A stretch of DNA of 64,000 nt from Microbispora amethystogenes. GTDB lineage: Bacteria; Actinomycetota; Actinomycetes; Streptosporangiales; Streptosporangiaceae. The stretch is from assembly GCF_016863015.1 (NCBI RefSeq), contig NZ_BOOB01000034.1, forward strand, positions 62,001 to 126,000, given 5' to 3'. Each line of letters starts with the position of its first letter. The first letter of the stretch is position 1. The notes beneath the pieces were generated by a model that was not told the origin of the DNA, searched no databases, and was given only the letters and a program-made list of their open reading frames with translations. Positions 1 through 64,000 of the stretch are shown in pieces. The translations under genes were made by a program, and so were the position numbers.

Positions 1-220
1 CGATGGTGACCACCATCGTGGTCTTGTCCATGTCGCCGATCTCGGCCAGCTGGATCTGCGTGCGCTCCTCCTGCAGCGCGTGGACGAGCACGCAGTGCAT
101 CCGCGCGGTCAGCCCGATCTCCGCCAGCGCCGCCGCCATCCGGGTCCTCAGCACGTGACCGGTGTGGTCGAGCAGGAAGGACAGATCGGGTTCAGTCCGC
201 GAGGGCGCCATGGCGGTCAT
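1..220 (-). CDS. MarR-family transcriptional regulator (N-terminal part, cut by window edge)
   Basis: Reading leftwards from ATG at 220 (a second in-frame ATG lies at 211) gives about 73 residues of an N-terminal helix and the first half of a winged-helix domain: SFLLDHTGHVLRTRMAAAL, then a segment ending IGDMDKTTMVVTI. The late 'DKTTMVVTIDxLE'-like recognition-helix pattern is typical of MarR proteins, which bind DNA as dimers and often respond to phenolic or oxidant ligands. The rest lies outside the window. It follows the TetR gene in the same direction after about 53 bases, and a GATAAT-like -10 on the minus strand near 249-254 could give it its own promoter. The target is unknown. Confidence 0.72.
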   Translation of the reverse strand, partial: MTAMAPSRTEPDLSFLLDHTGHVLRTRMAAALAEIGLTARMHCVLVHALQEERTQIQLAEIGDMDKTTMVVTI

Positions 221-273
221 GACCCCCAGGCTACCAATTCGTCCGGTTCAGGATTATCTCTCTCGGACCGGCG

Positions 274-861
274 TCACCGCAGGAGGGACTCCGCCATCGC
301 GCGCATCCCGGCGGCGACCCGCTCGGACTCCCCCGCCAGAAGCAGTCGCGCGACCCCCTCGTTGTGCATCGAGCCGACGAGGACATGGGCGACGAGATCG
401 GCGTCGAGATCGGGCCGGGCCTCGGCGATCAGCGACGTCACGTGCGCGTGCCAGGACAGGTAGACGGGGTTGTCCGTGAGGCGCCCCTCGGCGTGCCGCC
501 GGGTCGCCAGCGCGTGGTCGTGCGCCGTGATCAGTCTCCCGTTGCGGGCGGCGACCCCGACCACCGCGTCGAGGAAGGCGACCAGACGGTCGCGGGGCGG
601 CGCACCGGGGCCGAGAGGGGGAGGACCGCCGGCGACGGCCTCGCCGAGCGCGCGCACCCGTTCCTCCATCAACGCACGCATGAGGCCGACCCTGCTGCCG
701 AAGCGGTGGAAGACGGTGCCCTTGCCGACGCCCGCCGCGGCGGCGATCCGCTCGATCGACACCTCGTCCGGAGCATGGCTGCGCAGCAGTTCCTCCGCGG
801 CGCCGAGGATCGCACGCCGGTTCCGCGCCGCGTCGGCGCGTTCCGCACGCTGCTCGCCCAT
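274..861 (-). CDS. TetR-family transcriptional regulator
   Basis: This 195-residue protein has the usual TetR layout. A helix-turn-helix lies at about residues 10-60 (RNRRAILGAAEELLRSH, then IERIAAAAGVGKGTVFHRFGS), followed by a divergent all-helical ligand domain. ATG at 861 fits the family start. It is transcribed away from the quinone-oxidoreductase-like gene at 945, and the 83-base gap holds two copies of GACCnnnGGTCC. The simplest reading is a repressor of itself and of that oxidoreductase, released by an electrophile or quinone-like ligand. Family assignment is firm; ligand and target are inference. Confidence 0.88.
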   Translation of the reverse strand: MGEQRAERADAARNRRAILGAAEELLRSHAPDEVSIERIAAAAGVGKGTVFHRFGSRVGLMRALMEERVRALGEAVAGGPPPLGPGAPPRDRLVAFLDAVVGVAARNGRLITAHDHALATRRHAEGRLTDNPVYLSWHAHVTSLIAEARPDLDADLVAHVLVGSMHNEGVARLLLAGESERVAAGMRAMAESLLR

Positions 862-873
862 CTCGGCTCCCTG

Positions 874-902
874 GTGACAACTGGACCTGTGGTCCGTACA
901 GT
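874..902 (+). promoter_or_regulatory. Promoter of the quinone-oxidoreductase-like gene
   Basis: GTGACA at 874-879 and TACAGT at 897-902 are spaced 17 bases and lie 43 bases upstream of the ATG at 945. The first GACCnnnGGTCC operator fills the spacer, so a bound repressor would cover the promoter. Seen by inspection only. Confidence 0.45.
884..895. promoter_or_regulatory. TetR operator candidate, copy 1
   Basis: GACCTGTGGTCC is an inverted repeat with a 3-base centre. It matches copy 2 at 919-930 (GACCGACGGTCC). The two centres are 35 bases apart in the divergent gap, which fits autoregulated TetR control. Confidence 0.6.
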
Positions 903-918
903 AGCGGCGACAGAACTT

Positions 919-930
919 GACCGACGGTCC
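919..930. promoter_or_regulatory. TetR operator candidate, copy 2
   Basis: GACCGACGGTCC shares both half-sites with the copy at 884-895. It lies just upstream of the ribosome-binding site (TTAGGAG) of the gene starting at 945. Confidence 0.6.
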
Positions 931-944
931 AGTTAGGAGCGTTC

Positions 945-1910
945 ATGCGCGCGATCGTGATGCACAAGACCGGGGACCCCGAGGTCCTCACGCTGGAGGA
1001 GGTGCCCACTCCGGTGCCGGGGCCGGGCCAGGTGCTCGTCCGTACGGAGGCCGTGGGAGTGGCCTACTACGAGACCGCGATGCGTTCGGGGCTCTTCCCC
1101 ATGCCCCGGCCGCTCCCCTCGGTCTTCGGCTTCGAGGCGGCGGGCGTCGTGGCCGAGGTCGGTGAAGGGGTGGACAGCGGCCTCACCGGCCGCAGAGTCG
1201 CGATCATGAATGCGACCGGCGAAGGCACCTACGCGGAGTACGTCACGGCCGCCGCCGACGCCCTCGTTCCCGTGCCTGACTCCCTGGCCGCGACAGACGC
1301 GGTGGCGGTCGCCGTCCAGGGCGCCCTGGCGATGACCCTCCTGCGTACGGCCGGCCTCACCGGAACGGAGACCGTGCTGGCCGAGGTGGCGGGCGGCGGC
1401 GTCGGCGGCTACCTCACGCAGCTCGCCCGGCCCATGGGCGCCGCCCGCGTCCTCGCCACCGCGGGCAGCCCGGCCAAACGCGAGCTCGCCCGGGAGCTCG
1501 GCGCCGACGACGTCTTCGACCACACCGACCCCGGCTGGACCGAACGGCTGCGGGAGGCGGGCGGCCCGGTCGACGTGGTCTTCGAGTCGCTCGGCGGCGC
1601 GTCCGCCGGGCGGGTTCTCGACGCGATGACCCCGGGCACCGGGCGCATGCTGCTGTACGGCCTCCTCGGCGGCCCGCCGGCCGTCACGCCGATGGACCTG
1701 CTGCAGCGCGGCCTGACCCTCGTCGGCTGCGGCGGCCCTGAGTCATGGATGTCCCGTGTGCTGGCCGCCCGCGCGGAGGTGCTGGACCTGGCGGCCCGGG
1801 GCGGGCTGCGCCCCCAGGTCGACTCGGTGCTGCCCCTGGCCGACGCCGCCGAGGCCCACCGGCGCATCGAGGCGCGGACCGCCGTCGGCAAGGTCGTCCT
1901 CGTGCCGTGA
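945..1910 (+). CDS. Zinc-type alcohol dehydrogenase-like / NADPH:quinone oxidoreductase family protein
   Basis: This 321-residue protein belongs to the medium-chain dehydrogenase/reductase superfamily. The N-terminal GroES-like domain holds VPTPVPGPGQVLVRTEAVGVAYYE and FGFEAAGVVAEVGEGV. The Rossmann domain begins around residue 145 with AEVAGGGVGGYLTQLARPMGA. The cysteine ligands of the zinc-binding alcohol dehydrogenases are absent, so it is nearer to quinone reductases, which reduce quinones or alpha,beta-unsaturated carbonyls with NADPH. The ATG is preceded by TTAGGAG. It diverges from a TetR gene with paired operators, which suggests a detoxification role induced by its own substrate. The substrate is unknown. 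Confidence 0.85.
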   Translation: MRAIVMHKTGDPEVLTLEEVPTPVPGPGQVLVRTEAVGVAYYETAMRSGLFPMPRPLPSVFGFEAAGVVAEVGEGVDSGLTGRRVAIMNATGEGTYAEYVTAAADALVPVPDSLAATDAVAVAVQGALAMTLLRTAGLTGTETVLAEVAGGGVGGYLTQLARPMGAARVLATAGSPAKRELARELGADDVFDHTDPGWTERLREAGGPVDVVFESLGGASAGRVLDAMTPGTGRMLLYGLLGGPPAVTPMDLLQRGLTLVGCGGPESWMSRVLAARAEVLDLAARGGLRPQVDSVLPLADAAEAHRRIEARTAVGKVVLVP

Positions 1911-1979
1911 ACACAGCGCCGTCAACACAGCGCAGTGAACACAGCGCAGTGAACACAGCGCGTGAAGACAGCACCGTGA
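1911..1979. repeat. Five tandem copies of a 14-base unit at the 3' end of the oxidoreductase gene
   Basis: Units close to ACACAGCGCAGTGA begin immediately after the stop codon at 1910 (copies at 1911, 1925, 1939, 1953, 1966; the fourth is 13 bases). Most copies carry TGA, so stops appear in successive reading frames. The array lies between two converging genes. No terminator hairpin is evident. Confidence 0.8.
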
Positions 1980-1986
1980 GCCCGGC

Positions 1987-2949
1987 TTACGAGGTGCGGC
2001 GGCCGGCCTGTGTGGCGGCGACGCACACGAGCACGGCGAGGGCCGCCGTGACGGTCGCGGCACCGATCTCCTCGTGCAGCAGCAGCCAGGCCCACACCAG
2101 GTTGAGCAGCGGCTGCGCGAGCTGGATCTGCCCGGCGCGGGCGATCCCGCCCATGGCGAGCCCGGCGTACCACGGGATGAACCCCAGGAACATCGACACC
2201 AGCGCGACGTACGCGAACCCGGACAGCGACTCGGCCGAGGGCGCCATGGGTGTGGTCACCGCCAGGACCACGGTCACCGGGACCGTGACCGGGGCCGCGA
2301 GCACCAGGGCGTACGAGATGACCCGCCAGCCGGGCGTCTCCCGCGCCAGCCTGCCGCCCTCGGTGTAGCCGACGGCGGCCGACAGCAGGGCGAGCACGAG
2401 CAGCACGTCGGCCCCGGCGAGGCGGCCGGTCCCGCGCGTCAGCGTGAACACGGTGATCGACAGCGCGCCGGCCGCGCAGGCGGCCCAGAACAACGGCCTC
2501 GGCCGTTCCCCCGCCCGCAGCACCGCGAACGCGGCCGTGGCAGCCGGGAGCAGGCCGACGACCACCGCCGAGTGGGCCGTGCTCGCCCCGCTGTTCAGCG
2601 CCAGGCCGCTGAACAGCGGGAAGCCCAGCACGACGCCCAGCACGATCAGCACGTACGGCCGCAGGTGCGCGCGGGGCGGCAGGAGCGGCGCGCCGGCGGC
2701 CCTGAGGCAGATCACCGCGACGACCGCCGCGACCACGGCCCGCCCGATCGCGACGAGGTACGGATCGAACCCCCGCATCGCGAACACGGTCGCCGGCAAG
2801 GATCCCGAGAACGACAGGACCCCCACCCCGGCGAGCAGGCTGCCCCGCCACTCTCCCCGCCGTTCTCGCTGTTCTCCCTGCCGTTCTCCCCGCCGTGGAC
2901 CGCGGCCCGCTATCGGCCGGACATCGATAGCGCTATCGTTATATTTCAT
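1987..2949 (-). CDS. EamA/DMT-superfamily membrane transporter
   Basis: About 320 residues with ten predicted hydrophobic helices in two EamA repeats, for example LLAGVGVLSFSGSLPATVFAM at the start and IARAGQIQLAQPLLNLVWAWL in the last repeat. EamA proteins are inner-membrane exporters of amino acids and other small metabolites. The only in-frame start before the first helix is ATG at 2949, whose CAT shares bases with the ATG of the divergent MocR gene (CATG at 2947-2950). No Shine-Dalgarno is visible, so a leaderless start is possible. Divergence from a PLP-dependent MocR regulator suggests export of a vitamin-B6-related or amino compound. That substrate is inference. Confidence 0.85.
   Translation of the reverse strand: MKYNDSAIDVRPIAGRGPRRGERQGEQRERRGEWRGSLLAGVGVLSFSGSLPATVFAMRGFDPYLVAIGRAVVAAVVAVICLRAAGAPLLPPRAHLRPYVLIVLGVVLGFPLFSGLALNSGASTAHSAVVVGLLPAATAAFAVLRAGERPRPLFWAACAAGALSITVFTLTRGTGRLAGADVLLVLALLSAAVGYTEGGRLARETPGWRVISYALVLAAPVTVPVTVVLAVTTPMAPSAESLSGFAYVALVSMFLGFIPWYAGLAMGGIARAGQIQLAQPLLNLVWAWLLLHEEIGAATVTAALAVLVCVAATQAGRRTS
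2925..2938. promoter_or_regulatory. Operator candidate for the MocR regulator, copy 1 (perfect palindrome)
   Basis: CGATAGCGCTATCG is a perfect 14-base palindrome just left of the two divergent starts. A near-copy lies at 2956-2969, with centres 31 bases apart, about three helical turns. It also falls inside the first codons of the EamA gene if that gene starts at 2949. Confidence 0.65.
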
Positions 2950-4342
2950 GAATGACGATAGCAGTATCGCCCGTCTCGCCGCGATCCTCCGTACGGAGAC
3001 GGAACGGTCGCGGCCGGGTGAGCGGCTGCCGCCGAGCAGGGAGATCATGCGCCGCCACGGCGTCGGCCCGGTGACAGTCTCCCGGGCCATCGCCCAGCTC
3101 GCGGCGGAGGGACGGGTGGTCACCCGGCCCGGCGCGGGCGTGTTCGTCGCCCCGGTCCGGCGGCCGGTCGCGGACGCGCCCGACTCGTCCTGGCAGACCG
3201 TGGCCCTCGGCGACCGGGTCGTCGACGACTCGGCGGTGGCCGGCCTGCTGGCCCAGCCCGCCGAGGGCGTCGTGCCGCTCACCGGCGGCTACCTGAACCC
3301 CGGGCTGCGCCCGGCGCGGGCCCTGGCCGCCGCCGCGGCGAGAGCCGTACGCCGTCCGGAGGCGTGGGGGATGCCGCCCGTGAACGGCCTGCCGGAACTG
3401 CGCCGATGGTTCGCGTCGGAGGTCGGCGGCACGGTCACCCCGAACGACGTGCTCGTCGTCAGCGGCGGCCAGTCGGCGCTCACGCATGCGTTCCGGGCGC
3501 TCGCGGCGCCGGGCTCGCCGGTCCTGGTCGAGACCCCGACCTATCCGGGTGCGCTCGCGGCGGCGCGGGCGGCCGGGCTCCGGGCCACGGCCGTGCCGCT
3601 CGACGGCGAGGGCGTACGGCCCGACCTGCTGGCGGAGGCCTTCGCCATGACCGGGGCGCGGGTGTTCTACTGCCAGCCGACGCTGCACAACCCCACCGGC
3701 GCGACCCTCGGCCACGAGCGCAGGGAACAGGTCCTGGCCGTGGCACGGGCCGCGGGCGCCTTCGTCGTCGAGGACGACTACGCGCGTTATCTGGCGACCG
3801 GTCCCGTCCCGCCGCCCATGGCGGCCATGGACGCGCACGGGACGGTGGTCCACGTCCTGTCGCTGAGCAAGATCACCTCACCGAGCCTGCGGGTGGCGGC
3901 GCTGGTCGCGCGGGGGCCCGCCGCGCACCGGCTGAGAGCCTCGCAGGTGGTGGAGTCGTTCTTCGTCGCCCGCCCGCTGCAGGAGACGGCGCTGGAGTTC
4001 CTCGCCTCCCCCGCCTGGCGCCGCCACCTCGGCGCGGTCCACCAGGAGATCGGCGTACGGCAGGCCGCCCTGCTCGCCGGGCTCGCCCGGCACGCGCCCG
4101 CCGCCGAGGCGCACCTGGTGCCCCCCGGCGGCCTGCACCTGTGGGTACGGCTCCCGCCCGGCACGGACGAGGCCGAGACGGCCGAGGCGGCGCAGGCGAA
4201 CGGCGTGCTGGTGAGCCCCGGACGGATCTACTACCCCGCCGAGCCTCCCGGCCCGCGGCTGCGGCTGACCCACACCGCCCCCGTCAGCCTCGCCGAGCTC
4301 GACGAGGGCGTGCGCCGCCTCGCCGCCGTCCTCCCCAACTGA
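2948..4342 (+). CDS. MocR-family regulator (GntR helix-turn-helix fused to an aminotransferase-like domain)
   Basis: 464 residues. A GntR-type winged helix occupies about residues 1-75 (RPGERLPPSREIMRRHGVG, then VTVSRAIAQLAAEGRVVTRPGAGVFV). It is followed by a fold-type-I aminotransferase domain with NPTGATLG, VEDDYARYLA and the pyridoxal-phosphate lysine in SLSKITSPSLRVAAL. MocR proteins sense PLP or amino-compound adducts and usually control a divergent neighbour, here the EamA exporter. The start is set at MNDDSSIARLAAIL, ATG at 2948; longer reading upstream is low-complexity sequence without family similarity. Two near-identical palindromes flank the start. Confidence 0.9.
   Translation: MNDDSSIARLAAILRTETERSRPGERLPPSREIMRRHGVGPVTVSRAIAQLAAEGRVVTRPGAGVFVAPVRRPVADAPDSSWQTVALGDRVVDDSAVAGLLAQPAEGVVPLTGGYLNPGLRPARALAAAAARAVRRPEAWGMPPVNGLPELRRWFASEVGGTVTPNDVLVVSGGQSALTHAFRALAAPGSPVLVETPTYPGALAAARAAGLRATAVPLDGEGVRPDLLAEAFAMTGARVFYCQPTLHNPTGATLGHERREQVLAVARAAGAFVVEDDYARYLATGPVPPPMAAMDAHGTVVHVLSLSKITSPSLRVAALVARGPAAHRLRASQVVESFFVARPLQETALEFLASPAWRRHLGAVHQEIGVRQAALLAGLARHAPAAEAHLVPPGGLHLWVRLPPGTDEAETAEAAQANGVLVSPGRIYYPAEPPGPRLRLTHTAPVSLAELDEGVRRLAAVLPN
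2956..2969. promoter_or_regulatory. Operator candidate for the MocR regulator, copy 2
   Basis: CGATAGCAGTATCG differs from the copy at 2925-2938 only at the two central bases. It lies within the first codons of the MocR gene, as expected for tight autorepression. Confidence 0.6.
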
Positions 4343-4357
4343 GCGCCACGGTGACCG

Positions 4358-4462
4358 TCACCGGACCCGGCGGTCCTGCCGGGGCGCGCGGGCGTCACGC
4401 GAAAGGCGCTCGCGGCGCTCCTTGTTCCGCAGCGCCAGGTAGGCCAGGTAGCTGATACGCAT
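4358..4462 (-). CDS. Small basic protein, 34 residues, unknown
   Basis: ATG at 4462 is preceded at ideal distance by GGAGGAG (about 4471-4477), one of the strongest ribosome-binding sites in the window. The reading gives a 34-residue Arg/Lys-rich peptide beginning MRISYLAYLALRNKERRER and ending in TGA at 4358. It diverges from the CGNR gene, and the 106-base gap could serve both. No family is recognised. The charge and the short hydrophobic start (ISYLAYLAL) would allow an amphipathic membrane or nucleic-acid-binding peptide, but this is speculation. Real translation is supported only by the start signal. Confidence 0.42.
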   Translation of the reverse strand: MRISYLAYLALRNKERRERLSRDARAPRQDRRVR

Positions 4463-4568
4463 TGGTTTCTCCTCCGCCGGAATGCCAGACACCAGTGTAA
4501 CGCTTATGGAGGTGTTGGTATTTCGCGACCTCCGACTGTCGTACAGTGGTCACGAGGGGTGATCGATC

Positions 4569-5114
4569 ATGACGGGCCCGGCGGAGCTGCTCCGCGACTT
4601 CGTTAACACCTACGACGTCGAGGGAGACGCCGACGAGCTGGCATCGCCGGCCGACCTGTCCGTCTGGCTGCGCGAGCGCGGGCTGACCGGCGACGGCGAC
4701 CGGGCCTCCGACGAGGACCTCGCGGTCGCCGCCCACCTGCGCGAAGGGCTGCGCGCGGCGCTGCGCCACAACCACGACGGAGGCCCGTACGACGGGCCGG
4801 AGGGCCTGGAGGCGGCGCTGGCCGGTCTTCCGGTGCGCGTGACGCTCTCGGGGGGCACACCCGCGCTGGAGCCGACGGCGTCCGGCGTCGCGGGCGGCCT
4901 GGCGCGGCTCGCCGCGCAGATCCCGGCGGCCCACGCCGACGGCACCTGGCCGCGGCTCAAGGTCTGCGCCGAGAGCACGTGCCAGTGGGCGTTCATCGAC
5001 TCCTCAAAGAACCGGTCTCGCTCCTGGTGCTCCATGCGCGTCTGCGGAAACCGCACAAAAACCCGGGCATATCGGGCACGACGCCAGGTGGACGGCACGG
5101 CGAGGCCCTCCTGA
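4569..5114 (+). CDS. CGNR zinc-finger domain protein (ABATE family), putative regulator
   Basis: 181 residues with an N-terminal ABATE domain beginning around LLRDFVNTYDVEGD and a C-terminal CGNR zinc finger. Cys133 and Cys138 pair with Cys154 and Cys159, the last starting the CGNR motif at 159-162, followed by a basic tail (TKTRAYRARRQ). These proteins are thought to be stress-related DNA-binding regulators in actinobacteria; direct evidence is scant. A GAGGGGTG Shine-Dalgarno lies 7 bases before the ATG, and TACAGT near 4540 could be a -10. The acetyltransferase gene follows 38 bases later in the same direction. Confidence 0.88.
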   Translation: MTGPAELLRDFVNTYDVEGDADELASPADLSVWLRERGLTGDGDRASDEDLAVAAHLREGLRAALRHNHDGGPYDGPEGLEAALAGLPVRVTLSGGTPALEPTASGVAGGLARLAAQIPAAHADGTWPRLKVCAESTCQWAFIDSSKNRSRSWCSMRVCGNRTKTRAYRARRQVDGTARPS

Positions 5115-5152
5115 CCAGTACGGTGTTACAGGCTAAGAAAGGAGCCCGCCGA

Positions 5153-5755
5153 ATGGGTGTGAGAGCTGCCCGCCTCGAGGACGTCGACGCGGTGACCAGC
5201 ACCCAGATCCGGGCGTGGAAGGCGGTCTACCGCGACTTCCTGCCACCGGTCCCGCTGGAGCACATGACGGGTCCGGCGGCGGAGAAGATGTGGCGCCGCC
5301 AGTGGGAGGAGGCGATCCTCTCGCCGCCCACGCCGCGTCACCGTCTGCTCGTCGCCGTCGAGCGGGTGGTGCCCGACACCGACGCGTTCACCGCGCTCGG
5401 GCCCGGCGGGATTCTGGCGACCGCGGCACAGCGTGCCTCCGACCGGGTCGTGGGGCTGGCGTCGCACGGGCCCGCCGAGGATCCCGACCTCCATCCGGCC
5501 ACGACGGCCGAGTTGATGACCCTGCTCGTCGACCCGAACCACATCAGGCGCGGGCACGGCAGCAGACTTCTCAACGCCACCGTGGACCACCTCCGCGAGG
5601 ACGGCTACAGCACGGTCGTGACCTGGGTGTTCGCCGACAACCACCAGATGCTCGGCTTCCTGGAGTCGGCCGGCTGGGGTGAGGACGAGGCCGAGCGCGT
5701 GCTCGACATGGGCCGCCCGATCCGGATGATCCGCCTGACCACCGACATCAGCTGA
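5153..5755 (+). CDS. GNAT-family N-acetyltransferase
   Basis: 200 residues. The acetyl-CoA-binding loop is visible as LLVDPNHIRRGHGSRLLNATVDHL (an R-x-x-G-x-G/A type motif), followed by the beta-bulge strand VVTWVFADNHQMLGFLESAGW. The start is ATG at 5153 with an AAAGGAG site at 5138-5144; the family N-terminus begins VRAARLEDVDAVTSTQIRAW. These enzymes transfer acetyl groups from acetyl-CoA to amines or protein N-termini. The substrate is not readable here. It probably shares a transcript with the CGNR gene upstream. Confidence 0.87.
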   Translation: MGVRAARLEDVDAVTSTQIRAWKAVYRDFLPPVPLEHMTGPAAEKMWRRQWEEAILSPPTPRHRLLVAVERVVPDTDAFTALGPGGILATAAQRASDRVVGLASHGPAEDPDLHPATTAELMTLLVDPNHIRRGHGSRLLNATVDHLREDGYSTVVTWVFADNHQMLGFLESAGWGEDEAERVLDMGRPIRMIRLTTDIS

Positions 5756-5915
5756 CCGCTCGCGTCCGCCCGGCCACCAGCAGCCCGGCCACCTCCAGCC
5801 CGCCTTCCGCCCGCCGCCCGTCCCGTCCGCCAACCCCGCTGTCGGCACTCCGCAGGGGATTGGCCAGACTGGTGACGCCTTCACCGGCTACGCAAAGGTA
5901 GGAAAAGGGAGTCAC

Positions 5916-6788
5916 GTGGCCACCCCAGCTCAATGGTTAGCGGGCGCACGCCCCCGCACGCTGCCCGCCGCCGTCGTCCCGGTCGCCGTCGGCACCGGCG
6001 CGGCGGTCGCGGAGGACGGCGCGGTCTGGTGGCGGGCCCTGCTCGCCCTGTTCGTCGCGCTGGCGCTTCAGGTCGGCGTCAACTACGCGAACGACTACAG
6101 CGACGGCGTCAAGGGCACCGACAAGGACCGGGTCGGCCCGTTGCGGCTGGTCGGCTCGGGCGTCGCGGCGCCGAAGCGGGTGCTCGCCGCCGCCCTGGCC
6201 TGTTTCCTCGCCGCCGCGGTCGCGGGGCTGGTGCTGGTGGTCGCCACCCGCGCCTGGTGGCTGCTGCTGGTCGGCCTCGCGTCCATCCTGGCCGCCTGGT
6301 TCTACACCGGAGGATCCCGCCCGTACGGCTACCGCGCGCTCGGTGAGCTCTCGGTCTTCGTGTTCTTCGGTCTCGTGGCCGTGGCCGGCACGACGTACGT
6401 GCAGGTGGAACGCCTGACCTGGCTGTCGCTGGCCGCGGCGGTGCCTGTGGGGCTGCTCGCCTGCGCGCTCCTCGTGGTCAACAACCTGCGCGACATCGTG
6501 ACCGACGGGCCGTCCGGCAAGCGCACGCTGGCGGTGGTGCTGGGCGACACCCGGACCCGTCTGGCCTACGCGGCGACCCTGGTGCTGCCGTTCGTCTGCG
6601 CGCTCGCCCTTGTGCCGGCACGGCCCTTCGCCGCGCTGACCGTGCTCGCGCTCCCCCTCGTGGTGACCCCCGTCAGGACGGTCCGCTCGGGCGCGACCGG
6701 CCCCGCCCTCATCGCGACCCTGCAGCAGACCGGGCGCCTGCAACTCGTCTTCGGCGCGCTGTTCGCCCTCGGCCTGGCCCTGTTCTGA
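5916..6788 (+). CDS. menA: 1,4-dihydroxy-2-naphthoate polyprenyltransferase
   Basis: 290 residues with about eight membrane helices. MenA attaches the polyprenyl chain to 1,4-dihydroxy-2-naphthoate, giving demethylmenaquinone. The first prenyl-diphosphate site is NDYSDGVKGTD at 59-69 and the second aspartate region is NNLRDIVTDGPSGKRT. GTG at 5916 is preceded by GGAAAAGGGA. Menaquinone is the usual respiratory quinone in actinobacteria, so this is a core gene. No other men genes lie in the window. Confidence 0.95.
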   Translation: MATPAQWLAGARPRTLPAAVVPVAVGTGAAVAEDGAVWWRALLALFVALALQVGVNYANDYSDGVKGTDKDRVGPLRLVGSGVAAPKRVLAAALACFLAAAVAGLVLVVATRAWWLLLVGLASILAAWFYTGGSRPYGYRALGELSVFVFFGLVAVAGTTYVQVERLTWLSLAAAVPVGLLACALLVVNNLRDIVTDGPSGKRTLAVVLGDTRTRLAYAATLVLPFVCALALVPARPFAALTVLALPLVVTPVRTVRSGATGPALIATLQQTGRLQLVFGALFALGLALF

Positions 6789-6835
6789 CCGGCCCCGCCC
6801 TGCTCGGCCCTGCACTGCCGCCCTGCACTGCCGCC

Positions 6836-8086
6836 CTACTGGGAGCGGGCGCCGTTCGCGGCGTAGTCGCGGAGGGTGATGCTCTGCGCGGTCTTCCGCG
6901 CGATCTTCGCGGGCAGGTTCCTTCCGGGCAGGTAGGGCATGATCCTGTAGTAGCGGTTGAGGAACGAGGCCAGGAAGCGGTTGCCGGGGACCATCAGCTT
7001 GGCGACGCCGTCGCCCATCTTCTGGCAGCGCTCCGCGTACGCGCGCACCTCCCTCTCGTAGCGGGCGAACGCGACGCGGTGGTCGCCGTGCGCGTCGGCC
7101 AGCTCCCCCGCCAGGACGTACGCGCCGACCAGGGCCAGGCCGGACCCCATGCCCGACAGGGAGGACGGGCAGTAGGCGGCGTCGCCGACCAGGGCCACCC
7201 GGCCCCGGGTCCACGCGTCCATGCGGACCTGGCCGACCGAGTCGAAGTAGAAGTCCGGCGCGAAGCGCATGTCCCTCAGCAGCCGATCGCTCTGCCAGCC
7301 GTTGCCGGTGAACTGCTCCACGAGGACGGCCTGCTGCCGGGCCACGTCGCGCCGGTCCAGGTCCAGGATCGGTGAGCCGAAGTAGAAGACTGCCTTCGCC
7401 TCGGTGTTGTGACGCGCGCTGTACATCGCCACCAGCCTGTTGGCCGTACGGTAGGCGTGGCCGTGGTGGTCGAGGCCGAGGTGGTTGGCGGTGGTGAAGA
7501 TCGCGCAGTAGACGCCCAGGTGCCTGACGTAGTCCTCCTCGGGCCCGAAGGCCAGGCGGCGGGTGGTGGAGTGCAGGCCGTCGGCGCCGACGACCAGGTC
7601 GAACCGGCGCGGCTCGCCGCGTTCGAAGGTCACGGTCACCCCGTCGGCGTCCTCGGCGAGCGAGGTGACGGAGTCGCCGAAGACATACTCGGTGTGCTCC
7701 TTGGTGGCGTCGTAGAGGATGCGGGCCAGGTCGCCTCGGAGGATCTCGACGTCCCCGGCGAACAGGTCGGCGGGCAGCTCGGCCAGCGGCCTGCCGGCGC
7801 TGTTGACGTACGACATGGAGCCCATGCCGGTGCGGGCGCGCTCGATGTCGTCCAGGATGCCCATTCGGCGCAGGATCGACAGATGCGCCTCGCCGCGGAA
7901 GTCGACGGCGTATCCGCCGTCGCGCAGCGCGGGGGCGCGCTCAACGACCGTGGGGGTGAAGCCGTGGCGGTGGAGCCAGTAGGCGAGGGCGGGGCCGGCG
8001 ACGGAGGCACCGGAGATCAGCACGTTGCGGTTGGCCACGGCGTCGTTCACGACGTTCTCCGAGGCGTTGTTCACGGCGTTGTCCAT
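6836..8086 (-). CDS. FAD-dependent aromatic-hydroxylase-type monooxygenase
   Basis: Up to 416 residues. The dinucleotide-binding fold NVLISGASVAGPALAYWL lies near the start, the DG motif LVVGADGLHSTTRRL in the middle, and the flavin-ribityl motif GRVALVGDAAYCPS follows, all in p-hydroxybenzoate hydroxylase order. Such enzymes hydroxylate aromatic or polyketide substrates with NAD(P)H and O2. ATG at 8086 has no clear ribosome-binding site; GTG at 8050 has GGAG six bases before it and would trim a repetitive Asn/Val-rich leader, giving 404 residues. It lies 35 bases downstream of the AfsR-like regulator, so joint transcription is likely. The substrate is unknown. Confidence 0.86.
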   Translation of the reverse strand: MDNAVNNASENVVNDAVANRNVLISGASVAGPALAYWLHRHGFTPTVVERAPALRDGGYAVDFRGEAHLSILRRMGILDDIERARTGMGSMSYVNSAGRPLAELPADLFAGDVEILRGDLARILYDATKEHTEYVFGDSVTSLAEDADGVTVTFERGEPRRFDLVVGADGLHSTTRRLAFGPEEDYVRHLGVYCAIFTTANHLGLDHHGHAYRTANRLVAMYSARHNTEAKAVFYFGSPILDLDRRDVARQQAVLVEQFTGNGWQSDRLLRDMRFAPDFYFDSVGQVRMDAWTRGRVALVGDAAYCPSSLSGMGSGLALVGAYVLAGELADAHGDHRVAFARYEREVRAYAERCQKMGDGVAKLMVPGNRFLASFLNRYYRIMPYLPGRNLPAKIARKTAQSITLRDYAANGARSQ

Positions 8087-8121
8087 GGAGGAGAGCCTGC
8101 CGACAGGGGCTCACCGGAGGC

Positions 8122-11001
8122 TCACCCCCGGCTCACCGCTTCTGCGAGGGCCTCGGGAAGTCCCAGCCGGCGCAGCGCGTCCGGAGCCGAGATGCCGCCG
8201 GCCGCCACGGCTCCGGCGGCCTCCCGGTAGCGCGTCCGGGCTGTCGAGTGGTCGCCGCGCGCTTCCGCGACGCGGCCCAGCCCGGCGAGCGCGCGCACCC
8301 GGTTGCCGAGGCTTCTGATCCAGTGCGGGTCGATCCGCTCCAGGGCCTCGCCGTACAGCCGTTCCGCCTCGTCCAGGCCGCCCTCCCCCAGGGCGATGTC
8401 GCCGAGCCCCCGCAGGGCCGCCCCCAGACAGGTGCCGCTGCCGGCGCCGCGGGCCAGCTCGGCGGCTCTCGCGTAGTCCGCGCGCGCCCCCTCCGCGTCG
8501 CCGGCGGCGGCCAGGTAGTCGCCCCGGTTGACCAGCAGGTCGGCGGAGTCCTCCCGGGCGCCGAGCAGGCCGGTCAGGGTGAGGGCATCGTCGGTCAGGG
8601 CGATCGCCCGCGCGTGATCGCCGCGTCCGCCCGCCAGCCCGGCGAGCATGTCCAGAGCCAGTGCGGCGCCCCATCTGTCCCCGAGAACGCGGAAATCCTC
8701 GGCGGCCGCGCCGAAGTCCCGCTCGGCCGGTGCGACGTCCCTCTCGCCCAGGGCGCCGAAGCCCGACACGATCCGGGCGACCGCCCGCACCCACGGCTCG
8801 GGGCTGTCGTGCTGGGCCGACAGGAGGGTGAACGCGGCCTGTGGCTCGCTTTCGCCGACGTTCCGCATCATCCACGGCAACAGGACCGCCGGGTAACGGC
8901 CCGGCCGGTCGCCCGACCACGCGGCGGCCAGAGCCCTGTCCGCCGCCGCGCGGTGGCGCCGCCATGTCGCGCGGTCGGACGCGGCCAGCAGCACGCACGT
9001 CGCGTACTCCTCGCCGAGGCCGTCCGGGGGCGTGTCACCGAGCGCGCCGAGCAGCCCGATCGCGTACGGTGCGACCGCGGCGGACACGCCCCGGATCCAC
9101 AGGTAGGCCGAGGCGGCGGCGAGCAGTTCCAGGGCCGTCGCGATCTCCCTGGCCTCGACCGCCCACCGCACCGCCGCCAGCAGGTTCTCGTGCTCGGCGA
9201 CGAGGAGCGGCAGCCATTCCAGTTGCCCCGCCCGCCGCAGGTGCGGATCGGCCGCCCGCACGAGCTCCAGGACATGCCGCGCGTGGGCGCGCAGCGCCGT
9301 TTCGCGGTCGCCCGCCTCGTCGAGCCGCTCGGCGCCGTAGGCGCGGATCGTCTCCAGCATCCGGTAACGGCCGCGGGAGACCTCCAGGAGCGACTTGTCG
9401 GCCAGCGACTCCAGCGTCTCGGCATCCGCGCGGCACACCTGCCGCGCCGACTCCGCCGTCGCGCCTCCCGCGAAGACGGTGAACCGCCGTGCGGCTCGCC
9501 GCTCGGGCTCGGTCAGCATGTCCCAGCTCCACGCGACCACCGAACGCAGCGTCCGGTGCCGGCCGTCGGCCGGACGGCTGCCGCGGGACGTGATCGCGAG
9601 CCGGTCGTTCAGCCTCCCCTCGAGTTCGCCGAGGTCCAGCGAGCGTAGCCGCGCCGCCGCGAGTTCGACGGCCAGCGGCAGGTCGTCCAGGGCCGCGCAG
9701 ATCCGCCGTACGCGCCGGGGGTCGGCGGCGAAACCCCGTCGCACGGCGCGGGCCCGGTCGGTGAACAGCCGCACCGCCGCGTCGCCGTCGAGCGGACGCA
9801 CCGGGTAGAGGTGCTCGCCGATGACTCCCAGAGGTTCGCGGCTGGTGGCCAGGACCCGCAGCCGCGGGCAGGCCGCCAGCAGCCGCGCCGCCAGCGCGGC
9901 CGCCTCCTCGACCACGTGCTCGCAGTTGTCCAGCACGAGCAGGAGCACCCGGTGGGACAGCGCCGCGATCAGGCGGTCGACCGGCGTCCGCGGGCCGTCC
10001 CCCATCTGCAGCCCGCTCTCACGTAGGCCGAGCGCGCCGAGCACCGCCCGCGCCGGCCCGTCCCCGTCGCCCAGCGCGGCCAGCTCCACGAAGCACACCT
10101 CGTCGGCCGCCGCCCCGGCCACCTCGACCGACAGCCGGGTCTTGCCCACGCCGCCGGGCCCGAGCAAGGTCACCAGCCGGGCCACCCGGAGCAGGCCGGC
10201 GACCTCGGCCACCTCCTCGTCGCGGCCGACGAAGGAGGTCAGCTGGGCGGGCGGTGCGGCGGGCCACGGCGACGGATCGGCGCTCAGCAGCTCCCGGTGC
10301 AACGCGACCAGCTCGGCCGAGGGATCGGCGCCCAGCTCGTCGGCCAGGCGCCGCCTCACCTCCTCGAACACGAGCAGCGCCTCGCCCTGTCCGCCCTCGG
10401 CGGACAGCGCGCGCATCAACAGTCCGGCCGGCCGTTCCCTGAGCGGGTGGCGGCCGACGAGCTCGCGCAGCTCCGCGATCACGGCGCGATGCTCGCCGAG
10501 CCGCAGGTCGCCCTCGATCCGGTCCTCCAGCGCGGCCAGCCGCAGCTCCTCCAGCCGCGTCGCGGCGGCCTGGGCCGTCTCGCTCTCGGTGAGCCCGGCC
10601 AGCGCGGGTCCGCGCCACAGGTCCTGCGCCTCGCGCAGCAGCGTCACCGCTCGTTCCGCCTCGCCGTCGCGCAACGCCGTCCGGCCCTGCCCGGCCAGCC
10701 GCTCGAACCGGCAGGCGTCCACGTCGTCGTCCGCGACCAGGATCCGGTATCCCGCACCGCTCCGCTCGATCACGGCCTCCGGCCCCAGCGCGGCGCGCAG
10801 CCGGGACACCTGCGACTGCAGCGCGTGGGCCGACAGCACGCCGCCGGGATCGATCTCCCCGGTCAGCCGGTCGGACGGCACGACCCGGCCAGGGCGGATC
10901 AGCAGCAGCGCCAGCAGCGCGCGCCGCGCCGGTCCGCCCAGCGGAACCTCGATCCCGTCGTCGCGCCACGCCCGGGTCTCGCCGAGGATTCCGAACCGCA
11001 T
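8122..11001 (-). CDS. AfsR/SARP-like regulator with BTAD, NB-ARC ATPase and TPR-type tail
   Basis: 959 residues. An OmpR-like winged helix occupies about 1-92, a bacterial transcriptional activator domain about 95-242, and an NB-ARC-type ATPase from about 255 with Walker A GPGGVGKTR at 281-289. The C-terminal half is a long helical-repeat region of TPR character. This architecture matches AfsR-type activators of secondary metabolism and development in streptomycetes. ATG at 11001 starts the winged helix exactly (MRFGILGETRAW). The Shine-Dalgarno lies in the 5' arm of a perfect 7-bp inverted repeat that ends against the ATG. The gene follows dapB after 32 bases and precedes the FAD monooxygenase, a likely target. 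Confidence 0.92.
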   Translation of the reverse strand: MRFGILGETRAWRDDGIEVPLGGPARRALLALLLIRPGRVVPSDRLTGEIDPGGVLSAHALQSQVSRLRAALGPEAVIERSGAGYRILVADDDVDACRFERLAGQGRTALRDGEAERAVTLLREAQDLWRGPALAGLTESETAQAAATRLEELRLAALEDRIEGDLRLGEHRAVIAELRELVGRHPLRERPAGLLMRALSAEGGQGEALLVFEEVRRRLADELGADPSAELVALHRELLSADPSPWPAAPPAQLTSFVGRDEEVAEVAGLLRVARLVTLLGPGGVGKTRLSVEVAGAAADEVCFVELAALGDGDGPARAVLGALGLRESGLQMGDGPRTPVDRLIAALSHRVLLLVLDNCEHVVEEAAALAARLLAACPRLRVLATSREPLGVIGEHLYPVRPLDGDAAVRLFTDRARAVRRGFAADPRRVRRICAALDDLPLAVELAAARLRSLDLGELEGRLNDRLAITSRGSRPADGRHRTLRSVVAWSWDMLTEPERRAARRFTVFAGGATAESARQVCRADAETLESLADKSLLEVSRGRYRMLETIRAYGAERLDEAGDRETALRAHARHVLELVRAADPHLRRAGQLEWLPLLVAEHENLLAAVRWAVEAREIATALELLAAASAYLWIRGVSAAVAPYAIGLLGALGDTPPDGLGEEYATCVLLAASDRATWRRHRAAADRALAAAWSGDRPGRYPAVLLPWMMRNVGESEPQAAFTLLSAQHDSPEPWVRAVARIVSGFGALGERDVAPAERDFGAAAEDFRVLGDRWGAALALDMLAGLAGGRGDHARAIALTDDALTLTGLLGAREDSADLLVNRGDYLAAAGDAEGARADYARAAELARGAGSGTCLGAALRGLGDIALGEGGLDEAERLYGEALERIDPHWIRSLGNRVRALAGLGRVAEARGDHSTARTRYREAAGAVAAGGISAPDALRRLGLPEALAEAVSRG

Positions 11002-11021
11002 GCCGGAGATTATCCTCCGGC
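11002..11021 (-). promoter_or_regulatory. Inverted repeat that can hide the ribosome-binding site of the AfsR-like gene
   Basis: On the minus strand GCCGGAG (11021-11015) and CTCCGGC (11008-11002) form a perfect 7-bp stem with a 6-base loop. The GGAGG Shine-Dalgarno is in the first arm and the second arm touches the ATG at 11001. Folding would block initiation unless ribosomes or a factor open it. It could also be a DNA operator. Confidence 0.45.
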
Positions 11022-11033
11022 GGGCGGCGACCA

Positions 11034-11780
<747 letters not shown>

Positions 11781-11811
11781 CTATAGCGCCCGGCCGCCGC
11801 GACGGCGGAGG

Positions 11812-11863
11812 GGAGGCACGGACAGGAGACACGGGCAGGAGACACGGGCAGGAGACACGGACG
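11812..11863. repeat. Four tandem copies of a 13-base unit upstream of dapB
   Basis: Copies close to GGAGACACGGGCA start at 11812, 11825, 11838 and 11851, the first degenerate. The array lies between the dapB start and the terminator after the M16 gene. No function is evident. Confidence 0.75.
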
Positions 11864-11902
11864 GGGAAGCGCGGCCAGGGGTCAGTGCGGACGGCAGACG
11901 AG

Positions 11903-11942
11903 AAAAGGCCGCGTGCGGTGCGAATGCACCACACGCGGCCTC
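11903..11942 (-). terminator. Rho-independent terminator of the pnp/M16 operon
   Basis: Read leftwards, GGCCGCGTG pairs with CACGCGGCC, with an inner GGTGC/GCACC stem and a short loop, followed by TTTTCT. It lies about 65 bases after the stop of the M16 peptidase gene. It is one of the few hairpins here with a clear U-tract. Confidence 0.82.
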
Positions 11943-11958
11943 CACAGCCCGCGGCGCG

Positions 11959-12008
11959 GGCTCACGACAGGCTTACGACAAGCTCACGACGGCCTCACGA
12001 CAGGCTCA
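11959..12008. repeat. Tandem 11-base repeat overlapping the stop codon of the M16 peptidase gene
   Basis: About four and a half units close to GGCTCACGACA. The stop codon of the leftward gene (TCA at 12006-12008) is the start of the last, partial unit, so the segment holding the stop has been duplicated outward. Confidence 0.75.
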
Positions 12009-13316
12009 GGCGATGGCGAAGCCGAAGTCCTTGTCGGCGTACGGCCCGATCACGGCGAGCGTCAGGGGCCGGTTGAGGACGTCCTGGGCGACCGCGGCGA
12101 TCTCCTCGGGGGTGACCGCCTCGATGTGCCCAAGTATCTCGTCCACCGTCATGAGCCGCTCGTAGACGAGCTCGCTCTTGCCGATCCTGGACATGCGCGA
12201 GCCGGTGTCCTCGAGACCGAGCACCAGCCCGCCGCGCATCTGGCCCTTGCCGCGGGCGATCTCCTCGGGCGTGATGCCCTCGGCCAGGACCCTGCCCAGC
12301 TCGTCGCGGCAGATCTTCAGCACGTCGTCGATCTTCGAGGGCAGGCAGCCCACGTAGATCCCGAACTGGCCGGTGTCGGCGTACTGGGAGGTGTAGCTGT
12401 AGGCGCTGTAGGCCAGGCCGCGCTTCTCCCGGATCTCCTGGAACAGGCGCGACGACATGCCGCCGCCGAGCGCCGCGTTCAGGACGCCGAGGGCGAAGCG
12501 CCGGTCGTCGTTGCGGGAGACGGCGGTCATGCCGAGGACCAGGTTGGCCTGCTCGGTGGGCCGGTCGAGCACCCGCACCCCGCTCCGGACGTCCACGCCG
12601 GGCCCGCCGATGCGCGGCTGCGCCGGCGCGGCGGAGCCGCCCAGCGCGCCCGCCCGCTCGTACGCCGCCGCGACCAGCGCGACCACCCGCTCGTGGTCGA
12701 CGTTGCCCGCCACCGACACCACGGTGCGGGGCGGGACGTAGAACCGCTGGTAGTACTCGCGGATGCGGTCGCGGGTGAGCGCGTTGATCGAGTCGTCGTT
12801 GCCGAGGATCGGACGGCCGATCGGCGTGTCGCCGTACAACTCGGTGGAGAACTGCTCGTGCACCACGTCGGAGGGATCGTCGTCGTGCATGGCGATCTCC
12901 TCCAGGATCACGCCGCGCTCCGACTCCACGTCCTCCTCGGTGACCAGCGAGGAGGTCACCACGTCGGCGAGCACGTCGATCGCCAGCGGCAGGTCCTCGT
13001 CGAGCACCCGGGCGTAGTAGCAGGTGTACTCCTTGGCGGTGAACGCGTTGATCTCACCGCCGATGCCCTCGATGGACGCCGAGATCTCCATGGCGTCCCG
13101 CGTCGGCGTGCCCTTGAAGAGCAGGTGCTCCAGGAAGTGGGTGGCCCCCATGTGCTCGGGGGCCTCGTCGCGCGAACCGATGCCCACCCACATGCCGACC
13201 GCGACGCTGCGCACGGTCGGCATCGTCTCCGTCACGACCCGAAGGCCGCCGGGCAGGACGGTGCGGCGGACGACCCCCGCACCCTCCTTGCCCGGAAACA
13301 GCGTCTCGGTGGTCAC
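12006..13316 (-). CDS. M16-family zinc metallopeptidase (processing-peptidase type)
   Basis: 436 residues. The inverted zinc motif HFLEH appears in [14 protein letters not shown], with the third ligand glutamate in the downstream [13 protein letters not shown] region. The second, inactive-type M16 half follows ([22 protein letters not shown]). M16 peptidases degrade short or unfolded peptides. GTG at 13316 overlaps the pnp stop by four bases (GTGA), so it is translationally coupled to pnp. The same pnp-M16-dapB order occurs in streptomycetes. A strong terminator follows. Confidence 0.93.
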
Positions 13317-15643
13317 GAGTTGCGCTCGTCCCGTCCGCCACGGGTACGGCTGCGGCTGCGGCGCGGAGCCCGCGGCTGCTCGTCCTCCCCCTCCGGCGCG
13401 GCGGCGGCCTCGGCGGGCGGGGCACCGGTCTCCGCGGCACCGGTCTCAGCACCGGCGTCCTTCTCGGCGGCCTCCTTCTCGACCACCTCGACCGGGACCA
13501 GCGAGAGCTTGCCGCGCGAGTCGATCTCGGCGATCTCGACCTGGATCTTCTCGCCGACGTTCATGACGTCCTCGACGTTCTCGATCCGCCGGCCGCCGTG
13601 CAGCTTGCGGATCTGCGAGACGTGCAGCAGGCCGTCCTTGCCCGGGAGCAGCGAGACGAACGCGCCGAACGCGGCGATCTTGACGACCGTGCCCAGGTAG
13701 CGCTCGCCGACCTCCGGCATGTGCGGGTTCGCGATGCCGTTGATCAGCGTGCGGGCGGCCTCGGCGGACGGGCCGTCGGTGGCGCCGATGTAGATCGTGC
13801 CGTCGTCCTCGATGGTGATCTCGGCGCCCGTGTCGTCCTGGATCTGGTTGATCATCTTGCCCTTGGGGCCGATGACCTCGCCGATCTTGTCGACCGGGAC
13901 CTTGATGGTGATGATCCGCGGCGCGGTCGGGTTCATCTCCGCCGGGGCGTCGATGGCCTCCTGCATCACGTCGAGGATCGCCAGCCGGGCGCCCCTCGCC
14001 TGCTTCAGCGCGGCGGCGAGCACGTGGGCCGGGATGCCGTCCAGCTTGGTGTCGAGCTGGAGCGCGGTGATCAGGTCCTTGGTGCCGGCGACCTTGAAGT
14101 CCATGTCGCCCATCGCGTCCTCGGCGCCGAGGATGTCGGTCAGCGTGACGAAGGTCTCGCCCTCGCCGATGAGACCCATCGCGATGCCCGCGACCATCTC
14201 CTTGAGCGGGACGCCCGCGTCGAGCAGCGCCATCGTGGAGGCGCAGACCGACCCCATGGAGGTCGAGCCGTTCGACCCGACCGCCTCCGACACCTGCCGG
14301 ATCGCGTACGGGAACTCCTCACGCGTGGGCAGCACGGGGATCAGCGCCCGCTCGGCCAGCGCGCCGTGGCCGATCTCCCGGCGCTTCGGCGAGCCGACGC
14401 GGCCCGTCTCACCCGTGGAGTACGGCGGGAAGTTGTAGTTGTGCATGTAGCGCTTGGTCCGCTCGGGATTGAGCGTGTCGATCATCTGCTCCATGCGCAG
14501 CATGTTCAGCGTGGTGATGCCGAGGATCTGGGTCTCGCCACGCTCGAACAGGGCCGAGCCGTGCACCCGGGGCACGACGTGGACCTCGGCGTTGAGCTGC
14601 CGGATGTCCTTGGGCCCGCGGCCGTCGATGCGGACGCCCTCGCTGATGACCCGCTCGCGCATCAGCTTCTTGGTCAGCGACCGGAACGCGGCGCCGATCT
14701 CCTTCTCGCGGCCCTCGAAGTCGGGCAGCAGCTTCTCGGCCGCGAGCTGCTTGACCCGGTCGATCTCCAGCTCGCGCTCCTGCTTGCCGGCGATCGTCAG
14801 CGCCGAGGCCAGCTCGCTCCGCACGGCGGCGGTGACGGCCTCCAGGGCGTCGTCCTGGTAGTCGAGGAAGATCGGATACTCGGCGGTCTCCTTGCCGGCC
14901 ACCTCGGCCAGCTTGGACTGCGCGTCGCAGAGCACCTTGATGAACGGCTTGGCGGCCTCCAGGCCCTGGGCCACGACCTCCTCGGTCGGGGCGACCGCGC
15001 CCTCGGCGACCAGCTTCAGCGTGTCGCGGGTCGACTCGGCCTCGACCATCATGATCGCCACGTCGCCGTCGGCGATCGTGCGGCCGGCGACGACCATGTC
15101 GAACGTGGCGCGCTCAAGCTCGACGTGGGTGGGGAACGCCACCCACTGGCCGTCGATGAGCGCGACCCGCACGCCGCCGATCGGGCCGGAGAACGGCAGC
15201 CCGGCGAGCTGCGTCGACATGCTCGCGGCGTTGATCGCGATCACGTCGTACAGGTGGTCGGGGTGCAGGGCCATGATCGTCGCGACGATCTGGATCTCGT
15301 TGCGCAGGCCCTTCACGAACGACGGCCGCAGCGGCCGGTCGATGAGGCGGCAGGTGAGGATCGCGTCCTCCGACGGCCTGCCCTCCCGGCGGAAGAACGA
15401 GCCGGGGATGCGGCCCGCCGCGTACATCCGCTCCTCGACGTCCACCGTCAGCGGGAAGAAGTCGAGGTTCTCCTTGGGATGCTTGGACGCGGTGGTCGCG
15501 GACAGGATCATGGTCTCGTCGTCCAGGTACGCGACCGCGCTGCCTGCTGCCTGCCTGGCCAGCCTGCCGGTCTCGAACCTGATCGTACGCGTGCCAAAGG
15601 GGCCGTTGTCGATAACGGCCTCCGTGCTGTGGACACCCTCCAC
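13313..15643 (-). CDS. pnp: Polyribonucleotide nucleotidyltransferase (PNPase)
   Basis: 776 residues with two RNase PH domains, a KH domain near residues 585-650 ([21 protein letters not shown]) and an S1 domain ([20 protein letters not shown]). PNPase degrades RNA 3' to 5' by phosphorolysis and in actinobacteria also makes 3' tails and (p)ppGpp-sensitive products. The C-terminus is a low-complexity Glu/Ala then Arg-rich tail ([16 protein letters not shown]). GTG at 15643 follows a strong AAGGAGG site. The 281-base leader to rpsO contains a terminator and two further hairpins. Confidence 0.97.
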
Positions 15644-15740
15644 GGGGGACCTCCTTCTCGGATCGGTCTCCCGCGTCTCGGTTGCCGGGCTCCCCGTTCA
15701 GGTGCAGTGCCGGTCTTCGATCGAAGCGCCCGGTCCGTCC

Positions 15741-15758
15741 GCACGGCTTTCGCCGTGC
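15741..15758 (-). promoter_or_regulatory. Hairpin in the pnp leader
   Basis: GCACGGC at 15741-15747 and GCCGTGC at 15752-15758 form a perfect 7-bp stem with a 4-base loop, about 100 bases upstream of pnp. pnp leaders in other bacteria carry RNase III-sensitive hairpins used in autoregulation; whether this one does is inference. Confidence 0.35.
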
Positions 15759-15864
15759 CGACCGGGGGCCACTACCGAGGACCGGCCCTCTCACGCCGCG
15801 GGATCGCGCTGCGGCTTGCTTGCGGACGCGGGGCACTGTGTCTCGGCTCTTCAGTTGTCTTGCC

Positions 15865-15881
15865 AGGCCATTGTGGCCTGT
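15865..15881 (-). promoter_or_regulatory. Second hairpin between rpsO and pnp
   Basis: CAGGCCA and TGGCCTG form a 7-bp stem with a 3-base loop, just past the rpsO terminator in the direction of transcription. It may be a processing or decay site on read-through RNA. Confidence 0.3.
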
Positions 15882-15889
15882 TTATGGAA

Positions 15890-15917
15890 AAGGAGCGGCG
15901 AGGAATCGCCGCTCCTT
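15890..15917 (-). terminator. Terminator hairpin after rpsO
   Basis: A perfect 12-bp stem, AAGGAGCGGCGA with TCGCCGCTCCTT, has a 4-base loop and is followed leftwards by TTCC. It lies 8 bases after the rpsO stop. It probably lowers pnp expression relative to rpsO. Confidence 0.72.
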
Positions 15918-15924
15918 ACTCACC

Positions 15925-16194
15925 TTATCGGCGAAGGCCCAGCCGCTCAATCAGGGAGCGGTAGCGGGTGATGTCCTTGGCCTGCAGGTACTTCAGCAGC
16001 CGGCGGCGCCGGCCGACCAGCAGGAGCAGACCACGACGGCTGTGGTGGTCGTGCTTGTGGGTCTTCAGGTGCTCGGTCAGGTCGCTGATCCGCCTGCTGA
16101 GAAGCGCGATCTGGACCTCCGGGGACCCGGTGTCACCCTCGGTGGTGCCGTACTCGGTGATGATGGTCTTGGTGGTAGCGGCGTCGAGCGACAC
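15925..16194 (-). CDS. rpsO: 30S ribosomal protein S15
   Basis: 89 residues when started at GTG 16194 ([16 protein letters not shown]), the normal length for S15. A longer in-frame reading adds an unconserved leader. Conserved stretches include [17 protein letters not shown] and [22 protein letters not shown]15 binds 16S rRNA early in 30S assembly. GGAG lies just upstream of the GTG. rpsO followed by pnp is a very old gene order. The 160-base gap to ribF could hold its promoter. Confidence 0.97.
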
Positions 16195-16355
16195 TGCTTC
16201 TCCGTTCTGATGAAATGGCACGCGCGACACTTCGAGCCCGCGAACGACCGTGCGTGCCTACAGTCGCCGTGACAGACAGCCGGGGTGGAAAGCTCCACCC
16301 GAACATGGCTGACATACAACCCTACCAGGTGCCGGCGGCGCTCCGTCGCGGTGCG

Positions 16356-17318
16356 TCACGACGTGAACGCGCGTGCCCTCGCCGTGTCCTCGTGCATCTG
16401 CTCGATCAGCGCCTCGATCGAGTCGAACCTGAGCGTGTCGCGAAGCCGCTCGCCGAAGTCCACCGCCACGTGCGCGCCGTACAGGTCGAGGTCGTCGCGG
16501 TCCAGCGCGTACGCCTCGACCGTGCGCTCCACTCCGTCGAAGGTGGGGTTGGTGCCGATCGAGATCGCGGCGGGCCAGCGCTCCCCCTCGTACGGCGAGG
16601 GGGACTGGAAGCACTCCAGCCACCCGGCGTAGACGCCCTCGGCCGGGACGGCGGTGTTGTGCGGCGACTCGACGTTGGCGGTCGGGAAGCCGAGCGCACG
16701 GCCCCGCTGGTGGCCGCGGACCACCACGCCCTCCACCCGGTGGGGGCGGCCGAGCAGGGCCGCCGCGCCCGCGACGTCACCGGTGGAGAGCCGCTCGCGG
16801 ATCCGGGTGGAGGAGATGGCCTCGCCGTCGCTGACGAGCGGCACCCCCTCGGCCGTGAAGTCGTACTTCTCCCCCAGTGTGCGCAGCGTCTCCAGGTCGC
16901 CCGCCGCCCGGTGACCGAAGCGGAAGTTCTCCCCCACCACGACACCGGCGGCGTGCAGGCGGTCGACCAGCGCGGTCTGCACGAACTCGTCCGGCGTCAT
17001 GCGGGAGAACTCCAGCGTGAACGGCAGCACGCACACCGCGTCGACGCCGAGCGAGAACAGCAGGTCGACCCGTCGGGGTGTGGTGGTGAGCCGGGGCGGC
17101 TGGTGGCCGGGCCGGACGACCTCCTCGGGATGCGGGTCGAAGGTCACGGCCACGGCCGGCAGCCCGAGGTCGCCGGCCATGCCGACCGTCCGCGTCACCA
17201 TGCGCTGGTGACCGAGATGGACACCGTCGAACACGCCGATGGTGACGACGGACCTGCCCCAGTCCTGCGGGACCTCGTCCAGCCCGTGCCAGCTCTGCAC
17301 CTCGACCTCGCTTCGCAT
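16356..17318 (-). CDS. ribF: Bifunctional riboflavin kinase / FAD synthetase
   Basis: 320 residues. The N-terminal adenylyltransferase domain has the nucleotide motif IGVFDGVHLGHQRMV near residues 27-41 and ISSTRIRERLSTGDV. The C-terminal flavokinase domain has HQRGRALGFPTANVE and ISIGTNPTF. The enzyme turns riboflavin to FMN and then FAD. ATG at 17318 matches the family start. It lies between truB and rpsO as in many actinobacteria. Confidence 0.96.
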   Translation of the reverse strand: MRSEVEVQSWHGLDEVPQDWGRSVVTIGVFDGVHLGHQRMVTRTVGMAGDLGLPAVAVTFDPHPEEVVRPGHQPPRLTTTPRRVDLLFSLGVDAVCVLPFTLEFSRMTPDEFVQTALVDRLHAAGVVVGENFRFGHRAAGDLETLRTLGEKYDFTAEGVPLVSDGEAISSTRIRERLSTGDVAGAAALLGRPHRVEGVVVRGHQRGRALGFPTANVESPHNTAVPAEGVYAGWLECFQSPSPYEGERWPAAISIGTNPTFDGVERTVEAYALDRDDLDLYGAHVAVDFGERLRDTLRFDSIEALIEQMHEDTARARAFTS

Positions 17319-17427
17319 CCATGTGCCCCGCCTCCGGCGAGGCGGCCCGGATCGCCCTCCCGGACGCCCTCGCGCGCAGTAGACAGCCTGCCATGCCCGG
17401 GCGGCCGCGCGGGAATCAGCCCCGGTT

Positions 17428-18315
17428 TCAGGAGACGAAGACCACCAGGGGCCGGGCCGCCCCGTCGCGCTCCTCGGCGAGCGCCAGCAGCGCGCCGTCC
17501 GGCCCGAACACGCCGACCGGGCCGGGCCCGAGGCCCGCCGCGCGCAGCCGCCCGCCGTGCGCGACCAGTCGCGCCTCGTCCTCGGCCACGTCCCGCCGGG
17601 GGAAGGCCGCCGCCACCGCGTCGGCCATCGGCATGATCACGCATTCGCGGGCGAGGTCCTCGATCGTGCGGGCCGACTCGATGCCGTACGGGCCGACCCG
17701 GGTGCGGCGCAGCCGGGTGAGGTGGCCGCCGACGCCGAGCGACGCGCCGAGGTCGCGGGCCAGCGCCCGGATGTAGGTGCCGCTGGAGCACGTGACGACC
17801 GCGTCGAGGTCCACCGTCTCCGGGGTCCGCCTGATCTCCCCGATCTCGAAGGCGCGCACCGTGACCGGCCGGGCGGCGAGGGCGACCTCCTCCCCCGCCC
17901 GGGCCCGCTTGTAGGCCCGTTCTCCGTCGACCTTGATGGCGCTCACCTGCGGCGGCACCTGCATGATCTCGCCGGTGAGCGCGGCGACGCCCGCACGGAT
18001 GTCCTCGTCGGTCACATGGCCCGCGGGCGTGGTGGCGGTCACCTCGCCCTCGGCGTCGTCGGTGTTGGTCGAGGCCCCGAGGCGGATCGTCGCCTCGTAC
18101 ACCTTCTCGGTCAGCGCGAGGTGCCCGAGGAGGCGGGTCGCCTTCTCCACGCCGATCACCAGCACGCCGGTCGCCATCGGGTCGAGCGTGCCGGCATGGC
18201 CGACCTTGCGGGTGCCGGCGACGCCGCGCATCTTGCCCACGACGTCGTGGGACGTCCAGTCCGCGGGCTTGTCCACGATGATGAGCCCGCTCGGCGGCGG
18301 GGGCCTTCTTGTCAC
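17428..18315 (-). CDS. truB: tRNA pseudouridine(55) synthase
   Basis: 295 residues. GHAGTLDPMATGVLVIGVEKAT contains the catalytic aspartate, and the start GLIIVDKPADWTSHDVV is diagnostic. TruB makes pseudouridine 55 in the T loop of tRNA. The C-terminal part resembles the actinobacterial TruB extension. GTG at 18315 overlaps the preceding gene's stop by four bases (GTGA), showing translational coupling. Confidence 0.96.
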   Translation of the reverse strand: MTRRPPPPSGLIIVDKPADWTSHDVVGKMRGVAGTRKVGHAGTLDPMATGVLVIGVEKATRLLGHLALTEKVYEATIRLGASTNTDDAEGEVTATTPAGHVTDEDIRAGVAALTGEIMQVPPQVSAIKVDGERAYKRARAGEEVALAARPVTVRAFEIGEIRRTPETVDLDAVVTCSSGTYIRALARDLGASLGVGGHLTRLRRTRVGPYGIESARTIEDLARECVIMPMADAVAAAFPRRDVAEDEARLVAHGGRLRAAGLGPGPVGVFGPDGALLALAEERDGAARPLVVFVS

Positions 18316-19346
18316 GGCTCAGTCCTGTGCGGGTGAGGAGGGACGGGCGGGGTGAGGAGGGGGCGGAGGGCGGCCATCGTGTCCGCCACGGGCAGCGCCG
18401 AGGAGAACCCCGCGGCCCGCGCGTGCCCGCCGCCGCCGAGGGCGGCGCAGGCACGGGCCACGTCCACCACGCCCTTGGACCGCGTCGAGACGTTCCAGCC
18501 GCCGTCGTCGTCCTCCTTGAGCACGACCGCGACCTCGGCCTCGTCGACCCGGCGCACGACGTCGATCACGCCTTCGACCTCGTCGTACGGCAGGCCCTCG
18601 GCGGCGCGGTCGGCGCGGCTCACGAAGGTCCACACCAGCCCGTGGCCGCCCGCGACGTCCGGTTCCAGCGTGGCCCGTCCGAGCGCCGCGCCCAGCACCC
18701 GCAGATACGCGTACGGCGACCGGTCCCACAGCTCACGGGCGAGCTCCTCCGGGCGGAGCCCGGTCTCCAGCAACCGGCCCGCCATGGCGTGGGCGGCCGG
18801 CGTGGTGACGGAGTGCCGGAACGAGCCGGTGTCGGTCACCAGTCCGGCGTACAGGCAGGTGGCGACGGATCGGTCCACCGGCAGCCCGAGCCGGTGGATC
18901 AGCTCCTCGACCACCATCGTGGTGGAGGCGGCCGAGGGATCCACCAGGTGGACCGTCCCGAACCTGGTGTTCGACACGTGGTGGTCGATCACGAGCAGTT
19001 CCCCGGCCTTGCCCGCGTGCGGCGCGAGCAGGCCCAGCCGCTCCATCGTGGACGCGTCAAAAGTGATCATCAGATCCGGCTCGGCGGGATAGGCCGCGAC
19101 CTCGACGAGCAGCTCCTGGCCGGGCAGGAACCGCAGCAGCCGGGGCACCTCGAGCAACCGGTCGCCGAAGGACGCCACGACCTTCTTCCCCGACCGCGCC
19201 AGCGCCAGCCCGAGGCCCAGCATCGAGCCGAGGGCGTCCCCGTCGGGGGAGACGTGGCAGGCCAGCGCCAGTGTGCCGGCGCCGTGGATGAGATCGGCCG
19301 CCCGCCGCCAGTCCGGCTCGCCGATCGCGGTCTCGATCGCGGTCAC
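18312..19346 (-). CDS. DHH-family phosphoesterase (NrnA-like oligoribonuclease / pAp phosphatase)
   Basis: 344 residues. The DHH domain shows [19 protein letters not shown] and [12 protein letters not shown]; the C-terminal DHHA1 domain ends with [11 protein letters not shown]. NrnA-like enzymes degrade short RNA oligomers and dephosphorylate pAp. This fits an operon rich in RNA metabolism genes (rbfA, truB, pnp). GTG at 19346 overlaps the rbfA stop by four bases. Which activity dominates here cannot be read from sequence. Confidence 0.91.
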
Positions 19347-19849
19347 CGGGCGGAGTGTCCGGCGCGGCCGCTGGGCTCCTCCTCGGCCGTCTCCTCGCCC
19401 TCCTCCTCGGCCGCCTCGGCGTCGAGGTCGTCCTCGAAGCGGTAGGGGTCGGCCTCGCCGGCGAACTGCGCGCCCTCGGCCTGCTTGGCGACCTCGGCGT
19501 CCTTGGCCCTGGCCAGCGCGAACAGGTCGTCCATGTGGCGGGCGTTGTCGGGGAGCGGGTCGTGCACGAACGAGAGGGTGGGAGTGTGCCGCAGGCCGGT
19601 CTGCCGGCCGACCTCGGAGCGGATGATGCCCTTGGCGCTCTCCAGCGCGGCGGCCGAGTCGGCCCGCTCCGCCTCCGAACCGAAGACCGTGTAGTAGACG
19701 GTCGCGTCGCTCAGGTCCGCGGTGACCCGGGTGTCGGTCACCGTCACGAACCCCAGCCGCGGATCCTTGATCCGCCGCTCCAGCATCTCCGCCACCACCT
19801 GCTGGATGCGGTCGGCCAGCTTCCTGGCACGCGCTGCGTCCATGCTCAC
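19343..19849 (-). CDS. rbfA: 30S ribosome-binding factor
   Basis: 168 residues with the KH-like RbfA fold: [21 protein letters not shown], then [25 protein letters not shown]. RbfA helps mature the 16S rRNA 5' end. A C-terminal acidic extension of about 45 residues ([18 protein letters not shown]) is longer than in enterobacteria but common in actinobacteria. GTG at 19849 or ATG at 19843 are both possible, with GAGGGAG upstream. Confidence 0.95.
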
Positions 19850-19890
19850 GCTCCCTCGTATCTGTACGGCTGACGCGGGGGCCCGGCCGT

Positions 19891-20190
19891 CTATTCCTCG
19901 TGGTCGTTGAAGAGCCGCCGCCGCGCCGACAGCAGCTCGATCTCGGGGTGGTAGGCGACTACCCGCTCACAGGCGTCCAGCACCTCGTCGCAGTTGGCCG
20001 CCGACTCCGACACCACGGCCACGCCGATCTCGGCGCGCCGGTGCAGGTCGAGATGCCCCGCCTCGGCCACGGCGACGGCGGGAAAACGTCGCCGGATCTC
20101 GGCGATGATCGGCCGGACCACGGAGCGCTTCTGCTTCAGCGAGCGGACGTCGCCGAGCAGGACGTCAAGAGTAAGTGCACCGATGAACAT
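19891..20190 (-). CDS. DUF503 family protein
   Basis: 99 residues when started at ATG 20190 ([23 protein letters not shown]), which fits the family length. Longer reading upstream belongs to another frame of infB sequence. DUF503 proteins (YlxP) sit between infB and rbfA in many Gram-positive bacteria and are thought to assist ribosome maturation; the exact role is unsettled. A 15-bp hairpin lies between infB and this gene. Confidence 0.9.
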
Positions 20191-20219
20191 GGATGTCTCA
20201 CCACGGCGAAGACGCCCGA

Positions 20220-20254
20220 CCGCCGCCCCCGCACGCGTGGTGCGGGGGCGGCGG
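20220..20254 (-). terminator. Strong hairpin between infB and DUF503
   Basis: A perfect 15-bp GC stem (arms 20220-20234 and 20240-20254) with a 5-base loop. There is no U-tract, so it may be a partial terminator or an RNA-processing and stability element rather than a full stop. Confidence 0.55.
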
Positions 20255-20263
20255 CGCGGTGCG

Positions 20264-23380
<3,117 letters not shown>

Positions 23381-23567
23381 TGCACTCCCTAACTCGGCCC
23401 GGGAGGCTAGCAGTGCCGCCGGACCGTCGCTACCTGAACGTACTCATCGCCGCGTGCTCATCAGGCGCTCATAGCAATCTGACTCCGCCCATCAACTCGG
23501 CGTCCTACATGACAATTACGTCGTGCCCTGATTCCCGGAGCCGATACCGGGGACCAGCGGTAACCAT

Positions 23568-23870
23568 TCACCCGGACCGCCCCGGCGTCAACCCCTCCAG
23601 GTGATCCCGCAAGAGCGACGTGTCAAGCGACCCCTGCGCGCGAAACGCGCGAGGGAACGCCCTGCGACGCTCTGCGAGCTCCAGACAGCGCGGGGACGGG
23701 TGCAACGAGGCACCACGTCCCGGGAGCCGTCCTCGCACGTCGGGGACGATGACGTCCTCGACCACGACCAGGCGGAGCAACTCGGACTTTACCGTGCGAA
23801 CCCGGCAGCCCACACACGTTCTCAGCGGGACTGCCCGGCAACCGTCTTCCAGCTTACCTCGCCGACGCAT
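23568..23870 (-). CDS. ylxR: YlxR (DUF448) RNA-binding protein
   Basis: 100 residues with the family hallmark [21 protein letters not shown] and [16 protein letters not shown]. YlxR (RnpM) binds RNase P RNA and modulates its activity in Gram-positive bacteria. ATG at 23870 overlaps the nusA 3' end by 17 bases, consistent with coupling in the nusA-ylxR-infB order. About 190 bases separate it from infB; nothing further was recognised there. Confidence 0.93.
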
Positions 23871-24855
23871 CGGCGGGATCAGCAGGGGCCTGCTCGGTGT
23901 CCGGCCGGATGTCGATCCGCCAGCCGGTCAGCCGGTTGGCGAGGCGGGCGTTCTGCCCTTCCTTGCCGATGGCCAGGGACAACTGGTAGTCGGGCACGAT
24001 GACGCGCGCCATGCGGCCATCGGCGTCGACCACCTCGACACGGGAAACACGCGCGGGAGACAGGGCATTCCCGACGAACTCGGCCGGGTCCTCGGACCAG
24101 TCGATGATGTCGATCTTCTCGCCGTGCAGCTCCGTCATCACGTTGCGCACCCGCGAGCCCATCGGGCCGATGCACGCGCCCTTGGCGTTGACGCCCGGCT
24201 TGCGCGACCGTACGGCGATCTTGGTGCGGTGGCCCGCCTCCCGGGCGATGGCCGCGATCTCCACCGTGCCGTCGGCGATCTCCGGGACCTCCAGCGCGAA
24301 GAGCTTCTTCACCAGGTTGGGGTGGGTGCGCGAGAGGGTGACCGACGGGCCCTTCGGACCCTTCTTCACCTGCACGACGTAGCAGCGGATGCGCTCGCCG
24401 TGCGCGTACTCCTCGCCCGGGACCTGCTCGTTGTGCGGGAGGATCGCCTCGATCTTGCCGAGGTCGACCAGCACCACCCGCGGATCCTTGCCCTGCTGGA
24501 TGACGCCGGCCACCAGTTCGCCCTCGCGGCTCGCGAACTCGCCGAAGTTGATCTCGTCCTCGGCGTCCCTGAGCTGCTGCAGGATGACCTGCTTGGCCGT
24601 GGTGGCGGCGATCCGGCTGAAGTTGGACGGGGTGTCGTCGTACTCGCGCACGACGTCGCCGTTCTCGCCCAGCTCGGCCGCCCAGATCACCACGTGGCCC
24701 GTGTCGCGGTCCAGCTCGGCGCGCGCCTTCTGCGCCGCGCCCTCGGTCCTGAAGTACGCGATCAGCAGCGCGTCCTCGATCGCCTTGACGACCAGGTCGA
24801 AGGAGATGTCCTTCTCCCGCTCCAGGCTGCGCAGGACGCTCATGTCAATGTCCAC
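23854..24855 (-). CDS. nusA: Transcription termination/antitermination protein NusA
   Basis: 333 residues, the short actinobacterial form. The N-terminal domain begins [26 protein letters not shown]. The S1 domain ([23 protein letters not shown]) and two KH domains ([40 protein letters not shown]) follow. NusA binds RNA polymerase and controls pausing, termination and rRNA antitermination. GTG at 24855 or in-frame ATG at 24843 may start it. Confidence 0.96.
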
Positions 24856-24866
24856 AAGGCTCCCCC

Positions 24867-25427
24867 CTAGCCCTCGTCGCCGGTGTCGGCGGCGTCGGCG
24901 ATGTCCTCGTCGACATCGAGGTCCTCGTCACGTTCGTCATCAAGTTCGCCGTCGTGCTCGTCGTCGAGACCGGCGTCGCGCCGGTTGAACTCGACCTGCA
25001 CGCGGCCGCGCACCAGCTCGCCGAAGGCGATGCCGCGCGCGCCGTCCAGCTCCACACCGGACTCGTCCGCGGCGGTCACGCGGCCCTCCACCGAGGTGCC
25101 GTCGCGCAGCTCCGCCCGCACCAGCCGCCCGTGCGCCCGGCGCCAGTGGCGCGGCTCGGTGAGCGGCCGGTCCACGCCGGGGGAGGTGACCTCCAGCACG
25201 TACGCGCTGCCGCCGAGCACGTCCACCTCGTCGAGCCGCTTGGAGACGGACTGGCTCACGTCAGCCACGTCGTCCAGGCTCACGCCGCCGTCCCGGTCCA
25301 CCACCACGCGCACCAGCCTCCGGCGTCCCGCCGGAGTGACCGTCACGTCCTCCAGGTCGAACCCTTCGGCGGCGACCACCGGGCCGAGTAGTTCGACCAG
25401 GCGGCCGCGTCGAGCGTCGCTGCCCAT
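24867..25427 (-). CDS. rimP: Ribosome maturation factor RimP
   Basis: 186 residues. The core is [20 protein letters not shown] with [19 protein letters not shown] and the conserved [19 protein letters not shown]. RimP acts in late 30S assembly. The C-terminal tail is a strongly acidic run of Asp/Glu (about 35 residues). ATG at 25427 has an AGGGAGG site. It heads the leftward operon rimP-nusA-ylxR-infB-DUF503-rbfA-nrnA-truB-ribF-rpsO-pnp-M16. Confidence 0.95.
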
Positions 25428-25587
25428 GCCGACCTCCCTACGACCATGTAACTAGCCCGATGTGCCAACAGCCTATCGACACCGGGAGGTGGAAACTGCG
25501 CCACACCCGGGCGACCGTCCGACACGCACACGATCATCACGGTCACGGGCGGGGACCAGTGGGCGGCGCGCCGTACGATGCTGTGTC

Positions 25588-26160
25588 GTGAAAGAGGACA
25601 GCGGCGGTGAAGGGGGCAGCGGCGGCAGAGGGGACAGCGGCGGGGCACGGGTGACCAGACGTGCCCTGCTGGGCGTCGCCGCCGCGGCGGGCCTGGCCGC
25701 CGCGGGAGGCTGTTCGAACGGCCCGGACAAGCCCGTCACGCCACCCCCTCCGGACCCGCAGGCCGTGCTGATCGGCGAGCTGATCGCGGACAAGGAGCGG
25801 CTGGTGGCGCTGTACGGGCGCGCGGTCGCCGCGCTGCCCGGCCGGGCCGCCACGCTGGAGCCGTTCCGGCAGCGGCACGCGGCTCACGTGCGGGCGCTGC
25901 GCGCGCTGCTGCCCGCCGGGACCGCTCCGATCACGTCGGCCCCGTCGTCCTCCGGATCGCCCCCCGCATCGCCGTCCGGATCGCCCTCCGACGGCTCGAC
26001 CCAGGTCTCCGTCGGAGTGCTGCGGGACTTCGAAAAGGCCTCCGCGGCGGCGCGTCCCGCGCAGACCGCCACGGCCTCGCCCGCACTCGCCCAGCTTCTG
26101 GTCAGCATCGGCGCCTGCGAGGCCGTCCACGTCGTCGCCCTGGGGAGGCTTCGTGGCTGA
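25588..26160 (+). CDS. Putative lipoprotein paired with the DUF4439 protein
   Basis: About 190 residues from GTG 25588, or about 169 from GTG 25651. A twin-arginine-like export signal, TRRALLGVAAAAGLAAAGGC, ends in a lipobox cysteine, so the protein is probably exported and lipid-anchored. The mature part is helical with a Ser/Pro/Gly-rich insert and has no recognised catalytic motif. TACGAT at 25574-25579 would place the transcription start at or next to GTG 25588, suggesting a leaderless message. Its last 8 bases overlap the ferritin-like gene, so the two are coupled. Confidence 0.7.
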   Translation: MKEDSGGEGGSGGRGDSGGARVTRRALLGVAAAAGLAAAGGCSNGPDKPVTPPPPDPQAVLIGELIADKERLVALYGRAVAALPGRAATLEPFRQRHAAHVRALRALLPAGTAPITSAPSSSGSPPASPSGSPSDGSTQVSVGVLRDFEKASAAARPAQTATASPALAQLLVSIGACEAVHVVALGRLRG

Positions 26161-26842
26161 GCCCGCGACCCCGCCCGCCGTGAGCCCGGCAGTAAGCCCG
26201 TCAGTGAGCCCGGCGGTGAGCCCTGCTCCGGGCTCCGCCGCGGGGCCCTCTGTCGCCGCCCTCGGCCGGGCCCTGTCCGCCGAGTACGCCGCCGTGTACG
26301 CCTACGGAGTCGTCGGCGGGAGGACGAAGGGCGCGCTGCTCGCCCGGGCGACGGCGGGCTTCGACGCGCACCGGGCGCGGCGCGACCAGTTGCGCACGCT
26401 CATCACCCAGCGGGGCGGCACACCCACCGAGCCGGGCCCCTCCTACGGCCTGCCGTTCGAGGTGCGCACGCCGTCCGACGCGGTGCGCCTGGCGGTGCTC
26501 GTGGAGCAGCGGGTCGTCACCGCCTACCTGGAGCTCGCCGCCGACCGCGATCCCGCCCTGCGGCGGCTCGCCGCGCTGGCGGCGCAGGAGAGCGCGACGC
26601 GCGCGTACGGCTGGCAGCCGGAGATCGGCGCCTTCCCCGGCATGCCCGGCCGCGACACCGGCTCCACTCAGGCAGGACCGCCCGACACCGCAGAGCCTGA
26701 CACCGCACAGCCCGACAGCGGATCGCCCGACAGCGGATCGCCCGACAGCACGGAAACCGGCCCCACGGAAACCAGCACTACAGAAGCGAGTACCGCGCAA
26801 CCGGAAGCCGGGCTTCCCGACGCCGCTCCCTCCGGGTCCTGA
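26153..26842 (+). CDS. DUF4439 ferritin-like domain protein
   Basis: 229 residues. The central part (about 40-165) is a helical bundle of ferritin-like type: LGRALSAEYAAVYAYGVVGG with Glu and Tyr, then AVLVEQRVVTAYLELAADR and AAQESATRAYGWQPEIG. The ends are low complexity, an N-terminal VSPAVSP repeat and a C-terminal Pro/Asp/Ser/Thr tail. No signal peptide is present, in contrast to the coupled upstream lipoprotein. This pair, placed beside rimP and proS, is common in actinobacteria. The role is unknown. Confidence 0.82.
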   Translation: MAEPATPPAVSPAVSPSVSPAVSPAPGSAAGPSVAALGRALSAEYAAVYAYGVVGGRTKGALLARATAGFDAHRARRDQLRTLITQRGGTPTEPGPSYGLPFEVRTPSDAVRLAVLVEQRVVTAYLELAADRDPALRRLAALAAQESATRAYGWQPEIGAFPGMPGRDTGSTQAGPPDTAEPDTAQPDSGSPDSGSPDSTETGPTETSTTEASTAQPEAGLPDAAPSGS

Positions 26843-26845
26843 CCT

Positions 26846-26872
26846 CGGTAGGGCCGGAGGCCGGCCCTACCG
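26846..26872. terminator. Bidirectional terminator hairpin between the DUF4439 gene and proS
   Basis: CGGTAGGGCCGG and CCGGCCCTACCG form a perfect 12-bp stem with a 3-base loop, exactly in the 36-base gap between converging stop codons. There is no U-tract. Confidence 0.7.
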
Positions 26873-26878
26873 GAAAGG

Positions 26879-28633
26879 TCACGCGGAAGAGGCGGGGAGG
26901 CAGGCGGCGAGGACGCGGTCGACGGCCTGGTCCAGCGGGATCTCCTCCTTGGTCCCGGCGACCCGGTCGCGCAGCTCCACCACGCCCTGGGCCAGCCCAC
27001 GGCCGACGATCAGGACGGTGGGCACGCCCAGCAGCTCGGAATCCTTGAACTTGACGCCCGGCGACACGCCCTGACGGTCGTCCACCAGCACGCGCAGTCC
27101 CCGCGCCTCCAGGCTCTCGGCGAGCTCGCTGGCCACCTCGATCTGGTTCTCCTTGCCGGTGCCGACGATGTGCACGTCGGCGGGGGCCACCTCCCTGGGC
27201 CACACCAGGCCCAGCGCGTCGTGCCGCTGCTCGGCCAGCACCGCCACCGCCCGGGACACGCCGACGCCGTACGAGCCCATGGTGATGCGGATGGGCTTGC
27301 CGTCCGGCCCCAGCGCGTCGAGGTGGGCCGCGTCGGCGTACTTGCGGCCGAGCTGGAAGATGTGCCCGATCTCGATGCCGCGGTCGATCGACAGCGGGTG
27401 GGCGCAGCGGGGGCAGGAGTCGCCCGCGCGCACCTCGGCGGCCTCGATCGTGCCGTCGGGCTGGAAGTCACGGCCCGCGACCACGTGCGCGGCGTGCCTG
27501 CCCGGCTCGTTGGCGCCGGTCACCCAGGCCGAGCCCGCCACGACGCGGGGGTCGACGAGGTAGGTGATCCCGAGGTCCGCGAGCACCTGCGGGCCGATGT
27601 AGCCGCGCACCAGGCCGGGGTGGCGGGCGAAGTCCTCGGCCTCGAAGATCTCCGGCACACCGGGCGCGAGCGCGGCCTCCAGGCGCTTGAAGTCCACCTC
27701 GCGGTCGCCGGGTACGCCGACGACCACGGTCCTGACCTCGTCGGAGCCCGGCGTGCGGACCTTGACGACGAGGTTCTTCAGGGTGTCCGCCGCGGTGATT
27801 CCGAGGCCGTACCGCTCGTTGACGTACGTCACCAGCGACTCGATCGTGGGCGTGCCGGGCGTGTCGAGGACCTCCATGGCCGGCTGCTCGGCGGTCACCG
27901 CGGGCGGTGCGGGTGTCACGACCGCCTCGGCGTTCGCCGCGTACCCGCAGTTGTGGCAGGCCACGAAGGTGTCCTCACCGGTGTCGCAGGGCGCGAGGAA
28001 CTCCTCGGAGGCCGATCCGCCCATCGCCCCCGACATGGCGAAGCAGATCCGGTAGTCGATGCCGAGGCGGTCGAAGATGCGGATGTAGGCGTCGCGGTGC
28101 ATCTCGTAGGACCGCTTCAGGCCGTCGTCGTCGAGGTCGAAGGAGTAGGAGTCCTTCATCACGAACTCCCGGCCCCGCAGGATGCCGGCCCGGGGACGCG
28201 CCTCGTCGCGGTACTTGGTCTGGATCTGGTACAGCGTCACCGGATAGTCCTTGTAGGAGGAGTACTCCCCCTTGACCATGTCGGTGAACATCTCCTCGTG
28301 CGTCGGCCCGAGGAGATAGTCGGCGCCCTTGCGGTCCTTCAGGCGGAACAGCGTGTCGCCGTACTCGGTCCAGCGGCCGGTGGGCTCGTAGTAGTCGCGG
28401 GGCAGCAGCGCGGGGAACAGCACCTCCTGCGCGCCCATCCGGTCCATCTCCTCGCGGACCACCCGGGCGACGTTCTCCAGCACGATCTTGCCCAGCGGCA
28501 GCCAGGAGTAGATGCCGGGCGCGACCCGGCGGACGTAGCCGGCGCGGACGAGCAGCTTGTGGCTCGGCACTTCCGCGTCCGCCGGATCCTCACGCAGGGT
28601 GCGCAGGAACAGGGTCGACATACGCAGCAGCAC
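26879..28633 (-). CDS. proS: Prolyl-tRNA synthetase
   Basis: 584 residues of the bacterial (long) ProRS type. Class II motifs are seen in [18 protein letters not shown] and [26 protein letters not shown]. The YbaK-like editing insertion lies in the middle ([20 protein letters not shown] to YLVDPRVV), and a C-terminal anticodon-binding domain ends the protein. GTG at 28633 has AAGGAG at ideal distance; in-frame ATG at 28621 is the alternative. The leader of about 170 bases shows no T-box features. Confidence 0.96.
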
Positions 28634-28810
28634 GGCTACTCCTTGCTCGTGAGAGGTCTCCCGCGACGTCTCCCCCGGATCGCCGCGGCCGGAGACTCCG
28701 GCGCGGATCTCCTCGCGGAGCCCCGGCGGCGACGTGGGAGACGAAGACGATGTGCTCCAAGGCTATCGACTCGGGGCACCGGCCGCCTCCCCTCAACGCG
28801 CGCCCGCCGC

Positions 28811-29296
28811 TCAGCCGCCGAGAAGTTCCTCCCAGTGCTGGCGCGACCGCTCCCCTGCGCCCGCCGGCCCGTCCAGCGCCGCCGACAGCCGCCAGAGGCC
28901 GGGCCTGGACCGCAGCCGTTCCATGCCGAACGGGTCGATCGCCCGCAGCACGAAGGTCACCCCCAGCACGTCGATCACCGCGGTCGACGCGGTCGCGGGA
29001 CCGGCCGGGGCGGCGGGCGCGGCGTCGGGGCCCGGTTCGCCGATCCGCTCGACCAGCAGCGCCGCCACCTCCGCGGCCTGCGGGCCGTCGCGCCACTCGA
29101 TATGCCAGGAGTGGTCGGTCGTCCGCCACCAGGTGAGGTCGCGGCACGCCTCCAGCGTCTCCGCCTCGCCGGACAGCGTGGCCATGACCCGGCCCAGTGC
29201 CTCGTAGCGGCGGCCGTCGCCTCGATCGTTCCGCGACCCCCGGGCCGTGGCCGGCGAGGCCCCGGGCTCGTCCTGCCCCCCGCGCAGTCCCCTCAT
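28811..29296 (-). CDS. Hypothetical protein
   Basis: 161 residues if started at ATG 29296 (MRGLRGGQDEPGAS); a start further in, at MATLSGEAETLEACRD, is possible. The middle part, CRDLTWWRTTDHSWHIEWRD, is Trp-rich, and an Ala/Pro-rich stretch precedes a conserved-looking end (VLGVTFVLRAIDPFGMERL). No family is recognised. It lies upstream of proS in the same direction, about 178 bases away, and diverges from the FprA-type reductase. Codon use matches its neighbours, so it is probably real. Confidence 0.6.
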   Translation of the reverse strand: MRGLRGGQDEPGASPATARGSRNDRGDGRRYEALGRVMATLSGEAETLEACRDLTWWRTTDHSWHIEWRDGPQAAEVAALLVERIGEPGPDAAPAAPAGPATASTAVIDVLGVTFVLRAIDPFGMERLRSRPGLWRLSAALDGPAGAGERSRQHWEELLGG

Positions 29297-29531
29297 GTCA
29301 GGGAGGGTCCCACCGCCCGGCCGTCTCGTCCGCGGGTTTCCCCGTCTTTTAGCCCCAGAGCCCACGAGCATCACTCTGATCGCGGCCGCGGGTCGCCGCA
29401 ACCCCACGAATCATCACAACACGGATCACAGAAAGGATCACAGTCCGGTGCCTCGGCATGGCGTTCCGGTGACACGGCCGCCGCCGATGATAAAGAATCG
29501 AAGCCAGAGACGCCGCCGCTGCCGGGAGGCC

Positions 29532-30854
29532 ATGGTGACACTGCGCGTCGCGATCGTCGGGTCGGGCCCAGCCGGGATCTACACGGCCGAGGCACTGGTC
29601 AAACAGTCGCACGACCCCGTCGAGGTGGACGTGCTCGAACGTCTGCCCACGCCCTACGGGCTCGTGCGGTACGGCGTCGCGCCCGACCACACCTCGATCA
29701 AGTCGATCGCCGGATACCTCCGGCGCGTCCTGGAGACGCCTGGGGTGCGCTTCCTCGGCGGTGTGGAACTCGGCGCGGACGTCTCGGCCGACGACCTGCT
29801 GTCCTGCTACGACGCGGTCGTCTACTGCACCGGCGCGATGGTCGACAGACAGCTCGGCATCCCGGGCGAGGACCTGCCGGGCAGCGTCGCCGCGACCGAC
29901 TTCGTCAACTGGTACTGCGGCCACCCCGACGTCCCGCCGGACACCTTCTCGCTCGACGCCGAGGACGTCGTCGTCATCGGCGTCGGCAACGTCGCCGTGG
30001 ACGTCGTGCGGATCATGGCCAAGACCGCCGACGAACTGCGCGGCACCGACGTGCCCGAGGAGGTGCTCGACCGGCTGGCCTCCTCGCGCGTCAGGCGCAT
30101 CCACATGGTCGGCAGGCGCGGCCCGGAACACGCCAAGTTCACCCTCAAGGAGCTGCGCGAGCTCGGCGAATTGCTGAACGCCGACGTCCTGACCTTCCCG
30201 CACGAGGTCGCGACCGGTGACCTGGCCGCCCTGTCGCGGCAGGTCAAGGGCAACGTGGACGTGCTGCGGTCATGGTCGGAGCGCGAGCCGGCCGACCGGC
30301 CGCGCCGTCTGGAGGTGCGCTTCTGGCTGCGCCCGGTGGAGATCCTCGGGGTCTCCCGGGTCGAGGGCGTACGGCTGGAGCGGACCCGCCTGGAGGACGG
30401 GCGGGTCGTCGGAACCGGCGAGTTCGAGACGATCCCGGCGGACATGGTCATGCGCTCGGTGGGCTACCGGAGCGTCGCGTTGCCCGGGGTGCCCTTCGAC
30501 ACGCGGGCGATGACGGTGCCCAACGTCGCCGGGAAGGTGACCGACCGGCAGTACGTCGCGGGCTGGCTGAAGCGGGGTCCGACCGGGGTGATCGGGACCA
30601 ACAAGTCCGACGCCGCGGAGACCGTGCGTACCCTGCTCGCCGAGGTCAAGCCGGGAACCGCCACCGCCCGGCTGGACGACCTGCTCGCCGCCCGCGGCGT
30701 GCGCCCGGTGACGTACGACGACTGGCTCGGGATCGAGGCCGCGGAGACGGCGCTGGCGGAGAACCTCAAGCGGGGCGAGCGGGTGAAGCTGGTGGGCAGG
30801 GACGCCATGCTGGGCGCGGCCGGCCGTCTCACGCGCAGGGGAACGCCCTCCTGA
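29532..30854 (+). CDS. FprA-type ferredoxin/flavodoxin-NADP+ reductase
   Basis: 440 residues. The FAD-binding fold RVAIVGSGPAGIYTAEALVKQ begins at about residue 5, followed by the family signature LERLPTPYGLVRYGVAPDH. The NADP-binding fold is VVVIGVGNVAVDVVRIMAK, and WLKRGPTGVIGTNKSDA near the end is typical of adrenodoxin-reductase-like FprA of Mycobacterium. These enzymes pass electrons from NADPH to ferredoxins that feed P450s and other redox enzymes. ATG at 29532 has GGGAGG upstream. No ferredoxin or P450 lies next to it. Confidence 0.92.
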   Translation: MVTLRVAIVGSGPAGIYTAEALVKQSHDPVEVDVLERLPTPYGLVRYGVAPDHTSIKSIAGYLRRVLETPGVRFLGGVELGADVSADDLLSCYDAVVYCTGAMVDRQLGIPGEDLPGSVAATDFVNWYCGHPDVPPDTFSLDAEDVVVIGVGNVAVDVVRIMAKTADELRGTDVPEEVLDRLASSRVRRIHMVGRRGPEHAKFTLKELRELGELLNADVLTFPHEVATGDLAALSRQVKGNVDVLRSWSEREPADRPRRLEVRFWLRPVEILGVSRVEGVRLERTRLEDGRVVGTGEFETIPADMVMRSVGYRSVALPGVPFDTRAMTVPNVAGKVTDRQYVAGWLKRGPTGVIGTNKSDAAETVRTLLAEVKPGTATARLDDLLAARGVRPVTYDDWLGIEAAETALAENLKRGERVKLVGRDAMLGAAGRLTRRGTPS

Positions 30855-30939
30855 GCGCCCACCGCGCGTAGAGGTTGAACCCGTCGACGTAGAGACCGAC
30901 ACGCACGGATCGAGGAACGGGGTTGTCGCACATCGCCAT
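30829..30939 (-). pseudogene. 5' remnant of an NYN-domain protein gene
   Basis: ATG at 30939 (or 30933) reads 36 residues to TGA at 30829. The segment RVGLYVDGFNLYARW matches the opening strand of NYN/PIN-like ribonuclease domains (pattern VYVDGFNLYYG), including the first catalytic aspartate. The reading then runs into the antisense of the fprA-type 3' end and stops. The rest of the gene, normally 150-250 residues, is gone. It looks like the surviving 5' end after a rearrangement next to the reductase gene. Confidence 0.55.
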
Positions 30940-30964
30940 CACGCCCTAACATGGTGTCACCGCG

Positions 30965-31019
30965 CCCGGGGTTACGTCCCCGGGCTCTACGGCCCCCGGC
31001 AGGGGGCCGTTTCTTTTTT
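30965..31019 (+). terminator. Terminator after the FprA-type gene, preceded by a second hairpin
   Basis: ACGGCCCCC (30989-30997) and GGGGGCCGT (31002-31010) form a 9-bp stem followed by TTTCTTTTTT, a canonical terminator. Just before it CCCGGGG (30965-30971) and CCCCGGG (30978-30984) form a 7-bp stem. The terminator is 135 bases past the reductase stop. A TAACAT at 30947-30952 could be a -10 for a separate short transcript of about 60 bases. Confidence 0.78.
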
Positions 31020-31119
31020 CGCTCGCGTGTTCGAGTAAGAGGGTACCCAACTCTCCGTCGCAACGTGGCGACGTTGCGTGATGAAGTGGCCGTGCCGGGA
31101 CTCTGCGAGGATCGTCCCC

Positions 31120-32301
31120 ATGGAGACGACGCTGACCGGCCTGGACGGGCTGCTCGACGGCTTCGGCCACGTCTACCGTGACCAGCTCGCCCGTTACCCC
31201 GCGGGCCAGGAGCCGGCGTGGCAGCCGGTGCACACCGTGTACGTGCCGGCGGACCGGGTCACGGCAGGGGTCGTCCACGAATGGCGGCACGCCGCCACCG
31301 ACCTGCTGAACCGGCTGCTGTTCACCCCCGGCGAGCTGGCCGCGCTGTTCGGGCTGGACCCCGGGCTGGCCCAGCCCGTGCACGAACGGGTCCGCCGCAA
31401 GCTCCACAACGAGCCCATCGAGGACCTGCGGATCGACTTCGAGGACGGGTACGGCGTGCGCGCGCCGGAGGAGGAGGACCGGCACGCCGAGTCCGCGGCG
31501 GCGGCCGTCGCCGAGATGCACCGGGCGGGCACCCTCCCCCGCCGGTGGGGACTGCGGGTGAAGTCCTTCGCCGACGGCGACCCGCACCGCTCGATCCGTA
31601 CGCTCGACGGGTTCCTCACCGAGGTCGTCCGGCGGGCCGGGCGGCTTCCGGACGGGTTCACGGTGACCTTCCCCAAGGTCCTCATGGAGGACTACCTCGG
31701 TCAGTTCGCCCGCTGCCTGGAGGCGCTGGAGCGGGCGCTGGCGCTGCCCTCCGGGACGCTGCGCTTCGAGATGCAGGTGGAGGCCCCGCAGACCGTGCTG
31801 ATCCTGCAGCGGTCGGCCGATCTGGTGCCGTCGCTCGGCGGGCGGCTCGCGGCCGCGCACTTCGGGGTGTTCGACTACACCGCGGCGGTCGGGCTGCCCC
31901 CGGACGAGCAGCGGCTCGACCATCCCGCGTGCGACCACGCGAGGCACGTGATGCGGACCGCGCTCGCCGGCACGGGCGTCGAACTGTCGGACGGCTCCCT
32001 CGCCGCGGCGCCCGCCTCCGACTCGGCCGCCGACGTGCACGCCCTGCTCCGCAGGCACTCGGCTCTGGTGACGCACTCGCTGTCCCACGGCTTCCACCAG
32101 GGCTGGGACATGCACCCCTCGCACCTCGTCAGCCGTTTCACGACCGTCTACGCCTTCCATCTCGCCTGCTACGAGAAGTACGCCGACCGGGTGCGCGCGT
32201 GGGAGGAGCGGCGGGCCGCGGCGGGCGGGGTGCTGGACGAGCCCGCGACGATACGGACGCTGGTCGCCGCGCTGGCCCGGGCCGACCAGGCCCTCGGCTG
32301 A
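31120..32301 (+). CDS. DUF6986 family protein (HpcH/HpaI aldolase / citrate-lyase-like)
   Basis: 393 residues. DLRIDFEDGYGVRAPEEEDRHA and LRFEMQVEAPQTVLIL resemble metal-binding acidic motifs of the HpcH/HpaI aldolase and citrate lyase beta fold, which split or join C-C bonds of CoA esters or 2-oxo acids. ATG at 31120 has GAGGA upstream; a start 14 codons earlier lacks similarity. It stands alone here, between a terminator and the oxidoreductase-methyltransferase gene. In other actinobacteria such genes often lie near purine or glyoxylate catabolism. The reaction is unknown. Confidence 0.78.
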   Translation: METTLTGLDGLLDGFGHVYRDQLARYPAGQEPAWQPVHTVYVPADRVTAGVVHEWRHAATDLLNRLLFTPGELAALFGLDPGLAQPVHERVRRKLHNEPIEDLRIDFEDGYGVRAPEEEDRHAESAAAAVAEMHRAGTLPRRWGLRVKSFADGDPHRSIRTLDGFLTEVVRRAGRLPDGFTVTFPKVLMEDYLGQFARCLEALERALALPSGTLRFEMQVEAPQTVLILQRSADLVPSLGGRLAAAHFGVFDYTAAVGLPPDEQRLDHPACDHARHVMRTALAGTGVELSDGSLAAAPASDSAADVHALLRRHSALVTHSLSHGFHQGWDMHPSHLVSRFTTVYAFHLACYEKYADRVRAWEERRAAAGGVLDEPATIRTLVAALARADQALG

Positions 32302-32316
32302 GCGGCGCGCCCGTCT

Positions 32317-32331
32317 TTGCCATATCGGCAA
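32317..32331. promoter_or_regulatory. Inverted repeat upstream of the oxidoreductase-methyltransferase gene
   Basis: TTGCC-ATATC-GGCAA (5-bp arms, 5-base spacer) lies 63 bases before the GTG at 32394 in the 92-base gap. It is a possible operator for a local or distant regulator. Confidence 0.3.
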
Positions 32332-32393
32332 CGTTGTTTGGCGATCCAGCCGATCATGGCGCATCGTGACCCGAGCGATGAGAGGAGACTCGG

Positions 32394-33980
32394 GTGGACA
32401 GGACATATGACGTCATCGTGGTCGGCGGCGGCGCGGCCGGGCTCAGCGGCGCCCTGGCGCTGTCGCGGGCGAGGCGGTCGGTGCTGGTGGTCGACGACGG
32501 GCGGCCGCGCAACGCGCCCGCCTCGCACGTGCACAACTACCTCGGCAGGGAGGGCACACCGCCCGCCGAACTGCTGGCGGCCGGGCGTGCGGAGGTCGCG
32601 GCGTACGGCGGTGAGATCACCGACGGGCGCGTGGCGAACGCGGCACGGGAGGACGACGGCCGCTTCCTCGTGACGCTCGACGACGGGCGCGCGCTCCGGG
32701 CACGACGGCTGCTGCTCGCGACCGGGCTCGCGGACGAGCTTCCGGACGTGCCCGGCCTGGCCGGACGCTGGGGCCGCGACGTGCTGCACTGCCCGTACTG
32801 CCACGGCTGGGAGGTCCGCGACCGGCGGATCGGCGTGCTGGCCACCGGCCCGCACGCTGTCGAGCAGGCCTGCCTGTGGCGGCAGTGGACCGAGAACGTG
32901 GTGTTCCTCAACCATCGCGCCGCACCTCTGCCGGCGGAGCACGCCGAGCGGCTCGCCGCGCGCCGGATCGCCGTCGTGGACGGCCAGGTCGCGGAGGTGG
33001 AGGTGACCGGCGACACGCTCACCGGGGTACGCCTGGCCTCGGGCGACGTGATCGCGCTCGACGCGGTCGTCGTCGCGCCGCGGTTCACCGCCCGCGCCGA
33101 CGTGGCGCGGTCGCTCGGGCTCACGCCGGTCGATGTGGAGAAGAACGGTGACGTGGTCGGCAGCCGGATCCCCGCGGAGCCGACGGGGGCCACCGCCGTG
33201 CCCGGCGTCTACGTGGCGGGGAACACGGCCGACCTCATGGCGCAGGTGATCACGGCCGCCGCGTCCGGCCTGACCACCGGCGCGGCGATCAACATGGACC
33301 TCGTCGCCGAGGAGACCGCGGAGGCGGTCGACGCCTACCGGCACTTGATGGGCACGATGTTCGAGGAGGCCGCCTGGGAGGAGCGCTACCAGTCACGGCC
33401 GGCCGTCTGGAGCGGGCGCCCGAACGCACAGCTCGTCGCCGAGGCCGCCGATCTGCCGCCGGGCCGGGCCCTCGACGTCGGCAGCGGCGAGGGCGCCGAC
33501 GCCGTGTGGCTCGCCGGGCGCGGCTGGCGGGTGACCGGCACGGACATCTCGGCCACCGCGCTGAAGCGGGCCGCCGCCCACGCCGCCGACGCCGGCCCCG
33601 AGGTCGCGGCCCGCATCGAGTGGCTCCACGCCGACCTGCGCGACCACCCGCTCCCCGAGGGCGCGTACGACCTGGTGTCGGCGCACTACATGCACCTGCC
33701 GGTCGAGACGCGGCGGGCGCTGTACACCCGGCTGGCCGCGGCGGTGGCGCCGGGCGGCGTCCTGCTGATCGTCGGGCACCACCCGCTCGACCTGCTGACC
33801 GTGGCCCACCGGACGCACCTCCCGCAGGCGATGTTCACCGCCGAGGAGATCGCGGCCTCGCTCGACCCGGCCGGCTGGGAGGTCACGGCCGCCGAGGCCC
33901 GGCCGCGGACGGCGACGGACCCGGAGGGGCGCGAGATCACCATCCGGGACGCCGTCCTGGTCGCGCGCCGCCGTACCTGA
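32394..33980 (+). CDS. Fusion of thioredoxin-reductase-like FAD oxidoreductase and SAM-dependent methyltransferase
   Basis: 528 residues. Residues 1-300 are a thioredoxin-reductase-like flavoprotein: VIVVGGGAAGLSGALAL at the start, the redox-type pair CPYC at 133-136, and GVYVAGNTADLMAQVITAAA near the FAD end. From about 325 a class I methyltransferase follows, with motif I LDVGSGEGADAVWLAGRG near 360 and HYMHLPVETRRALYTRL later. GTG at 32394 has AGAGGAG. Single polypeptides of this kind occur in actinobacteria. A link between thiol/disulfide chemistry and methylation, for example of dithiol or metalloid compounds, is possible but unproven. Confidence 0.86.
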   Translation: MDRTYDVIVVGGGAAGLSGALALSRARRSVLVVDDGRPRNAPASHVHNYLGREGTPPAELLAAGRAEVAAYGGEITDGRVANAAREDDGRFLVTLDDGRALRARRLLLATGLADELPDVPGLAGRWGRDVLHCPYCHGWEVRDRRIGVLATGPHAVEQACLWRQWTENVVFLNHRAAPLPAEHAERLAARRIAVVDGQVAEVEVTGDTLTGVRLASGDVIALDAVVVAPRFTARADVARSLGLTPVDVEKNGDVVGSRIPAEPTGATAVPGVYVAGNTADLMAQVITAAASGLTTGAAINMDLVAEETAEAVDAYRHLMGTMFEEAAWEERYQSRPAVWSGRPNAQLVAEAADLPPGRALDVGSGEGADAVWLAGRGWRVTGTDISATALKRAAAHAADAGPEVAARIEWLHADLRDHPLPEGAYDLVSAHYMHLPVETRRALYTRLAAAVAPGGVLLIVGHHPLDLLTVAHRTHLPQAMFTAEEIAASLDPAGWEVTAAEARPRTATDPEGREITIRDAVLVARRRT

Positions 33981-34019
33981 CGACGCCGTACCTGACGACG
34001 CCGTACCTGACGACGCCGG
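33967..34019. repeat. Tandem 15-base repeat that includes the stop codon
   Basis: Units close to CGACGCCGTACCTGA (33981-33995, 33996-34010, with partial copies either side). The gene's own stop, TGA at 33978-33980, is the end of the first unit. As the unit is 15 bases, the following TGAs at 33995 and 34010 stay in the same frame as extra stops. Confidence 0.8.
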
Positions 34020-34037
34020 GCCGGACGGCGCCGGGCT

Positions 34038-34718
34038 TCAGAGCCGGTCCACCAGGCGGCGCCAGTGCCTGACCCGGTTCGGGTCGACGGGCTCCTGCCA
34101 GGAGCCCCGCACCGCGCCGCCCACGTGGAAGGCGCGGATGCCGTAGTCGAGCAGCGCCGGGACGTGCGCCTCGCGCAGGCCGCCGCCGGCGAGCACGAGC
34201 GAGGCGTCTCCCGCCTCCGCCCGGGTCCGCAGGACGTCCAGGCCGCTGCCGACGCCCTCGGGCGACCCCGACGTGAGGATGGTCGCCAGGTTCGGCAGCA
34301 GCCGTACGGCACGCCACGCGGCCCGCACGTCGGCGGCGTGGTCCACGGCGCGGTGGAAGGTCCAGGGCAGCGGCGAGACGGCCTGGATCAGCGCCTCGGT
34401 CGCCTTCACGTCCACCGAGCCGTCCTCGTCGAGGAATCCGAAGACGAACCCCGCCGCGCCCGCCTCGGTCAGTTCCTTCACGTCGCGGCGCAGCCGGTCG
34501 AGCTCCTCCGGGCGCACGGTGAACCCGGCGTCGCGGCGAAGCATGATCATCTGCGGCAGCCCGCACTCGCGGGCGATGGCCGCGACGAGGTCCGCCGAGG
34601 GGGTGAGCCCGCCCGAGCCCATGTCGGACACGACCTCCAGGCGGTCCGCCCCACCCTCCTCGGCGGCCACGGCGTCACGCAGATCGAGCGCGATCACTTC
34701 AAGGAGGGATCCCGTCAT
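34038..34718 (-). CDS. cutC: CutC family protein (copper homeostasis)
   Basis: 226 residues with the CutC TIM-barrel pattern: EVIALDLRDAVAAEEGGADRLEV at the start, GGLTPSADLVAAIARE, and MIMLRRDAGF. CutC was first linked to copper tolerance, though its enzymatic role is still unclear. ATG at 34718 fits the family start. It converges with the oxidoreductase-methyltransferase gene and lies alone, with no copper exporter or chaperone beside it. Confidence 0.92.
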   Translation of the reverse strand: MTGSLLEVIALDLRDAVAAEEGGADRLEVVSDMGSGGLTPSADLVAAIARECGLPQMIMLRRDAGFTVRPEELDRLRRDVKELTEAGAAGFVFGFLDEDGSVDVKATEALIQAVSPLPWTFHRAVDHAADVRAAWRAVRLLPNLATILTSGSPEGVGSGLDVLRTRAEAGDASLVLAGGGLREAHVPALLDYGIRAFHVGGAVRGSWQEPVDPNRVRHWRRLVDRL

Positions 34719-34769
34719 GATGTGAACAGTATCGGGTCCCTTTGCGGCGCCTCACGGCATCCGCCCTGT

Positions 34770-35495
34770 TCAGCACTCGATCAACTCGTTGTGTGCCGTG
34801 ATGTCAAGAACGCGCAACTGCTGCGTCCCGTGACCTCCACGCGGGGCCGGCACCGCCGGAGTGTGGCGCTCCTGCCGCCGCCGGTGCCCCCGCATCGCCG
34901 GTTCGCCGTGCCCGGAACGGTCCCACGCGGGGAGCACGGCGCAGGCGTCCCGCTCGAACAGCGCCCCCGAGGCGCGGTGCGGCAGGTCGACGGTGCGGAC
35001 GTGCCGGAAACCCGCTCCCCGGTAGTACGCCTGCAGGCGGGCGTTGTCCTTCGAGCAGTCGAGTCGCAGGTACGGCCGGCCGTGGACGGCGGCCCGCAGG
35101 CCCGCCCAGTCGAGCAGCGCCTCCCCCAGGCCCTGGCCCGAGAAGGACCTGTGCACGGCCAGTTTGTGGACGTACAGCGCGTCTTCCGGCCGGTCCCGCG
35201 GCGTCCAGAACTCCGCGTCGGCGTGGCCGTCCACCGCGATCGTGGCGGCGGGCACGCGGGCGGCGCCGTCGAGGGTCTCCGCGGCCTCACCGGCGTCGAG
35301 CAGGTACATGACCCCCTCGCCGATCAGCGGGTCGATGCGCTCGGCGGGGAAGCCCCCGGCCGGCCACTGCCGTACGCCGAGGCCGTTCAGCCAGCCGGCG
35401 GTGCGGGCCAGCAGGGCGAGGACCCCCGGAAGGTCGGCGGGGGTGGCGCGACGCAGCGTGAGTTCCGTAACAAGATCCAGGGTGTTCGCAGGCAT
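34770..35495 (-). CDS. GNAT-family acetyltransferase with a C-terminal tail
   Basis: 241 residues from ATG 35495, which has AAAGGAA at good distance. Residues 10-165 are a GNAT domain: LTLRRATPADLPGVLALLART, then LYVHKLAVHRSFSGQGLGEALLDWA with the acetyl-CoA loop, and RLDCSKDNARLQAYYRGAGF. About 60 residues of basic, low-complexity tail follow (GHRRRQERHTPAVPAPRGG) and look unlike the family. The true stop could have been lost, extending the protein. A palindrome at 35531-35543 lies in the upstream region. Confidence 0.82.
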   Translation of the reverse strand: MPANTLDLVTELTLRRATPADLPGVLALLARTAGWLNGLGVRQWPAGGFPAERIDPLIGEGVMYLLDAGEAAETLDGAARVPAATIAVDGHADAEFWTPRDRPEDALYVHKLAVHRSFSGQGLGEALLDWAGLRAAVHGRPYLRLDCSKDNARLQAYYRGAGFRHVRTVDLPHRASGALFERDACAVLPAWDRSGHGEPAMRGHRRRQERHTPAVPAPRGGHGTQQLRVLDITAHNELIEC

Positions 35496-35530
35496 GCCTG
35501 ATTCCTTTCGTGCCGAGGGGGGTGATCCGA

Positions 35531-35543
35531 TCACTCAGAGTGA
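35531..35543. promoter_or_regulatory. Operator-like palindrome upstream of the acetyltransferase
   Basis: TCACTC-A-GAGTGA is a perfect inverted repeat around a single central base, 36 bases before the ATG at 35495. It is a candidate binding site for the GntR protein encoded next door or another dimeric regulator. Confidence 0.35.
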
Positions 35544-35777
35544 CGGCGAGATGCCGTACAGCGTCCGTCGCGGTGGACGGCGGACCTCGCTACGGCGCGC
35601 GGGTACGGCGAGGCCCACGGCGGGATCGACCCCGGGGACCGCCATGGGCAACGGCATGGGGAACGGCACGGTGATCCGTGCGGGAATCGGCCCACGGACG
35701 GGCACAGTGATCGGCGCAGCGGCCGGGCGGGCCGGCGCACAGGAGGGATGGGCCCCCCGGAGGAGGGCTCGGCCTGC

Positions 35778-35803
35778 GGCGCCCGCTCAGGGGAGCGGGC
35801 GCC
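35778..35803 (-). terminator. Hairpin after the GntR gene
   Basis: GGCGCCCGCTC and GAGCGGGCGCC form a perfect 11-bp stem with a 4-base loop, 9 bases past the GntR stop. No U-tract follows, as is common for terminators in high-GC actinobacteria. Confidence 0.6.
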
Positions 35804-35812
35804 CGGGCCTCG

Positions 35813-36565
35813 TCAATGACGTTCCAGCTCGTATCGGATCAGATGCTTGTCGGCGGGCAGCACGGACACGGCCACGCGGACCGGAGTGTCGTCGGCGTCG
35901 TAGCCGACCCGGGTGTGGACGACCACCGGGGTGCCCGGCTCCAGCTGGAGCCGGGCCGACTCGTCGGAGGTGGGCATGCGGGCCGAGAGGTCGTCGACCA
36001 CGCGGGTCTGCAGGTGCCCGAGCTCCTCCAGCACCCTGTTGGCCCCGCGGGTGATGTCCCCCGGCCGGGCGATCTCGGAGCCCCCCACGATCTCCAGCGG
36101 GAAGTACGAGTCCAGCGTGTTGAACGGCTGGGCGTCGACGAACCGCAGGCGGCGGCGCACCACGGCCAGGGCGCCGTCGGCGAGGGCGAGGCGGGTCGCC
36201 ACGTCCTCGGGCGGCTCGACGATCGACACCTCGATCCGCTGGTCGGCCGTACGGCCCTCGGACCGGACGGCGTGGACGAACGCGTCGAACCGCGGCTCTT
36301 CCTGGTCGTGCGCGAGGAACTCGTCCTGGGGCCGCATGAGGAGGGGACGGCGCTCGCGTACGAACGTTCCACGCCGGCGCATCCGCAGGATGAGACCCTC
36401 GTTCTCCAGTTCGCCCAGCGCCAGCCGTACGGTGTTGCGGCTGACCCCGTGCGCCTCCATGAGGTCGGTCTCGGTCGGGATCTGGTCCCCCGGCGCGAGT
36501 TCGCCCGCGTAGATGGCCCTGCGCACCTCGGCGGCCACCTGCTGATAGAGCGACGATCGTGCCAT
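35813..36565 (-). CDS. GntR/HutC-family transcriptional regulator
   Basis: 250 residues. The winged helix is at the start (LYQQVAAEVRRAIYAGELAPGDQIPTETDLMEAHGVSRNT), followed by a UTRA ligand-binding domain (RFVDAQPFNTLDSYFPLEIV; ARLQLEPGTPVVVHTRVGYD). HutC-type regulators respond to small metabolites such as sugars phosphates or histidine intermediates. ATG at 36565 has GAGGAAAG. It diverges from a small gene at 36702, and two matching sites lie in the 136-base gap. Confidence 0.92.
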   Translation of the reverse strand: MARSSLYQQVAAEVRRAIYAGELAPGDQIPTETDLMEAHGVSRNTVRLALGELENEGLILRMRRRGTFVRERRPLLMRPQDEFLAHDQEEPRFDAFVHAVRSEGRTADQRIEVSIVEPPEDVATRLALADGALAVVRRRLRFVDAQPFNTLDSYFPLEIVGGSEIARPGDITRGANRVLEELGHLQTRVVDDLSARMPTSDESARLQLEPGTPVVVHTRVGYDADDTPVRVAVSVLPADKHLIRYELERH

Positions 36566-36583
36566 CTTTCCTCAATCCACCCT

Positions 36584-36597
36584 TTTGTTCCAACAAA
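36584..36597. promoter_or_regulatory. GntR operator candidate, copy 1
   Basis: TTTGTT-CC-AACAAA is an inverted repeat 18 bases upstream of the GntR start. A related site in opposite orientation, ATTTGTACCAACGTT read on the minus strand, lies at 36665-36679. Confidence 0.5.
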
Positions 36598-36631
36598 TCT
36601 AGAGGATCTCGGTCTAGCGGGAAACAACCCC

Positions 36632-36661
36632 TTGACCGGAGCCCTCCGGGCCGCGCATTAT
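36632..36661 (+). promoter_or_regulatory. Promoter of the small gene at 36702
   Basis: TTGACC (36632-36637) and CATTAT (36656-36661) are spaced 18 bases, about 40 bases before the GTG. The promoter sits between the two GntR-site candidates. Confidence 0.45.
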
Positions 36662-36664
36662 CCA

Positions 36665-36679
36665 AACGTTGGTACAAAT
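36665..36679. promoter_or_regulatory. GntR operator candidate, copy 2
   Basis: Read on the minus strand this is ATTTGTACCAACGTT, sharing TTTGTnCCAAC with copy 1 at 36584. It lies right after the promoter of the gene at 36702. Confidence 0.4.
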
Positions 36680-36701
36680 CCATCCAATGGAGGTGGGGCA
36701 G

Positions 36702-37019
36702 GTGCTAGCGGTCCGTGCGGGCACGCCGTACTTGCCCTGGCGGGACCCCTGCGAGGCGACGCGCATGCTGCGCTACGCCTTGCACCGGCAGGGGTTCACC
36801 CACACCTACCAGAGCAACGGGAACGGCATGTCCGTGCTGTCGGTATCCACCGACTTGACGGTCTGGTGCAGGAACGGGTCGTTTGTGTGGCATGAGGATG
36901 AGTTCTTGATCACCCATCCCTCCGACGACCCCGACGGCGCGACACGCCTGATCATGCGGCACCACCGCACGCCGGAGCGGCCGGACGACGGCCTCTCCCC
37001 AGAGACTCCGTGCGATTGA
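36702..37019 (+). CDS. Small protein of unknown function, 105 residues
   Basis: GTG at 36702 is preceded by GGAGGTGGGG; an ATG at 36687 in the same frame overlaps that site and is less likely. The protein reads VLAVRAGTPYLPWRDPCEATRMLRY then YQSNGNGMSVLSVSTDLTVWCRNGSFVW and ends Pro/Asp-rich. No catalytic motif or family is recognised. Divergence from a GntR regulator with paired sites suggests it is that regulator's target. Two strong hairpins follow its stop. Confidence 0.72.
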   Translation: MLAVRAGTPYLPWRDPCEATRMLRYALHRQGFTHTYQSNGNGMSVLSVSTDLTVWCRNGSFVWHEDEFLITHPSDDPDGATRLIMRHHRTPERPDDGLSPETPCD

Positions 37020-37020
37020 A

Positions 37021-37060
37021 CGAGGTCTCGACCCCAACCCTCGCCGGGGTCGAGGCCTCG
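37021..37060 (+). terminator. Hairpin directly after the small gene
   Basis: CGAGGTCTCGACCCC and GGGGTCGAGGCCTCG pair over 15 bp with one G-U pair and a 10-base loop, starting one base after the stop at 37019. No U-tract. Confidence 0.6.
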
Positions 37061-37072
37061 CGCCGGGGCGGA

Positions 37073-37111
37073 GCGCGTCCTGGCGGGTCCCCCACGCCCG
37101 CCAGGACGCGC
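37073..37111. terminator. Second hairpin in the same gap
   Basis: GCGCGTCCTGGCGGG and CCCGCCAGGACGCGC form a perfect 15-bp stem with a 9-base loop. Together with the hairpin at 37021-37060 it insulates the SDR gene at 37202. A 15-base direct repeat follows at 37121-37150. Confidence 0.6.
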
Positions 37112-37201
37112 CACCGTTAGCCGGCACCGTCAACCCCGGCACCGTCGACCCCGCCGCCGCGCGGCGCGAGCCGGGAACCGACCGGTCGGTACGCTCCCCT
37201 C

Positions 37202-37963
37202 ATGACTCTGTTCTCGGTGGATGGCAAGACGGTCGTCGTGACGGGCGGCTCGCGGGGAATCGGCAAGATGATCGCGCGTGGGTTCCTCGACGCGGGCGCG
37301 ACCGTCTACATCTCCTCCCGCAAGCAGGACGAACTGGAGGCCACGGCCGCGGAGCTGGGCTGCCGGGCGGTCCGGGCCGACCTGTCGACCCCCGAGGGCG
37401 TCGAGACGCTGGCGCAGGCGGTGGCCGAGCGCGAGAGCCGGCTCGACGTGCTCGTCAACAACGCCGGGGCGAGCTGGGGCGCGCCCCTGGAGGAGTATCC
37501 CGAGCACGCCTTCGACAAGCTCTGGGACATCAACGTCAAGGGCGTCTTCTTCCTCACCCGCCGGTTCCTGCCGCTGCTGCGCGCCGCCGCCTCGCCCGGC
37601 GACCCCGCCCGCGTGATCAACATCGGGTCGGTCGACGGGCTGCGGGTGCCGTTCATGGAGAACTACGCCTACTCGGCGGCCAAGGCGGGGGTCCACATGC
37701 TGACCCGGCATCTGGCGCACCGGCTGGCCAAGGAGTCGATCACCGTCAACGCGATCGCCCCCGGGCCGTTCGAGTCGAAGATGATGGCCTTCGCGCTCGA
37801 CGACCCCGAGATGCGCGGCGCGATCGAGAGCGGCGTGCCGCTGGGGCGGATCGGCCGGCCCGACGACATGGCGGGCGCGGCCATCTTCCTCGCCTCACGG
37901 GCCGGCTCCTACCTCACCGGGGCCGTCATCCCGGTGGACGGCGGCATCTCGACGCACGGCTGA
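37202..37963 (+). CDS. Short-chain dehydrogenase/reductase (SDR)
   Basis: 253 residues, classical SDR. The cofactor motif is TGGSRGIG at 14-21, then NNAGAS near 87, and catalytic Ser143, Tyr157 and Lys161 (YSAAK). It ends with ITVNAIAPGPFESKM and YLTGAVIPVDGG. SDRs of this kind reduce keto groups or oxidise alcohols with NAD(P)(H); the substrate is unknown. TACGCT at 37188-37193 would start transcription near the ATG, so the mRNA may be leaderless. No Shine-Dalgarno is seen. Confidence 0.92.
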   Translation: MTLFSVDGKTVVVTGGSRGIGKMIARGFLDAGATVYISSRKQDELEATAAELGCRAVRADLSTPEGVETLAQAVAERESRLDVLVNNAGASWGAPLEEYPEHAFDKLWDINVKGVFFLTRRFLPLLRAAASPGDPARVINIGSVDGLRVPFMENYAYSAAKAGVHMLTRHLAHRLAKESITVNAIAPGPFESKMMAFALDDPEMRGAIESGVPLGRIGRPDDMAGAAIFLASRAGSYLTGAVIPVDGGISTHG

Positions 37964-37979
37964 GCCCCGGCCGCGGGCG

Positions 37980-38804
37980 TCAGCCCGCCTTGAGCGTCTC
38001 GGCGAGGACCTCGGCGAACAGGTCCGGCGCGGCCAGTTCGTCCCGCAGGAACAGGTACGGCTCGGTGAGCTCGACCTCGATCAGCACCGGCTCGCCGTCC
38101 GGCATCCGTACCAGGTCCACCCGGGCGTAGAGGAGGTCCTGCGGCACGGCGGCCAGGACCCGCTCGGCCAGCGCGAACTGGTCGTCGTCCGGGTCGCGCA
38201 GGGTGGCGCGGTTCGCCGCGACGGGTTCGCCGCTCAGCATGGGATTCCGCCGTACGGCGTGGCTGAACCGGCCGCCGAAGTACAGCAGCGACAGCTCGCC
38301 CTCCTGCTCGACCGACGGAATGTACGGCTGGACCATGGCCGTGCGGCCCTCGGCGAGCAGCGCGGCCGCGTGCGCGGCGGCGGTCTCCCGGTCCGCGGTG
38401 CGGATCGTGTCGCGGGCGCCTCCCGAGACGGCCGGCTTGACGACGTACTCCTCCCACTCGGGCAGCTCCGCGCCCGGCTCGGGCCAGAAGGTGGGCACGA
38501 TCGGCACGCCCAGCGTGCGCAGGTAGGTCTTGTCGGTGTTCCATTCGAGCACCGGCGCCGGGTTGAACAGCCGCGTGACCCGCTCCACCCGGTGGGCCCA
38601 GGCGACGAACTCGTCCCGCCGATCGATGTAGTCCCAGGCGGAGCGGACGACCGCCGCGTCGAAGTCCGCCCAGTCGACGGCGGGGTCGTGCCAGTTCACG
38701 GGCGACCCCTCGATGCCGGCCCCGAGCCAGGCGGCGAGGACGATCTCCCGTTCGTCGTCGAAGCGGATGATCGGGTGATCCGTGGTGACGTAGGCGACCT
38801 TCAT
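37980..38804 (-). CDS. ATP-grasp domain protein
   Basis: 274 residues. VAYVTTDHPIIRFDDEREIVLAAWL opens a pre-ATP-grasp fold, EEYVVKPAVSGGARDT carries the ATP-binding lysine, and the metal-site end is DLLYARVDLVRMPDGEPVLIEVELTEPYLF. Proteins of this group resemble glutathione-synthetase-like ligases that join a carboxylate to an amine with ATP. The substrate is not evident. ATG at 38804 fits. It converges with the SDR gene and follows the family 3 glycosidase gene in direction but not closely. Confidence 0.85.
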   Translation of the reverse strand: MKVAYVTTDHPIIRFDDEREIVLAAWLGAGIEGSPVNWHDPAVDWADFDAAVVRSAWDYIDRRDEFVAWAHRVERVTRLFNPAPVLEWNTDKTYLRTLGVPIVPTFWPEPGAELPEWEEYVVKPAVSGGARDTIRTADRETAAAHAAALLAEGRTAMVQPYIPSVEQEGELSLLYFGGRFSHAVRRNPMLSGEPVAANRATLRDPDDDQFALAERVLAAVPQDLLYARVDLVRMPDGEPVLIEVELTEPYLFLRDELAAPDLFAEVLAETLKAG

Positions 38805-38921
38805 CGAACTCCCATCCGCGGTGCGTCGGCGCCCATGCTACGGCGCACGCCGCACCGCCCAGCCGCCGCCCGCCTCCCCCGCCCTCACACGCCCGGCGGC
38901 CCCGTCACAGGCCCGGTGCCC

Positions 38922-40427
38922 TCAGCCGAGGCCGGCGAGGACCTCTGCCGCCGCCTGGCCGCAGACCCTGGCGGCGCCGTGCGTGGCGATGTGGACCGCC
39001 CCCAGGTCCGTACGGCCCGGCAGCCCCATCTCGACCACGACGCCGTCGGGCCGGGCGGCCAGCAGGCGCTCCAGCAGGTCCGTCTGCCAGGGATGCCGGT
39101 GGGCGTCCCGCACCACGACGACGAGGGGCCGGTCGGCGGCCTGGCGCAGGACCACGGCGGCGACGCCGTCGCCCGGCCCGTGCACCCCCCGCACGTCCTC
39201 CTCGCGCAGGCGGGCGACCGTGGTGCCCGGCAGCAGCTTGGCCAGTGGCTCCCCGGCGCCCCACGGCATGCCCTTGTCGATCGCGAGGTTGGTCTCCGGC
39301 GCGAGTTCGACCACATGGGGCGCCGCCGCCAGCGGCAGCGTCCCGGCCGGCCCGCGCAGGGTGACGCGCAGCGCCCGGCGGGCGGCGGCCAGCCCGATCT
39401 CGCCGGGCACGGCGTCCCCCGGCTCCACCGCGACCCGCCAGGCGGCGAGGGCGCGCACGCGCGCCGCCGCGTCGGCGAGCCGCTCCTCCGTCAGCGATCC
39501 CTCCGTCACGGCGTCGGCGATCGCGGCGCGGATGCGCGCGTGGGTCGCCTCGTCGGCGTTCTCGCCGCCCACGCAGACCGCGTCGGCCCCCGCCGCCACG
39601 GCCATCGCGCTCGCGCCGCCGAGGCCGTACCGGCCGGAGACGGCGGCCATCTCGATGCCGTCGGTGACGATCAGGCCCTCGAAGCCCAGCTCCCGCCTGA
39701 GCAGGCCGGTGAGGACGCGGGGGCTCAGGGTGGCAGGCCGCTCCTCGTCGTACGCCGTCACGAGCAGATGACCGGTCATGACGGCCCGCACTCCCTCGCG
39801 GACGGCCACCCGGAACGGCAACAGCTCCACCTCGGCCAGTTCCTCCCGCGAGGCGGTCACCCGCGGGATCCCGTGGTGGGAGTCGACGGACGTGTCGCCG
39901 TGCCCGGGGAAGTGCTTGGCGCAGGCGGCGACGCCGGTGGACTGCAGTCCGCGGATCCAGGCGGCCGTGTGCCGCGCGACGAGCCGCGGATCGGCGCCGA
40001 ACGCCCGCAGGCCGATGACCGGGTTGTCCGGGTTGGAGTTGACGTCCGCGGCCGGGGCGAAGTCGATGGTGATCCCGGCCCGCCGCAGGTCGCGCCCGAT
40101 GTCGCGGGCCACCTGCTCGGTCAGCTCCTCGTCGTCCACGACGCCGAGCGCGTAGTTGCCGGGCCGTGAGCTGCCCGTGCGCGCCTCCAACCGCGTCACC
40201 TCCCCCGCCTCCTCGTCGATGCCGATGACGATGTCGGGGTTCTCCGCGCGCAGCGACGAGGTCAGCGCGGCGAGCTGGGCCGGGGTGTCCACGTTCCGCG
40301 AGAACAGCACCACGCCGGCGAGGCCGCCCGCGAGCCGCCGCCGCACCCAGTCGGGGGCGGTGGTCCCGGCGAAGCCGGGCAGCAGGACCGTGTCGGCGAG
40401 ACGGAGCAGGTCGGGGCTTCGCTTCAT
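38922..40427 (-). CDS. Family 3 glycoside hydrolase, NagZ-like beta-N-acetylhexosaminidase
   Basis: 501 residues from ATG 40427; an ATG six codons earlier (40445) is possible. The NagZ signature KHFPGHGDTSVDSHHGIP contains the Asp/His pair used as acid/base, and VTDGIEMAAVSG carries the nucleophile aspartate. The C-terminal 170 residues form a second domain like that of two-domain family 3 enzymes. No signal peptide is seen, so it is probably cytoplasmic and acts on imported muropeptides or N-acetylglucosaminides. A palindrome lies just upstream. Confidence 0.9.
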   Translation of the reverse strand: MKRSPDLLRLADTVLLPGFAGTTAPDWVRRRLAGGLAGVVLFSRNVDTPAQLAALTSSLRAENPDIVIGIDEEAGEVTRLEARTGSSRPGNYALGVVDDEELTEQVARDIGRDLRRAGITIDFAPAADVNSNPDNPVIGLRAFGADPRLVARHTAAWIRGLQSTGVAACAKHFPGHGDTSVDSHHGIPRVTASREELAEVELLPFRVAVREGVRAVMTGHLLVTAYDEERPATLSPRVLTGLLRRELGFEGLIVTDGIEMAAVSGRYGLGGASAMAVAAGADAVCVGGENADEATHARIRAAIADAVTEGSLTEERLADAAARVRALAAWRVAVEPGDAVPGEIGLAAARRALRVTLRGPAGTLPLAAAPHVVELAPETNLAIDKGMPWGAGEPLAKLLPGTTVARLREEDVRGVHGPGDGVAAVVLRQAADRPLVVVVRDAHRHPWQTDLLERLLAARPDGVVVEMGLPGRTDLGAVHIATHGAARVCGQAAAEVLAGLG

Positions 40428-40468
40428 GCTGCGCCCGCAGGGCATCGCTCAGGCATGCCCCGCAATCT

Positions 40469-40487
40469 AATAGGAAACTTTCCTATT
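40469..40487. promoter_or_regulatory. Palindromic operator upstream of the family 3 glycosidase
   Basis: AATAGGAAACTTTCCTATT is an inverted repeat with 9-base arms around one base, about 24-42 bases before the start. Similar TAGGAAAnTTTCCTA sites are found before sugar-utilisation genes controlled by ROK-type repressors in actinobacteria; that link is from memory of the family and inference here. Confidence 0.6.
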
Positions 40488-40499
40488 TGCTAGTGCGGA

Positions 40500-41876
40500 T
40501 CAGAGATCGGTGCGGTGCAGCCGGTTCTCCCTCACCTCGAAGCCCGCGATCGTGGTCAGCGGGGCGCCGGGCTTGTCCACGAAGGCGACCGCCCGGTAGT
40601 CGGCCCGGAACTCGGTCATGCCGGCCGTGCAGGACACGTATCCGTGCCGGCTGTCGAAGAAGGCGATGTGGGGGTTGATGTCGAGGATCTTGCTCGCGTC
40701 GGTGATGCCCGGCATGCTCGTCACCGAGGGGCCGACGAACTCGGCGCCGAGCGCGCGGGAGGCCGGGTCCGCCCAGTCCGCGCGCACGTCGCAGGCGTAC
40801 GCGCTGTGCACGTCGCCGCTCAGCACGACCAGCCCGTCCGGGGCGGCGGCGAGCACGCGGGCGCGCGAGTCGGGAAAGCCGTCCCAGGCGTCGGCGCTGA
40901 CGGGTTCGAGCGGGAACCTGCGCTGGGAGAAGAACACCGCCTGCGCCAGCACCTTCCACCGGGCCGTCGAGCCGCGCAGCCGGTCCACCAGCCACTTCTC
41001 CTGCTCAGGGCCGAGCATGTCGCGGCCCTGGCGGTACTGCCGGGCGTCGGCGAGCAGGAAGTCGGCCACCCGCCCGTACGGCCTCCAACGGTGGTTCTGC
41101 AGGCTCGCGCCGGACGGGCGCACGCGGAGCGGCTGGTGCTCGTAGTACGCCTTGAAGGCGGCGGCCCGGCGCTTGAGGAAGGCGGCGGAGGCGCTTCCGT
41201 CGCCCGGCAGCGCGCCCGCCCAGTTGTCCCGCACCTCGTGGTCGTCGGGGATCGCGAGCCACGGCGCCGCGGCGTGCGCGGCCTGCAGGTCGGGGTCCAT
41301 CTTGTAGCGGGCGTAGCGGTTGCGGTACCCCGCGAGCGTGGTGCACTCGGCGGTCGACTCCAGCGGGCGCACCCAGCGGCCGGGCCCGGGGTTCTTCGGC
41401 TTGCCGTACTCGTAGATGTAGTCGCCGAGGTGGAGGACCAGATCGGGCCGTTCGGCGGCGAGATGGCGCAGCGCGGTGAAGTGACCATGCTCGTAGCGCT
41501 GGCAGGAGACGAAGCAGAAGCGGACGGGAGCGGTCGAACCGGCGGCGGGGGCGGTCCTGGTCCGGCCCACCCGGCTCACGTGGCCCTCGGCGGAGAACCG
41601 GTAGAAGTAGTCGGCCCCGGGCTTCAGCCCGGCCACCCGCACGTGCACGCTGTGCGCCCAGTCGGGCTGCGCCGGCGTGGTGCCGGACTGCACGACCTTC
41701 CGGAACGCCTCGTCCTCGGCGATCTCCCACCGCACGGTCGTCGCCTTGTCCGGCATGCCGCCGGGCCGCGTCGGATTCAGCGGCTCGGGAGCCAGCCGGG
41801 TCCAGAGGATCAGTCCGTCGGATAAGGGCTCGCCCGACGCCACCCCCAAGGTGAACGGATACTGCAATTTCGCCAT
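40500..41876 (-). CDS. PhoD-like alkaline phosphatase/phosphodiesterase without export signal
   Basis: 458 residues. The N-terminal fibronectin-like part (WTRLAPEPLNPTRPGGMP to DYFYRFSAEGH) is followed by the metallophosphatase core: FCFVSCQRYEHG, HLGDYIYEYGKP, IPDDHEVRDNWAG, and LSGDVHSAYACDV. PhoD enzymes use Fe/Ca to cleave phosphomonoesters and diesters and normally carry a twin-arginine signal. Here the first start before the conserved region is ATG 41876 (MAKLQYPFTLGVASGEP), and the upstream frame has no hydrophobic stretch. The protein may be cytoplasmic or the signal may have been lost. Confidence 0.9.
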   Translation of the reverse strand: MAKLQYPFTLGVASGEPLSDGLILWTRLAPEPLNPTRPGGMPDKATTVRWEIAEDEAFRKVVQSGTTPAQPDWAHSVHVRVAGLKPGADYFYRFSAEGHVSRVGRTRTAPAAGSTAPVRFCFVSCQRYEHGHFTALRHLAAERPDLVLHLGDYIYEYGKPKNPGPGRWVRPLESTAECTTLAGYRNRYARYKMDPDLQAAHAAAPWLAIPDDHEVRDNWAGALPGDGSASAAFLKRRAAAFKAYYEHQPLRVRPSGASLQNHRWRPYGRVADFLLADARQYRQGRDMLGPEQEKWLVDRLRGSTARWKVLAQAVFFSQRRFPLEPVSADAWDGFPDSRARVLAAAPDGLVVLSGDVHSAYACDVRADWADPASRALGAEFVGPSVTSMPGITDASKILDINPHIAFFDSRHGYVSCTAGMTEFRADYRAVAFVDKPGAPLTTIAGFEVRENRLHRTDL

Positions 41877-41938
41877 GCGTCCGATCCTGCCGTACGGGCG
41901 GCGGTCATGCCGGGAGGTCACGCGAGGCGAGAGTTGCG

Positions 41939-41952
41939 AACAAGCCCTTGCT
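41939..41952. promoter_or_regulatory. KstR2-type operator
   Basis: AACAAGCCCTTGCT fits the mycobacterial KstR2 motif AnCAAGnnCTTGnT at every fixed position. It lies 12 bases before the ATG of the KstR2-like gene and 63 bases before the divergent PhoD-like gene. It indicates autoregulation by the adjacent regulator. Confidence 0.8.
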
Positions 41953-41963
41953 CGACGGCCATA

Positions 41964-42668
41964 ATGGGAGCCGTGAACCAGCGTAAGGAGTCCGGCGGCA
42001 CAGCCGTGCCGGTCAGTGTGCCGGCCAGCGGTCCGGGCAGGGCGAGGCGCGGGGTGGCCGGGCCGGCGTCGGAACGACGCGAGCACCTCGTCAGGCTCGC
42101 CGCCGAGTTGTTCGCGCGCAAGGGCTTCCAGGCCACCACGGTACGGGAGATCGCGCTGGAGGCGGGCATCCTCTCCGGCAGCCTCTACCACCACTTCGAC
42201 TCGAAGGAGACGATCGTCGACGAGGTGCTGCGCACCTTCCTGGACGATCTGATCACCCGCTACCGGGCCGTGCTGGAACGCGGCGGCGACCCCCACTCGG
42301 TCCTGGCGGAGATGGTCCGCATCGGCTTCGGCACCCTGGAGCCGCACCGGGCGGCCATCACCGTCATGCAGAACGACTGGAACTACCTCCGTTCGCTGCC
42401 CGGCGACCGGTTCGACTACCTGCTGCGGGCCGAGGACGAGGTGGAGCGCATGTGGGTGGAGCAGATCAGGGCCGGCCAGGCCGCGGGCCAGTTCCGCGCC
42501 GACGTCGACCCCAAGCTGACCTACCGCATGATCCGCGACACCATCTGGGTGACCGTGCGCTGGTTCCGCCCCGGCGGCAGGCTCGACACCGACAGCCTCG
42601 CCGACCACTTCGTCAAGCTCCTGTTCGACGGTCTCGCGACCGGAGAGCGGGCGAGCCGGCCGTCATGA
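41964..42668 (+). CDS. kstR2: KstR2-like TetR regulator
   Basis: 234 residues from ATG 41964; GTG at 41973 is another option. The helix-turn-helix SERREHLVRLAAELFARKGF, then TTVREIALEAGILSGSLYHHF, and the C-terminal RMIRDTIWVTVRWFRPGG are close to KstR2 of Mycobacterium, which represses genes for degrading the steroid C/D rings (HIP catabolism). An exact KstR2-type operator lies just upstream. No steroid-ring genes are in the window, so they would be elsewhere. Its TGA overlaps the ATG of the next gene (ATGA), so the two are coupled. Confidence 0.8.
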   Translation: MGAVNQRKESGGTAVPVSVPASGPGRARRGVAGPASERREHLVRLAAELFARKGFQATTVREIALEAGILSGSLYHHFDSKETIVDEVLRTFLDDLITRYRAVLERGGDPHSVLAEMVRIGFGTLEPHRAAITVMQNDWNYLRSLPGDRFDYLLRAEDEVERMWVEQIRAGQAAGQFRADVDPKLTYRMIRDTIWVTVRWFRPGGRLDTDSLADHFVKLLFDGLATGERASRPS

Positions 42669-43345
42669 CACTGCACAAGGCGGTACGCCTCGCGCTGACG
42701 GAGGCCGCCGACCCGGCGCGCGCCCAGTCCATGCGGGCGTACATGAAGTCGGAGATGCCGTTCCTCGGGGTCACGGCCGTGCCGCGGCGGGCCCTGCTGC
42801 GCAGGCTCTTCACCGAGCACCGGCTCGACAGCGCGCCCGAGTGGCGCCGGGCGGTGCTGGCGCTGTGGCGCGACGCCGAGTACCGCGAGGAGCGCTACGC
42901 CGCGATCGAGCTGTCCGCGCACCGGTTCTACCGGTCCTGGCAGACGCTCTACACGATCCCGATGTACGAGGAGATGATCGTCACCGGGGCCTGGTGGGAC
43001 TTCGTGGACGACATCGCCATCCACCGGATCGGCACGCTGCTGCGGCTCTACCCCGAGAGCATGCGCCGTCTGGTGCTGGAGTGGGCGCACGACGCCGACC
43101 TGTGGAAACGGCGCGCCGCCATCCTGTGCCAGAACTCCTTCAAGGACGGCACCGACGTCCACCTGCTCTACGCGTGCATCGAGCCGAGCCTGTCGGACAC
43201 CGACTTCTTCGCCCGCAAGGCCATCGGCTGGGCGCTGCGCGAGTACGCGAGGACCAACCCGGAGGAGGTGCTCCGCTACGTGAAGCACCGGGGCCTCAGC
43301 GGGCTGAGCCGCCGCGAGGCGCTGCGGAACCTCCCCGGGGCGTAG
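42665..43345 (+). CDS. AlkD-like DNA alkylation repair protein
   Basis: 226 residues of helical (HEAT-like) repeats: MRAYMKSEMPFLGVTAVPRR at the front, then RFYRSWQTLYTIPMYEEMIVTGAWWDFVDDIA and LLYACIEPSLSDTDFFARKAIGWALREYARTNPEEV. This is the AlkD/DNA glycosylase family, which removes bulky or cationic alkylated bases. ATG at 42665 overlaps the stop of the KstR2-like regulator by four bases. Coupling a repair enzyme to a steroid-type regulator is unusual. It converges with the aldehyde dehydrogenase gene 17 bases away. Confidence 0.9.
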   Translation: MTLHKAVRLALTEAADPARAQSMRAYMKSEMPFLGVTAVPRRALLRRLFTEHRLDSAPEWRRAVLALWRDAEYREERYAAIELSAHRFYRSWQTLYTIPMYEEMIVTGAWWDFVDDIAIHRIGTLLRLYPESMRRLVLEWAHDADLWKRRAAILCQNSFKDGTDVHLLYACIEPSLSDTDFFARKAIGWALREYARTNPEEVLRYVKHRGLSGLSRREALRNLPGA

Positions 43346-43362
43346 TTCGCCGGGCGGGCCGC

Positions 43363-44760
43363 TCAGGCCGGGCGGAAGGAGTCGCGCGCCTCGGGGGCCG
43401 CATGCTTGATCATGAGGTGCCGGGTGACCGAATACTCCAGCACGGCCTCCTGGCTCATGTCCTTGCCGAACCCGCTGCCCTTGACTCCGCCGTGCGGGGC
43501 CTCCGAGGCGATGGGCAGATGGTCGTTCACCCAGGTCACGCCCACGTCCAGGCGGTGGGAGACACGCAGCGCGCGGGCCACGTCCATGGACCACACGGAC
43601 GAGGCCAGCCCGTACGGCGTGGCGTTGGCGAGCCGCACCGCCTCGTCCTCGCCGTCGAACGGCATCGCCACCAGCACCGGGCCGAAGACCTCGCTCCGCA
43701 CGATCTCGCTCGCCGGGTCGGCGTCGGCGATCAGCGTCGGCGCGTAGTGGAAGCCGGGGCCGTCGATCGGCGCGCCCCCGTGGACGACGCGGCCGGACGC
43801 CCTGGTCACGAAACCGTGGACCCGCTCGCGGTGCTCGGCGCTGATCAGCGGGCCGATGTCGGCGTCGGCCGCCCAGGGGTCACCGGGCCGGACACGGGCG
43901 ACGGCCTCCCGCAGCGCCTCGACCGCCTCGGTGTACCGCGACCTCTCGACGTACACCCTGGTCGCGGCCGTGCAGTCCTGGCCGGTGTTGTAGGTGGCGC
44001 CCATGACGACCCCGGCCGCCATGTCCTCCAGCGGGGCGTCGCCGAACACCAGCGCGGGCGCCTTGCCGCCCAGCTCCAGATGGACCCGCTTGAGGCCGTC
44101 CACCGCGCCGCGCATGACCTCGCGGCCGGTGGCGGTGGAGCCGGTGACGCTGACCATGTCCACGCCGGGGTCGGTCACCAGGGCCCGCCCCACGTCCGCG
44201 CCGCCGGTCACCGCCCGTACGAGGCCTTCCGGGGCCCCGGCCTCGGCGAACAGCTCGGCGAGCCGCAGCGTGGTGCGGGGCGTCCTGGGCGCCGGTTTGA
44301 TCACGACGGCGTTCCCCGCGGCGACGGCCGGGCCGATCTTCCAGACCGCCATGATGAACGGGAAGTTCCACGGCGCGATCGCGCCCACCACCCCGATCGG
44401 CCGTTTGATCAGCACGGACGTGTATCCGGCGCTGAACACGCCCGCGCCCGTGCCGTCGAGGGACCTGGCCGCGCCGGCGAAGAACCGGAGGTTGTCGACG
44501 GCGAACGGCAGCTCGCCGTCCCGGAACACGGAGGCGGGCTTCCCGGTCTCCTCGACCTCCAGCCGGGTCAGCTCCCCGGCGTCTCGCTCGACGAGGTCCG
44601 CCAGCCGCAGCAGCACCAGCGCCCGCTCCCCCGGCGTCGTCTCGCGCCACTGCTCGAAGGCCTCCCGGGCCGCGTGCACGGCCCGCGTCACGCCGTCGGG
44701 CGGGGTGTCGCGCACGTCCTCGATGGTCTGGCCGTCGGCGGGATTGATCAATGTCGTCAT
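43363..44760 (-). CDS. Aldehyde dehydrogenase, aminobutyraldehyde/betaine-aldehyde type
   Basis: 465 residues. Catalytic Cys263 lies in TYNTGQDCTAA and the general base Glu229 in VHLELGGKAP. GAIAPWNFPF and GSTATGREV form the cofactor site. The family includes gamma-aminobutyraldehyde dehydrogenases, which oxidise the aldehyde made from putrescine to GABA. It is the third gene of a leftward operon: glycosyltransferase, FAD amine oxidase (9-base gap), this gene. A polyamine-type ABC importer lies close by, which supports an amine-derived aldehyde as substrate. Confidence 0.88.
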   Translation of the reverse strand: MTTLINPADGQTIEDVRDTPPDGVTRAVHAAREAFEQWRETTPGERALVLLRLADLVERDAGELTRLEVEETGKPASVFRDGELPFAVDNLRFFAGAARSLDGTGAGVFSAGYTSVLIKRPIGVVGAIAPWNFPFIMAVWKIGPAVAAGNAVVIKPAPRTPRTTLRLAELFAEAGAPEGLVRAVTGGADVGRALVTDPGVDMVSVTGSTATGREVMRGAVDGLKRVHLELGGKAPALVFGDAPLEDMAAGVVMGATYNTGQDCTAATRVYVERSRYTEAVEALREAVARVRPGDPWAADADIGPLISAEHRERVHGFVTRASGRVVHGGAPIDGPGFHYAPTLIADADPASEIVRSEVFGPVLVAMPFDGEDEAVRLANATPYGLASSVWSMDVARALRVSHRLDVGVTWVNDHLPIASEAPHGGVKGSGFGKDMSQEAVLEYSVTRHLMIKHAAPEARDSFRPA

Positions 44761-44769
44761 GAGTCTTCC

Positions 44770-46161
44770 TCAGCTGTCGAAGCCGATGCCGAAACGGTCG
44801 AGGACCCGCAGCCAGGGGCCCCGGCGGCCCTCGTTGTCGTCGGCGCGGGCGAGCTCGCGGCGGGTGAGCTCCACCACCGGCCAGCGCAGCGGCTCCGGCG
44901 GAAACGGCACCGGGTGATGGCGGACCATACTCAGCCTCGTCCGCGCGGTGGACCGCCCGGCCAGCAGGTCGAGGCCGACCAGCGCGCCGAACCTGGACGC
45001 GCCGACCCCGAGGCCGGTGTATCCGAGGGCGTAGGCCAGCCGCCCGCCCATGGCGGTGCCGAAGAACGGGGTGAACCGGCTGGTCGAGTCGACCATGCCG
45101 CCCCACCTGTGCGTGAAGCGCAGGCCGCGCAACTGCGGGAACGTCGCGAAGAAGTGCCGCGCGAGCCGCTCGTGCGAGGCGTCGCGCTGCTCCGATCCCC
45201 CGCCGCCGAAGTTGTAGACAGCGTCGTACCCGCCCCACAGGATGCGATCGTCCCGCGTGAGCCGGTAGTAGTGGAACTGGTTGCCCGCGTCGGTCAGGCC
45301 CTGGCCCTCGGGCCAGCGGATCGACGCCCGCTGCGCGGGCGACAGCGGCTCGGTGACGAGCACATAGTCCCAGACGGGCAGCATGAACAGGCCCAGCCTG
45401 CGCAGAGGCGAGGGAAAGGCGTTGGTGGCCAGCAGCACCTGCCCGGCGTTCACCACCCCCCGGCCTCCGGTCCTGGCCTCCACGCCGGTTCGCATCCGGG
45501 CCAGCGCGGTGACCTCGGTGCCCTCGTGGACGCGCACGCCGAGCCCGGCCGCGACGCGGGCCAGGCCCCACGCGAGGCCGGCGGGGTCGAGGAGGCCGCC
45601 CGTGCCGCGCAGGCGCAGTCCCGCGAGGTAGGTGGGCGAGCCGACGTCCGCGCGCATCTCGTCACGGCCGAGGAACACCGCGTCCTCGCCGTGCTCGCGG
45701 TGCAGTCTCTCGGCTCGCCTCAGCTCCTCCACCTGGTGGGGCGCGACCGCGACCGTGGTCTTGCCGACCAGGCGGAGGTCGGCGTCGATGCCGTGGTCGC
45801 CGGCGAAGCGGGCGATGGCCGCGAGGTTCGCCCGTCCGAGCGCGAGCAGCGCCGCGTTCTCCGACGGCCACAGCCGCATCCCATGGCCGAGGCCGTGGGT
45901 CAGGGAGTCGGAGACGAACCCGCCGTTGCGACCGCTCGCGCCGTACGCGACGGAGCGGGCCTCCACGAGGACGACGTCGCAGGCCGGGTTCTCCTGCTTG
46001 GCCAGCACCGCTGCCCACAGGCCGGTGAAGCCACCGCCGACGACCAGCAGGTCCGCCGTCGTACGGCCGTGCAGCGGCTCGTAGGGGCCGGGCGCACCGG
46101 GCCGGTCGGTCCAGAAGACCCGGGGAGCGGCGTCCTCGACCAGACGGCTGTCCCTGCTCAC
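44770..46161 (-). CDS. FAD-dependent amine oxidoreductase (DAO family, PuuB-like)
   Basis: 463 residues. The FAD fold DLLVVGGGFTGLWAAVLAKQ is at about residue 37, followed by the DAO-family signature VEARSVAYGASGRNGGFVSD, as in gamma-glutamylputrescine oxidase. The end has YALGYTGLGVGASRFGALVGLDL. The likely reaction is oxidation of an amine to an aldehyde, which the adjacent aldehyde dehydrogenase would take further. GTG at 46161 overlaps the glycosyltransferase stop by four bases (GTGA). There is no glutamylpolyamine synthetase in the window, so the substrate may not be glutamylated. Confidence 0.87.
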   Translation of the reverse strand: MSRDSRLVEDAAPRVFWTDRPGAPGPYEPLHGRTTADLLVVGGGFTGLWAAVLAKQENPACDVVLVEARSVAYGASGRNGGFVSDSLTHGLGHGMRLWPSENAALLALGRANLAAIARFAGDHGIDADLRLVGKTTVAVAPHQVEELRRAERLHREHGEDAVFLGRDEMRADVGSPTYLAGLRLRGTGGLLDPAGLAWGLARVAAGLGVRVHEGTEVTALARMRTGVEARTGGRGVVNAGQVLLATNAFPSPLRRLGLFMLPVWDYVLVTEPLSPAQRASIRWPEGQGLTDAGNQFHYYRLTRDDRILWGGYDAVYNFGGGGSEQRDASHERLARHFFATFPQLRGLRFTHRWGGMVDSTSRFTPFFGTAMGGRLAYALGYTGLGVGASRFGALVGLDLLAGRSTARTRLSMVRHHPVPFPPEPLRWPVVELTRRELARADDNEGRRGPWLRVLDRFGIGFDS

Positions 46162-47447
46162 TTGGCCGCGACGTTCTCGATGACGTCCGCGGCCACGCGC
46201 AGGCCGTCCCGGCGGCGGATCTCCTCACCGGCCGACGTGAGCCGGTCGCGCAGGTCCTGGTCGCCGAGCAGTCGCTCTACGGCCCCGATCAGTTCGTCGT
46301 CCGTGAAGCGGTAGGTGTCCAGGCGGACGCCGTACCCCGTCTCGTGCACCCGCTGGGCGTTGTCGTACTGGTCCCAGAACAGCGGCATCACGATCATAGG
46401 CCTGCCGAAGTGGAACGCCTCGGTCGTCGTGTTGTTGCCGCCATGCGTGATCACCAGGTCGACCAGTGGAATGATCTTCGTCTGCGGGACGAACTCGGCT
46501 CCCCACATGTTGGGAGCCAGCTCGATCTCCTCGTGCAGCGGGCCCTTGGAGACGATGTACCGGTGCGGCGTGCGGGCCAGCACGGAGATCACGCGGCGCA
46601 TCAGCTCGACGTCGGCCGAGCCGAGCGACCCCAGCGAGAAGTAGATCAGCGAGCCCTCGCCCGGGATGTCCGGGAGCGTGAAGTCGTCGTCGGTCTCCCG
46701 CACCGACGAGTCCAGCCGGGTCCACGACCCGCCCAGCGGCCGGTCCGCCACGTAGTCCACGATCTCGGGGTAGACGTAGAGGTTCGCGTCGCCCTCGTGG
46801 ATGAACTCCAGGTCCGGCAGTGGCGGAGCGCCCTGCGCGACCACCCACTCCTTGAACGACTCCCACACCTCGCGGTGGGTCCGGTCGTACTCGGCCCGGA
46901 AATCCGCCCAGCCCGTCCCGTCTGCGGGCAGGCCCGAGAACGGCGGAGCCACGCCCGGGCCCTTCACCTCCAGGGGGTTGCACGACACGATCCGTACGAA
47001 GGGCACGCCCGCCGTCACCAGGGCGGGGAAGGCCACCACGTTGTCCTCGACGATCACGTCCGGCCGGACCCGCTCGATGATGGCCTTGAGCTGCGGCTCG
47101 CAGTACTTGGCGCCGTCGATGAGCGCGTCCCAGATCGGCTTGGTCACGGTCTCCAGCTGCTCGGCCGTGCTCTTGCGGTACTCGGGCGCCGTGTCGCGGA
47201 TGAAGTCCTTCCAGAACTGGCCCGGGTCCTGCTCCGTCGCGTCCTGGTCCTCGGGCGCCGGCGGCGCCAGGTCGACGAGGTCCTCCTCGAAGCCCAGCGC
47301 CTCCAGCTTGCCCTTCCACGACGCCTCGGCGGCGAACACCACGCGGTGGCCGCGGCGGCGCAGGACGTCGCCGATCCCGATGCAGTTGTTCGTCGGCCCG
47401 TAGGCGCTCTCCGGCATGAACAGGATCGTCAGGGGCGTGGCCGTCAT
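46158..47447 (-). CDS. Glycosyltransferase family 1, MGT/UDP-glycosyltransferase type
   Basis: 429 residues with the GT-B fold. The N-terminal acceptor domain begins LTILFMPESAYGPTNNCIGIGDVLRRRGHRV. The C-terminal donor motif is LVDLVITHGGNNTTTEAFHFGRPMIVMPLFWDQYDNAQR. Relatives glycosylate macrolides, polyketides and other small molecules. It heads the operon with the FAD oxidase and aldehyde dehydrogenase, to which it is coupled by a GTGA overlap, and diverges from a TetR gene. A glycosyltransferase leading an amine-oxidation operon is unusual; the acceptor may be an amine or its product. Confidence 0.86.
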   Translation of the reverse strand: MTATPLTILFMPESAYGPTNNCIGIGDVLRRRGHRVVFAAEASWKGKLEALGFEEDLVDLAPPAPEDQDATEQDPGQFWKDFIRDTAPEYRKSTAEQLETVTKPIWDALIDGAKYCEPQLKAIIERVRPDVIVEDNVVAFPALVTAGVPFVRIVSCNPLEVKGPGVAPPFSGLPADGTGWADFRAEYDRTHREVWESFKEWVVAQGAPPLPDLEFIHEGDANLYVYPEIVDYVADRPLGGSWTRLDSSVRETDDDFTLPDIPGEGSLIYFSLGSLGSADVELMRRVISVLARTPHRYIVSKGPLHEEIELAPNMWGAEFVPQTKIIPLVDLVITHGGNNTTTEAFHFGRPMIVMPLFWDQYDNAQRVHETGYGVRLDTYRFTDDELIGAVERLLGDQDLRDRLTSAGEEIRRRDGLRVAADVIENVAAK

Positions 47448-47468
47448 TCGAGGCTCCTCTGCGGCTAG

Positions 47469-47484
47469 TTGAAGCGAGATTCAA
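47469..47484. promoter_or_regulatory. Shared operator candidate, copy 1 (TTGAA-N6-TTCAA)
   Basis: TTGAAGCGAGATTCAA lies in the gap between the glycosyltransferase (22 bases away) and the TetR gene. A second copy, TTGAATCCACATTCAG, lies at 52061-52076 between the importer and the kinase gene. The TetR protein encoded at 47565 is the natural candidate binder. Confidence 0.55.
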
Positions 47485-47564
47485 ATACGGAGGCTCTACA
47501 CCCGTCAAGACCTGGCGCGGTATCGTGTGGCCGGATTGAACCGGGGTGCAATGGCAGGGGCGGG

Positions 47565-48182
47565 ATGACACAGCGCAAGAGCAAGGCGGATCGGCGTCTC
47601 GACCTCATCGACGCGGCACACAGGGCGATGATCCAGCACGGCGCCGAGGGGGTCCACCTCAACCAGATCGCCGAGGAGGCGGGGCTCACCTCCGGCGCGG
47701 TGCTCTATCACTACCCCGACCTGCGCGAGCTGCTGATCGAGGCCCATCACGCCGGCATGGAGCGCTTCTACGAGCGGCGGATGAGGAAGATCAGCGGTGT
47801 CTCCGACCCGGCCGAAAAGCTGATCATCACGATCCGCTCCGGCCTGCCCGACGGCCCGGACGACGCGGGCGTGCGTCTGCTGTGCGAGCTCGGCGGCGCC
47901 GCCGGCCGCAACCGCGTCTACGCGACGCTCCTGACCACGCTGTTCGACCGGCAGGTGTCGATGTACCAGACGATCCTGGAGACGGGCGCCGCCCACGGTT
48001 TCTTCACGCTGACGCAGGACTCCGAAACCATCGCCCGCAACCTCGTCGCCCTGGAGGACGCGTACGGCTACCGGATCATCGCCCGGCACCACTCGATCGA
48101 CCCGGACAGGGCCGTCGAGCTGATCCTCGACTACGCCCGTCTGGCCACCGGCAATCCGCTCAGGCCCACCGATCGCCGCTGA
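47565..48182 (+). CDS. TetR-family regulator of the amine locus
   Basis: 205 residues from ATG 47565 (MTQRKSKADRRLDLIDAAH). The helix-turn-helix is AMIQHGAEGVHLNQIAEEAGLTSGAVLYHYPDLRELL; the rest resembles BetI-like choline/amine-responsive regulators in length and layout. A longer in-frame start lacks similarity. It sits between two leftward operons and diverges from the glycosyltransferase gene. Matching inverted repeats in its own promoter region and in that of the importer and kinase suggest it controls the whole locus, probably in response to an amine. Confidence 0.88.
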   Translation: MTQRKSKADRRLDLIDAAHRAMIQHGAEGVHLNQIAEEAGLTSGAVLYHYPDLRELLIEAHHAGMERFYERRMRKISGVSDPAEKLIITIRSGLPDGPDDAGVRLLCELGGAAGRNRVYATLLTTLFDRQVSMYQTILETGAAHGFFTLTQDSETIARNLVALEDAYGYRIIARHHSIDPDRAVELILDYARLATGNPLRPTDRR

Positions 48183-48187
48183 CCCCG

Positions 48188-49243
48188 TCATCCTGACAAG
48201 GCCACGGGGACGAGCGCGCCGTCGTCGGCGTCCCACGAGACGGCGACCTCGGCTCCGGCCTCCACCCTGGCCCGCCCCTGCGTGGCCGCGAGCACGTTGC
48301 GGTCACGACCGGCCACACTCAGCGCCACATGGGAGACACCGCCGTAGAAGCTGACGTCGACGACCCTGCCCCGCAGCACCCCCTGGTCGGCCGTGACCGG
48401 GCCGAGGCGGATCCGCTCCGGCCGTACGGCGAGCATCGCCGTCCCGCCCTCCACGGGCCCCGCGGGCGCGGGGAGCACACCCAGCCCGTCCACGTCCAGA
48501 CCCTTGCCGGTCAGCCTGCCGGTGAACAGGTTGTTGGCCCCGATGAAGCCGGCCACGAACGTCGTGCGCGGCCGTTCGTAGAGGTCCGCGGGGGCGTCCA
48601 CCTGCTCGACCCGGCCGCCGTTCATCACCGCGATCCGGTCGGCGAGCGACATGGCCTCCTCCTGGTCGTGGGTGACCACGACGAACGTGATGCCGACCTC
48701 GTGCTGCAGCCGCTTGAGTTCGAGCTGCATCTCCGAGCGGACCTTCTTGTCCAGGGCGCTCAGCGGCTCGTCGAGCAGCAGCAGCCGGGGACGCTTGACG
48801 ACGGCCCTGGCCAGGGCGACCCGCTGGCGCTGCCCGCCCGACAGCTCGTGCGGCCTGCGGCGAGCCTGCGCGGCCAGACCCACGGTCTCCAGGACCGCGC
48901 CGACCCGCTCCCGGATCTCCGCCCGGGGCAGCCGCTCCCGCTCCAGGCCGTACGCCACGTTCTTCTCCACGCTCATGTGCGGAAAGAGGGCGTACGACTG
49001 GAACATGAGGTTGACCGGGCGGCGGTGCGCGGGAGTCGCGAGCAGATCGGCCCCGTCGAGGAGCACCGCACCGGCGTCGGGCTGTTCGAACCCGGCGAGG
49101 ATCCGCAGCAGAGTGGTCTTGCCGCAGCCGGACGGCCCCAGCAGGGCGAAGAACTCGCCCTGCCGGATCTCGAGGACGACCGAGTCGAGCGCGGTCACCT
49201 CGCCGAACCGGCGGCTCACACCGTTGATGGAGATGAGGGTCAT
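48188..49243 (-). CDS. potA: Spermidine/putrescine-type ABC transporter, ATP-binding protein
   Basis: 351 residues. Walker A GPSGCGKTT is near residue 36, the signature LSGGQRQRVALARAVV follows, Walker B is LLLLDEPLSALD, and the C-terminal TOBE domain is about 100 residues. PotA-like subunits drive uptake of polyamines and related cations. ATG at 49243 overlaps the permease stop by four bases (ATGA); the longer reading upstream is another frame of the permease. It ends 5 bases from the convergent TetR stop. Confidence 0.93.
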   Translation of the reverse strand: MTLISINGVSRRFGEVTALDSVVLEIRQGEFFALLGPSGCGKTTLLRILAGFEQPDAGAVLLDGADLLATPAHRRPVNLMFQSYALFPHMSVEKNVAYGLERERLPRAEIRERVGAVLETVGLAAQARRRPHELSGGQRQRVALARAVVKRPRLLLLDEPLSALDKKVRSEMQLELKRLQHEVGITFVVVTHDQEEAMSLADRIAVMNGGRVEQVDAPADLYERPRTTFVAGFIGANNLFTGRLTGKGLDVDGLGVLPAPAGPVEGGTAMLAVRPERIRLGPVTADQGVLRGRVVDVSFYGGVSHVALSVAGRDRNVLAATQGRARVEAGAEVAVSWDADDGALVPVALSG

Positions 49244-50013
49244 TTCAGGGCCTCGGTCAGCCTGGTCAGGCGCTGCGCGACGATCACGACGGTGAAGCTC
49301 ACCGCGAGCAGCAGCGTCGCCAGCGCGTTGATCTCGGGGGTCACGCCGAACCGCACCATGGAGTAGATGACGATCGGCAGGGTCGGCTCGGACGGAGCCG
49401 CGGTGAAGAACGCGATCACGAACTCGTCCAGTGAGAGCGTGAAGGCGAGCAGCGCGCCCGCGACGATGCCCGGGGCGAGCGTGGGCAGGGTGACCTTGAC
49501 GAACGTGGTCAGCGGGGTCGCGCCGAGGTCCCGGGACGCCTCCTCCAGCGACGTGTCCATGCCACCGAGCCTGGCCCGGACGACGGCCGCGACGAAGGCC
49601 ATGCCGAAGACGGTGTGCGCGATCAGCACGGAGTGCAGCCCGAGCGTCAGCTTGACCGCGGAGTAGAACGCCAGCAGCCCGATCGCGATGACGAGGTCGG
49701 GCAGGATCGCGGGCAGCGTCGAGAGCGCGTCGAGCAGCCGCGAGCGGGTGTGGCGGGCCAGCCCGACCGCGAGCAGCGTGCCGAGCACCGTGGACAGCGC
49801 CGTCGAGCCGAGAGCGACGATCAGCGTGTTGACCAGCCCGGTGCGGATCGACGCGTTGCCCGCCAGCGTGCCGTACCAGTCGAGGGAGAAGCCACCCCAC
49901 GAGTAGGGCGACCTGTTCCGGTTGAACGACATCACGACGAGCACGACGATCGGCGCGTACAGGAACAGATAGGTCAGCCAGAAGGGCAGCCGGAGCCAGC
50001 CGTGTCTACGCAC
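49240..50013 (-). CDS. potC: ABC transporter permease, PotC-like
   Basis: 257 residues with about six membrane helices and the EAA loop LEEASRDLGATPLTTFVKVTLPTL. The N-terminus is RLPFWLTYLFLYAPIVVLVVMSFN. PotC pairs with PotB to form the channel of a polyamine importer. GTG at 50013 overlaps the potB-like stop by 8 bases, and its own stop overlaps potA, so the genes are tightly coupled. Confidence 0.93.
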   Translation of the reverse strand: MRRHGWLRLPFWLTYLFLYAPIVVLVVMSFNRNRSPYSWGGFSLDWYGTLAGNASIRTGLVNTLIVALGSTALSTVLGTLLAVGLARHTRSRLLDALSTLPAILPDLVIAIGLLAFYSAVKLTLGLHSVLIAHTVFGMAFVAAVVRARLGGMDTSLEEASRDLGATPLTTFVKVTLPTLAPGIVAGALLAFTLSLDEFVIAFFTAAPSEPTLPIVIYSMVRFGVTPEINALATLLLAVSFTVVIVAQRLTRLTEALK

Positions 50014-50872
50014 CGCGTCCCGCCCTCCGCGCGGCCCACGCCTGGGCGAACAGGAGCAGCACGAGCACGGCGATCACGGCCAGCGCGAGCACCGACCCGA
50101 ACGGCCAGTCGCGGGCCTTGAGGAACTGGTCGCGGATGAGGTTGCCGACCATGATCCGGCGTCCGCCGCCGAGCAGCTCAGGAATGACGAAGTTGCCCAG
50201 GCTCGGCACGAACACGAACACGCATCCGGTCAGCACGCCGGGCAGCGACAGCGGGAGCGTCACCGACCAGAACGTCCTGGCCGGCCGCGCGCCGAGGTTC
50301 GCCGAGGCCTCCCGCAGTTGCGGGTCCAGCCGCTCCACGGCGGAGTACAGCGGGAGGATCATCAGCGGGAGATAGGCGTAGAGCAGCCCGGCGACGATGG
50401 CGCCGTCCGTGTAGAGCAGCTCCACCGGCCGCAGGCCGAGCGCCTTCAGCCCGGAGTTCACCGGCCCCTCGGAGTTGAGCAGCACGATCCAGGCGTACGT
50501 GCGGATGAGGAAGTTCGTCCAGAACGGCAGCACGACCGCCACCAGGGCGACGACCTTCCACCGGGCGGGCAGCCTCGCGATCAGGTACGCCGTCGGATAC
50601 CCGAGCAGCAGGGCGAGCAGCGTCGTGATCGCCGCGAGCTTCACCGACCCGACCACCACGTCGAGGTAGAGCGGGTCGGCGAGGCGGGTGAAGTTCTCCC
50701 CGGTCGGCTCGTAGACCACTCCCCCGAACCGGCCCCGGCGGAACACGGTGTAGCTCAGCACCAGCGCCAGCGGGACCAGCAGGAAGACGGTCAGGAAGCC
50801 GAACCCGGGCCCCATCGTCGCGAGGCGGCCGGCCGCCTTCCCGAGGACGCGGGCGGGCTGTCGAACCGTCAT
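50006..50872 (-). CDS. potB: ABC transporter permease, PotB-like
   Basis: 288 residues from ATG 50872, which overlaps the binding-protein stop by four bases (ATGA). Six helices are visible, with FLTVFLLVPLALVLSYTVFRRG at the start and the EAA loop LREASANLGARPARTFWSVTLPLSLPG. The region between helices 1 and 2 (GGVVYEPTGENFTRLADPLYLDV) is typical of PotB. Confidence 0.93.
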   Translation of the reverse strand: MTVRQPARVLGKAAGRLATMGPGFGFLTVFLLVPLALVLSYTVFRRGRFGGVVYEPTGENFTRLADPLYLDVVVGSVKLAAITTLLALLLGYPTAYLIARLPARWKVVALVAVVLPFWTNFLIRTYAWIVLLNSEGPVNSGLKALGLRPVELLYTDGAIVAGLLYAYLPLMILPLYSAVERLDPQLREASANLGARPARTFWSVTLPLSLPGVLTGCVFVFVPSLGNFVIPELLGGGRRIMVGNLIRDQFLKARDWPFGSVLALAVIAVLVLLLFAQAWAARRAGRGA

Positions 50873-51960
50873 TGCGCCGCCGAGACCTCGGTGGACAGGC
50901 GCGTGTACGCGGTGGACGCCTCGCCCAGGTCGACCAGGCTCTCCCCCTTGAGCAGCTCGGACGGCGGCTCCGCCAGCGCCGGGTAGCTCTTGAGCAGTGC
51001 CGGGTCGACCTTGTCCATGGCCGCCTTGTTGGGGATCCGGTAGAGGATGTTCGCGGGCACCCAGCCGTGGTTCTCGGGGTCGAGGATGTAGTTGACGAAG
51101 GCGTGCGCCGCCTCCTTGTTCTTGGAACTCTTGAGGATCACCATCGTGTCCGCCCAGAGGTCGCTGCCCTCCTTCGGCACCACGAACTCGATGTTCTTCT
51201 CCGCCGTCGGGCACCAGCCGTCCCACGCCTCGACCAGCACGGCCTCGCCGGACTTGAGCCGGTCGCCGAACGTGGTGTCGTCGTAGGCCAGCAGGTCGGG
51301 CTTGACCTTCAGCAGCATCGCCTTGGCCTTGTCGAGCGTGGCCTGGTCGGTGGTGTTGACCGAGGCGCCGAGCAGCTTGAGGGCGGGCAGCGCCAGCCAC
51401 CGCTCGGTGGTCATCATCGTGATCTTCTTCTTGAGCTCGGGGGCCGGGTTGAGCAGGTCGTTCCAGCTCGTCGGCGGAGTCTTCACCAGGTCGCTGCGGT
51501 AGCACAGCCCCGTGGTGCCCCAGGTGTACGGGACGGAGTAGGCGTTGCCCTTGTCGTAGGCGAGCTGCGACGCCTCGGGGTAGAGGTTCTTCAGGTTCGG
51601 GACCAGCTCGCGGTGGATGGGCTCCAGCAGGCCCTGCGCGTTGAGCGCCTGCGCGTACTGACCGGACACGAACGCCACGTCGATGCCGCTGTCGCCGCCG
51701 GCGGTCAGCTTGGCCACGATCGTCTCGTTCGTGTCGTGGATGGCGACCTTGGTGTCGAAGCCGAGCGTGGCCTTCACCCGCTGTGGCAGATCCTTCGGGC
51801 TGTAACCCTCCCAGATCGAGATCGTCAGGCTCTGCCTGGACAGGTCCGCGCCGGCGTCGAGCGCCGCGGGCGCGGAGTCGGTCACCGCGCCGCCGCCGCA
51901 GGCGGTCAGCGCGGATGCAAGACAGGCAGAGGCCACGACGACGGGCACGCGACGTGTCAT
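50869..51960 (-). CDS. potD: Polyamine-type substrate-binding lipoprotein, PotD-like
   Basis: 363 residues. A lipoprotein signal, VVVASACLASALTAC, ends at Cys20 for lipid anchoring. The mature part follows the PotD/PotF pattern: SLTISIWEGYSPKDLPQRVKA, then VAFVSGQYAQALNAQGLLEPI and YSVPYTWGTTGLCYRSDLV. It is the first gene of the potDBCA operon and would set its specificity. Binding-site residues cannot be checked without a structure, so putrescine, spermidine or another cation are all possible. Confidence 0.92.
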   Translation of the reverse strand: MTRRVPVVVASACLASALTACGGGAVTDSAPAALDAGADLSRQSLTISIWEGYSPKDLPQRVKATLGFDTKVAIHDTNETIVAKLTAGGDSGIDVAFVSGQYAQALNAQGLLEPIHRELVPNLKNLYPEASQLAYDKGNAYSVPYTWGTTGLCYRSDLVKTPPTSWNDLLNPAPELKKKITMMTTERWLALPALKLLGASVNTTDQATLDKAKAMLLKVKPDLLAYDDTTFGDRLKSGEAVLVEAWDGWCPTAEKNIEFVVPKEGSDLWADTMVILKSSKNKEAAHAFVNYILDPENHGWVPANILYRIPNKAAMDKVDPALLKSYPALAEPPSELLKGESLVDLGEASTAYTRLSTEVSAAQ

Positions 51961-52060
51961 GGGGGACTCCCTTGCGTGAGGATGGCGGCCAGTGTTGCAG
52001 GACGGCTCAACCTAGACAAGACTTTGGCCATCACGTCTACCTTCGCTTTTTGTCGGCTTG

Positions 52061-52076
52061 TTGAATCCACATTCAG
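52061..52076. promoter_or_regulatory. Shared operator candidate, copy 2 (TTGAA-N6-TTCAG)
   Basis: TTGAATCCACATTCAG contains the perfect inner repeat TGAAT-CCAC-ATTCA. It shares TTGAA-N6-TTCA with the site at 47469-47484. It sits 8 bases before the kinase start, overlapping its ribosome-binding site, and 100 bases before the importer operon, so one bound dimer could affect both. Confidence 0.5.
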
Positions 52077-52084
52077 GAGATCGA

Positions 52085-53173
52085 GTGGAAGGCTCTCGTT
52101 GGCCTCGGGTCACCGAGGAGCCGGACGGCGCCCTCGCGCTGGAGATCGGCGACGGGGTCACCGGGTGCGTCCTGCGCGATCTGGCCGGTGGAACCGCTCC
52201 GCCGCCCTTCTCGGTGCGTGCGCTGCGGCCGCTGCCGCCGGTGCCGCCCGGAGAGCGGCCGATCACGGTGGACCAGACCAACCACTCCGTGATCGCGGGC
52301 GAGACCGTGGTGGTCAAGTGGTTCCCCCGGCCCTCGCGGGCCCCGCACCCGGCGCCCGGCCTGCTCGCCCATCTGGCGGGTTTCGCCCGTACGGCCACGC
52401 CGTACGCCGCGGTCTACTGGGAGGACGCGCTGGTCGCCCTGGTGACCGCGTACCTGCCGGAGGCGCGGGACGGCTGGGAGTGGTGCGTCGACGAGGCGGA
52501 GGCGGGCCGCACGGACTTCGCCGCCGACATCGGCTCCCTGGCCGCCGAACTGCACCTCGCGATGGCCGCCCCGTCCGGGGTCTTCCCCGACCCCGTACGG
52601 CTGTCGCCACCGGGCTCCGGTGCCTGGCGCGAGCGGGCGGAGGAGGCGCTGCGCGAGGCGCTGGCGCTGACGGACGGCGAGGACGGCGTCTGGCTGGCGG
52701 GGCGGGCCGAGACTCTGCGGCGCGAACTGGAGCCCCTCGCGTCGCCGGCCGCCACGCCGCTGATCCGCGTCCACGGCGACCTGCACGTCGGGCAGATCCT
52801 GCGGTGGCGGGACGGCTACGCGGTGGTCGACTTCGACGGCAACCCGACCGTGGCGGGCGCCGATCCCTACCAGCCGGCCGCCCGCGACCTCGCGCAGCTC
52901 ACCACGAGCGTGGACCACGCGGCGCAGGTGGCGGTCAGGCGCAGGTCCGCCGGCCCCGCCGCGACGGCCGCCTGGGCCGTCTCCGCGCGGCGGAGACTTC
53001 GGACGGCCTACACGCGGACGCTGACGGAGGCCGGACGGTCCGGCCTGCTCGACCCGACGCTGCTACGGCCGTTCGAGGTGGAGCAGGAGTGCCGGGAGCT
53101 CATCTACGCCGCCCGGCACCTGCCCCGCTGGCGGTACGCCCCGATGGGCGTGCTGCGGTCCTGGTTCGGATGA
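52085..53173 (+). CDS. Glucosamine-kinase-like phosphotransferase (actinobacterial GlcNK/maltokinase family)
   Basis: 362 residues from GTG 52085 with AGGAGA upstream. The catalytic loop HGDLHVGQILR is at 230-240 and the metal motif DFDGNP at 249-254, in the aminoglycoside phosphotransferase fold. The family includes actinobacterial maltokinases and glucosamine kinases, which use ATP to phosphorylate maltose at O1 or glucosamine at O6. The HVGQI and DFDGNP signatures favour the glucosamine group. A SIS-domain gene follows 46 bases later. The substrate is an inference. Confidence 0.8.
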   Translation: MEGSRWPRVTEEPDGALALEIGDGVTGCVLRDLAGGTAPPPFSVRALRPLPPVPPGERPITVDQTNHSVIAGETVVVKWFPRPSRAPHPAPGLLAHLAGFARTATPYAAVYWEDALVALVTAYLPEARDGWEWCVDEAEAGRTDFAADIGSLAAELHLAMAAPSGVFPDPVRLSPPGSGAWRERAEEALREALALTDGEDGVWLAGRAETLRRELEPLASPAATPLIRVHGDLHVGQILRWRDGYAVVDFDGNPTVAGADPYQPAARDLAQLTTSVDHAAQVAVRRRSAGPAATAAWAVSARRRLRTAYTRTLTEAGRSGLLDPTLLRPFEVEQECRELIYAARHLPRWRYAPMGVLRSWFG

Positions 53174-53219
53174 GCGGTCCGCGTGCGCGGCTCCCGCGAA
53201 GAGAGGGTGGAGACAGACG

Positions 53220-54167
53220 GTGAACTCGACGCTGTTCGGGGAAGACCTGGAGGCCAAGCCGGCCGCGCTGGAGGCGCTGGCCCGGCAGCTGGACGCCGGT
53301 GACCCGTTCGAGGGGCTGGCACGACGGTTCGACCGGATGGTCTTCCTCGGCATGGGCAGCTCCCGCTATGCGGCGGGGGTGGCGGCCGGGCGGCTGCGGG
53401 CGGCCGGGGTGGACGCGGTCGCCGAGTACGCCTCCGCCGCGCGCGGCACCCCGCCCGGCCCACGGACGGCCGCCGTCGTCGTCTCGGCCTCGGGCGGCAG
53501 CCGGGAGACCCTCGACGCCCTGGCCCGGCACGCGGGCAGGTCGTTCGTCGTGGCGCTGACCAACCGGCCCGGCTCCCCGGTGACCGAGGGCGCCGACCTG
53601 GTCGTGCCGATGCTCGCGGGCGAGGAGCGGGGCGGCGTCGCCTGCCGGACCTTCCAGCACACGCTCGCCCTCCTGCTCACGCTCGCCGAGGGCTCCGTGG
53701 CCGTGGCGGGCCTCGTACGGCGGGCCGCGGAGGCCACCGCCGACCTCCTGGAACGGCGGCCGGAGTGGCTCGCGGACGCCGTGGCGCTGCTCGACGGGCC
53801 GCACGGCGTCTACACGATCGCCCCCGCCGAGCGGCTGTCGTCGGCCGAGCAGTCGGCGCTGATGTTCCGCGAGGGCCCGCGCCGCCAGGCCGACGCGTGC
53901 GAGACGGGCGACTGGGCGCACGTGGACGTCTACCTCACCAAGACCTGCGACTACCGGGCCGTCCTGTTCCCCGGCTCTCGGTACGACGACCAGGCGATGG
54001 AGTGGATCAGACAGCGTGGATCGCGGGTGCTCACGGTCGGCGGCGAGGCCGAGGGCCAGGCGGCGGCGGTGCGCTACCGGCACGACGACGACCCGGACGT
54101 GACCCTCCTCACCGAGACGCTGGTGCCCGAACTCGTCGCCGCGGCGCTCTGGCGCGGGACGGCCTGA
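53220..54167 (+). CDS. SIS-domain protein (glucosamine-6-phosphate deaminase/isomerase-like)
   Basis: 315 residues with two SIS domains like the isomerase half of GlmS. The first has FLGMGSSRYAAGVAAGRLRA and VVVSASGGSRETLDAL; the second has YTIAPAERLSSAEQSALMFREGPRR. There is no glutaminase domain. Such proteins isomerise or deaminate amino-sugar phosphates or related amine adducts. GTG at 53220 has GGAG upstream. It follows the kinase-like gene in one operon; kinase then deaminase would move an amino sugar into glycolysis. Confidence 0.87.
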   Translation: MNSTLFGEDLEAKPAALEALARQLDAGDPFEGLARRFDRMVFLGMGSSRYAAGVAAGRLRAAGVDAVAEYASAARGTPPGPRTAAVVVSASGGSRETLDALARHAGRSFVVALTNRPGSPVTEGADLVVPMLAGEERGGVACRTFQHTLALLLTLAEGSVAVAGLVRRAAEATADLLERRPEWLADAVALLDGPHGVYTIAPAERLSSAEQSALMFREGPRRQADACETGDWAHVDVYLTKTCDYRAVLFPGSRYDDQAMEWIRQRGSRVLTVGGEAEGQAAAVRYRHDDDPDVTLLTETLVPELVAAALWRGTA

Positions 54168-54292
54168 GGGTCACCGTACGGACGACAGCGCGCCCGATCC
54201 CCCGGATTACATCCGGGAGGTGACGTTTTTGCTCCGGTGACAACCGCCCTTTCGGGTGAGACCTTGAGTCAGGGCGGATTCAAGGGGGCGTC

Positions 54293-56299
54293 ATGAGGGC
54301 CTGGTCGGTACCGGGCTACCGGGAGGTGCGGGAGCTCGGCGCGGGCGGCGCCGGGCGGGTCGTGCTGGCGACCTACACGACCACCGGCGCCTACGTCGCG
54401 ATCAAGTATCTGCGCGAGGAACTGCGCCGCGATCCGCGCTTCCTGGCCGGGTTCCGGCACGAGGCCCGGGTCATGGTGGAGCTGAACGACCCCAACGTCG
54501 TGCGCCTGTACGAGTACGTCGAGGCGCGTGACGGCGCGGCGATCGTCATGGAACTCGTCGACGGCGTCTCCCTGCGCAAGATCCTCGCCGAGCACGGCTC
54601 GACCAGTCCCGAGGCCGCACTGGTCGTGCTGAAGGGCTCGCTGGCGGGCCTGTCGGCCGCGCACGCCGCGGGCATCGTCCACCGGGACTACAAGCCGGAG
54701 AACGTGCTGGTCCAGGCCGACGGCGCGAGCAAGCTGTCGGACTTCGGCATCGCGACGCCGAGCGGGACGCCGGAGGCCCCGGCCGGCACACCGCCGTACA
54801 TGGCGCCCGAGCAGTGGTACGGCGGGCCCGCAGGGCCGGCCACCGACGTCTACGCCGCCACCTGCGTGTTCTACGAGTGCCTGACCGGGCGCCGGCCATA
54901 CCGCGCGCAGGACATGGCGGTGCTGCGCATGCTGCACCGCAGCGCGCCCGTCCCGGCCGGGGACGTGCCGGCCCCGGTGCGGACCCTGGTCGCGCGGGGC
55001 ATGGCCAAGAACCCGGCCGACCGGCCGCCGACCGCCCGGGCCTTCGTCGCCGACCTGGAGACCGCGGCGACCTCGGCCTACGGCCCCGACTGGGAGCAGC
55101 GGGGCCGCCGTCACCTGGCGGAACTGGCCACCCTGCTCGCGCTGACGTTCCCCCTGGCCACTCCGGCGGTGCCGGTCGAGGTGTCCACGTCGCTCGCCCG
55201 GACCGTGCTCGCCGAACGGCTCACCCGCTTCGCCCCGCGCTTCGCCCTCGGCGCGGTCGTGCTGGCGGCCCTGGTGACCGCGGGGGTGGTCGCCGCCAAC
55301 CGGCAGATGCCGGTCGCGCAGGGCACCCTGCTCACGCCGCCGCCGCACAGCCGTCCCGCCGTGCCGCCTCCGGACACGGCCGGACCGGTCCCAGCGGGCT
55401 CCACCACCGCCGACTCCACCACCGGGGACCCCACCACCGCGGATCCCACCACCGGAGGCTCCGCCACCGAGGACGCCGGCGGCGCGGCCGCAGGCGGCAC
55501 GGACGGCGACACCGGCGGCGTCACCGGCGCGGGCGGGGGACCTGTCCCCTCCCACATGGGCGCGACGAGGTCTCCGAGCCATGGGCCGTCGTCCAGCCCC
55601 GCCCCGCCGCGGGTGACCGGCCTCGGCATCACGTCGTTCGACGGCCAGGCGGTGACGGTCGAGGTGCGGGCGAGCACGACCGGGCGGGTGCTGCTCACCG
55701 CGCGGTTCGCCTCCGGGCCGTCGCCCGCCGCGCTCGTCGCCGCTCCGCCGCAGACGATCGCGCTGCGGGGCGCGACCTCCTACCGGATGGGTTTCCAGCA
55801 GCCCTTCCCCTCCCCCGCGTGCGGGACGACCGTGCACCGCAGGGTCGAGGTGTCCACGGTCCCGGCCGCGCAGGAGGGCGACCGCACACGCGTGCAGACC
55901 AGGACCGTCACCGGCCCCCGGTGCCCCAAGCCGGACGCGTCTCCGCCAGTCCCCGGCAACAGCCCCGGCCCGCGCGAGAGCCCCGAACCGGCCGGAACCC
56001 CCGGCGTGCCCAGGACTCCGAAAGCGCCGACTCCCGCCCCGCCGAAGACTCCCGATCCCCCCAGGACACCCGATTCGCCCAGGACACCCGAACCGCAGCA
56101 GACTCCCGAAGCGCCGCAGAGTCCCGACAGGCCGCGCACTCCGGACACACCACAGAGCGCGCCTCAAAGCGCGCCGCAGAGTGCGTCACAGGACGCGCCG
56201 CAGGGTGAGTCGCAGGGTGTGACGCGGAGTCCCGTGCCGCCCGGAAGCGCGGCGCCGGCGGACCCCACACGGTCGGCTGGTTTTCGCCTGGACCGGTGA
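54293..56299 (+). CDS. Membrane Ser/Thr protein kinase with extracellular Pro/Thr-rich tail
   Basis: 668 residues. Kinase domain about 9-255: glycine-rich loop GAGGAGRVV, Lys38, catalytic HRDYKPEN with Asp132 (Tyr replaces the usual Leu after HRD), DFG at 150-152, APE at 171-173. The activation loop is short. A single helix at about 316-336 (FALGAVVLAALVTAGVVAA) places about 330 residues outside: a Thr/Pro-rich spacer, a small folded part with TGLGITSFDGQAVTVEVRAS, and a long Pro-rich end. ATG at 54293 has AAGGGGGC. The signal it senses is unknown. Confidence 0.9.
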   Translation: MRAWSVPGYREVRELGAGGAGRVVLATYTTTGAYVAIKYLREELRRDPRFLAGFRHEARVMVELNDPNVVRLYEYVEARDGAAIVMELVDGVSLRKILAEHGSTSPEAALVVLKGSLAGLSAAHAAGIVHRDYKPENVLVQADGASKLSDFGIATPSGTPEAPAGTPPYMAPEQWYGGPAGPATDVYAATCVFYECLTGRRPYRAQDMAVLRMLHRSAPVPAGDVPAPVRTLVARGMAKNPADRPPTARAFVADLETAATSAYGPDWEQRGRRHLAELATLLALTFPLATPAVPVEVSTSLARTVLAERLTRFAPRFALGAVVLAALVTAGVVAANRQMPVAQGTLLTPPPHSRPAVPPPDTAGPVPAGSTTADSTTGDPTTADPTTGGSATEDAGGAAAGGTDGDTGGVTGAGGGPVPSHMGATRSPSHGPSSSPAPPRVTGLGITSFDGQAVTVEVRASTTGRVLLTARFASGPSPAALVAAPPQTIALRGATSYRMGFQQPFPSPACGTTVHRRVEVSTVPAAQEGDRTRVQTRTVTGPRCPKPDASPPVPGNSPGPRESPEPAGTPGVPRTPKAPTPAPPKTPDPPRTPDSPRTPEPQQTPEAPQSPDRPRTPDTPQSAPQSAPQSASQDAPQGESQGVTRSPVPPGSAAPADPTRSAGFRLDR

Positions 56300-56614
56300 A
56301 ATATTCACCGAGTGCCGCTCGCCGTTCCGGTCGGCCGCGCCGCCGACTGCCGCGAAGCGCCAGGTCAGCGCGGTGCGGCAGGCGCGGCGTGAGCACGGCG
56401 TAAGCAAGGCGGAGACTCCGCCGCGTTGACGCGTCCGGGTCCGCCCGGGTTGGCTCGCGCTCAGCGCACCAGGCCATCCTTCGCGGGATGTCGGCGATCC
56501 GAGATGTTAACGCTCACATAAGGCATCCGCGGCGCCTCCCGGAGCGGTGGCCCCCACCAGCGCGTACGCGCAGCAGCGGAGAAGCGTCACAACTCGGGAG
56601 AATGGGAAAAGCCT
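56300..56614. other. Intergenic stretch of 315 bases before the secreted CBM2 enzyme
   Basis: It holds the inverted repeat GGCGGAG-A-CTCCGCC at 56408-56422, possibly a weak terminator for the kinase gene, and the LacI-type operator candidate at 56505-56518. The AT-richer part around 56500-56525 is the likely promoter area. No open frame with start signals was found. Confidence 0.6.
56505..56518. promoter_or_regulatory. LacI-type operator candidate upstream of the CBM2 enzyme
   Basis: TGTTAACGCTCACA has a central CG and half-sites TGTTA/TCACA, matching its own reverse complement at 10 of 14 positions. Operators of cellulose and xylan regulators in actinobacteria have similar TGnnAnCGnTnnCA form. 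It lies 97 bases before the GTG. Confidence 0.4.
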
Positions 56615-57988
56615 GTGCGACATGACAGCTCTTTTCGCCGGCGGTCGAGCCTGACGGCCGCCGCCGTCGCCGCGCTGCTGACAGCCGGCGCCGGGGTGGC
56701 CGGCGCCCACGTCGCGTCGGCGGCCGCGGTCGGATGCCAGGTCACCTACACGGTGACCAGCGAATGGCCGGGCGGCTTCGGCGCGAGCGTCGGCATCCAG
56801 AACCTGGGCGACCCCGTCAACGGCTGGCGGCTGACCTGGTCGTTCCCCGCCGGGCAGACCATCACCCAGCTGTGGAACGGCACCCACACCCAGTCGGGCT
56901 CCCAGGTCACGGTCACCAACGCCTCCTACAACGGCGCCATCCCCACCGGCGGCAGCGTCGCCTTCGGGTTCAACGGAAGCTTCAGCGGCTCGAACCCGAA
57001 GCCGGCGAGCTTCGCCCTGAACGGCGTGACCTGCACCGGCGGCGTCGCCTCCCCCAGTGCCACGCCTACTGCCACGCCCAGCCAGACTCCCAGCCAGTCC
57101 CCCTCGCAGAGCCCGAGCCCGACGCCGCCGCAGAGCCCGAGTCCCAGTCCCAGTCCCAGCCCCAGTCCCAGCCCCAGCCCCAGCCCCACGCCGAGTGCCA
57201 CACCGCCGGACCGCCCGATGATCAACAACAACTTCGCGGTCACGCGTGAGGGGGCGTACGGCACCAACCGCTACACCGTGTTCCGCCCGTCGAACCCCTC
57301 GGCCGTCGGGCGCGCGATGCCCGTGCTGGTCTTCGGCAACGGGGCCTGCGCGCACACGAACGGGAGCGAGGTCGTCCAGGCGCTGACGTTCATCGCGGCC
57401 CGCGGGTTCGTCGTGGTGGACACGGCGTCGGTCGACGGCTCGCCGAACGGGGTGAACAGCGGGTCGCCGATCCCGTCGCTGCTGACCGACGCGATCGGCT
57501 GGGCCGAGCGGGAGAACGCCCGGAGCGGGTCGCCGCTCTACCAGCGGCTCGACCTCTCCAGGGTGGCCACCGCCGGGCACTCCTGCGGCGGGCTGGAGGC
57601 GCTGATCGCCGGGCAGGACCAGCGGGTCGACAGCGTCGTGTCGCTCGACAGCGGGTTGTTCGCCGACGGCTCGTTCGGTTACTCGCGCTCGGAGCTGTCC
57701 AAGCTGCACACACCGGTGATGTTCCTGGACGGCGGGCCCTCCGACATCGCCTACGACAACACCCGGGCCAACTACGACCTGGTCAGGGTGCCGGCCGTGC
57801 TGGCCGAGCAGGCGCAGGCCGGGCACACCGGGTTCATCTTCGGCGCGCAGATGACCGACGGCATGACCGCCGTGGTCCAGTTCCTGGACATGACCCTCAA
57901 CGGCAACGCCACGGCCCGCTCGTACATCCTCGGCTCCTCGGGCCTGGCGGCGAAGGCCCAGTGGACGGTGCGCAGCAAGAACTTCTGA
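56615..57988 (+). CDS. Secreted alpha/beta hydrolase with cellulose-binding module CBM2
   Basis: 457 residues. A signal peptide covers about 1-38. A CBM2 module follows to residue 140, with Cys41 and Cys140 at its ends and Trp51, Trp71 and Trp87 as likely surface aromatics. A Ser/Pro linker (about 145-198) leads to an alpha/beta hydrolase with GHSCG around Ser323, acid candidates Asp372 or Asp377, and His404 in AGHTGF. The catalytic part resembles dienelactone-hydrolase or polyester-hydrolase folds. Probably an esterase held on cellulose or plant wall; the ester is unknown. GTG at 56615. Confidence 0.85.
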   Translation: MRHDSSFRRRSSLTAAAVAALLTAGAGVAGAHVASAAAVGCQVTYTVTSEWPGGFGASVGIQNLGDPVNGWRLTWSFPAGQTITQLWNGTHTQSGSQVTVTNASYNGAIPTGGSVAFGFNGSFSGSNPKPASFALNGVTCTGGVASPSATPTATPSQTPSQSPSQSPSPTPPQSPSPSPSPSPSPSPSPSPTPSATPPDRPMINNNFAVTREGAYGTNRYTVFRPSNPSAVGRAMPVLVFGNGACAHTNGSEVVQALTFIAARGFVVVDTASVDGSPNGVNSGSPIPSLLTDAIGWAERENARSGSPLYQRLDLSRVATAGHSCGGLEALIAGQDQRVDSVVSLDSGLFADGSFGYSRSELSKLHTPVMFLDGGPSDIAYDNTRANYDLVRVPAVLAEQAQAGHTGFIFGAQMTDGMTAVVQFLDMTLNGNATARSYILGSSGLAAKAQWTVRSKNF

Positions 57989-57996
57989 CGCCCGCG

Positions 57997-58023
57997 CCCC
58001 CTCGCCGGGAACCGGCGAGGGGG
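57997..58023. terminator. Bidirectional terminator between converging genes
   Basis: CCCCCTCGCCGG and CCGGCGAGGGGG form a perfect 12-bp stem with a 3-base loop, exactly between the stops of the CBM2 enzyme and the MMPL transporter. No U-tract. Confidence 0.75.
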
Positions 58024-60279
58024 TCAGGGACGCCGGGCGTGACGGCCGGCGTCCACGAGGAGGGGCTCCGTCCGCTCGGCGGGTGGAGCGTCCTCCTCGT
58101 GGCCCTCGACCGACAGGTTCGGCAGCAGGCGGTCGAGCCAGCGCGGGATCCACCAGTTGAGCCGGCCGAGCAGCACCATCGTGGCGGGCACGAGGAAGCC
58201 CCGGATCAGGGTGGCGTCGACCGCGATGGCCACGGCGAGCCCGACCCCGAACACCTTGACGAGGGGATCGGGATAGGCGATGAACGCGGTGAACACCGCC
58301 ACCATGATCAGTGCCGCGGAGGTGATGACCCGGCCGGTCGACCCGAGCCCCTCGGCCACCGCGGCGCGGTTGTCCCCGCTGCGCGTGTAGGCCTGCCGTA
58401 CGGAGGTCAGCAGGAAGACCTCGTAGTCCATCGACAGCCCGAACAGCACCGCGAACAGCATGAGCGGCACGTACGTGTCGATGGGCACGGAGAAGAACAG
58501 CGTGGCGAGATAGGACCCGTCGGCCGAGACCGGCGGGTCCATGCCGACCACACGGCTTCCGAGGCCCTGGGAGAACACCACGGCGAGCGCGCCGAAGGCG
58601 GCCCCCAGCGAGACGAGGTTCATCACCGCGGCCTTGACGGCGACCAGGGGCGCGCGGAAGGCCAGCAGCAGGAGCAGGGCGCTCAGCAGCACGACGACGC
58701 CGACGACCAGGGGGGTCCTGCTCATCATCCGGTCGCCCGCGTCGGCCATGCCGGCCACCTCGCCGCCGACGTGCAGGCGCGCCCCCGGCACCTGGACGGC
58801 CCGCACCCGCTTCACCACGTCGAGGGCCCGCGGGTCGCTCGGCGCGTAGTCGGGGACGACCTGGAACAGCACCGAGCGGCCGTCGTCGTTGACCATCGGC
58901 TCGGCGACGAACGCGACGCCCTCGATGTGCTCGATCCGCTGCCGCAGCACCTGGACGAGCGGGTCGGGCGGCGTGGAGTCCGCGATCCTCTCGTCCGTCT
59001 CGGCGACCGCGATGAGCCCGGCGTTGGCCCCCGTGCCGAAGCCTGCCTCGATCAGCTCGTACGCCCGCCGGGCCGACGTGCCCTTGTCGCCGTACCCGTC
59101 GTCGAGGGGGCCCAGCCGCATCGTGACGGCCGGGGCGGCGAGCGCCGCGAGCACGACGACGGTGACGGCGAGCACCCGCCAGGGGCGGCTCGCCACCCAC
59201 AGCCCGAGCCTGGTCCAGCCCGTCGCCGGGCCGTCCCGGCGGGCGGCGCGCCCGAAGAACGGCAGCCGCAGCGCGTTGATCCGCTGACCGAGGATGCCGA
59301 GCAGCGCCGGGACCAGCGTGATCGAGGTGAGCACGGCGCACACGACCGAGACGCCGGTGATCCAGCCGAGCGTGGCCAGCAGCGGGAACCCGGCGAGCAT
59401 CAGCGCGCTCAGGGCGATGACGACCGTGCCGCCCGCGAACAGCACGGCGCCGCCCGACGAGGCGGCCGTGCGCCGGACCGCCTCGTGCACCGCGACTCCC
59501 CGCGCCAGCAGCGCCCGGTGCCGGGACAGCAGGAACAGCGCGTAGTCGATGCCGACGCCGAGGCCGATCATCGTGGCCAGGATGGACGCCGTCGAGGGCA
59601 CGTCCACGATGTGGCCGAGCAGCCCGATGATGCCGAGCCCGACGCCGATGCTGACGATCGCGGTGAAGATCGGCACGATCGCGGCGACGAGCGTGCCGAA
59701 GGCGAACAGCAGCACCAGCAGCGCGACGACGACCCCGATGACCTCGCTGACGCCGGTCTTGATCTGCTTGTCGGCGGGGGTGGAGCTGTCGGAGGGGACG
59801 ACCTCGATGCCCGCGCGGGCCGCCGGAGCGGCGGCGGCGGCGAGCTGCTCGGAGGTCTGCGCGATCTTCGTGGTGTCCTGCCCCCGCAGGCGCACGGTGA
59901 TGATCCCGATGCGCAGGCTCGGCGACATGCCGCCCACCCGGTACGGCGTCTCCACCTGGGCGACGTGCGGGGTCCGCCGCAGGGCGTCCATCGACCGCTC
60001 GACGGCCTTCTTGCGGGCCTTCTCGTTCAGCGTGCCCTTCGGGGTGTAGAGGACGAGCTGCACGGTCCCGCCCGGGTCGAACCCGGGGCCGAAGCCCTCG
60101 CGCATGAGCTCGTGCGCCCGCTGCGCGTCGGTGCCGGGGATCGCCACGTTGTTGTTGACCGGCCGGCCCCACACCACCGTGCCCGCGGTCAGCAGCCCCG
60201 CCGCGAGGACCCACAGCGCGAGCACGAGCAGGCCGTGCCGAGCGCACCATTCGCCGAGCCGCCCAAGAAGCCCGCTCAT
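58024..60279 (-). CDS. MMPL-family RND transporter
   Basis: 751 residues from ATG 60279, preceded by GGGGACGGA; GTG at 60306 would add nine residues. There are two repeats of a large outer loop after the first helix plus a group of helices, as in MmpL proteins: HGLLVLALWVLAAGLLTAGTVVWG, later IDYALFLLSRHRALLARG, and in the second half MDYEVFLLTSVRQAY. The Asp-Tyr pairs (IDYALF and MDYEVF) are typical of the proton-relay helices. These transporters export lipids or drugs by proton motive force. A long palindrome lies upstream, but no regulator gene is adjacent. Confidence 0.93.
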   Translation of the reverse strand: MSGLLGRLGEWCARHGLLVLALWVLAAGLLTAGTVVWGRPVNNNVAIPGTDAQRAHELMREGFGPGFDPGGTVQLVLYTPKGTLNEKARKKAVERSMDALRRTPHVAQVETPYRVGGMSPSLRIGIITVRLRGQDTTKIAQTSEQLAAAAAPAARAGIEVVPSDSSTPADKQIKTGVSEVIGVVVALLVLLFAFGTLVAAIVPIFTAIVSIGVGLGIIGLLGHIVDVPSTASILATMIGLGVGIDYALFLLSRHRALLARGVAVHEAVRRTAASSGGAVLFAGGTVVIALSALMLAGFPLLATLGWITGVSVVCAVLTSITLVPALLGILGQRINALRLPFFGRAARRDGPATGWTRLGLWVASRPWRVLAVTVVVLAALAAPAVTMRLGPLDDGYGDKGTSARRAYELIEAGFGTGANAGLIAVAETDERIADSTPPDPLVQVLRQRIEHIEGVAFVAEPMVNDDGRSVLFQVVPDYAPSDPRALDVVKRVRAVQVPGARLHVGGEVAGMADAGDRMMSRTPLVVGVVVLLSALLLLLAFRAPLVAVKAAVMNLVSLGAAFGALAVVFSQGLGSRVVGMDPPVSADGSYLATLFFSVPIDTYVPLMLFAVLFGLSMDYEVFLLTSVRQAYTRSGDNRAAVAEGLGSTGRVITSAALIMVAVFTAFIAYPDPLVKVFGVGLAVAIAVDATLIRGFLVPATMVLLGRLNWWIPRWLDRLLPNLSVEGHEEDAPPAERTEPLLVDAGRHARRP

Positions 60280-60318
60280 CGTCGACCGTCCGTCCCCGGG
60301 TAGCACGTCATGACGGCC

Positions 60319-60340
60319 GTACCGTACGGCCGTACAGTAC
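60319..60340. promoter_or_regulatory. 22-base palindromic operator upstream of the MMPL gene
   Basis: GTAC-C-GTACGG is mirrored by CCGTAC-A-GTAC; only the single C/A pair breaks the symmetry. It lies 40-61 bases before the ATG at 60279. Sites like this are typical of TetR-type repressors of MMPL pumps, but the regulator must be outside the window. Confidence 0.65.
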
Positions 60341-60700
60341 GAGGGTAAACGCAGGAGATCGGCGGGCGGACGCCACCTTCGCCCTACCGTATCGTGGTGG
60401 TCCGGTTACTCACCGGCGATACCGGCGGCGCCGCGCCCCGGTCGCCCGGCGGCGGGGAGGCGATCACGAAGCTCGGAAAAGAACATTTCATCCGGCACGC
60501 CGGGCCCGGCCCCTCCCCCGTGACCCGCGTGCGGGCCGGGCCGCCCAGGTACGGCGTGGTGCGGCGCGGTCGGGCGTGGTGCGGACCGCCGGGCGTGTCC
60601 GCACCGGTGTCCCGGGAGATCCCGCCGTCACCGTCGCGGCGTTCGAATTCTGATATCCATATCCCCTTGCGATCACCGCCGGGGCGCGTCACATTTCGTG

Positions 60701-60710
60701 TGAACGTTCA
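60701..60710. promoter_or_regulatory. Short palindrome upstream of the LAL regulator gene
   Basis: TGAACGTTCA is a perfect 10-base palindrome 60 bases before the GTG at 60771, in the AT-richer part of the gap. Confidence 0.3.
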
Positions 60711-60770
60711 ACCTTTATGCCGCGTCCTAGGAAAGCCAGTGGACCCGATGTGAGGGGGTGACGGCCAGCC

Positions 60771-63377
60771 GTGGACGTACCGGCCGTCGGGGAGGGCCGC
60801 GCGGGCGCGCTCGGCCAGGTGGTCTCGGCCCTGTCGAGCACCCCCCGGACCGTCCTCATCGTCGGCGAGCCCGGAATCGGGAAGACCCGCCTGCTCGGCG
60901 AGGCGGCGGCGCGGCTGGAGGGCTTCCGCGTGCTGCGCGGCCAGGCGCGGGAACTGGACGGCGGACGGGCGTACGCCCCCCTGGTCGACGCCCTGGGCTC
61001 GCTGCGCGGCGAGGTGGCCGGCGTCCTGTCCGAGCTGCTGGAGTCGATCGACCAGGCGGCGCTCGGGGAGCCCGCGGCCGCGCCCGGCGCGATGGCCGCC
61101 CGGCTCCTGGAGTCGCTGCCCGGCCCCACCCTCCTCGCCATCGACGACATCCACCTCGCCGACGCCGACACGCTGGGCGTGCTGCGGGCCCTCCCGCACC
61201 GGCACGACTCCATCGCCATCCTCTGCACCGCGCGGCATCCGCCCGCGCTCGACGTGGACCTGTGCGTACGGCTCCAGCCGCTGACCATGCCCGAGGTGGC
61301 GGAACTGGTCACCGCGCTGCTCGGCCGCACGCCGAGCGACGCCGTCCTGCGGCGGATCCACGCGGCGAGCCGGGGCAACCCGTGGTTCGCCCAGGAGGCG
61401 GTGCTGACGCTGGTGCAGGGCGGCGCGGTGCGCTCGGCGGACCCGGGGGCCCGGCGCGGCGCGATCCTCAGCCGGCTGTTCCAGCGCGACCGGGGCGGCC
61501 GCGACCTCGCCCGCGTGCTGGCCGCGCTGTCGCGGACCCGGGAGACCGCGGACCAGGCGGCGCTCGCCGCGCTGGCCGGGTTGCGCCCGGAACAGGCCGA
61601 ACGCGCCTTCGACGCCCTGGTCCGGGACGGCGTCGTCGCCCGGAGCGGCGACGGCTACGCCCTGGCCCACCCGCTGGTCGCCGAGGCGCTGTACGACGAC
61701 CTCGGCCCCGCGGGGCGGCGGGAGGTGCATCGCCGCATCGCCGACATGCTCGAAGGCGACGGACTGACCGGCACCCGGCGGGTGCTGGAGTGGGCCACGC
61801 ACATGGCCGAGGCCGGCCCGCCCGCGCGGGCCCTTCCGGCGGTGCTGCGGGCGGCCGACCTGACCCGCTGGACCGCGCCGCTGTCGGCCGCGCACTGGTA
61901 CGGCAAGGCCGCGGAGCTGTCCCCCGAGCCGGGCGAGCTGCTGGCGAGGCAGGCCCTGGCCTACTGGAAGGGCTCGCGGCCCGCGCTCGCGCTCAACTCG
62001 GCCCAGCGCGCCCTCGCCGTGCTGCCCTCCGGGCGGCGCCGCACCCAGGCCGCGTACACCGCCGTCGGCGCGGCGCACGCCATGGGGTGGTACGAGGTGG
62101 CGCTCGACGTAGCCCGCCGCCAGATCCCGAAGGCCGACGACGCCTCGGCGCTGCTCGCCCAGCAGGCGCTGGTCAGCGCGGAACTGGGCCGCCCGAGCCG
62201 CGACATCGCCCGCCGCGCCTGGGAGAGCGTCGCCGACTGCCCGCCGCAGGACCGCGCGATCGCGGTGGGCTGCCTGGCGATCCACGCGCTGGTGCGGGGC
62301 GACTGGGCCGAGTGCCGGCGGGCGGTCGACGAGTTGCTCGCCTTCGCCGCCGCGCTGCCGCCCGGCGCCCGCCTCGCGGCCCTGGAGTCGGCGGCGCACG
62401 TGCTCGCGGCGGCCGGGCAGCGCGCCCGCGCCGCCGACGTGCTGGAGCAGGCCGAGCAGATCCACCGCGGGCTCGGCTGGCACGACATCGCCGGGCAGCA
62501 CGTGCGGACCGTCGCGGTCATCCGGCGGCTCGGCGGCGACTGGGACCGCGCGCTCCAGGAGATCGCCGTCGCGGCCCGGGGGCTCGCCGAGGCGGGCCTG
62601 CTGGAGAACCTCGCCCTGCTGCGCAACATGGAGCTCGACATCCTGCTCGACCAGGGCCGGCTGGAGGAGGCCGACCGGGTCCTCGCCGAGCCGCCGCCCG
62701 GCTGCGCCATGCAGAACGGTCTGCGCTGCACGTTCCGCGCGCGCCTCGCGCACGCCCGGGGCGACCTCGCCGCGGCGCGGCGCGAGCTCGGCCGGGCGCT
62801 CGCCTGCGACGTGCCGGACGTGGTGCACCGGGCCCTCGCCGTACAGGTGTTCATCACGGGAGCGGCCGGTGACGACGCGGCCTGCCGGGCGGCCGCCGCC
62901 ACGCTGGACGAGCGGTCGGCGAACGGCAGCCCCCGGACCCTGCTGGCCGCCGACCTGGCGGTGGGCTGGGCGTTCCGGAGGCCCGCCCGGGCGGGCGCGG
63001 CGCTGGAGCGGGCCCGCGCCGACGGCCTGCCGTTCGAGGAGGCCCGCGCCCGGTTGATCCTCGGCGCGCTGGGCGACACGGCGCAGCTCCCCCGCGCGCA
63101 CGCCATCTTCACCCGGCTCGGCGCGGCTCCCTGGGCGGCGCTGTCCGAGCGCCGCCTGCGCGAGGCCGGGATGGTCCCCGAACCCGAGGGCCGCCTCACC
63201 CCCGGCGAGCGCCGCGTCATCGAACTGGTCGCGGGCGGCCTGAGCAACCCCGAGATCGCCGAGGAGCTGCACTACAGCCGCAAGACCGTGGAGGTGTACC
63301 TCACCCGGGTCTACGCCAAGACCGGGCTGCGGTCCCGCGTGGAGCTCGCCCTGGCCGTCGCACGCGGCGAGCTGTGA
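60771..63377 (+). CDS. Large ATP-binding LuxR (LAL) transcriptional regulator
   Basis: 868 residues. The ATPase domain begins at once with Walker A GEPGIGKT at 32-39 and Walker B LLAIDDIHLAD near 121-131. A long helical-repeat middle follows, and the C-terminal LuxR helix-turn-helix is LTPGERRVIELVAGGLSNPEIA, then YSRKTVEVYLTRVYAKTGLRSR. LAL proteins activate sugar, secondary-metabolite or stress genes. GTG at 60771 has GAGGGGG about 15 bases upstream. No obvious target follows; it diverges from the MMPL pump, a possible target. Confidence 0.9.
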   Translation: MDVPAVGEGRAGALGQVVSALSSTPRTVLIVGEPGIGKTRLLGEAAARLEGFRVLRGQARELDGGRAYAPLVDALGSLRGEVAGVLSELLESIDQAALGEPAAAPGAMAARLLESLPGPTLLAIDDIHLADADTLGVLRALPHRHDSIAILCTARHPPALDVDLCVRLQPLTMPEVAELVTALLGRTPSDAVLRRIHAASRGNPWFAQEAVLTLVQGGAVRSADPGARRGAILSRLFQRDRGGRDLARVLAALSRTRETADQAALAALAGLRPEQAERAFDALVRDGVVARSGDGYALAHPLVAEALYDDLGPAGRREVHRRIADMLEGDGLTGTRRVLEWATHMAEAGPPARALPAVLRAADLTRWTAPLSAAHWYGKAAELSPEPGELLARQALAYWKGSRPALALNSAQRALAVLPSGRRRTQAAYTAVGAAHAMGWYEVALDVARRQIPKADDASALLAQQALVSAELGRPSRDIARRAWESVADCPPQDRAIAVGCLAIHALVRGDWAECRRAVDELLAFAAALPPGARLAALESAAHVLAAAGQRARAADVLEQAEQIHRGLGWHDIAGQHVRTVAVIRRLGGDWDRALQEIAVAARGLAEAGLLENLALLRNMELDILLDQGRLEEADRVLAEPPPGCAMQNGLRCTFRARLAHARGDLAAARRELGRALACDVPDVVHRALAVQVFITGAAGDDAACRAAAATLDERSANGSPRTLLAADLAVGWAFRRPARAGAALERARADGLPFEEARARLILGALGDTAQLPRAHAIFTRLGAAPWAALSERRLREAGMVPEPEGRLTPGERRVIELVAGGLSNPEIAEELHYSRKTVEVYLTRVYAKTGLRSRVELALAVARGEL

Positions 63378-63407
63378 GCGGCCCCGTGGTCGCAGGCACG
63401 TCCCCCG

Positions 63408-63718
63408 CGGGGCCGCCGGCCGTGATCAGGCCGCGCGGGAAGTCGGTGGCGGGCGCGCTGAGAGCGGTGGCCTCGACGTTCGCCCGCAGGGCCTCGACCT
63501 TGGCCACGGCGTAGGAGTGGGCGTCCGAACCGAGCAACTGCCGCAGCGGGCCCTCCCCGGCCAGGACCCGCCCGATGATCGCGCGGGCGCCCATGACCGG
63601 GTCGCCGAGCCGGCTGCCCTGGAGCTTCAGGTGATCGAGGATCATCTCGCGGATGGCCGGGTAGTGCGCGGTCGTCTCCGCGGGCAGGACGAGGCTGTCC
63701 GTGGTGAGAAAATCGGTC
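63408..63718 (-). pseudogene. C-terminal remnant of an SDR oxidoreductase
   Basis: Reading leftwards gives about 100 residues beginning TDFLTTDSLVLPAETTAHY, then LQGSRLGDPVMGARAIIG and LRQLLGSDAHSYAVAKVEAL, ending PATDFPRG. This is the C-terminal third of a short-chain dehydrogenase: the conserved TDFL after the substrate loop, then the helix and tail. The cofactor motif, catalytic Ser-Tyr-Lys and start are missing. Upstream, the reading changes at once into the antisense of the MmyB-type remnant. No in-frame stop occurs before the LAL gene, so the original end may also be altered. Confidence 0.7.
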
Positions 63719-63981
63719 CCGCCGACCTGCGCGAGCGCAGCCGTGAGTTCGCCCACTGCTGGGAGCAGCACCGCGTCCACCAGCGCACCCACGGCTCCAA
63801 ACGCCTGCGGCACCCTATCGTCGGCGATCTGACCGTCGAGTACGAGACCCTCTCCCCGCCCGGAGACCCGGAGACGACGCTCTTCGTCTACACTGCCGAA
63901 CCCGGCTCGTCCTCGAAACACGCCCTGGACCTTCTCGCGAGCAGGACCGCCGAGACCCCGGCGGTTCACGGCGGACATTAG
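63719..63981 (+). pseudogene. C-terminal remnant of an MmyB-type XRE-family regulator
   Basis: About 87 residues starting DLRERSREFAHCWEQH, then HQRTHGSKRLRHPIVGDL, TVEYETLSPPGDPETTLFV, and TAEPGSSSKHALDLLAS, to TAG at 63981. This is the C-terminal part of the MmyB-like ligand-binding domain; the helix-turn-helix half is missing. Intact MmyB-type regulators usually lie divergent from an SDR gene, as the two remnants here do. Both have lost their 5' halves at one junction near 63718. Confidence 0.7.
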
Positions 63982-64000
63982 GGATCTCCCTACTGGGCCT

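Follow-up and report, generated by a model that had tools for sequence, protein, structure and literature searches.

A ten-gene set held together in many actinobacteria looks like an undescribed way of amine uptake and breakdown

Many actinobacteria keep together a set of ten genes, found here in a 64,000-nucleotide stretch of the Microbispora amethystogenes genome (the window), that looks like a previously undescribed means of taking up and breaking down an amine. That one repressor apparently switches all ten, as a single TetR regulon, is well supported by conserved sequence features. It may be, although we hold this reading tentatively, that the regulon's products import a primary amine and degrade it oxidatively, an amino sugar being involved in the process.

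The preliminary description did not recognize the combination as a known pathway, which is true of the whole rather than of its parts: the GlcNK-SIS-GT1 triad of Actinobacteria was described by Manso et al. in 2019 (PMC6520443), the available part of which leaves its role open and leans towards antibiotics. As far as that part goes, the window set brings the same three kinds of gene together, shares the kinase signature, and adds a PotDBCA importer, TetR, an aldehyde dehydrogenase (ALDH), an oxidase and a common operator-like site; its kinase scores below the NCBIfam cut-off, and the GT1 enzymes are likened by gene kind alone. New are the link of the triad to importer, oxidase and ALDH, a proline in place of the catalytic histidine of mite UGTs, and a PotD retaining one of three amine-binding acids. 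A literature search aimed at the full gene combination found nothing relevant among the matches listed.

Layout and conservation of the set

Gene calls, backed by open reading frames, a codon score and Pfam/NCBIfam matches, place ALDH, FAD oxidase, GT1 glycosyltransferase (GT), TetR, PotA, PotC, PotB, PotD, glucosamine-kinase-like and SIS genes within 43363–54167 (Table 1). The gene kinds named in the preliminary description stand; its count of nine does not. In the window, GT and the kinase–SIS pair lie 4.6 kb apart, with importer and TetR between them.

Table 1. Genes and operator-like sites of the set (window positions)
Feature	Position	Strand	Basis or placement
ALDH, aminobutyraldehyde/betaine-aldehyde type	43363..44760	-	Pfam Aldedh, NCBIfam PRK13473
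FAD oxidoreductase, DAO fold; accessory member	44770..46161	-	Pfam DAO, TIGR03329
GT1 glycosyltransferase	46158..47447	-	Pfam UDPGT; nearest solved 7lvy
Operator-like palindrome TTGAA-N6-TTCAA, exact	47469..47484		~20 bp upstream of GT
Second operator-like site, one mismatch	47536..47551		directly upstream of TetR
TetR-type regulator, divergent from GT	about 47565..48182	+	ORF, sequence by eye, conserved homologues
PotA-type ATPase	48188..49243	-	TIGR01187 potA
PotC-type permease	49240..50013	-	PRK09500
PotB-type permease	50006..about 50872	-	PRK09497; start inferred from potD overlap
PotD-type lipoprotein, altered ligand site	50869..51960	-	residue comparison, E. coli numbering
Operator-like palindrome, one mismatch	52061..52076		within PotD/kinase gap
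Glucosamine-kinase-like kinase	about 52085..53173	+	6hwj match, NF041273, signature residues
SIS protein, GlmS-isomerase / glucosamine-6-phosphate deaminase fold	53220..54167	+	

Among the 80 nearest loci, ranked by glycosyltransferase, 55 keep GT with all eight usual partners, and six of the remaining 25 run off a contig edge; a TetR homologue is present in 69 of the 80, and flanking genes are kept in merely 9–11. The full set recurs in other families at L117, L120, L122 and L129, without a called ALDH at L125 and without TetR and oxidase at L130, these other-family sets following two main gene orders and reaching genomes of 1.3 Mb (L130) and 1.8 Mb (L129). Across 246 class genomes, GT and kinase occur together in 31, GT only in six and kinase only in four, and in 28 of these 31 the two genes are, by coordinates, no more than ~5 kb apart. 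Retention in 55 of 80 near loci and recurrence across families rule out chance proximity: neighbour genes are not scattered independently among relatives, and the conserved neighbourhood envisaged earlier is borne out.

The triad genes are adjacent or within one conserved cluster, and also occur by themselves. In L109, L114, L116, L121 and L126, GT, kinase and SIS have neither Pot genes nor ALDH with them; L119, in which SIS was not called, likewise has no Pot genes nearby. No kinase was called alongside the single or tandem GT genes of L078, L136–L144 and the majority of the loci read in other classes. Within the window's own family the distribution is patchy at the thresholds used, with GT in 28, PotD in 14 and a close SIS (≥68%) in 16 of 61 genomes. 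SIS relatives at 44–51%, present in 16 of the 61, were rejected as members of the set and assigned to a different paralogue from their context, mostly his/trp-like by eye in the 12 loci read; no kinase was found in the six of these 12 genomes that were searched.

Operator-like palindromes in both divergent promoters

In the whole 8.13 Mb genome the exact palindrome occurs once, upstream of GT. At one mismatch or fewer, palindromic operator-like sites occupy both divergent promoters: the TetR/GT gap in 69 of 73 distinct loci (39 different 16-mers) and the kinase/PotD gap in 57 of 58 (36 different 16-mers), against an expectation of ~0.1 in shuffled sequence. These counts leave out 11 G-genome loci that repeat named loci; with repeats they become 72/77 and 61/62. 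Where the set is split and both pieces were read (G033, G027, G038), sites lie on both pieces in all three genomes. Displaced potD genes have a site upstream in 11 of the 11 read, nine of them sharing two site sequences. L117, L122 and L125 have no site at one mismatch or fewer, despite a TetR homologue.

Because the palindromes lie in both gaps and are retained with both pieces of split sets, the two halves appear to form a single TetR regulon. The common palindrome rules out two independent halves in silico and upholds the linkage that the preliminary description proposed. An inducer would probably free TetR from TTGAA-N6-TTCAA in both promoters, the sites being identified by conservation and binding being predicted.

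Residues and classes of the encoded proteins

GT matches Pfam UDPGT (65.4 bits) and carries the donor motif HGGNNTTTE...WDQYDN, of which the donor-binding HGG and DQ are kept in 97 of 97 GT rows. Its nearest solved relatives, matched over the whole length, are UGT203A2 (7lvy; 264.6 bits) and UGT202A2 (6pnt), presumably both from the spider mite Tetranychus urticae; a literature search found no mite-UGT structure paper. UGT203A2 has a histidine in the column where the actinobacterial family has proline: Pro18, at the position of the mite UGTs' catalytic His, is proline in 145 of 145 distinct sequences. GT has the donor HGG...DQ motif of GT1/UGT O-glycosyltransferases and lacks their N-terminal catalytic histidine. 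Four paralogues from the same genome have L, D, D and H in this column and, being very distant matches (31.6–77.8 bits), carry no calibrating value for Pro18. Human UGT1A4 and UGT2B10 are also without the catalytic histidine, and Kerdpin 2009 is, by its title, said to concern these residues; a literature search on UGT1A4 and catalytic histidine found nothing. Both human enzymes favour amines according to the available part of PMC5075577; they are distant relatives of GT (UGT2B10 C-terminal domain, 55.4 bits), and the amine preference is that of the human enzymes. A family of natural glycosyltransferases with proline for the catalytic histidine, often beside amine genes, makes N-glycosylation directly testable.

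All four importer subunits, each of the expected kind, are encoded in a single operon, in the D-B-C-A order of the PotABCD spermidine/putrescine importer. PotA exceeds the TIGR01187 potA cut-off (358.7 versus 355.6 bits); PotC (233.9 bits to PRK09500, cut-off 326), PotB (250.5 bits to PRK09497, cut-off 348) and PotD all fall under their equivalog cut-offs. The PotD fold is nearest to solved PotD proteins, in which, in the available part of PMC4096761, the acids E36, E171 and D257 contact the amines. By contrast, window PotD keeps D257 as the one acid of the three, with E36 replaced by G, E171 by W and, in addition, D168 by T (E. coli numbering). Every one of the 74 family rows and 12 of the 13 wider ones share the changes at 168 and 171, and D257 is kept throughout; the exception, L131, has a binding protein of a different type, in which positions 168 and 171 are acidic.

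The kinase matches the structure 6hwj (181.6 bits); it has no Pfam match, NCBIfam and PDB matches being present, and its NF041273 score of 269.4 bits lies below the equivalog cut-off of 550, so that it is filed as glucosamine-kinase-like only. It carries QECRELIYAARHLPRW and D-L-H, in agreement with the signature Q-x2-RE-x2-YA-x3-LP-x-W plus DxH given for the actinobacterial glucosamine kinase (SjGlcNK) family in the available part of PMC6520443. In the 81 rows with letters at these positions Q, R, E, Y, L and W are invariant, A is found in 75 and P in 76; the signature is present in 21–22 of 22 class-wide rows. For free glucosamine the characterized relative's Km is 8 mM, which, together with the score below cut-off, suggests that glucosamine may not be the real substrate. 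The SIS protein has the two-domain SIS fold, and its active-site Glu and His are present. For this kinase family the set provides a physiological setting.

ALDH (Pfam Aldedh, 509 bits; PRK13473, 608.6 bits against a cut-off of 615) has Cys263 and Glu229, both conserved in 93 aligned rows. The oxidase matches Pfam DAO (176.9 bits) and, far under its cut-off of 632.8, TIGR03329 (200.9 bits), no curated name reaching its cut-off; it is present in 10 of the 80 near loci and absent from 70. Aminotransferases adjoin SIS or GT, or lie within two genes of them, in L110, L112, L113, L134, L115 and L118; that of L115, which scores as an ordinary ornithine transaminase, may be a bystander. An agmatinase above cut-off adjoins GT in L131, and in L130 one lies ~6 kb away from SIS. 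As noted earlier, glutamylpolyamine synthetase is missing: no protein of the glutamine-synthetase kind or gamma-glutamyl ligase (PuuA/GlnA3) is among the ten genes, and the five PF00120 matches in the genome are all on other contigs, from which such a ligase may act in trans.

Proposed pathway and alternatives

We infer the chemistry, the substrates of all steps included, as follows. PotDBCA would import a compound that bears a single ammonium group and, at its far end, a bulky or stacking moiety, as the PotD site suggests. GT, without the usual catalytic histidine, would glycosylate the amine, not a hydroxyl. The FAD oxidase, or in some lineages an aminotransferase, would convert amine to aldehyde, and ALDH aldehyde to acid, the classes of these enzymes being evident and their substrates presumed. 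Glucosamine freed or consumed in the cycle would be phosphorylated by the kinase, classed by its published signature, and SIS would interconvert the phosphorylated product with fructose-6-phosphate and ammonia. The set contains no glycosidase, which leaves the release of glucosamine without explanation.

Amine import, a DAO-fold oxidase and an ALDH are also elements of the Puu pathway (PuuA–D). The same holds for the Streptomyces gamma-glutamylpolyamine pathway (PMC5403932). Unlike both, the window set has no glutamyl ligase or hydrolase, and has a glycosyltransferase, an amino-sugar kinase and SIS instead. It is unlikely that the set is a third bacterial route of amine or polyamine catabolism. 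In such a route the His-less GT would attach an amino sugar to one amine, taking over the role of gamma-glutamylation; the opposite end would be degraded by ALDH together with oxidase or aminotransferase, and the sugar recycled by kinase and SIS. If true, this route would extend across Actinomycetota, including lineages with small genomes.

The preliminary description joined amine uptake and oxidation to amino-sugar phosphorylation, which is partly supported. Its suggestion that a glycosylated polyamine is imported fares worse, given a triad that also occurs without Pot genes, an oxidase scarce in near loci and a PotD without two of the three spermidine-amine acids. With the triad also found without a transporter, an imported conjugate is one option only, and we consider it unlikely: a ready-made glucosamine–amine conjugate would be taken up, phosphorylated at C6 by the kinase and split by SIS, FrlB-like, into sugar phosphate and an amine burned by oxidase and ALDH. 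Operons for Amadori compounds indeed have this anatomy of kinase, SIS and importer; one ammonium contact survives in PotD, where Trp takes the place of E171; and the characterized kinase's Km for free glucosamine is high.

There is a limited chance that no single pathway exists and that one switch governs parallel modules for amine breakdown (Pot, oxidase, ALDH), glucosamine salvage (kinase, SIS) and detoxification (GT) under a common condition, such as decaying chitosan-rich material. The triad without the Pot part in L031, L109 and L114, GT without kinase, and the placement of GT in the UGT/macrolide-GT superfamily, which has many detoxifying members, are consistent with this; a tighter link, however, is suggested by the set's recurrence across families and by the operator-like sites that split genomes retain. 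It is very improbable that, as Manso et al. proposed, the triad makes the sugar part of a secondary metabolite, importer and oxidases being incidental: although it lies inside predicted biosynthetic clusters in several species (PMC6520443, available part), the set recurs in several families and in the two small genomes, and its recurring neighbour families, mostly named by eye, look non-biosynthetic. Returning to TetR-controlled amine breakdown, polyamine transporters are reported in the acI lineage in the available part of PMC5574706, and if the substrate is a polyamine-like amine, the set may bear on the use of such compounds by small-genome aquatic actinobacteria.

Conservation of the gene set

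Comparison across loci shows that the set, ten genes within its interval in the window (positions 62001–126000 of contig C34), is a conserved unit. Window genes and flanks were mapped by tblastn around the best 80 of 456 confirmed relatives of the glycosyltransferase (GT), a sample that consequently represents the near end of the GT family. In 55 of these 80 loci, GT was accompanied by all eight usual partners, that is, every set gene except the oxidase. Individually, ALDH was present in 70 loci, TetR and PotD in 69 each, the kinase in 68, and SIS, PotB, PotC and PotA in 65 each; the oxidase was found in only 10 and the flanking genes in 9–11. Among the 25 incomplete sets (L numbers denote loci, G numbers genomes), six are cut off by a contig edge (L056, L058, L060, L073, L075 and L077), eight from Herbidospora and Acrocarpospora hold PotD and GT alone at this place (L018, L019, L021, L022, L025, L026, L028 and L029), four lack only PotD (L023, L024, L027 and L030), and five lack the transporter (L014, L015, L017, L020 and L088), with TetR also absent from L017. 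Of the remaining two, L031 retains the triad of kinase, SIS and GT alone, and L078 retains GT alone. Occurrence in an even draw of genomes from the window's taxonomic family is patchier (GT 28/61, PotD 14/61, close SIS 16/61).

Gene set in the window
Feature	Position in window	Orientation
Whole set	43363–54167	
ALDH		leftward
DAO-fold FAD oxidase		leftward
GT1 glycosyltransferase (GT)	46158–47447	leftward
TetR gene		divergent from GT
PotA, PotC, PotB, PotD		leftward, single operon
Glucosamine-kinase-like gene and SIS gene		divergent from potD

The closest named relatives of the window GT are from Microbispora. Among solved structures, spider mite UGT203A2/202A2 is nearest by far, and the bacterial source from which the mite acquired its UGT genes may lie near this actinobacterial family. 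Loci L014, L015 and L017 have lost the Pot importer; near their ALDH stand a different set of ABC-importer-like genes and a GntR-like gene. A second SIS paralogue (L147–L158) stands in most cases in a context of his/trp-like appearance, its L147 copy being without the GSS motif.

An operator-like palindrome in the divergent gaps

The palindrome TTGAA-N6-TTCAA occurs three times in the window at no more than one mismatch (0.04 expected), each time in one of the two divergent gaps, TetR/GT and kinase/PotD. The 8.13 Mb genome contains a single exact copy; allowing up to one mismatch gives 24 genomic places, and the reversed control pattern gives 11, which puts most such copies near chance level. 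After exclusion of loci fetched twice, the site was present in 69 of 73 TetR/GT gaps (missing in L033, L043, L068 and L071) and 57 of 58 kinase/PotD gaps (missing in L081), as 39 and 36 distinct 16-mers, respectively. The high half-site conservation is partly a consequence of how sites were chosen. Before exclusion, the counts were 72/77 and 61/62, compared with 0.1 and 0.0 gaps in shuffles. Outside the two gaps, the 100 loci searched (1.99 Mb) hold 22 sites in the initial 305 bases of genes called as the kinase, reflecting either wrong start calls or a second site; a further 12 fall within other genes, and several more occupy gaps elsewhere.

In genomes with a split set, the site was present in 18/18 loci listed, including 11/11 displaced potD genes, but nine of the latter use two shared sequences. 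In other families, it lies within a divergent gap in L120, L129 and L124, and is absent at up to one mismatch from those of L117, L122 and L125. No gap of the set carries it in 18 loci from other classes, where the sole site is in L180, with GT the only set gene nearby. Judged by comparison of loci, the set is likely a single TetR regulon. The triad itself is already known (Manso 2019, PMC6520443); a link between triad and regulon was found neither in the consulted sections and passages of that paper nor in a search of the open-licence literature.

Chromosomal place and taxonomic spread

Conservon-like gene sets flank the block on one or both sides, with at least three such genes (named by eye) adjoining it, in 60 of the 80 loci from the best 80 of 456 relatives (L009–L088), and this neighbourhood is taken as its ancestral place. 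Both pieces of a split set were read in G033 (L092, L093), G027 (L094, L095) and G038 (L096, L097), and the Herbidospora and Acrocarpospora loci at the PotD–GT piece alone. PotD remains between conservon-like genes in all three genomes, along with GT in two, and the second place invariably holds kinase, SIS, PotB, PotC, PotA, TetR, oxidase and ALDH.

At the thresholds used, 246 class genomes contained the kinase in 35, GT in 37 and both in 31. The six with GT alone are G042, G045, G105, G129 (a 3.2 kb contig), G188 and G273 (which has a weak kinase homologue), and the four with the kinase alone have the four weakest scores; G169, from the window's own genus, had neither. GT was also found in 25 of 198 phylum genomes, mostly outside the window's class.

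Of a wider set of 38 loci, 11 (L136–L146) come from the window's own family and the other 27 represent different families within its class. Among the 27, all ten genes occur in L117, L120, L122 and L129, L125 lacks only a called ALDH, and L130 lacks TetR and the oxidase; L117 has the window's gene order, and the other five share a second order, in which GT is grouped with the kinase and SIS. The triad stands without Pot genes in L109, L114, L116, L121 and L126, and likewise in L119, where SIS is uncalled; GT lacks a called kinase in L136–L144. In the 18 loci from other classes, several on short contigs, the kinase occurs only in L167, L169, L171 and L173, SIS in L169, L170, L171 and L173, and Pot genes of the set's type in L165 and L173. 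The triads without Pot genes, GT without kinase and sparse partners in other classes count against a universal pathway.

Proposed amine-related functions, and neighbouring genes

The ALDH class, the oxidase or an aminotransferase, the Pot importer and nearby agmatinases together point to an amine substrate. L110, L112, L113, L134, L115 and L118 carry aminotransferase genes close to SIS or GT, scoring as PRK06541 in L110 and as ornithine transaminase in L115; agmatinases over the curated cut-off adjoin GT in L131 and lie ~6 kb from SIS in L130. Proline replaces histidine in GT, which, with human UGT1A4 and UGT2B10 as parallels, suggests N-glycosylation, and the set would recycle glucosamine.

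Saccharopine-dehydrogenase-like genes lie near GT in L131, where the match to carboxynorspermidine synthase reaches 178.7 bits (cut-off 800), and in L127, which gave no NCBIfam match. A small cupin-like gene (by eye) adjoins GT in unrelated families (L110, L113, L180 and L181). In L136–L139, GT copies stand in tandem with no kinase called, and in L136, L138 and L139 the adjoining genes resemble dnaK-grpE-dnaJ-hspR-clpB.
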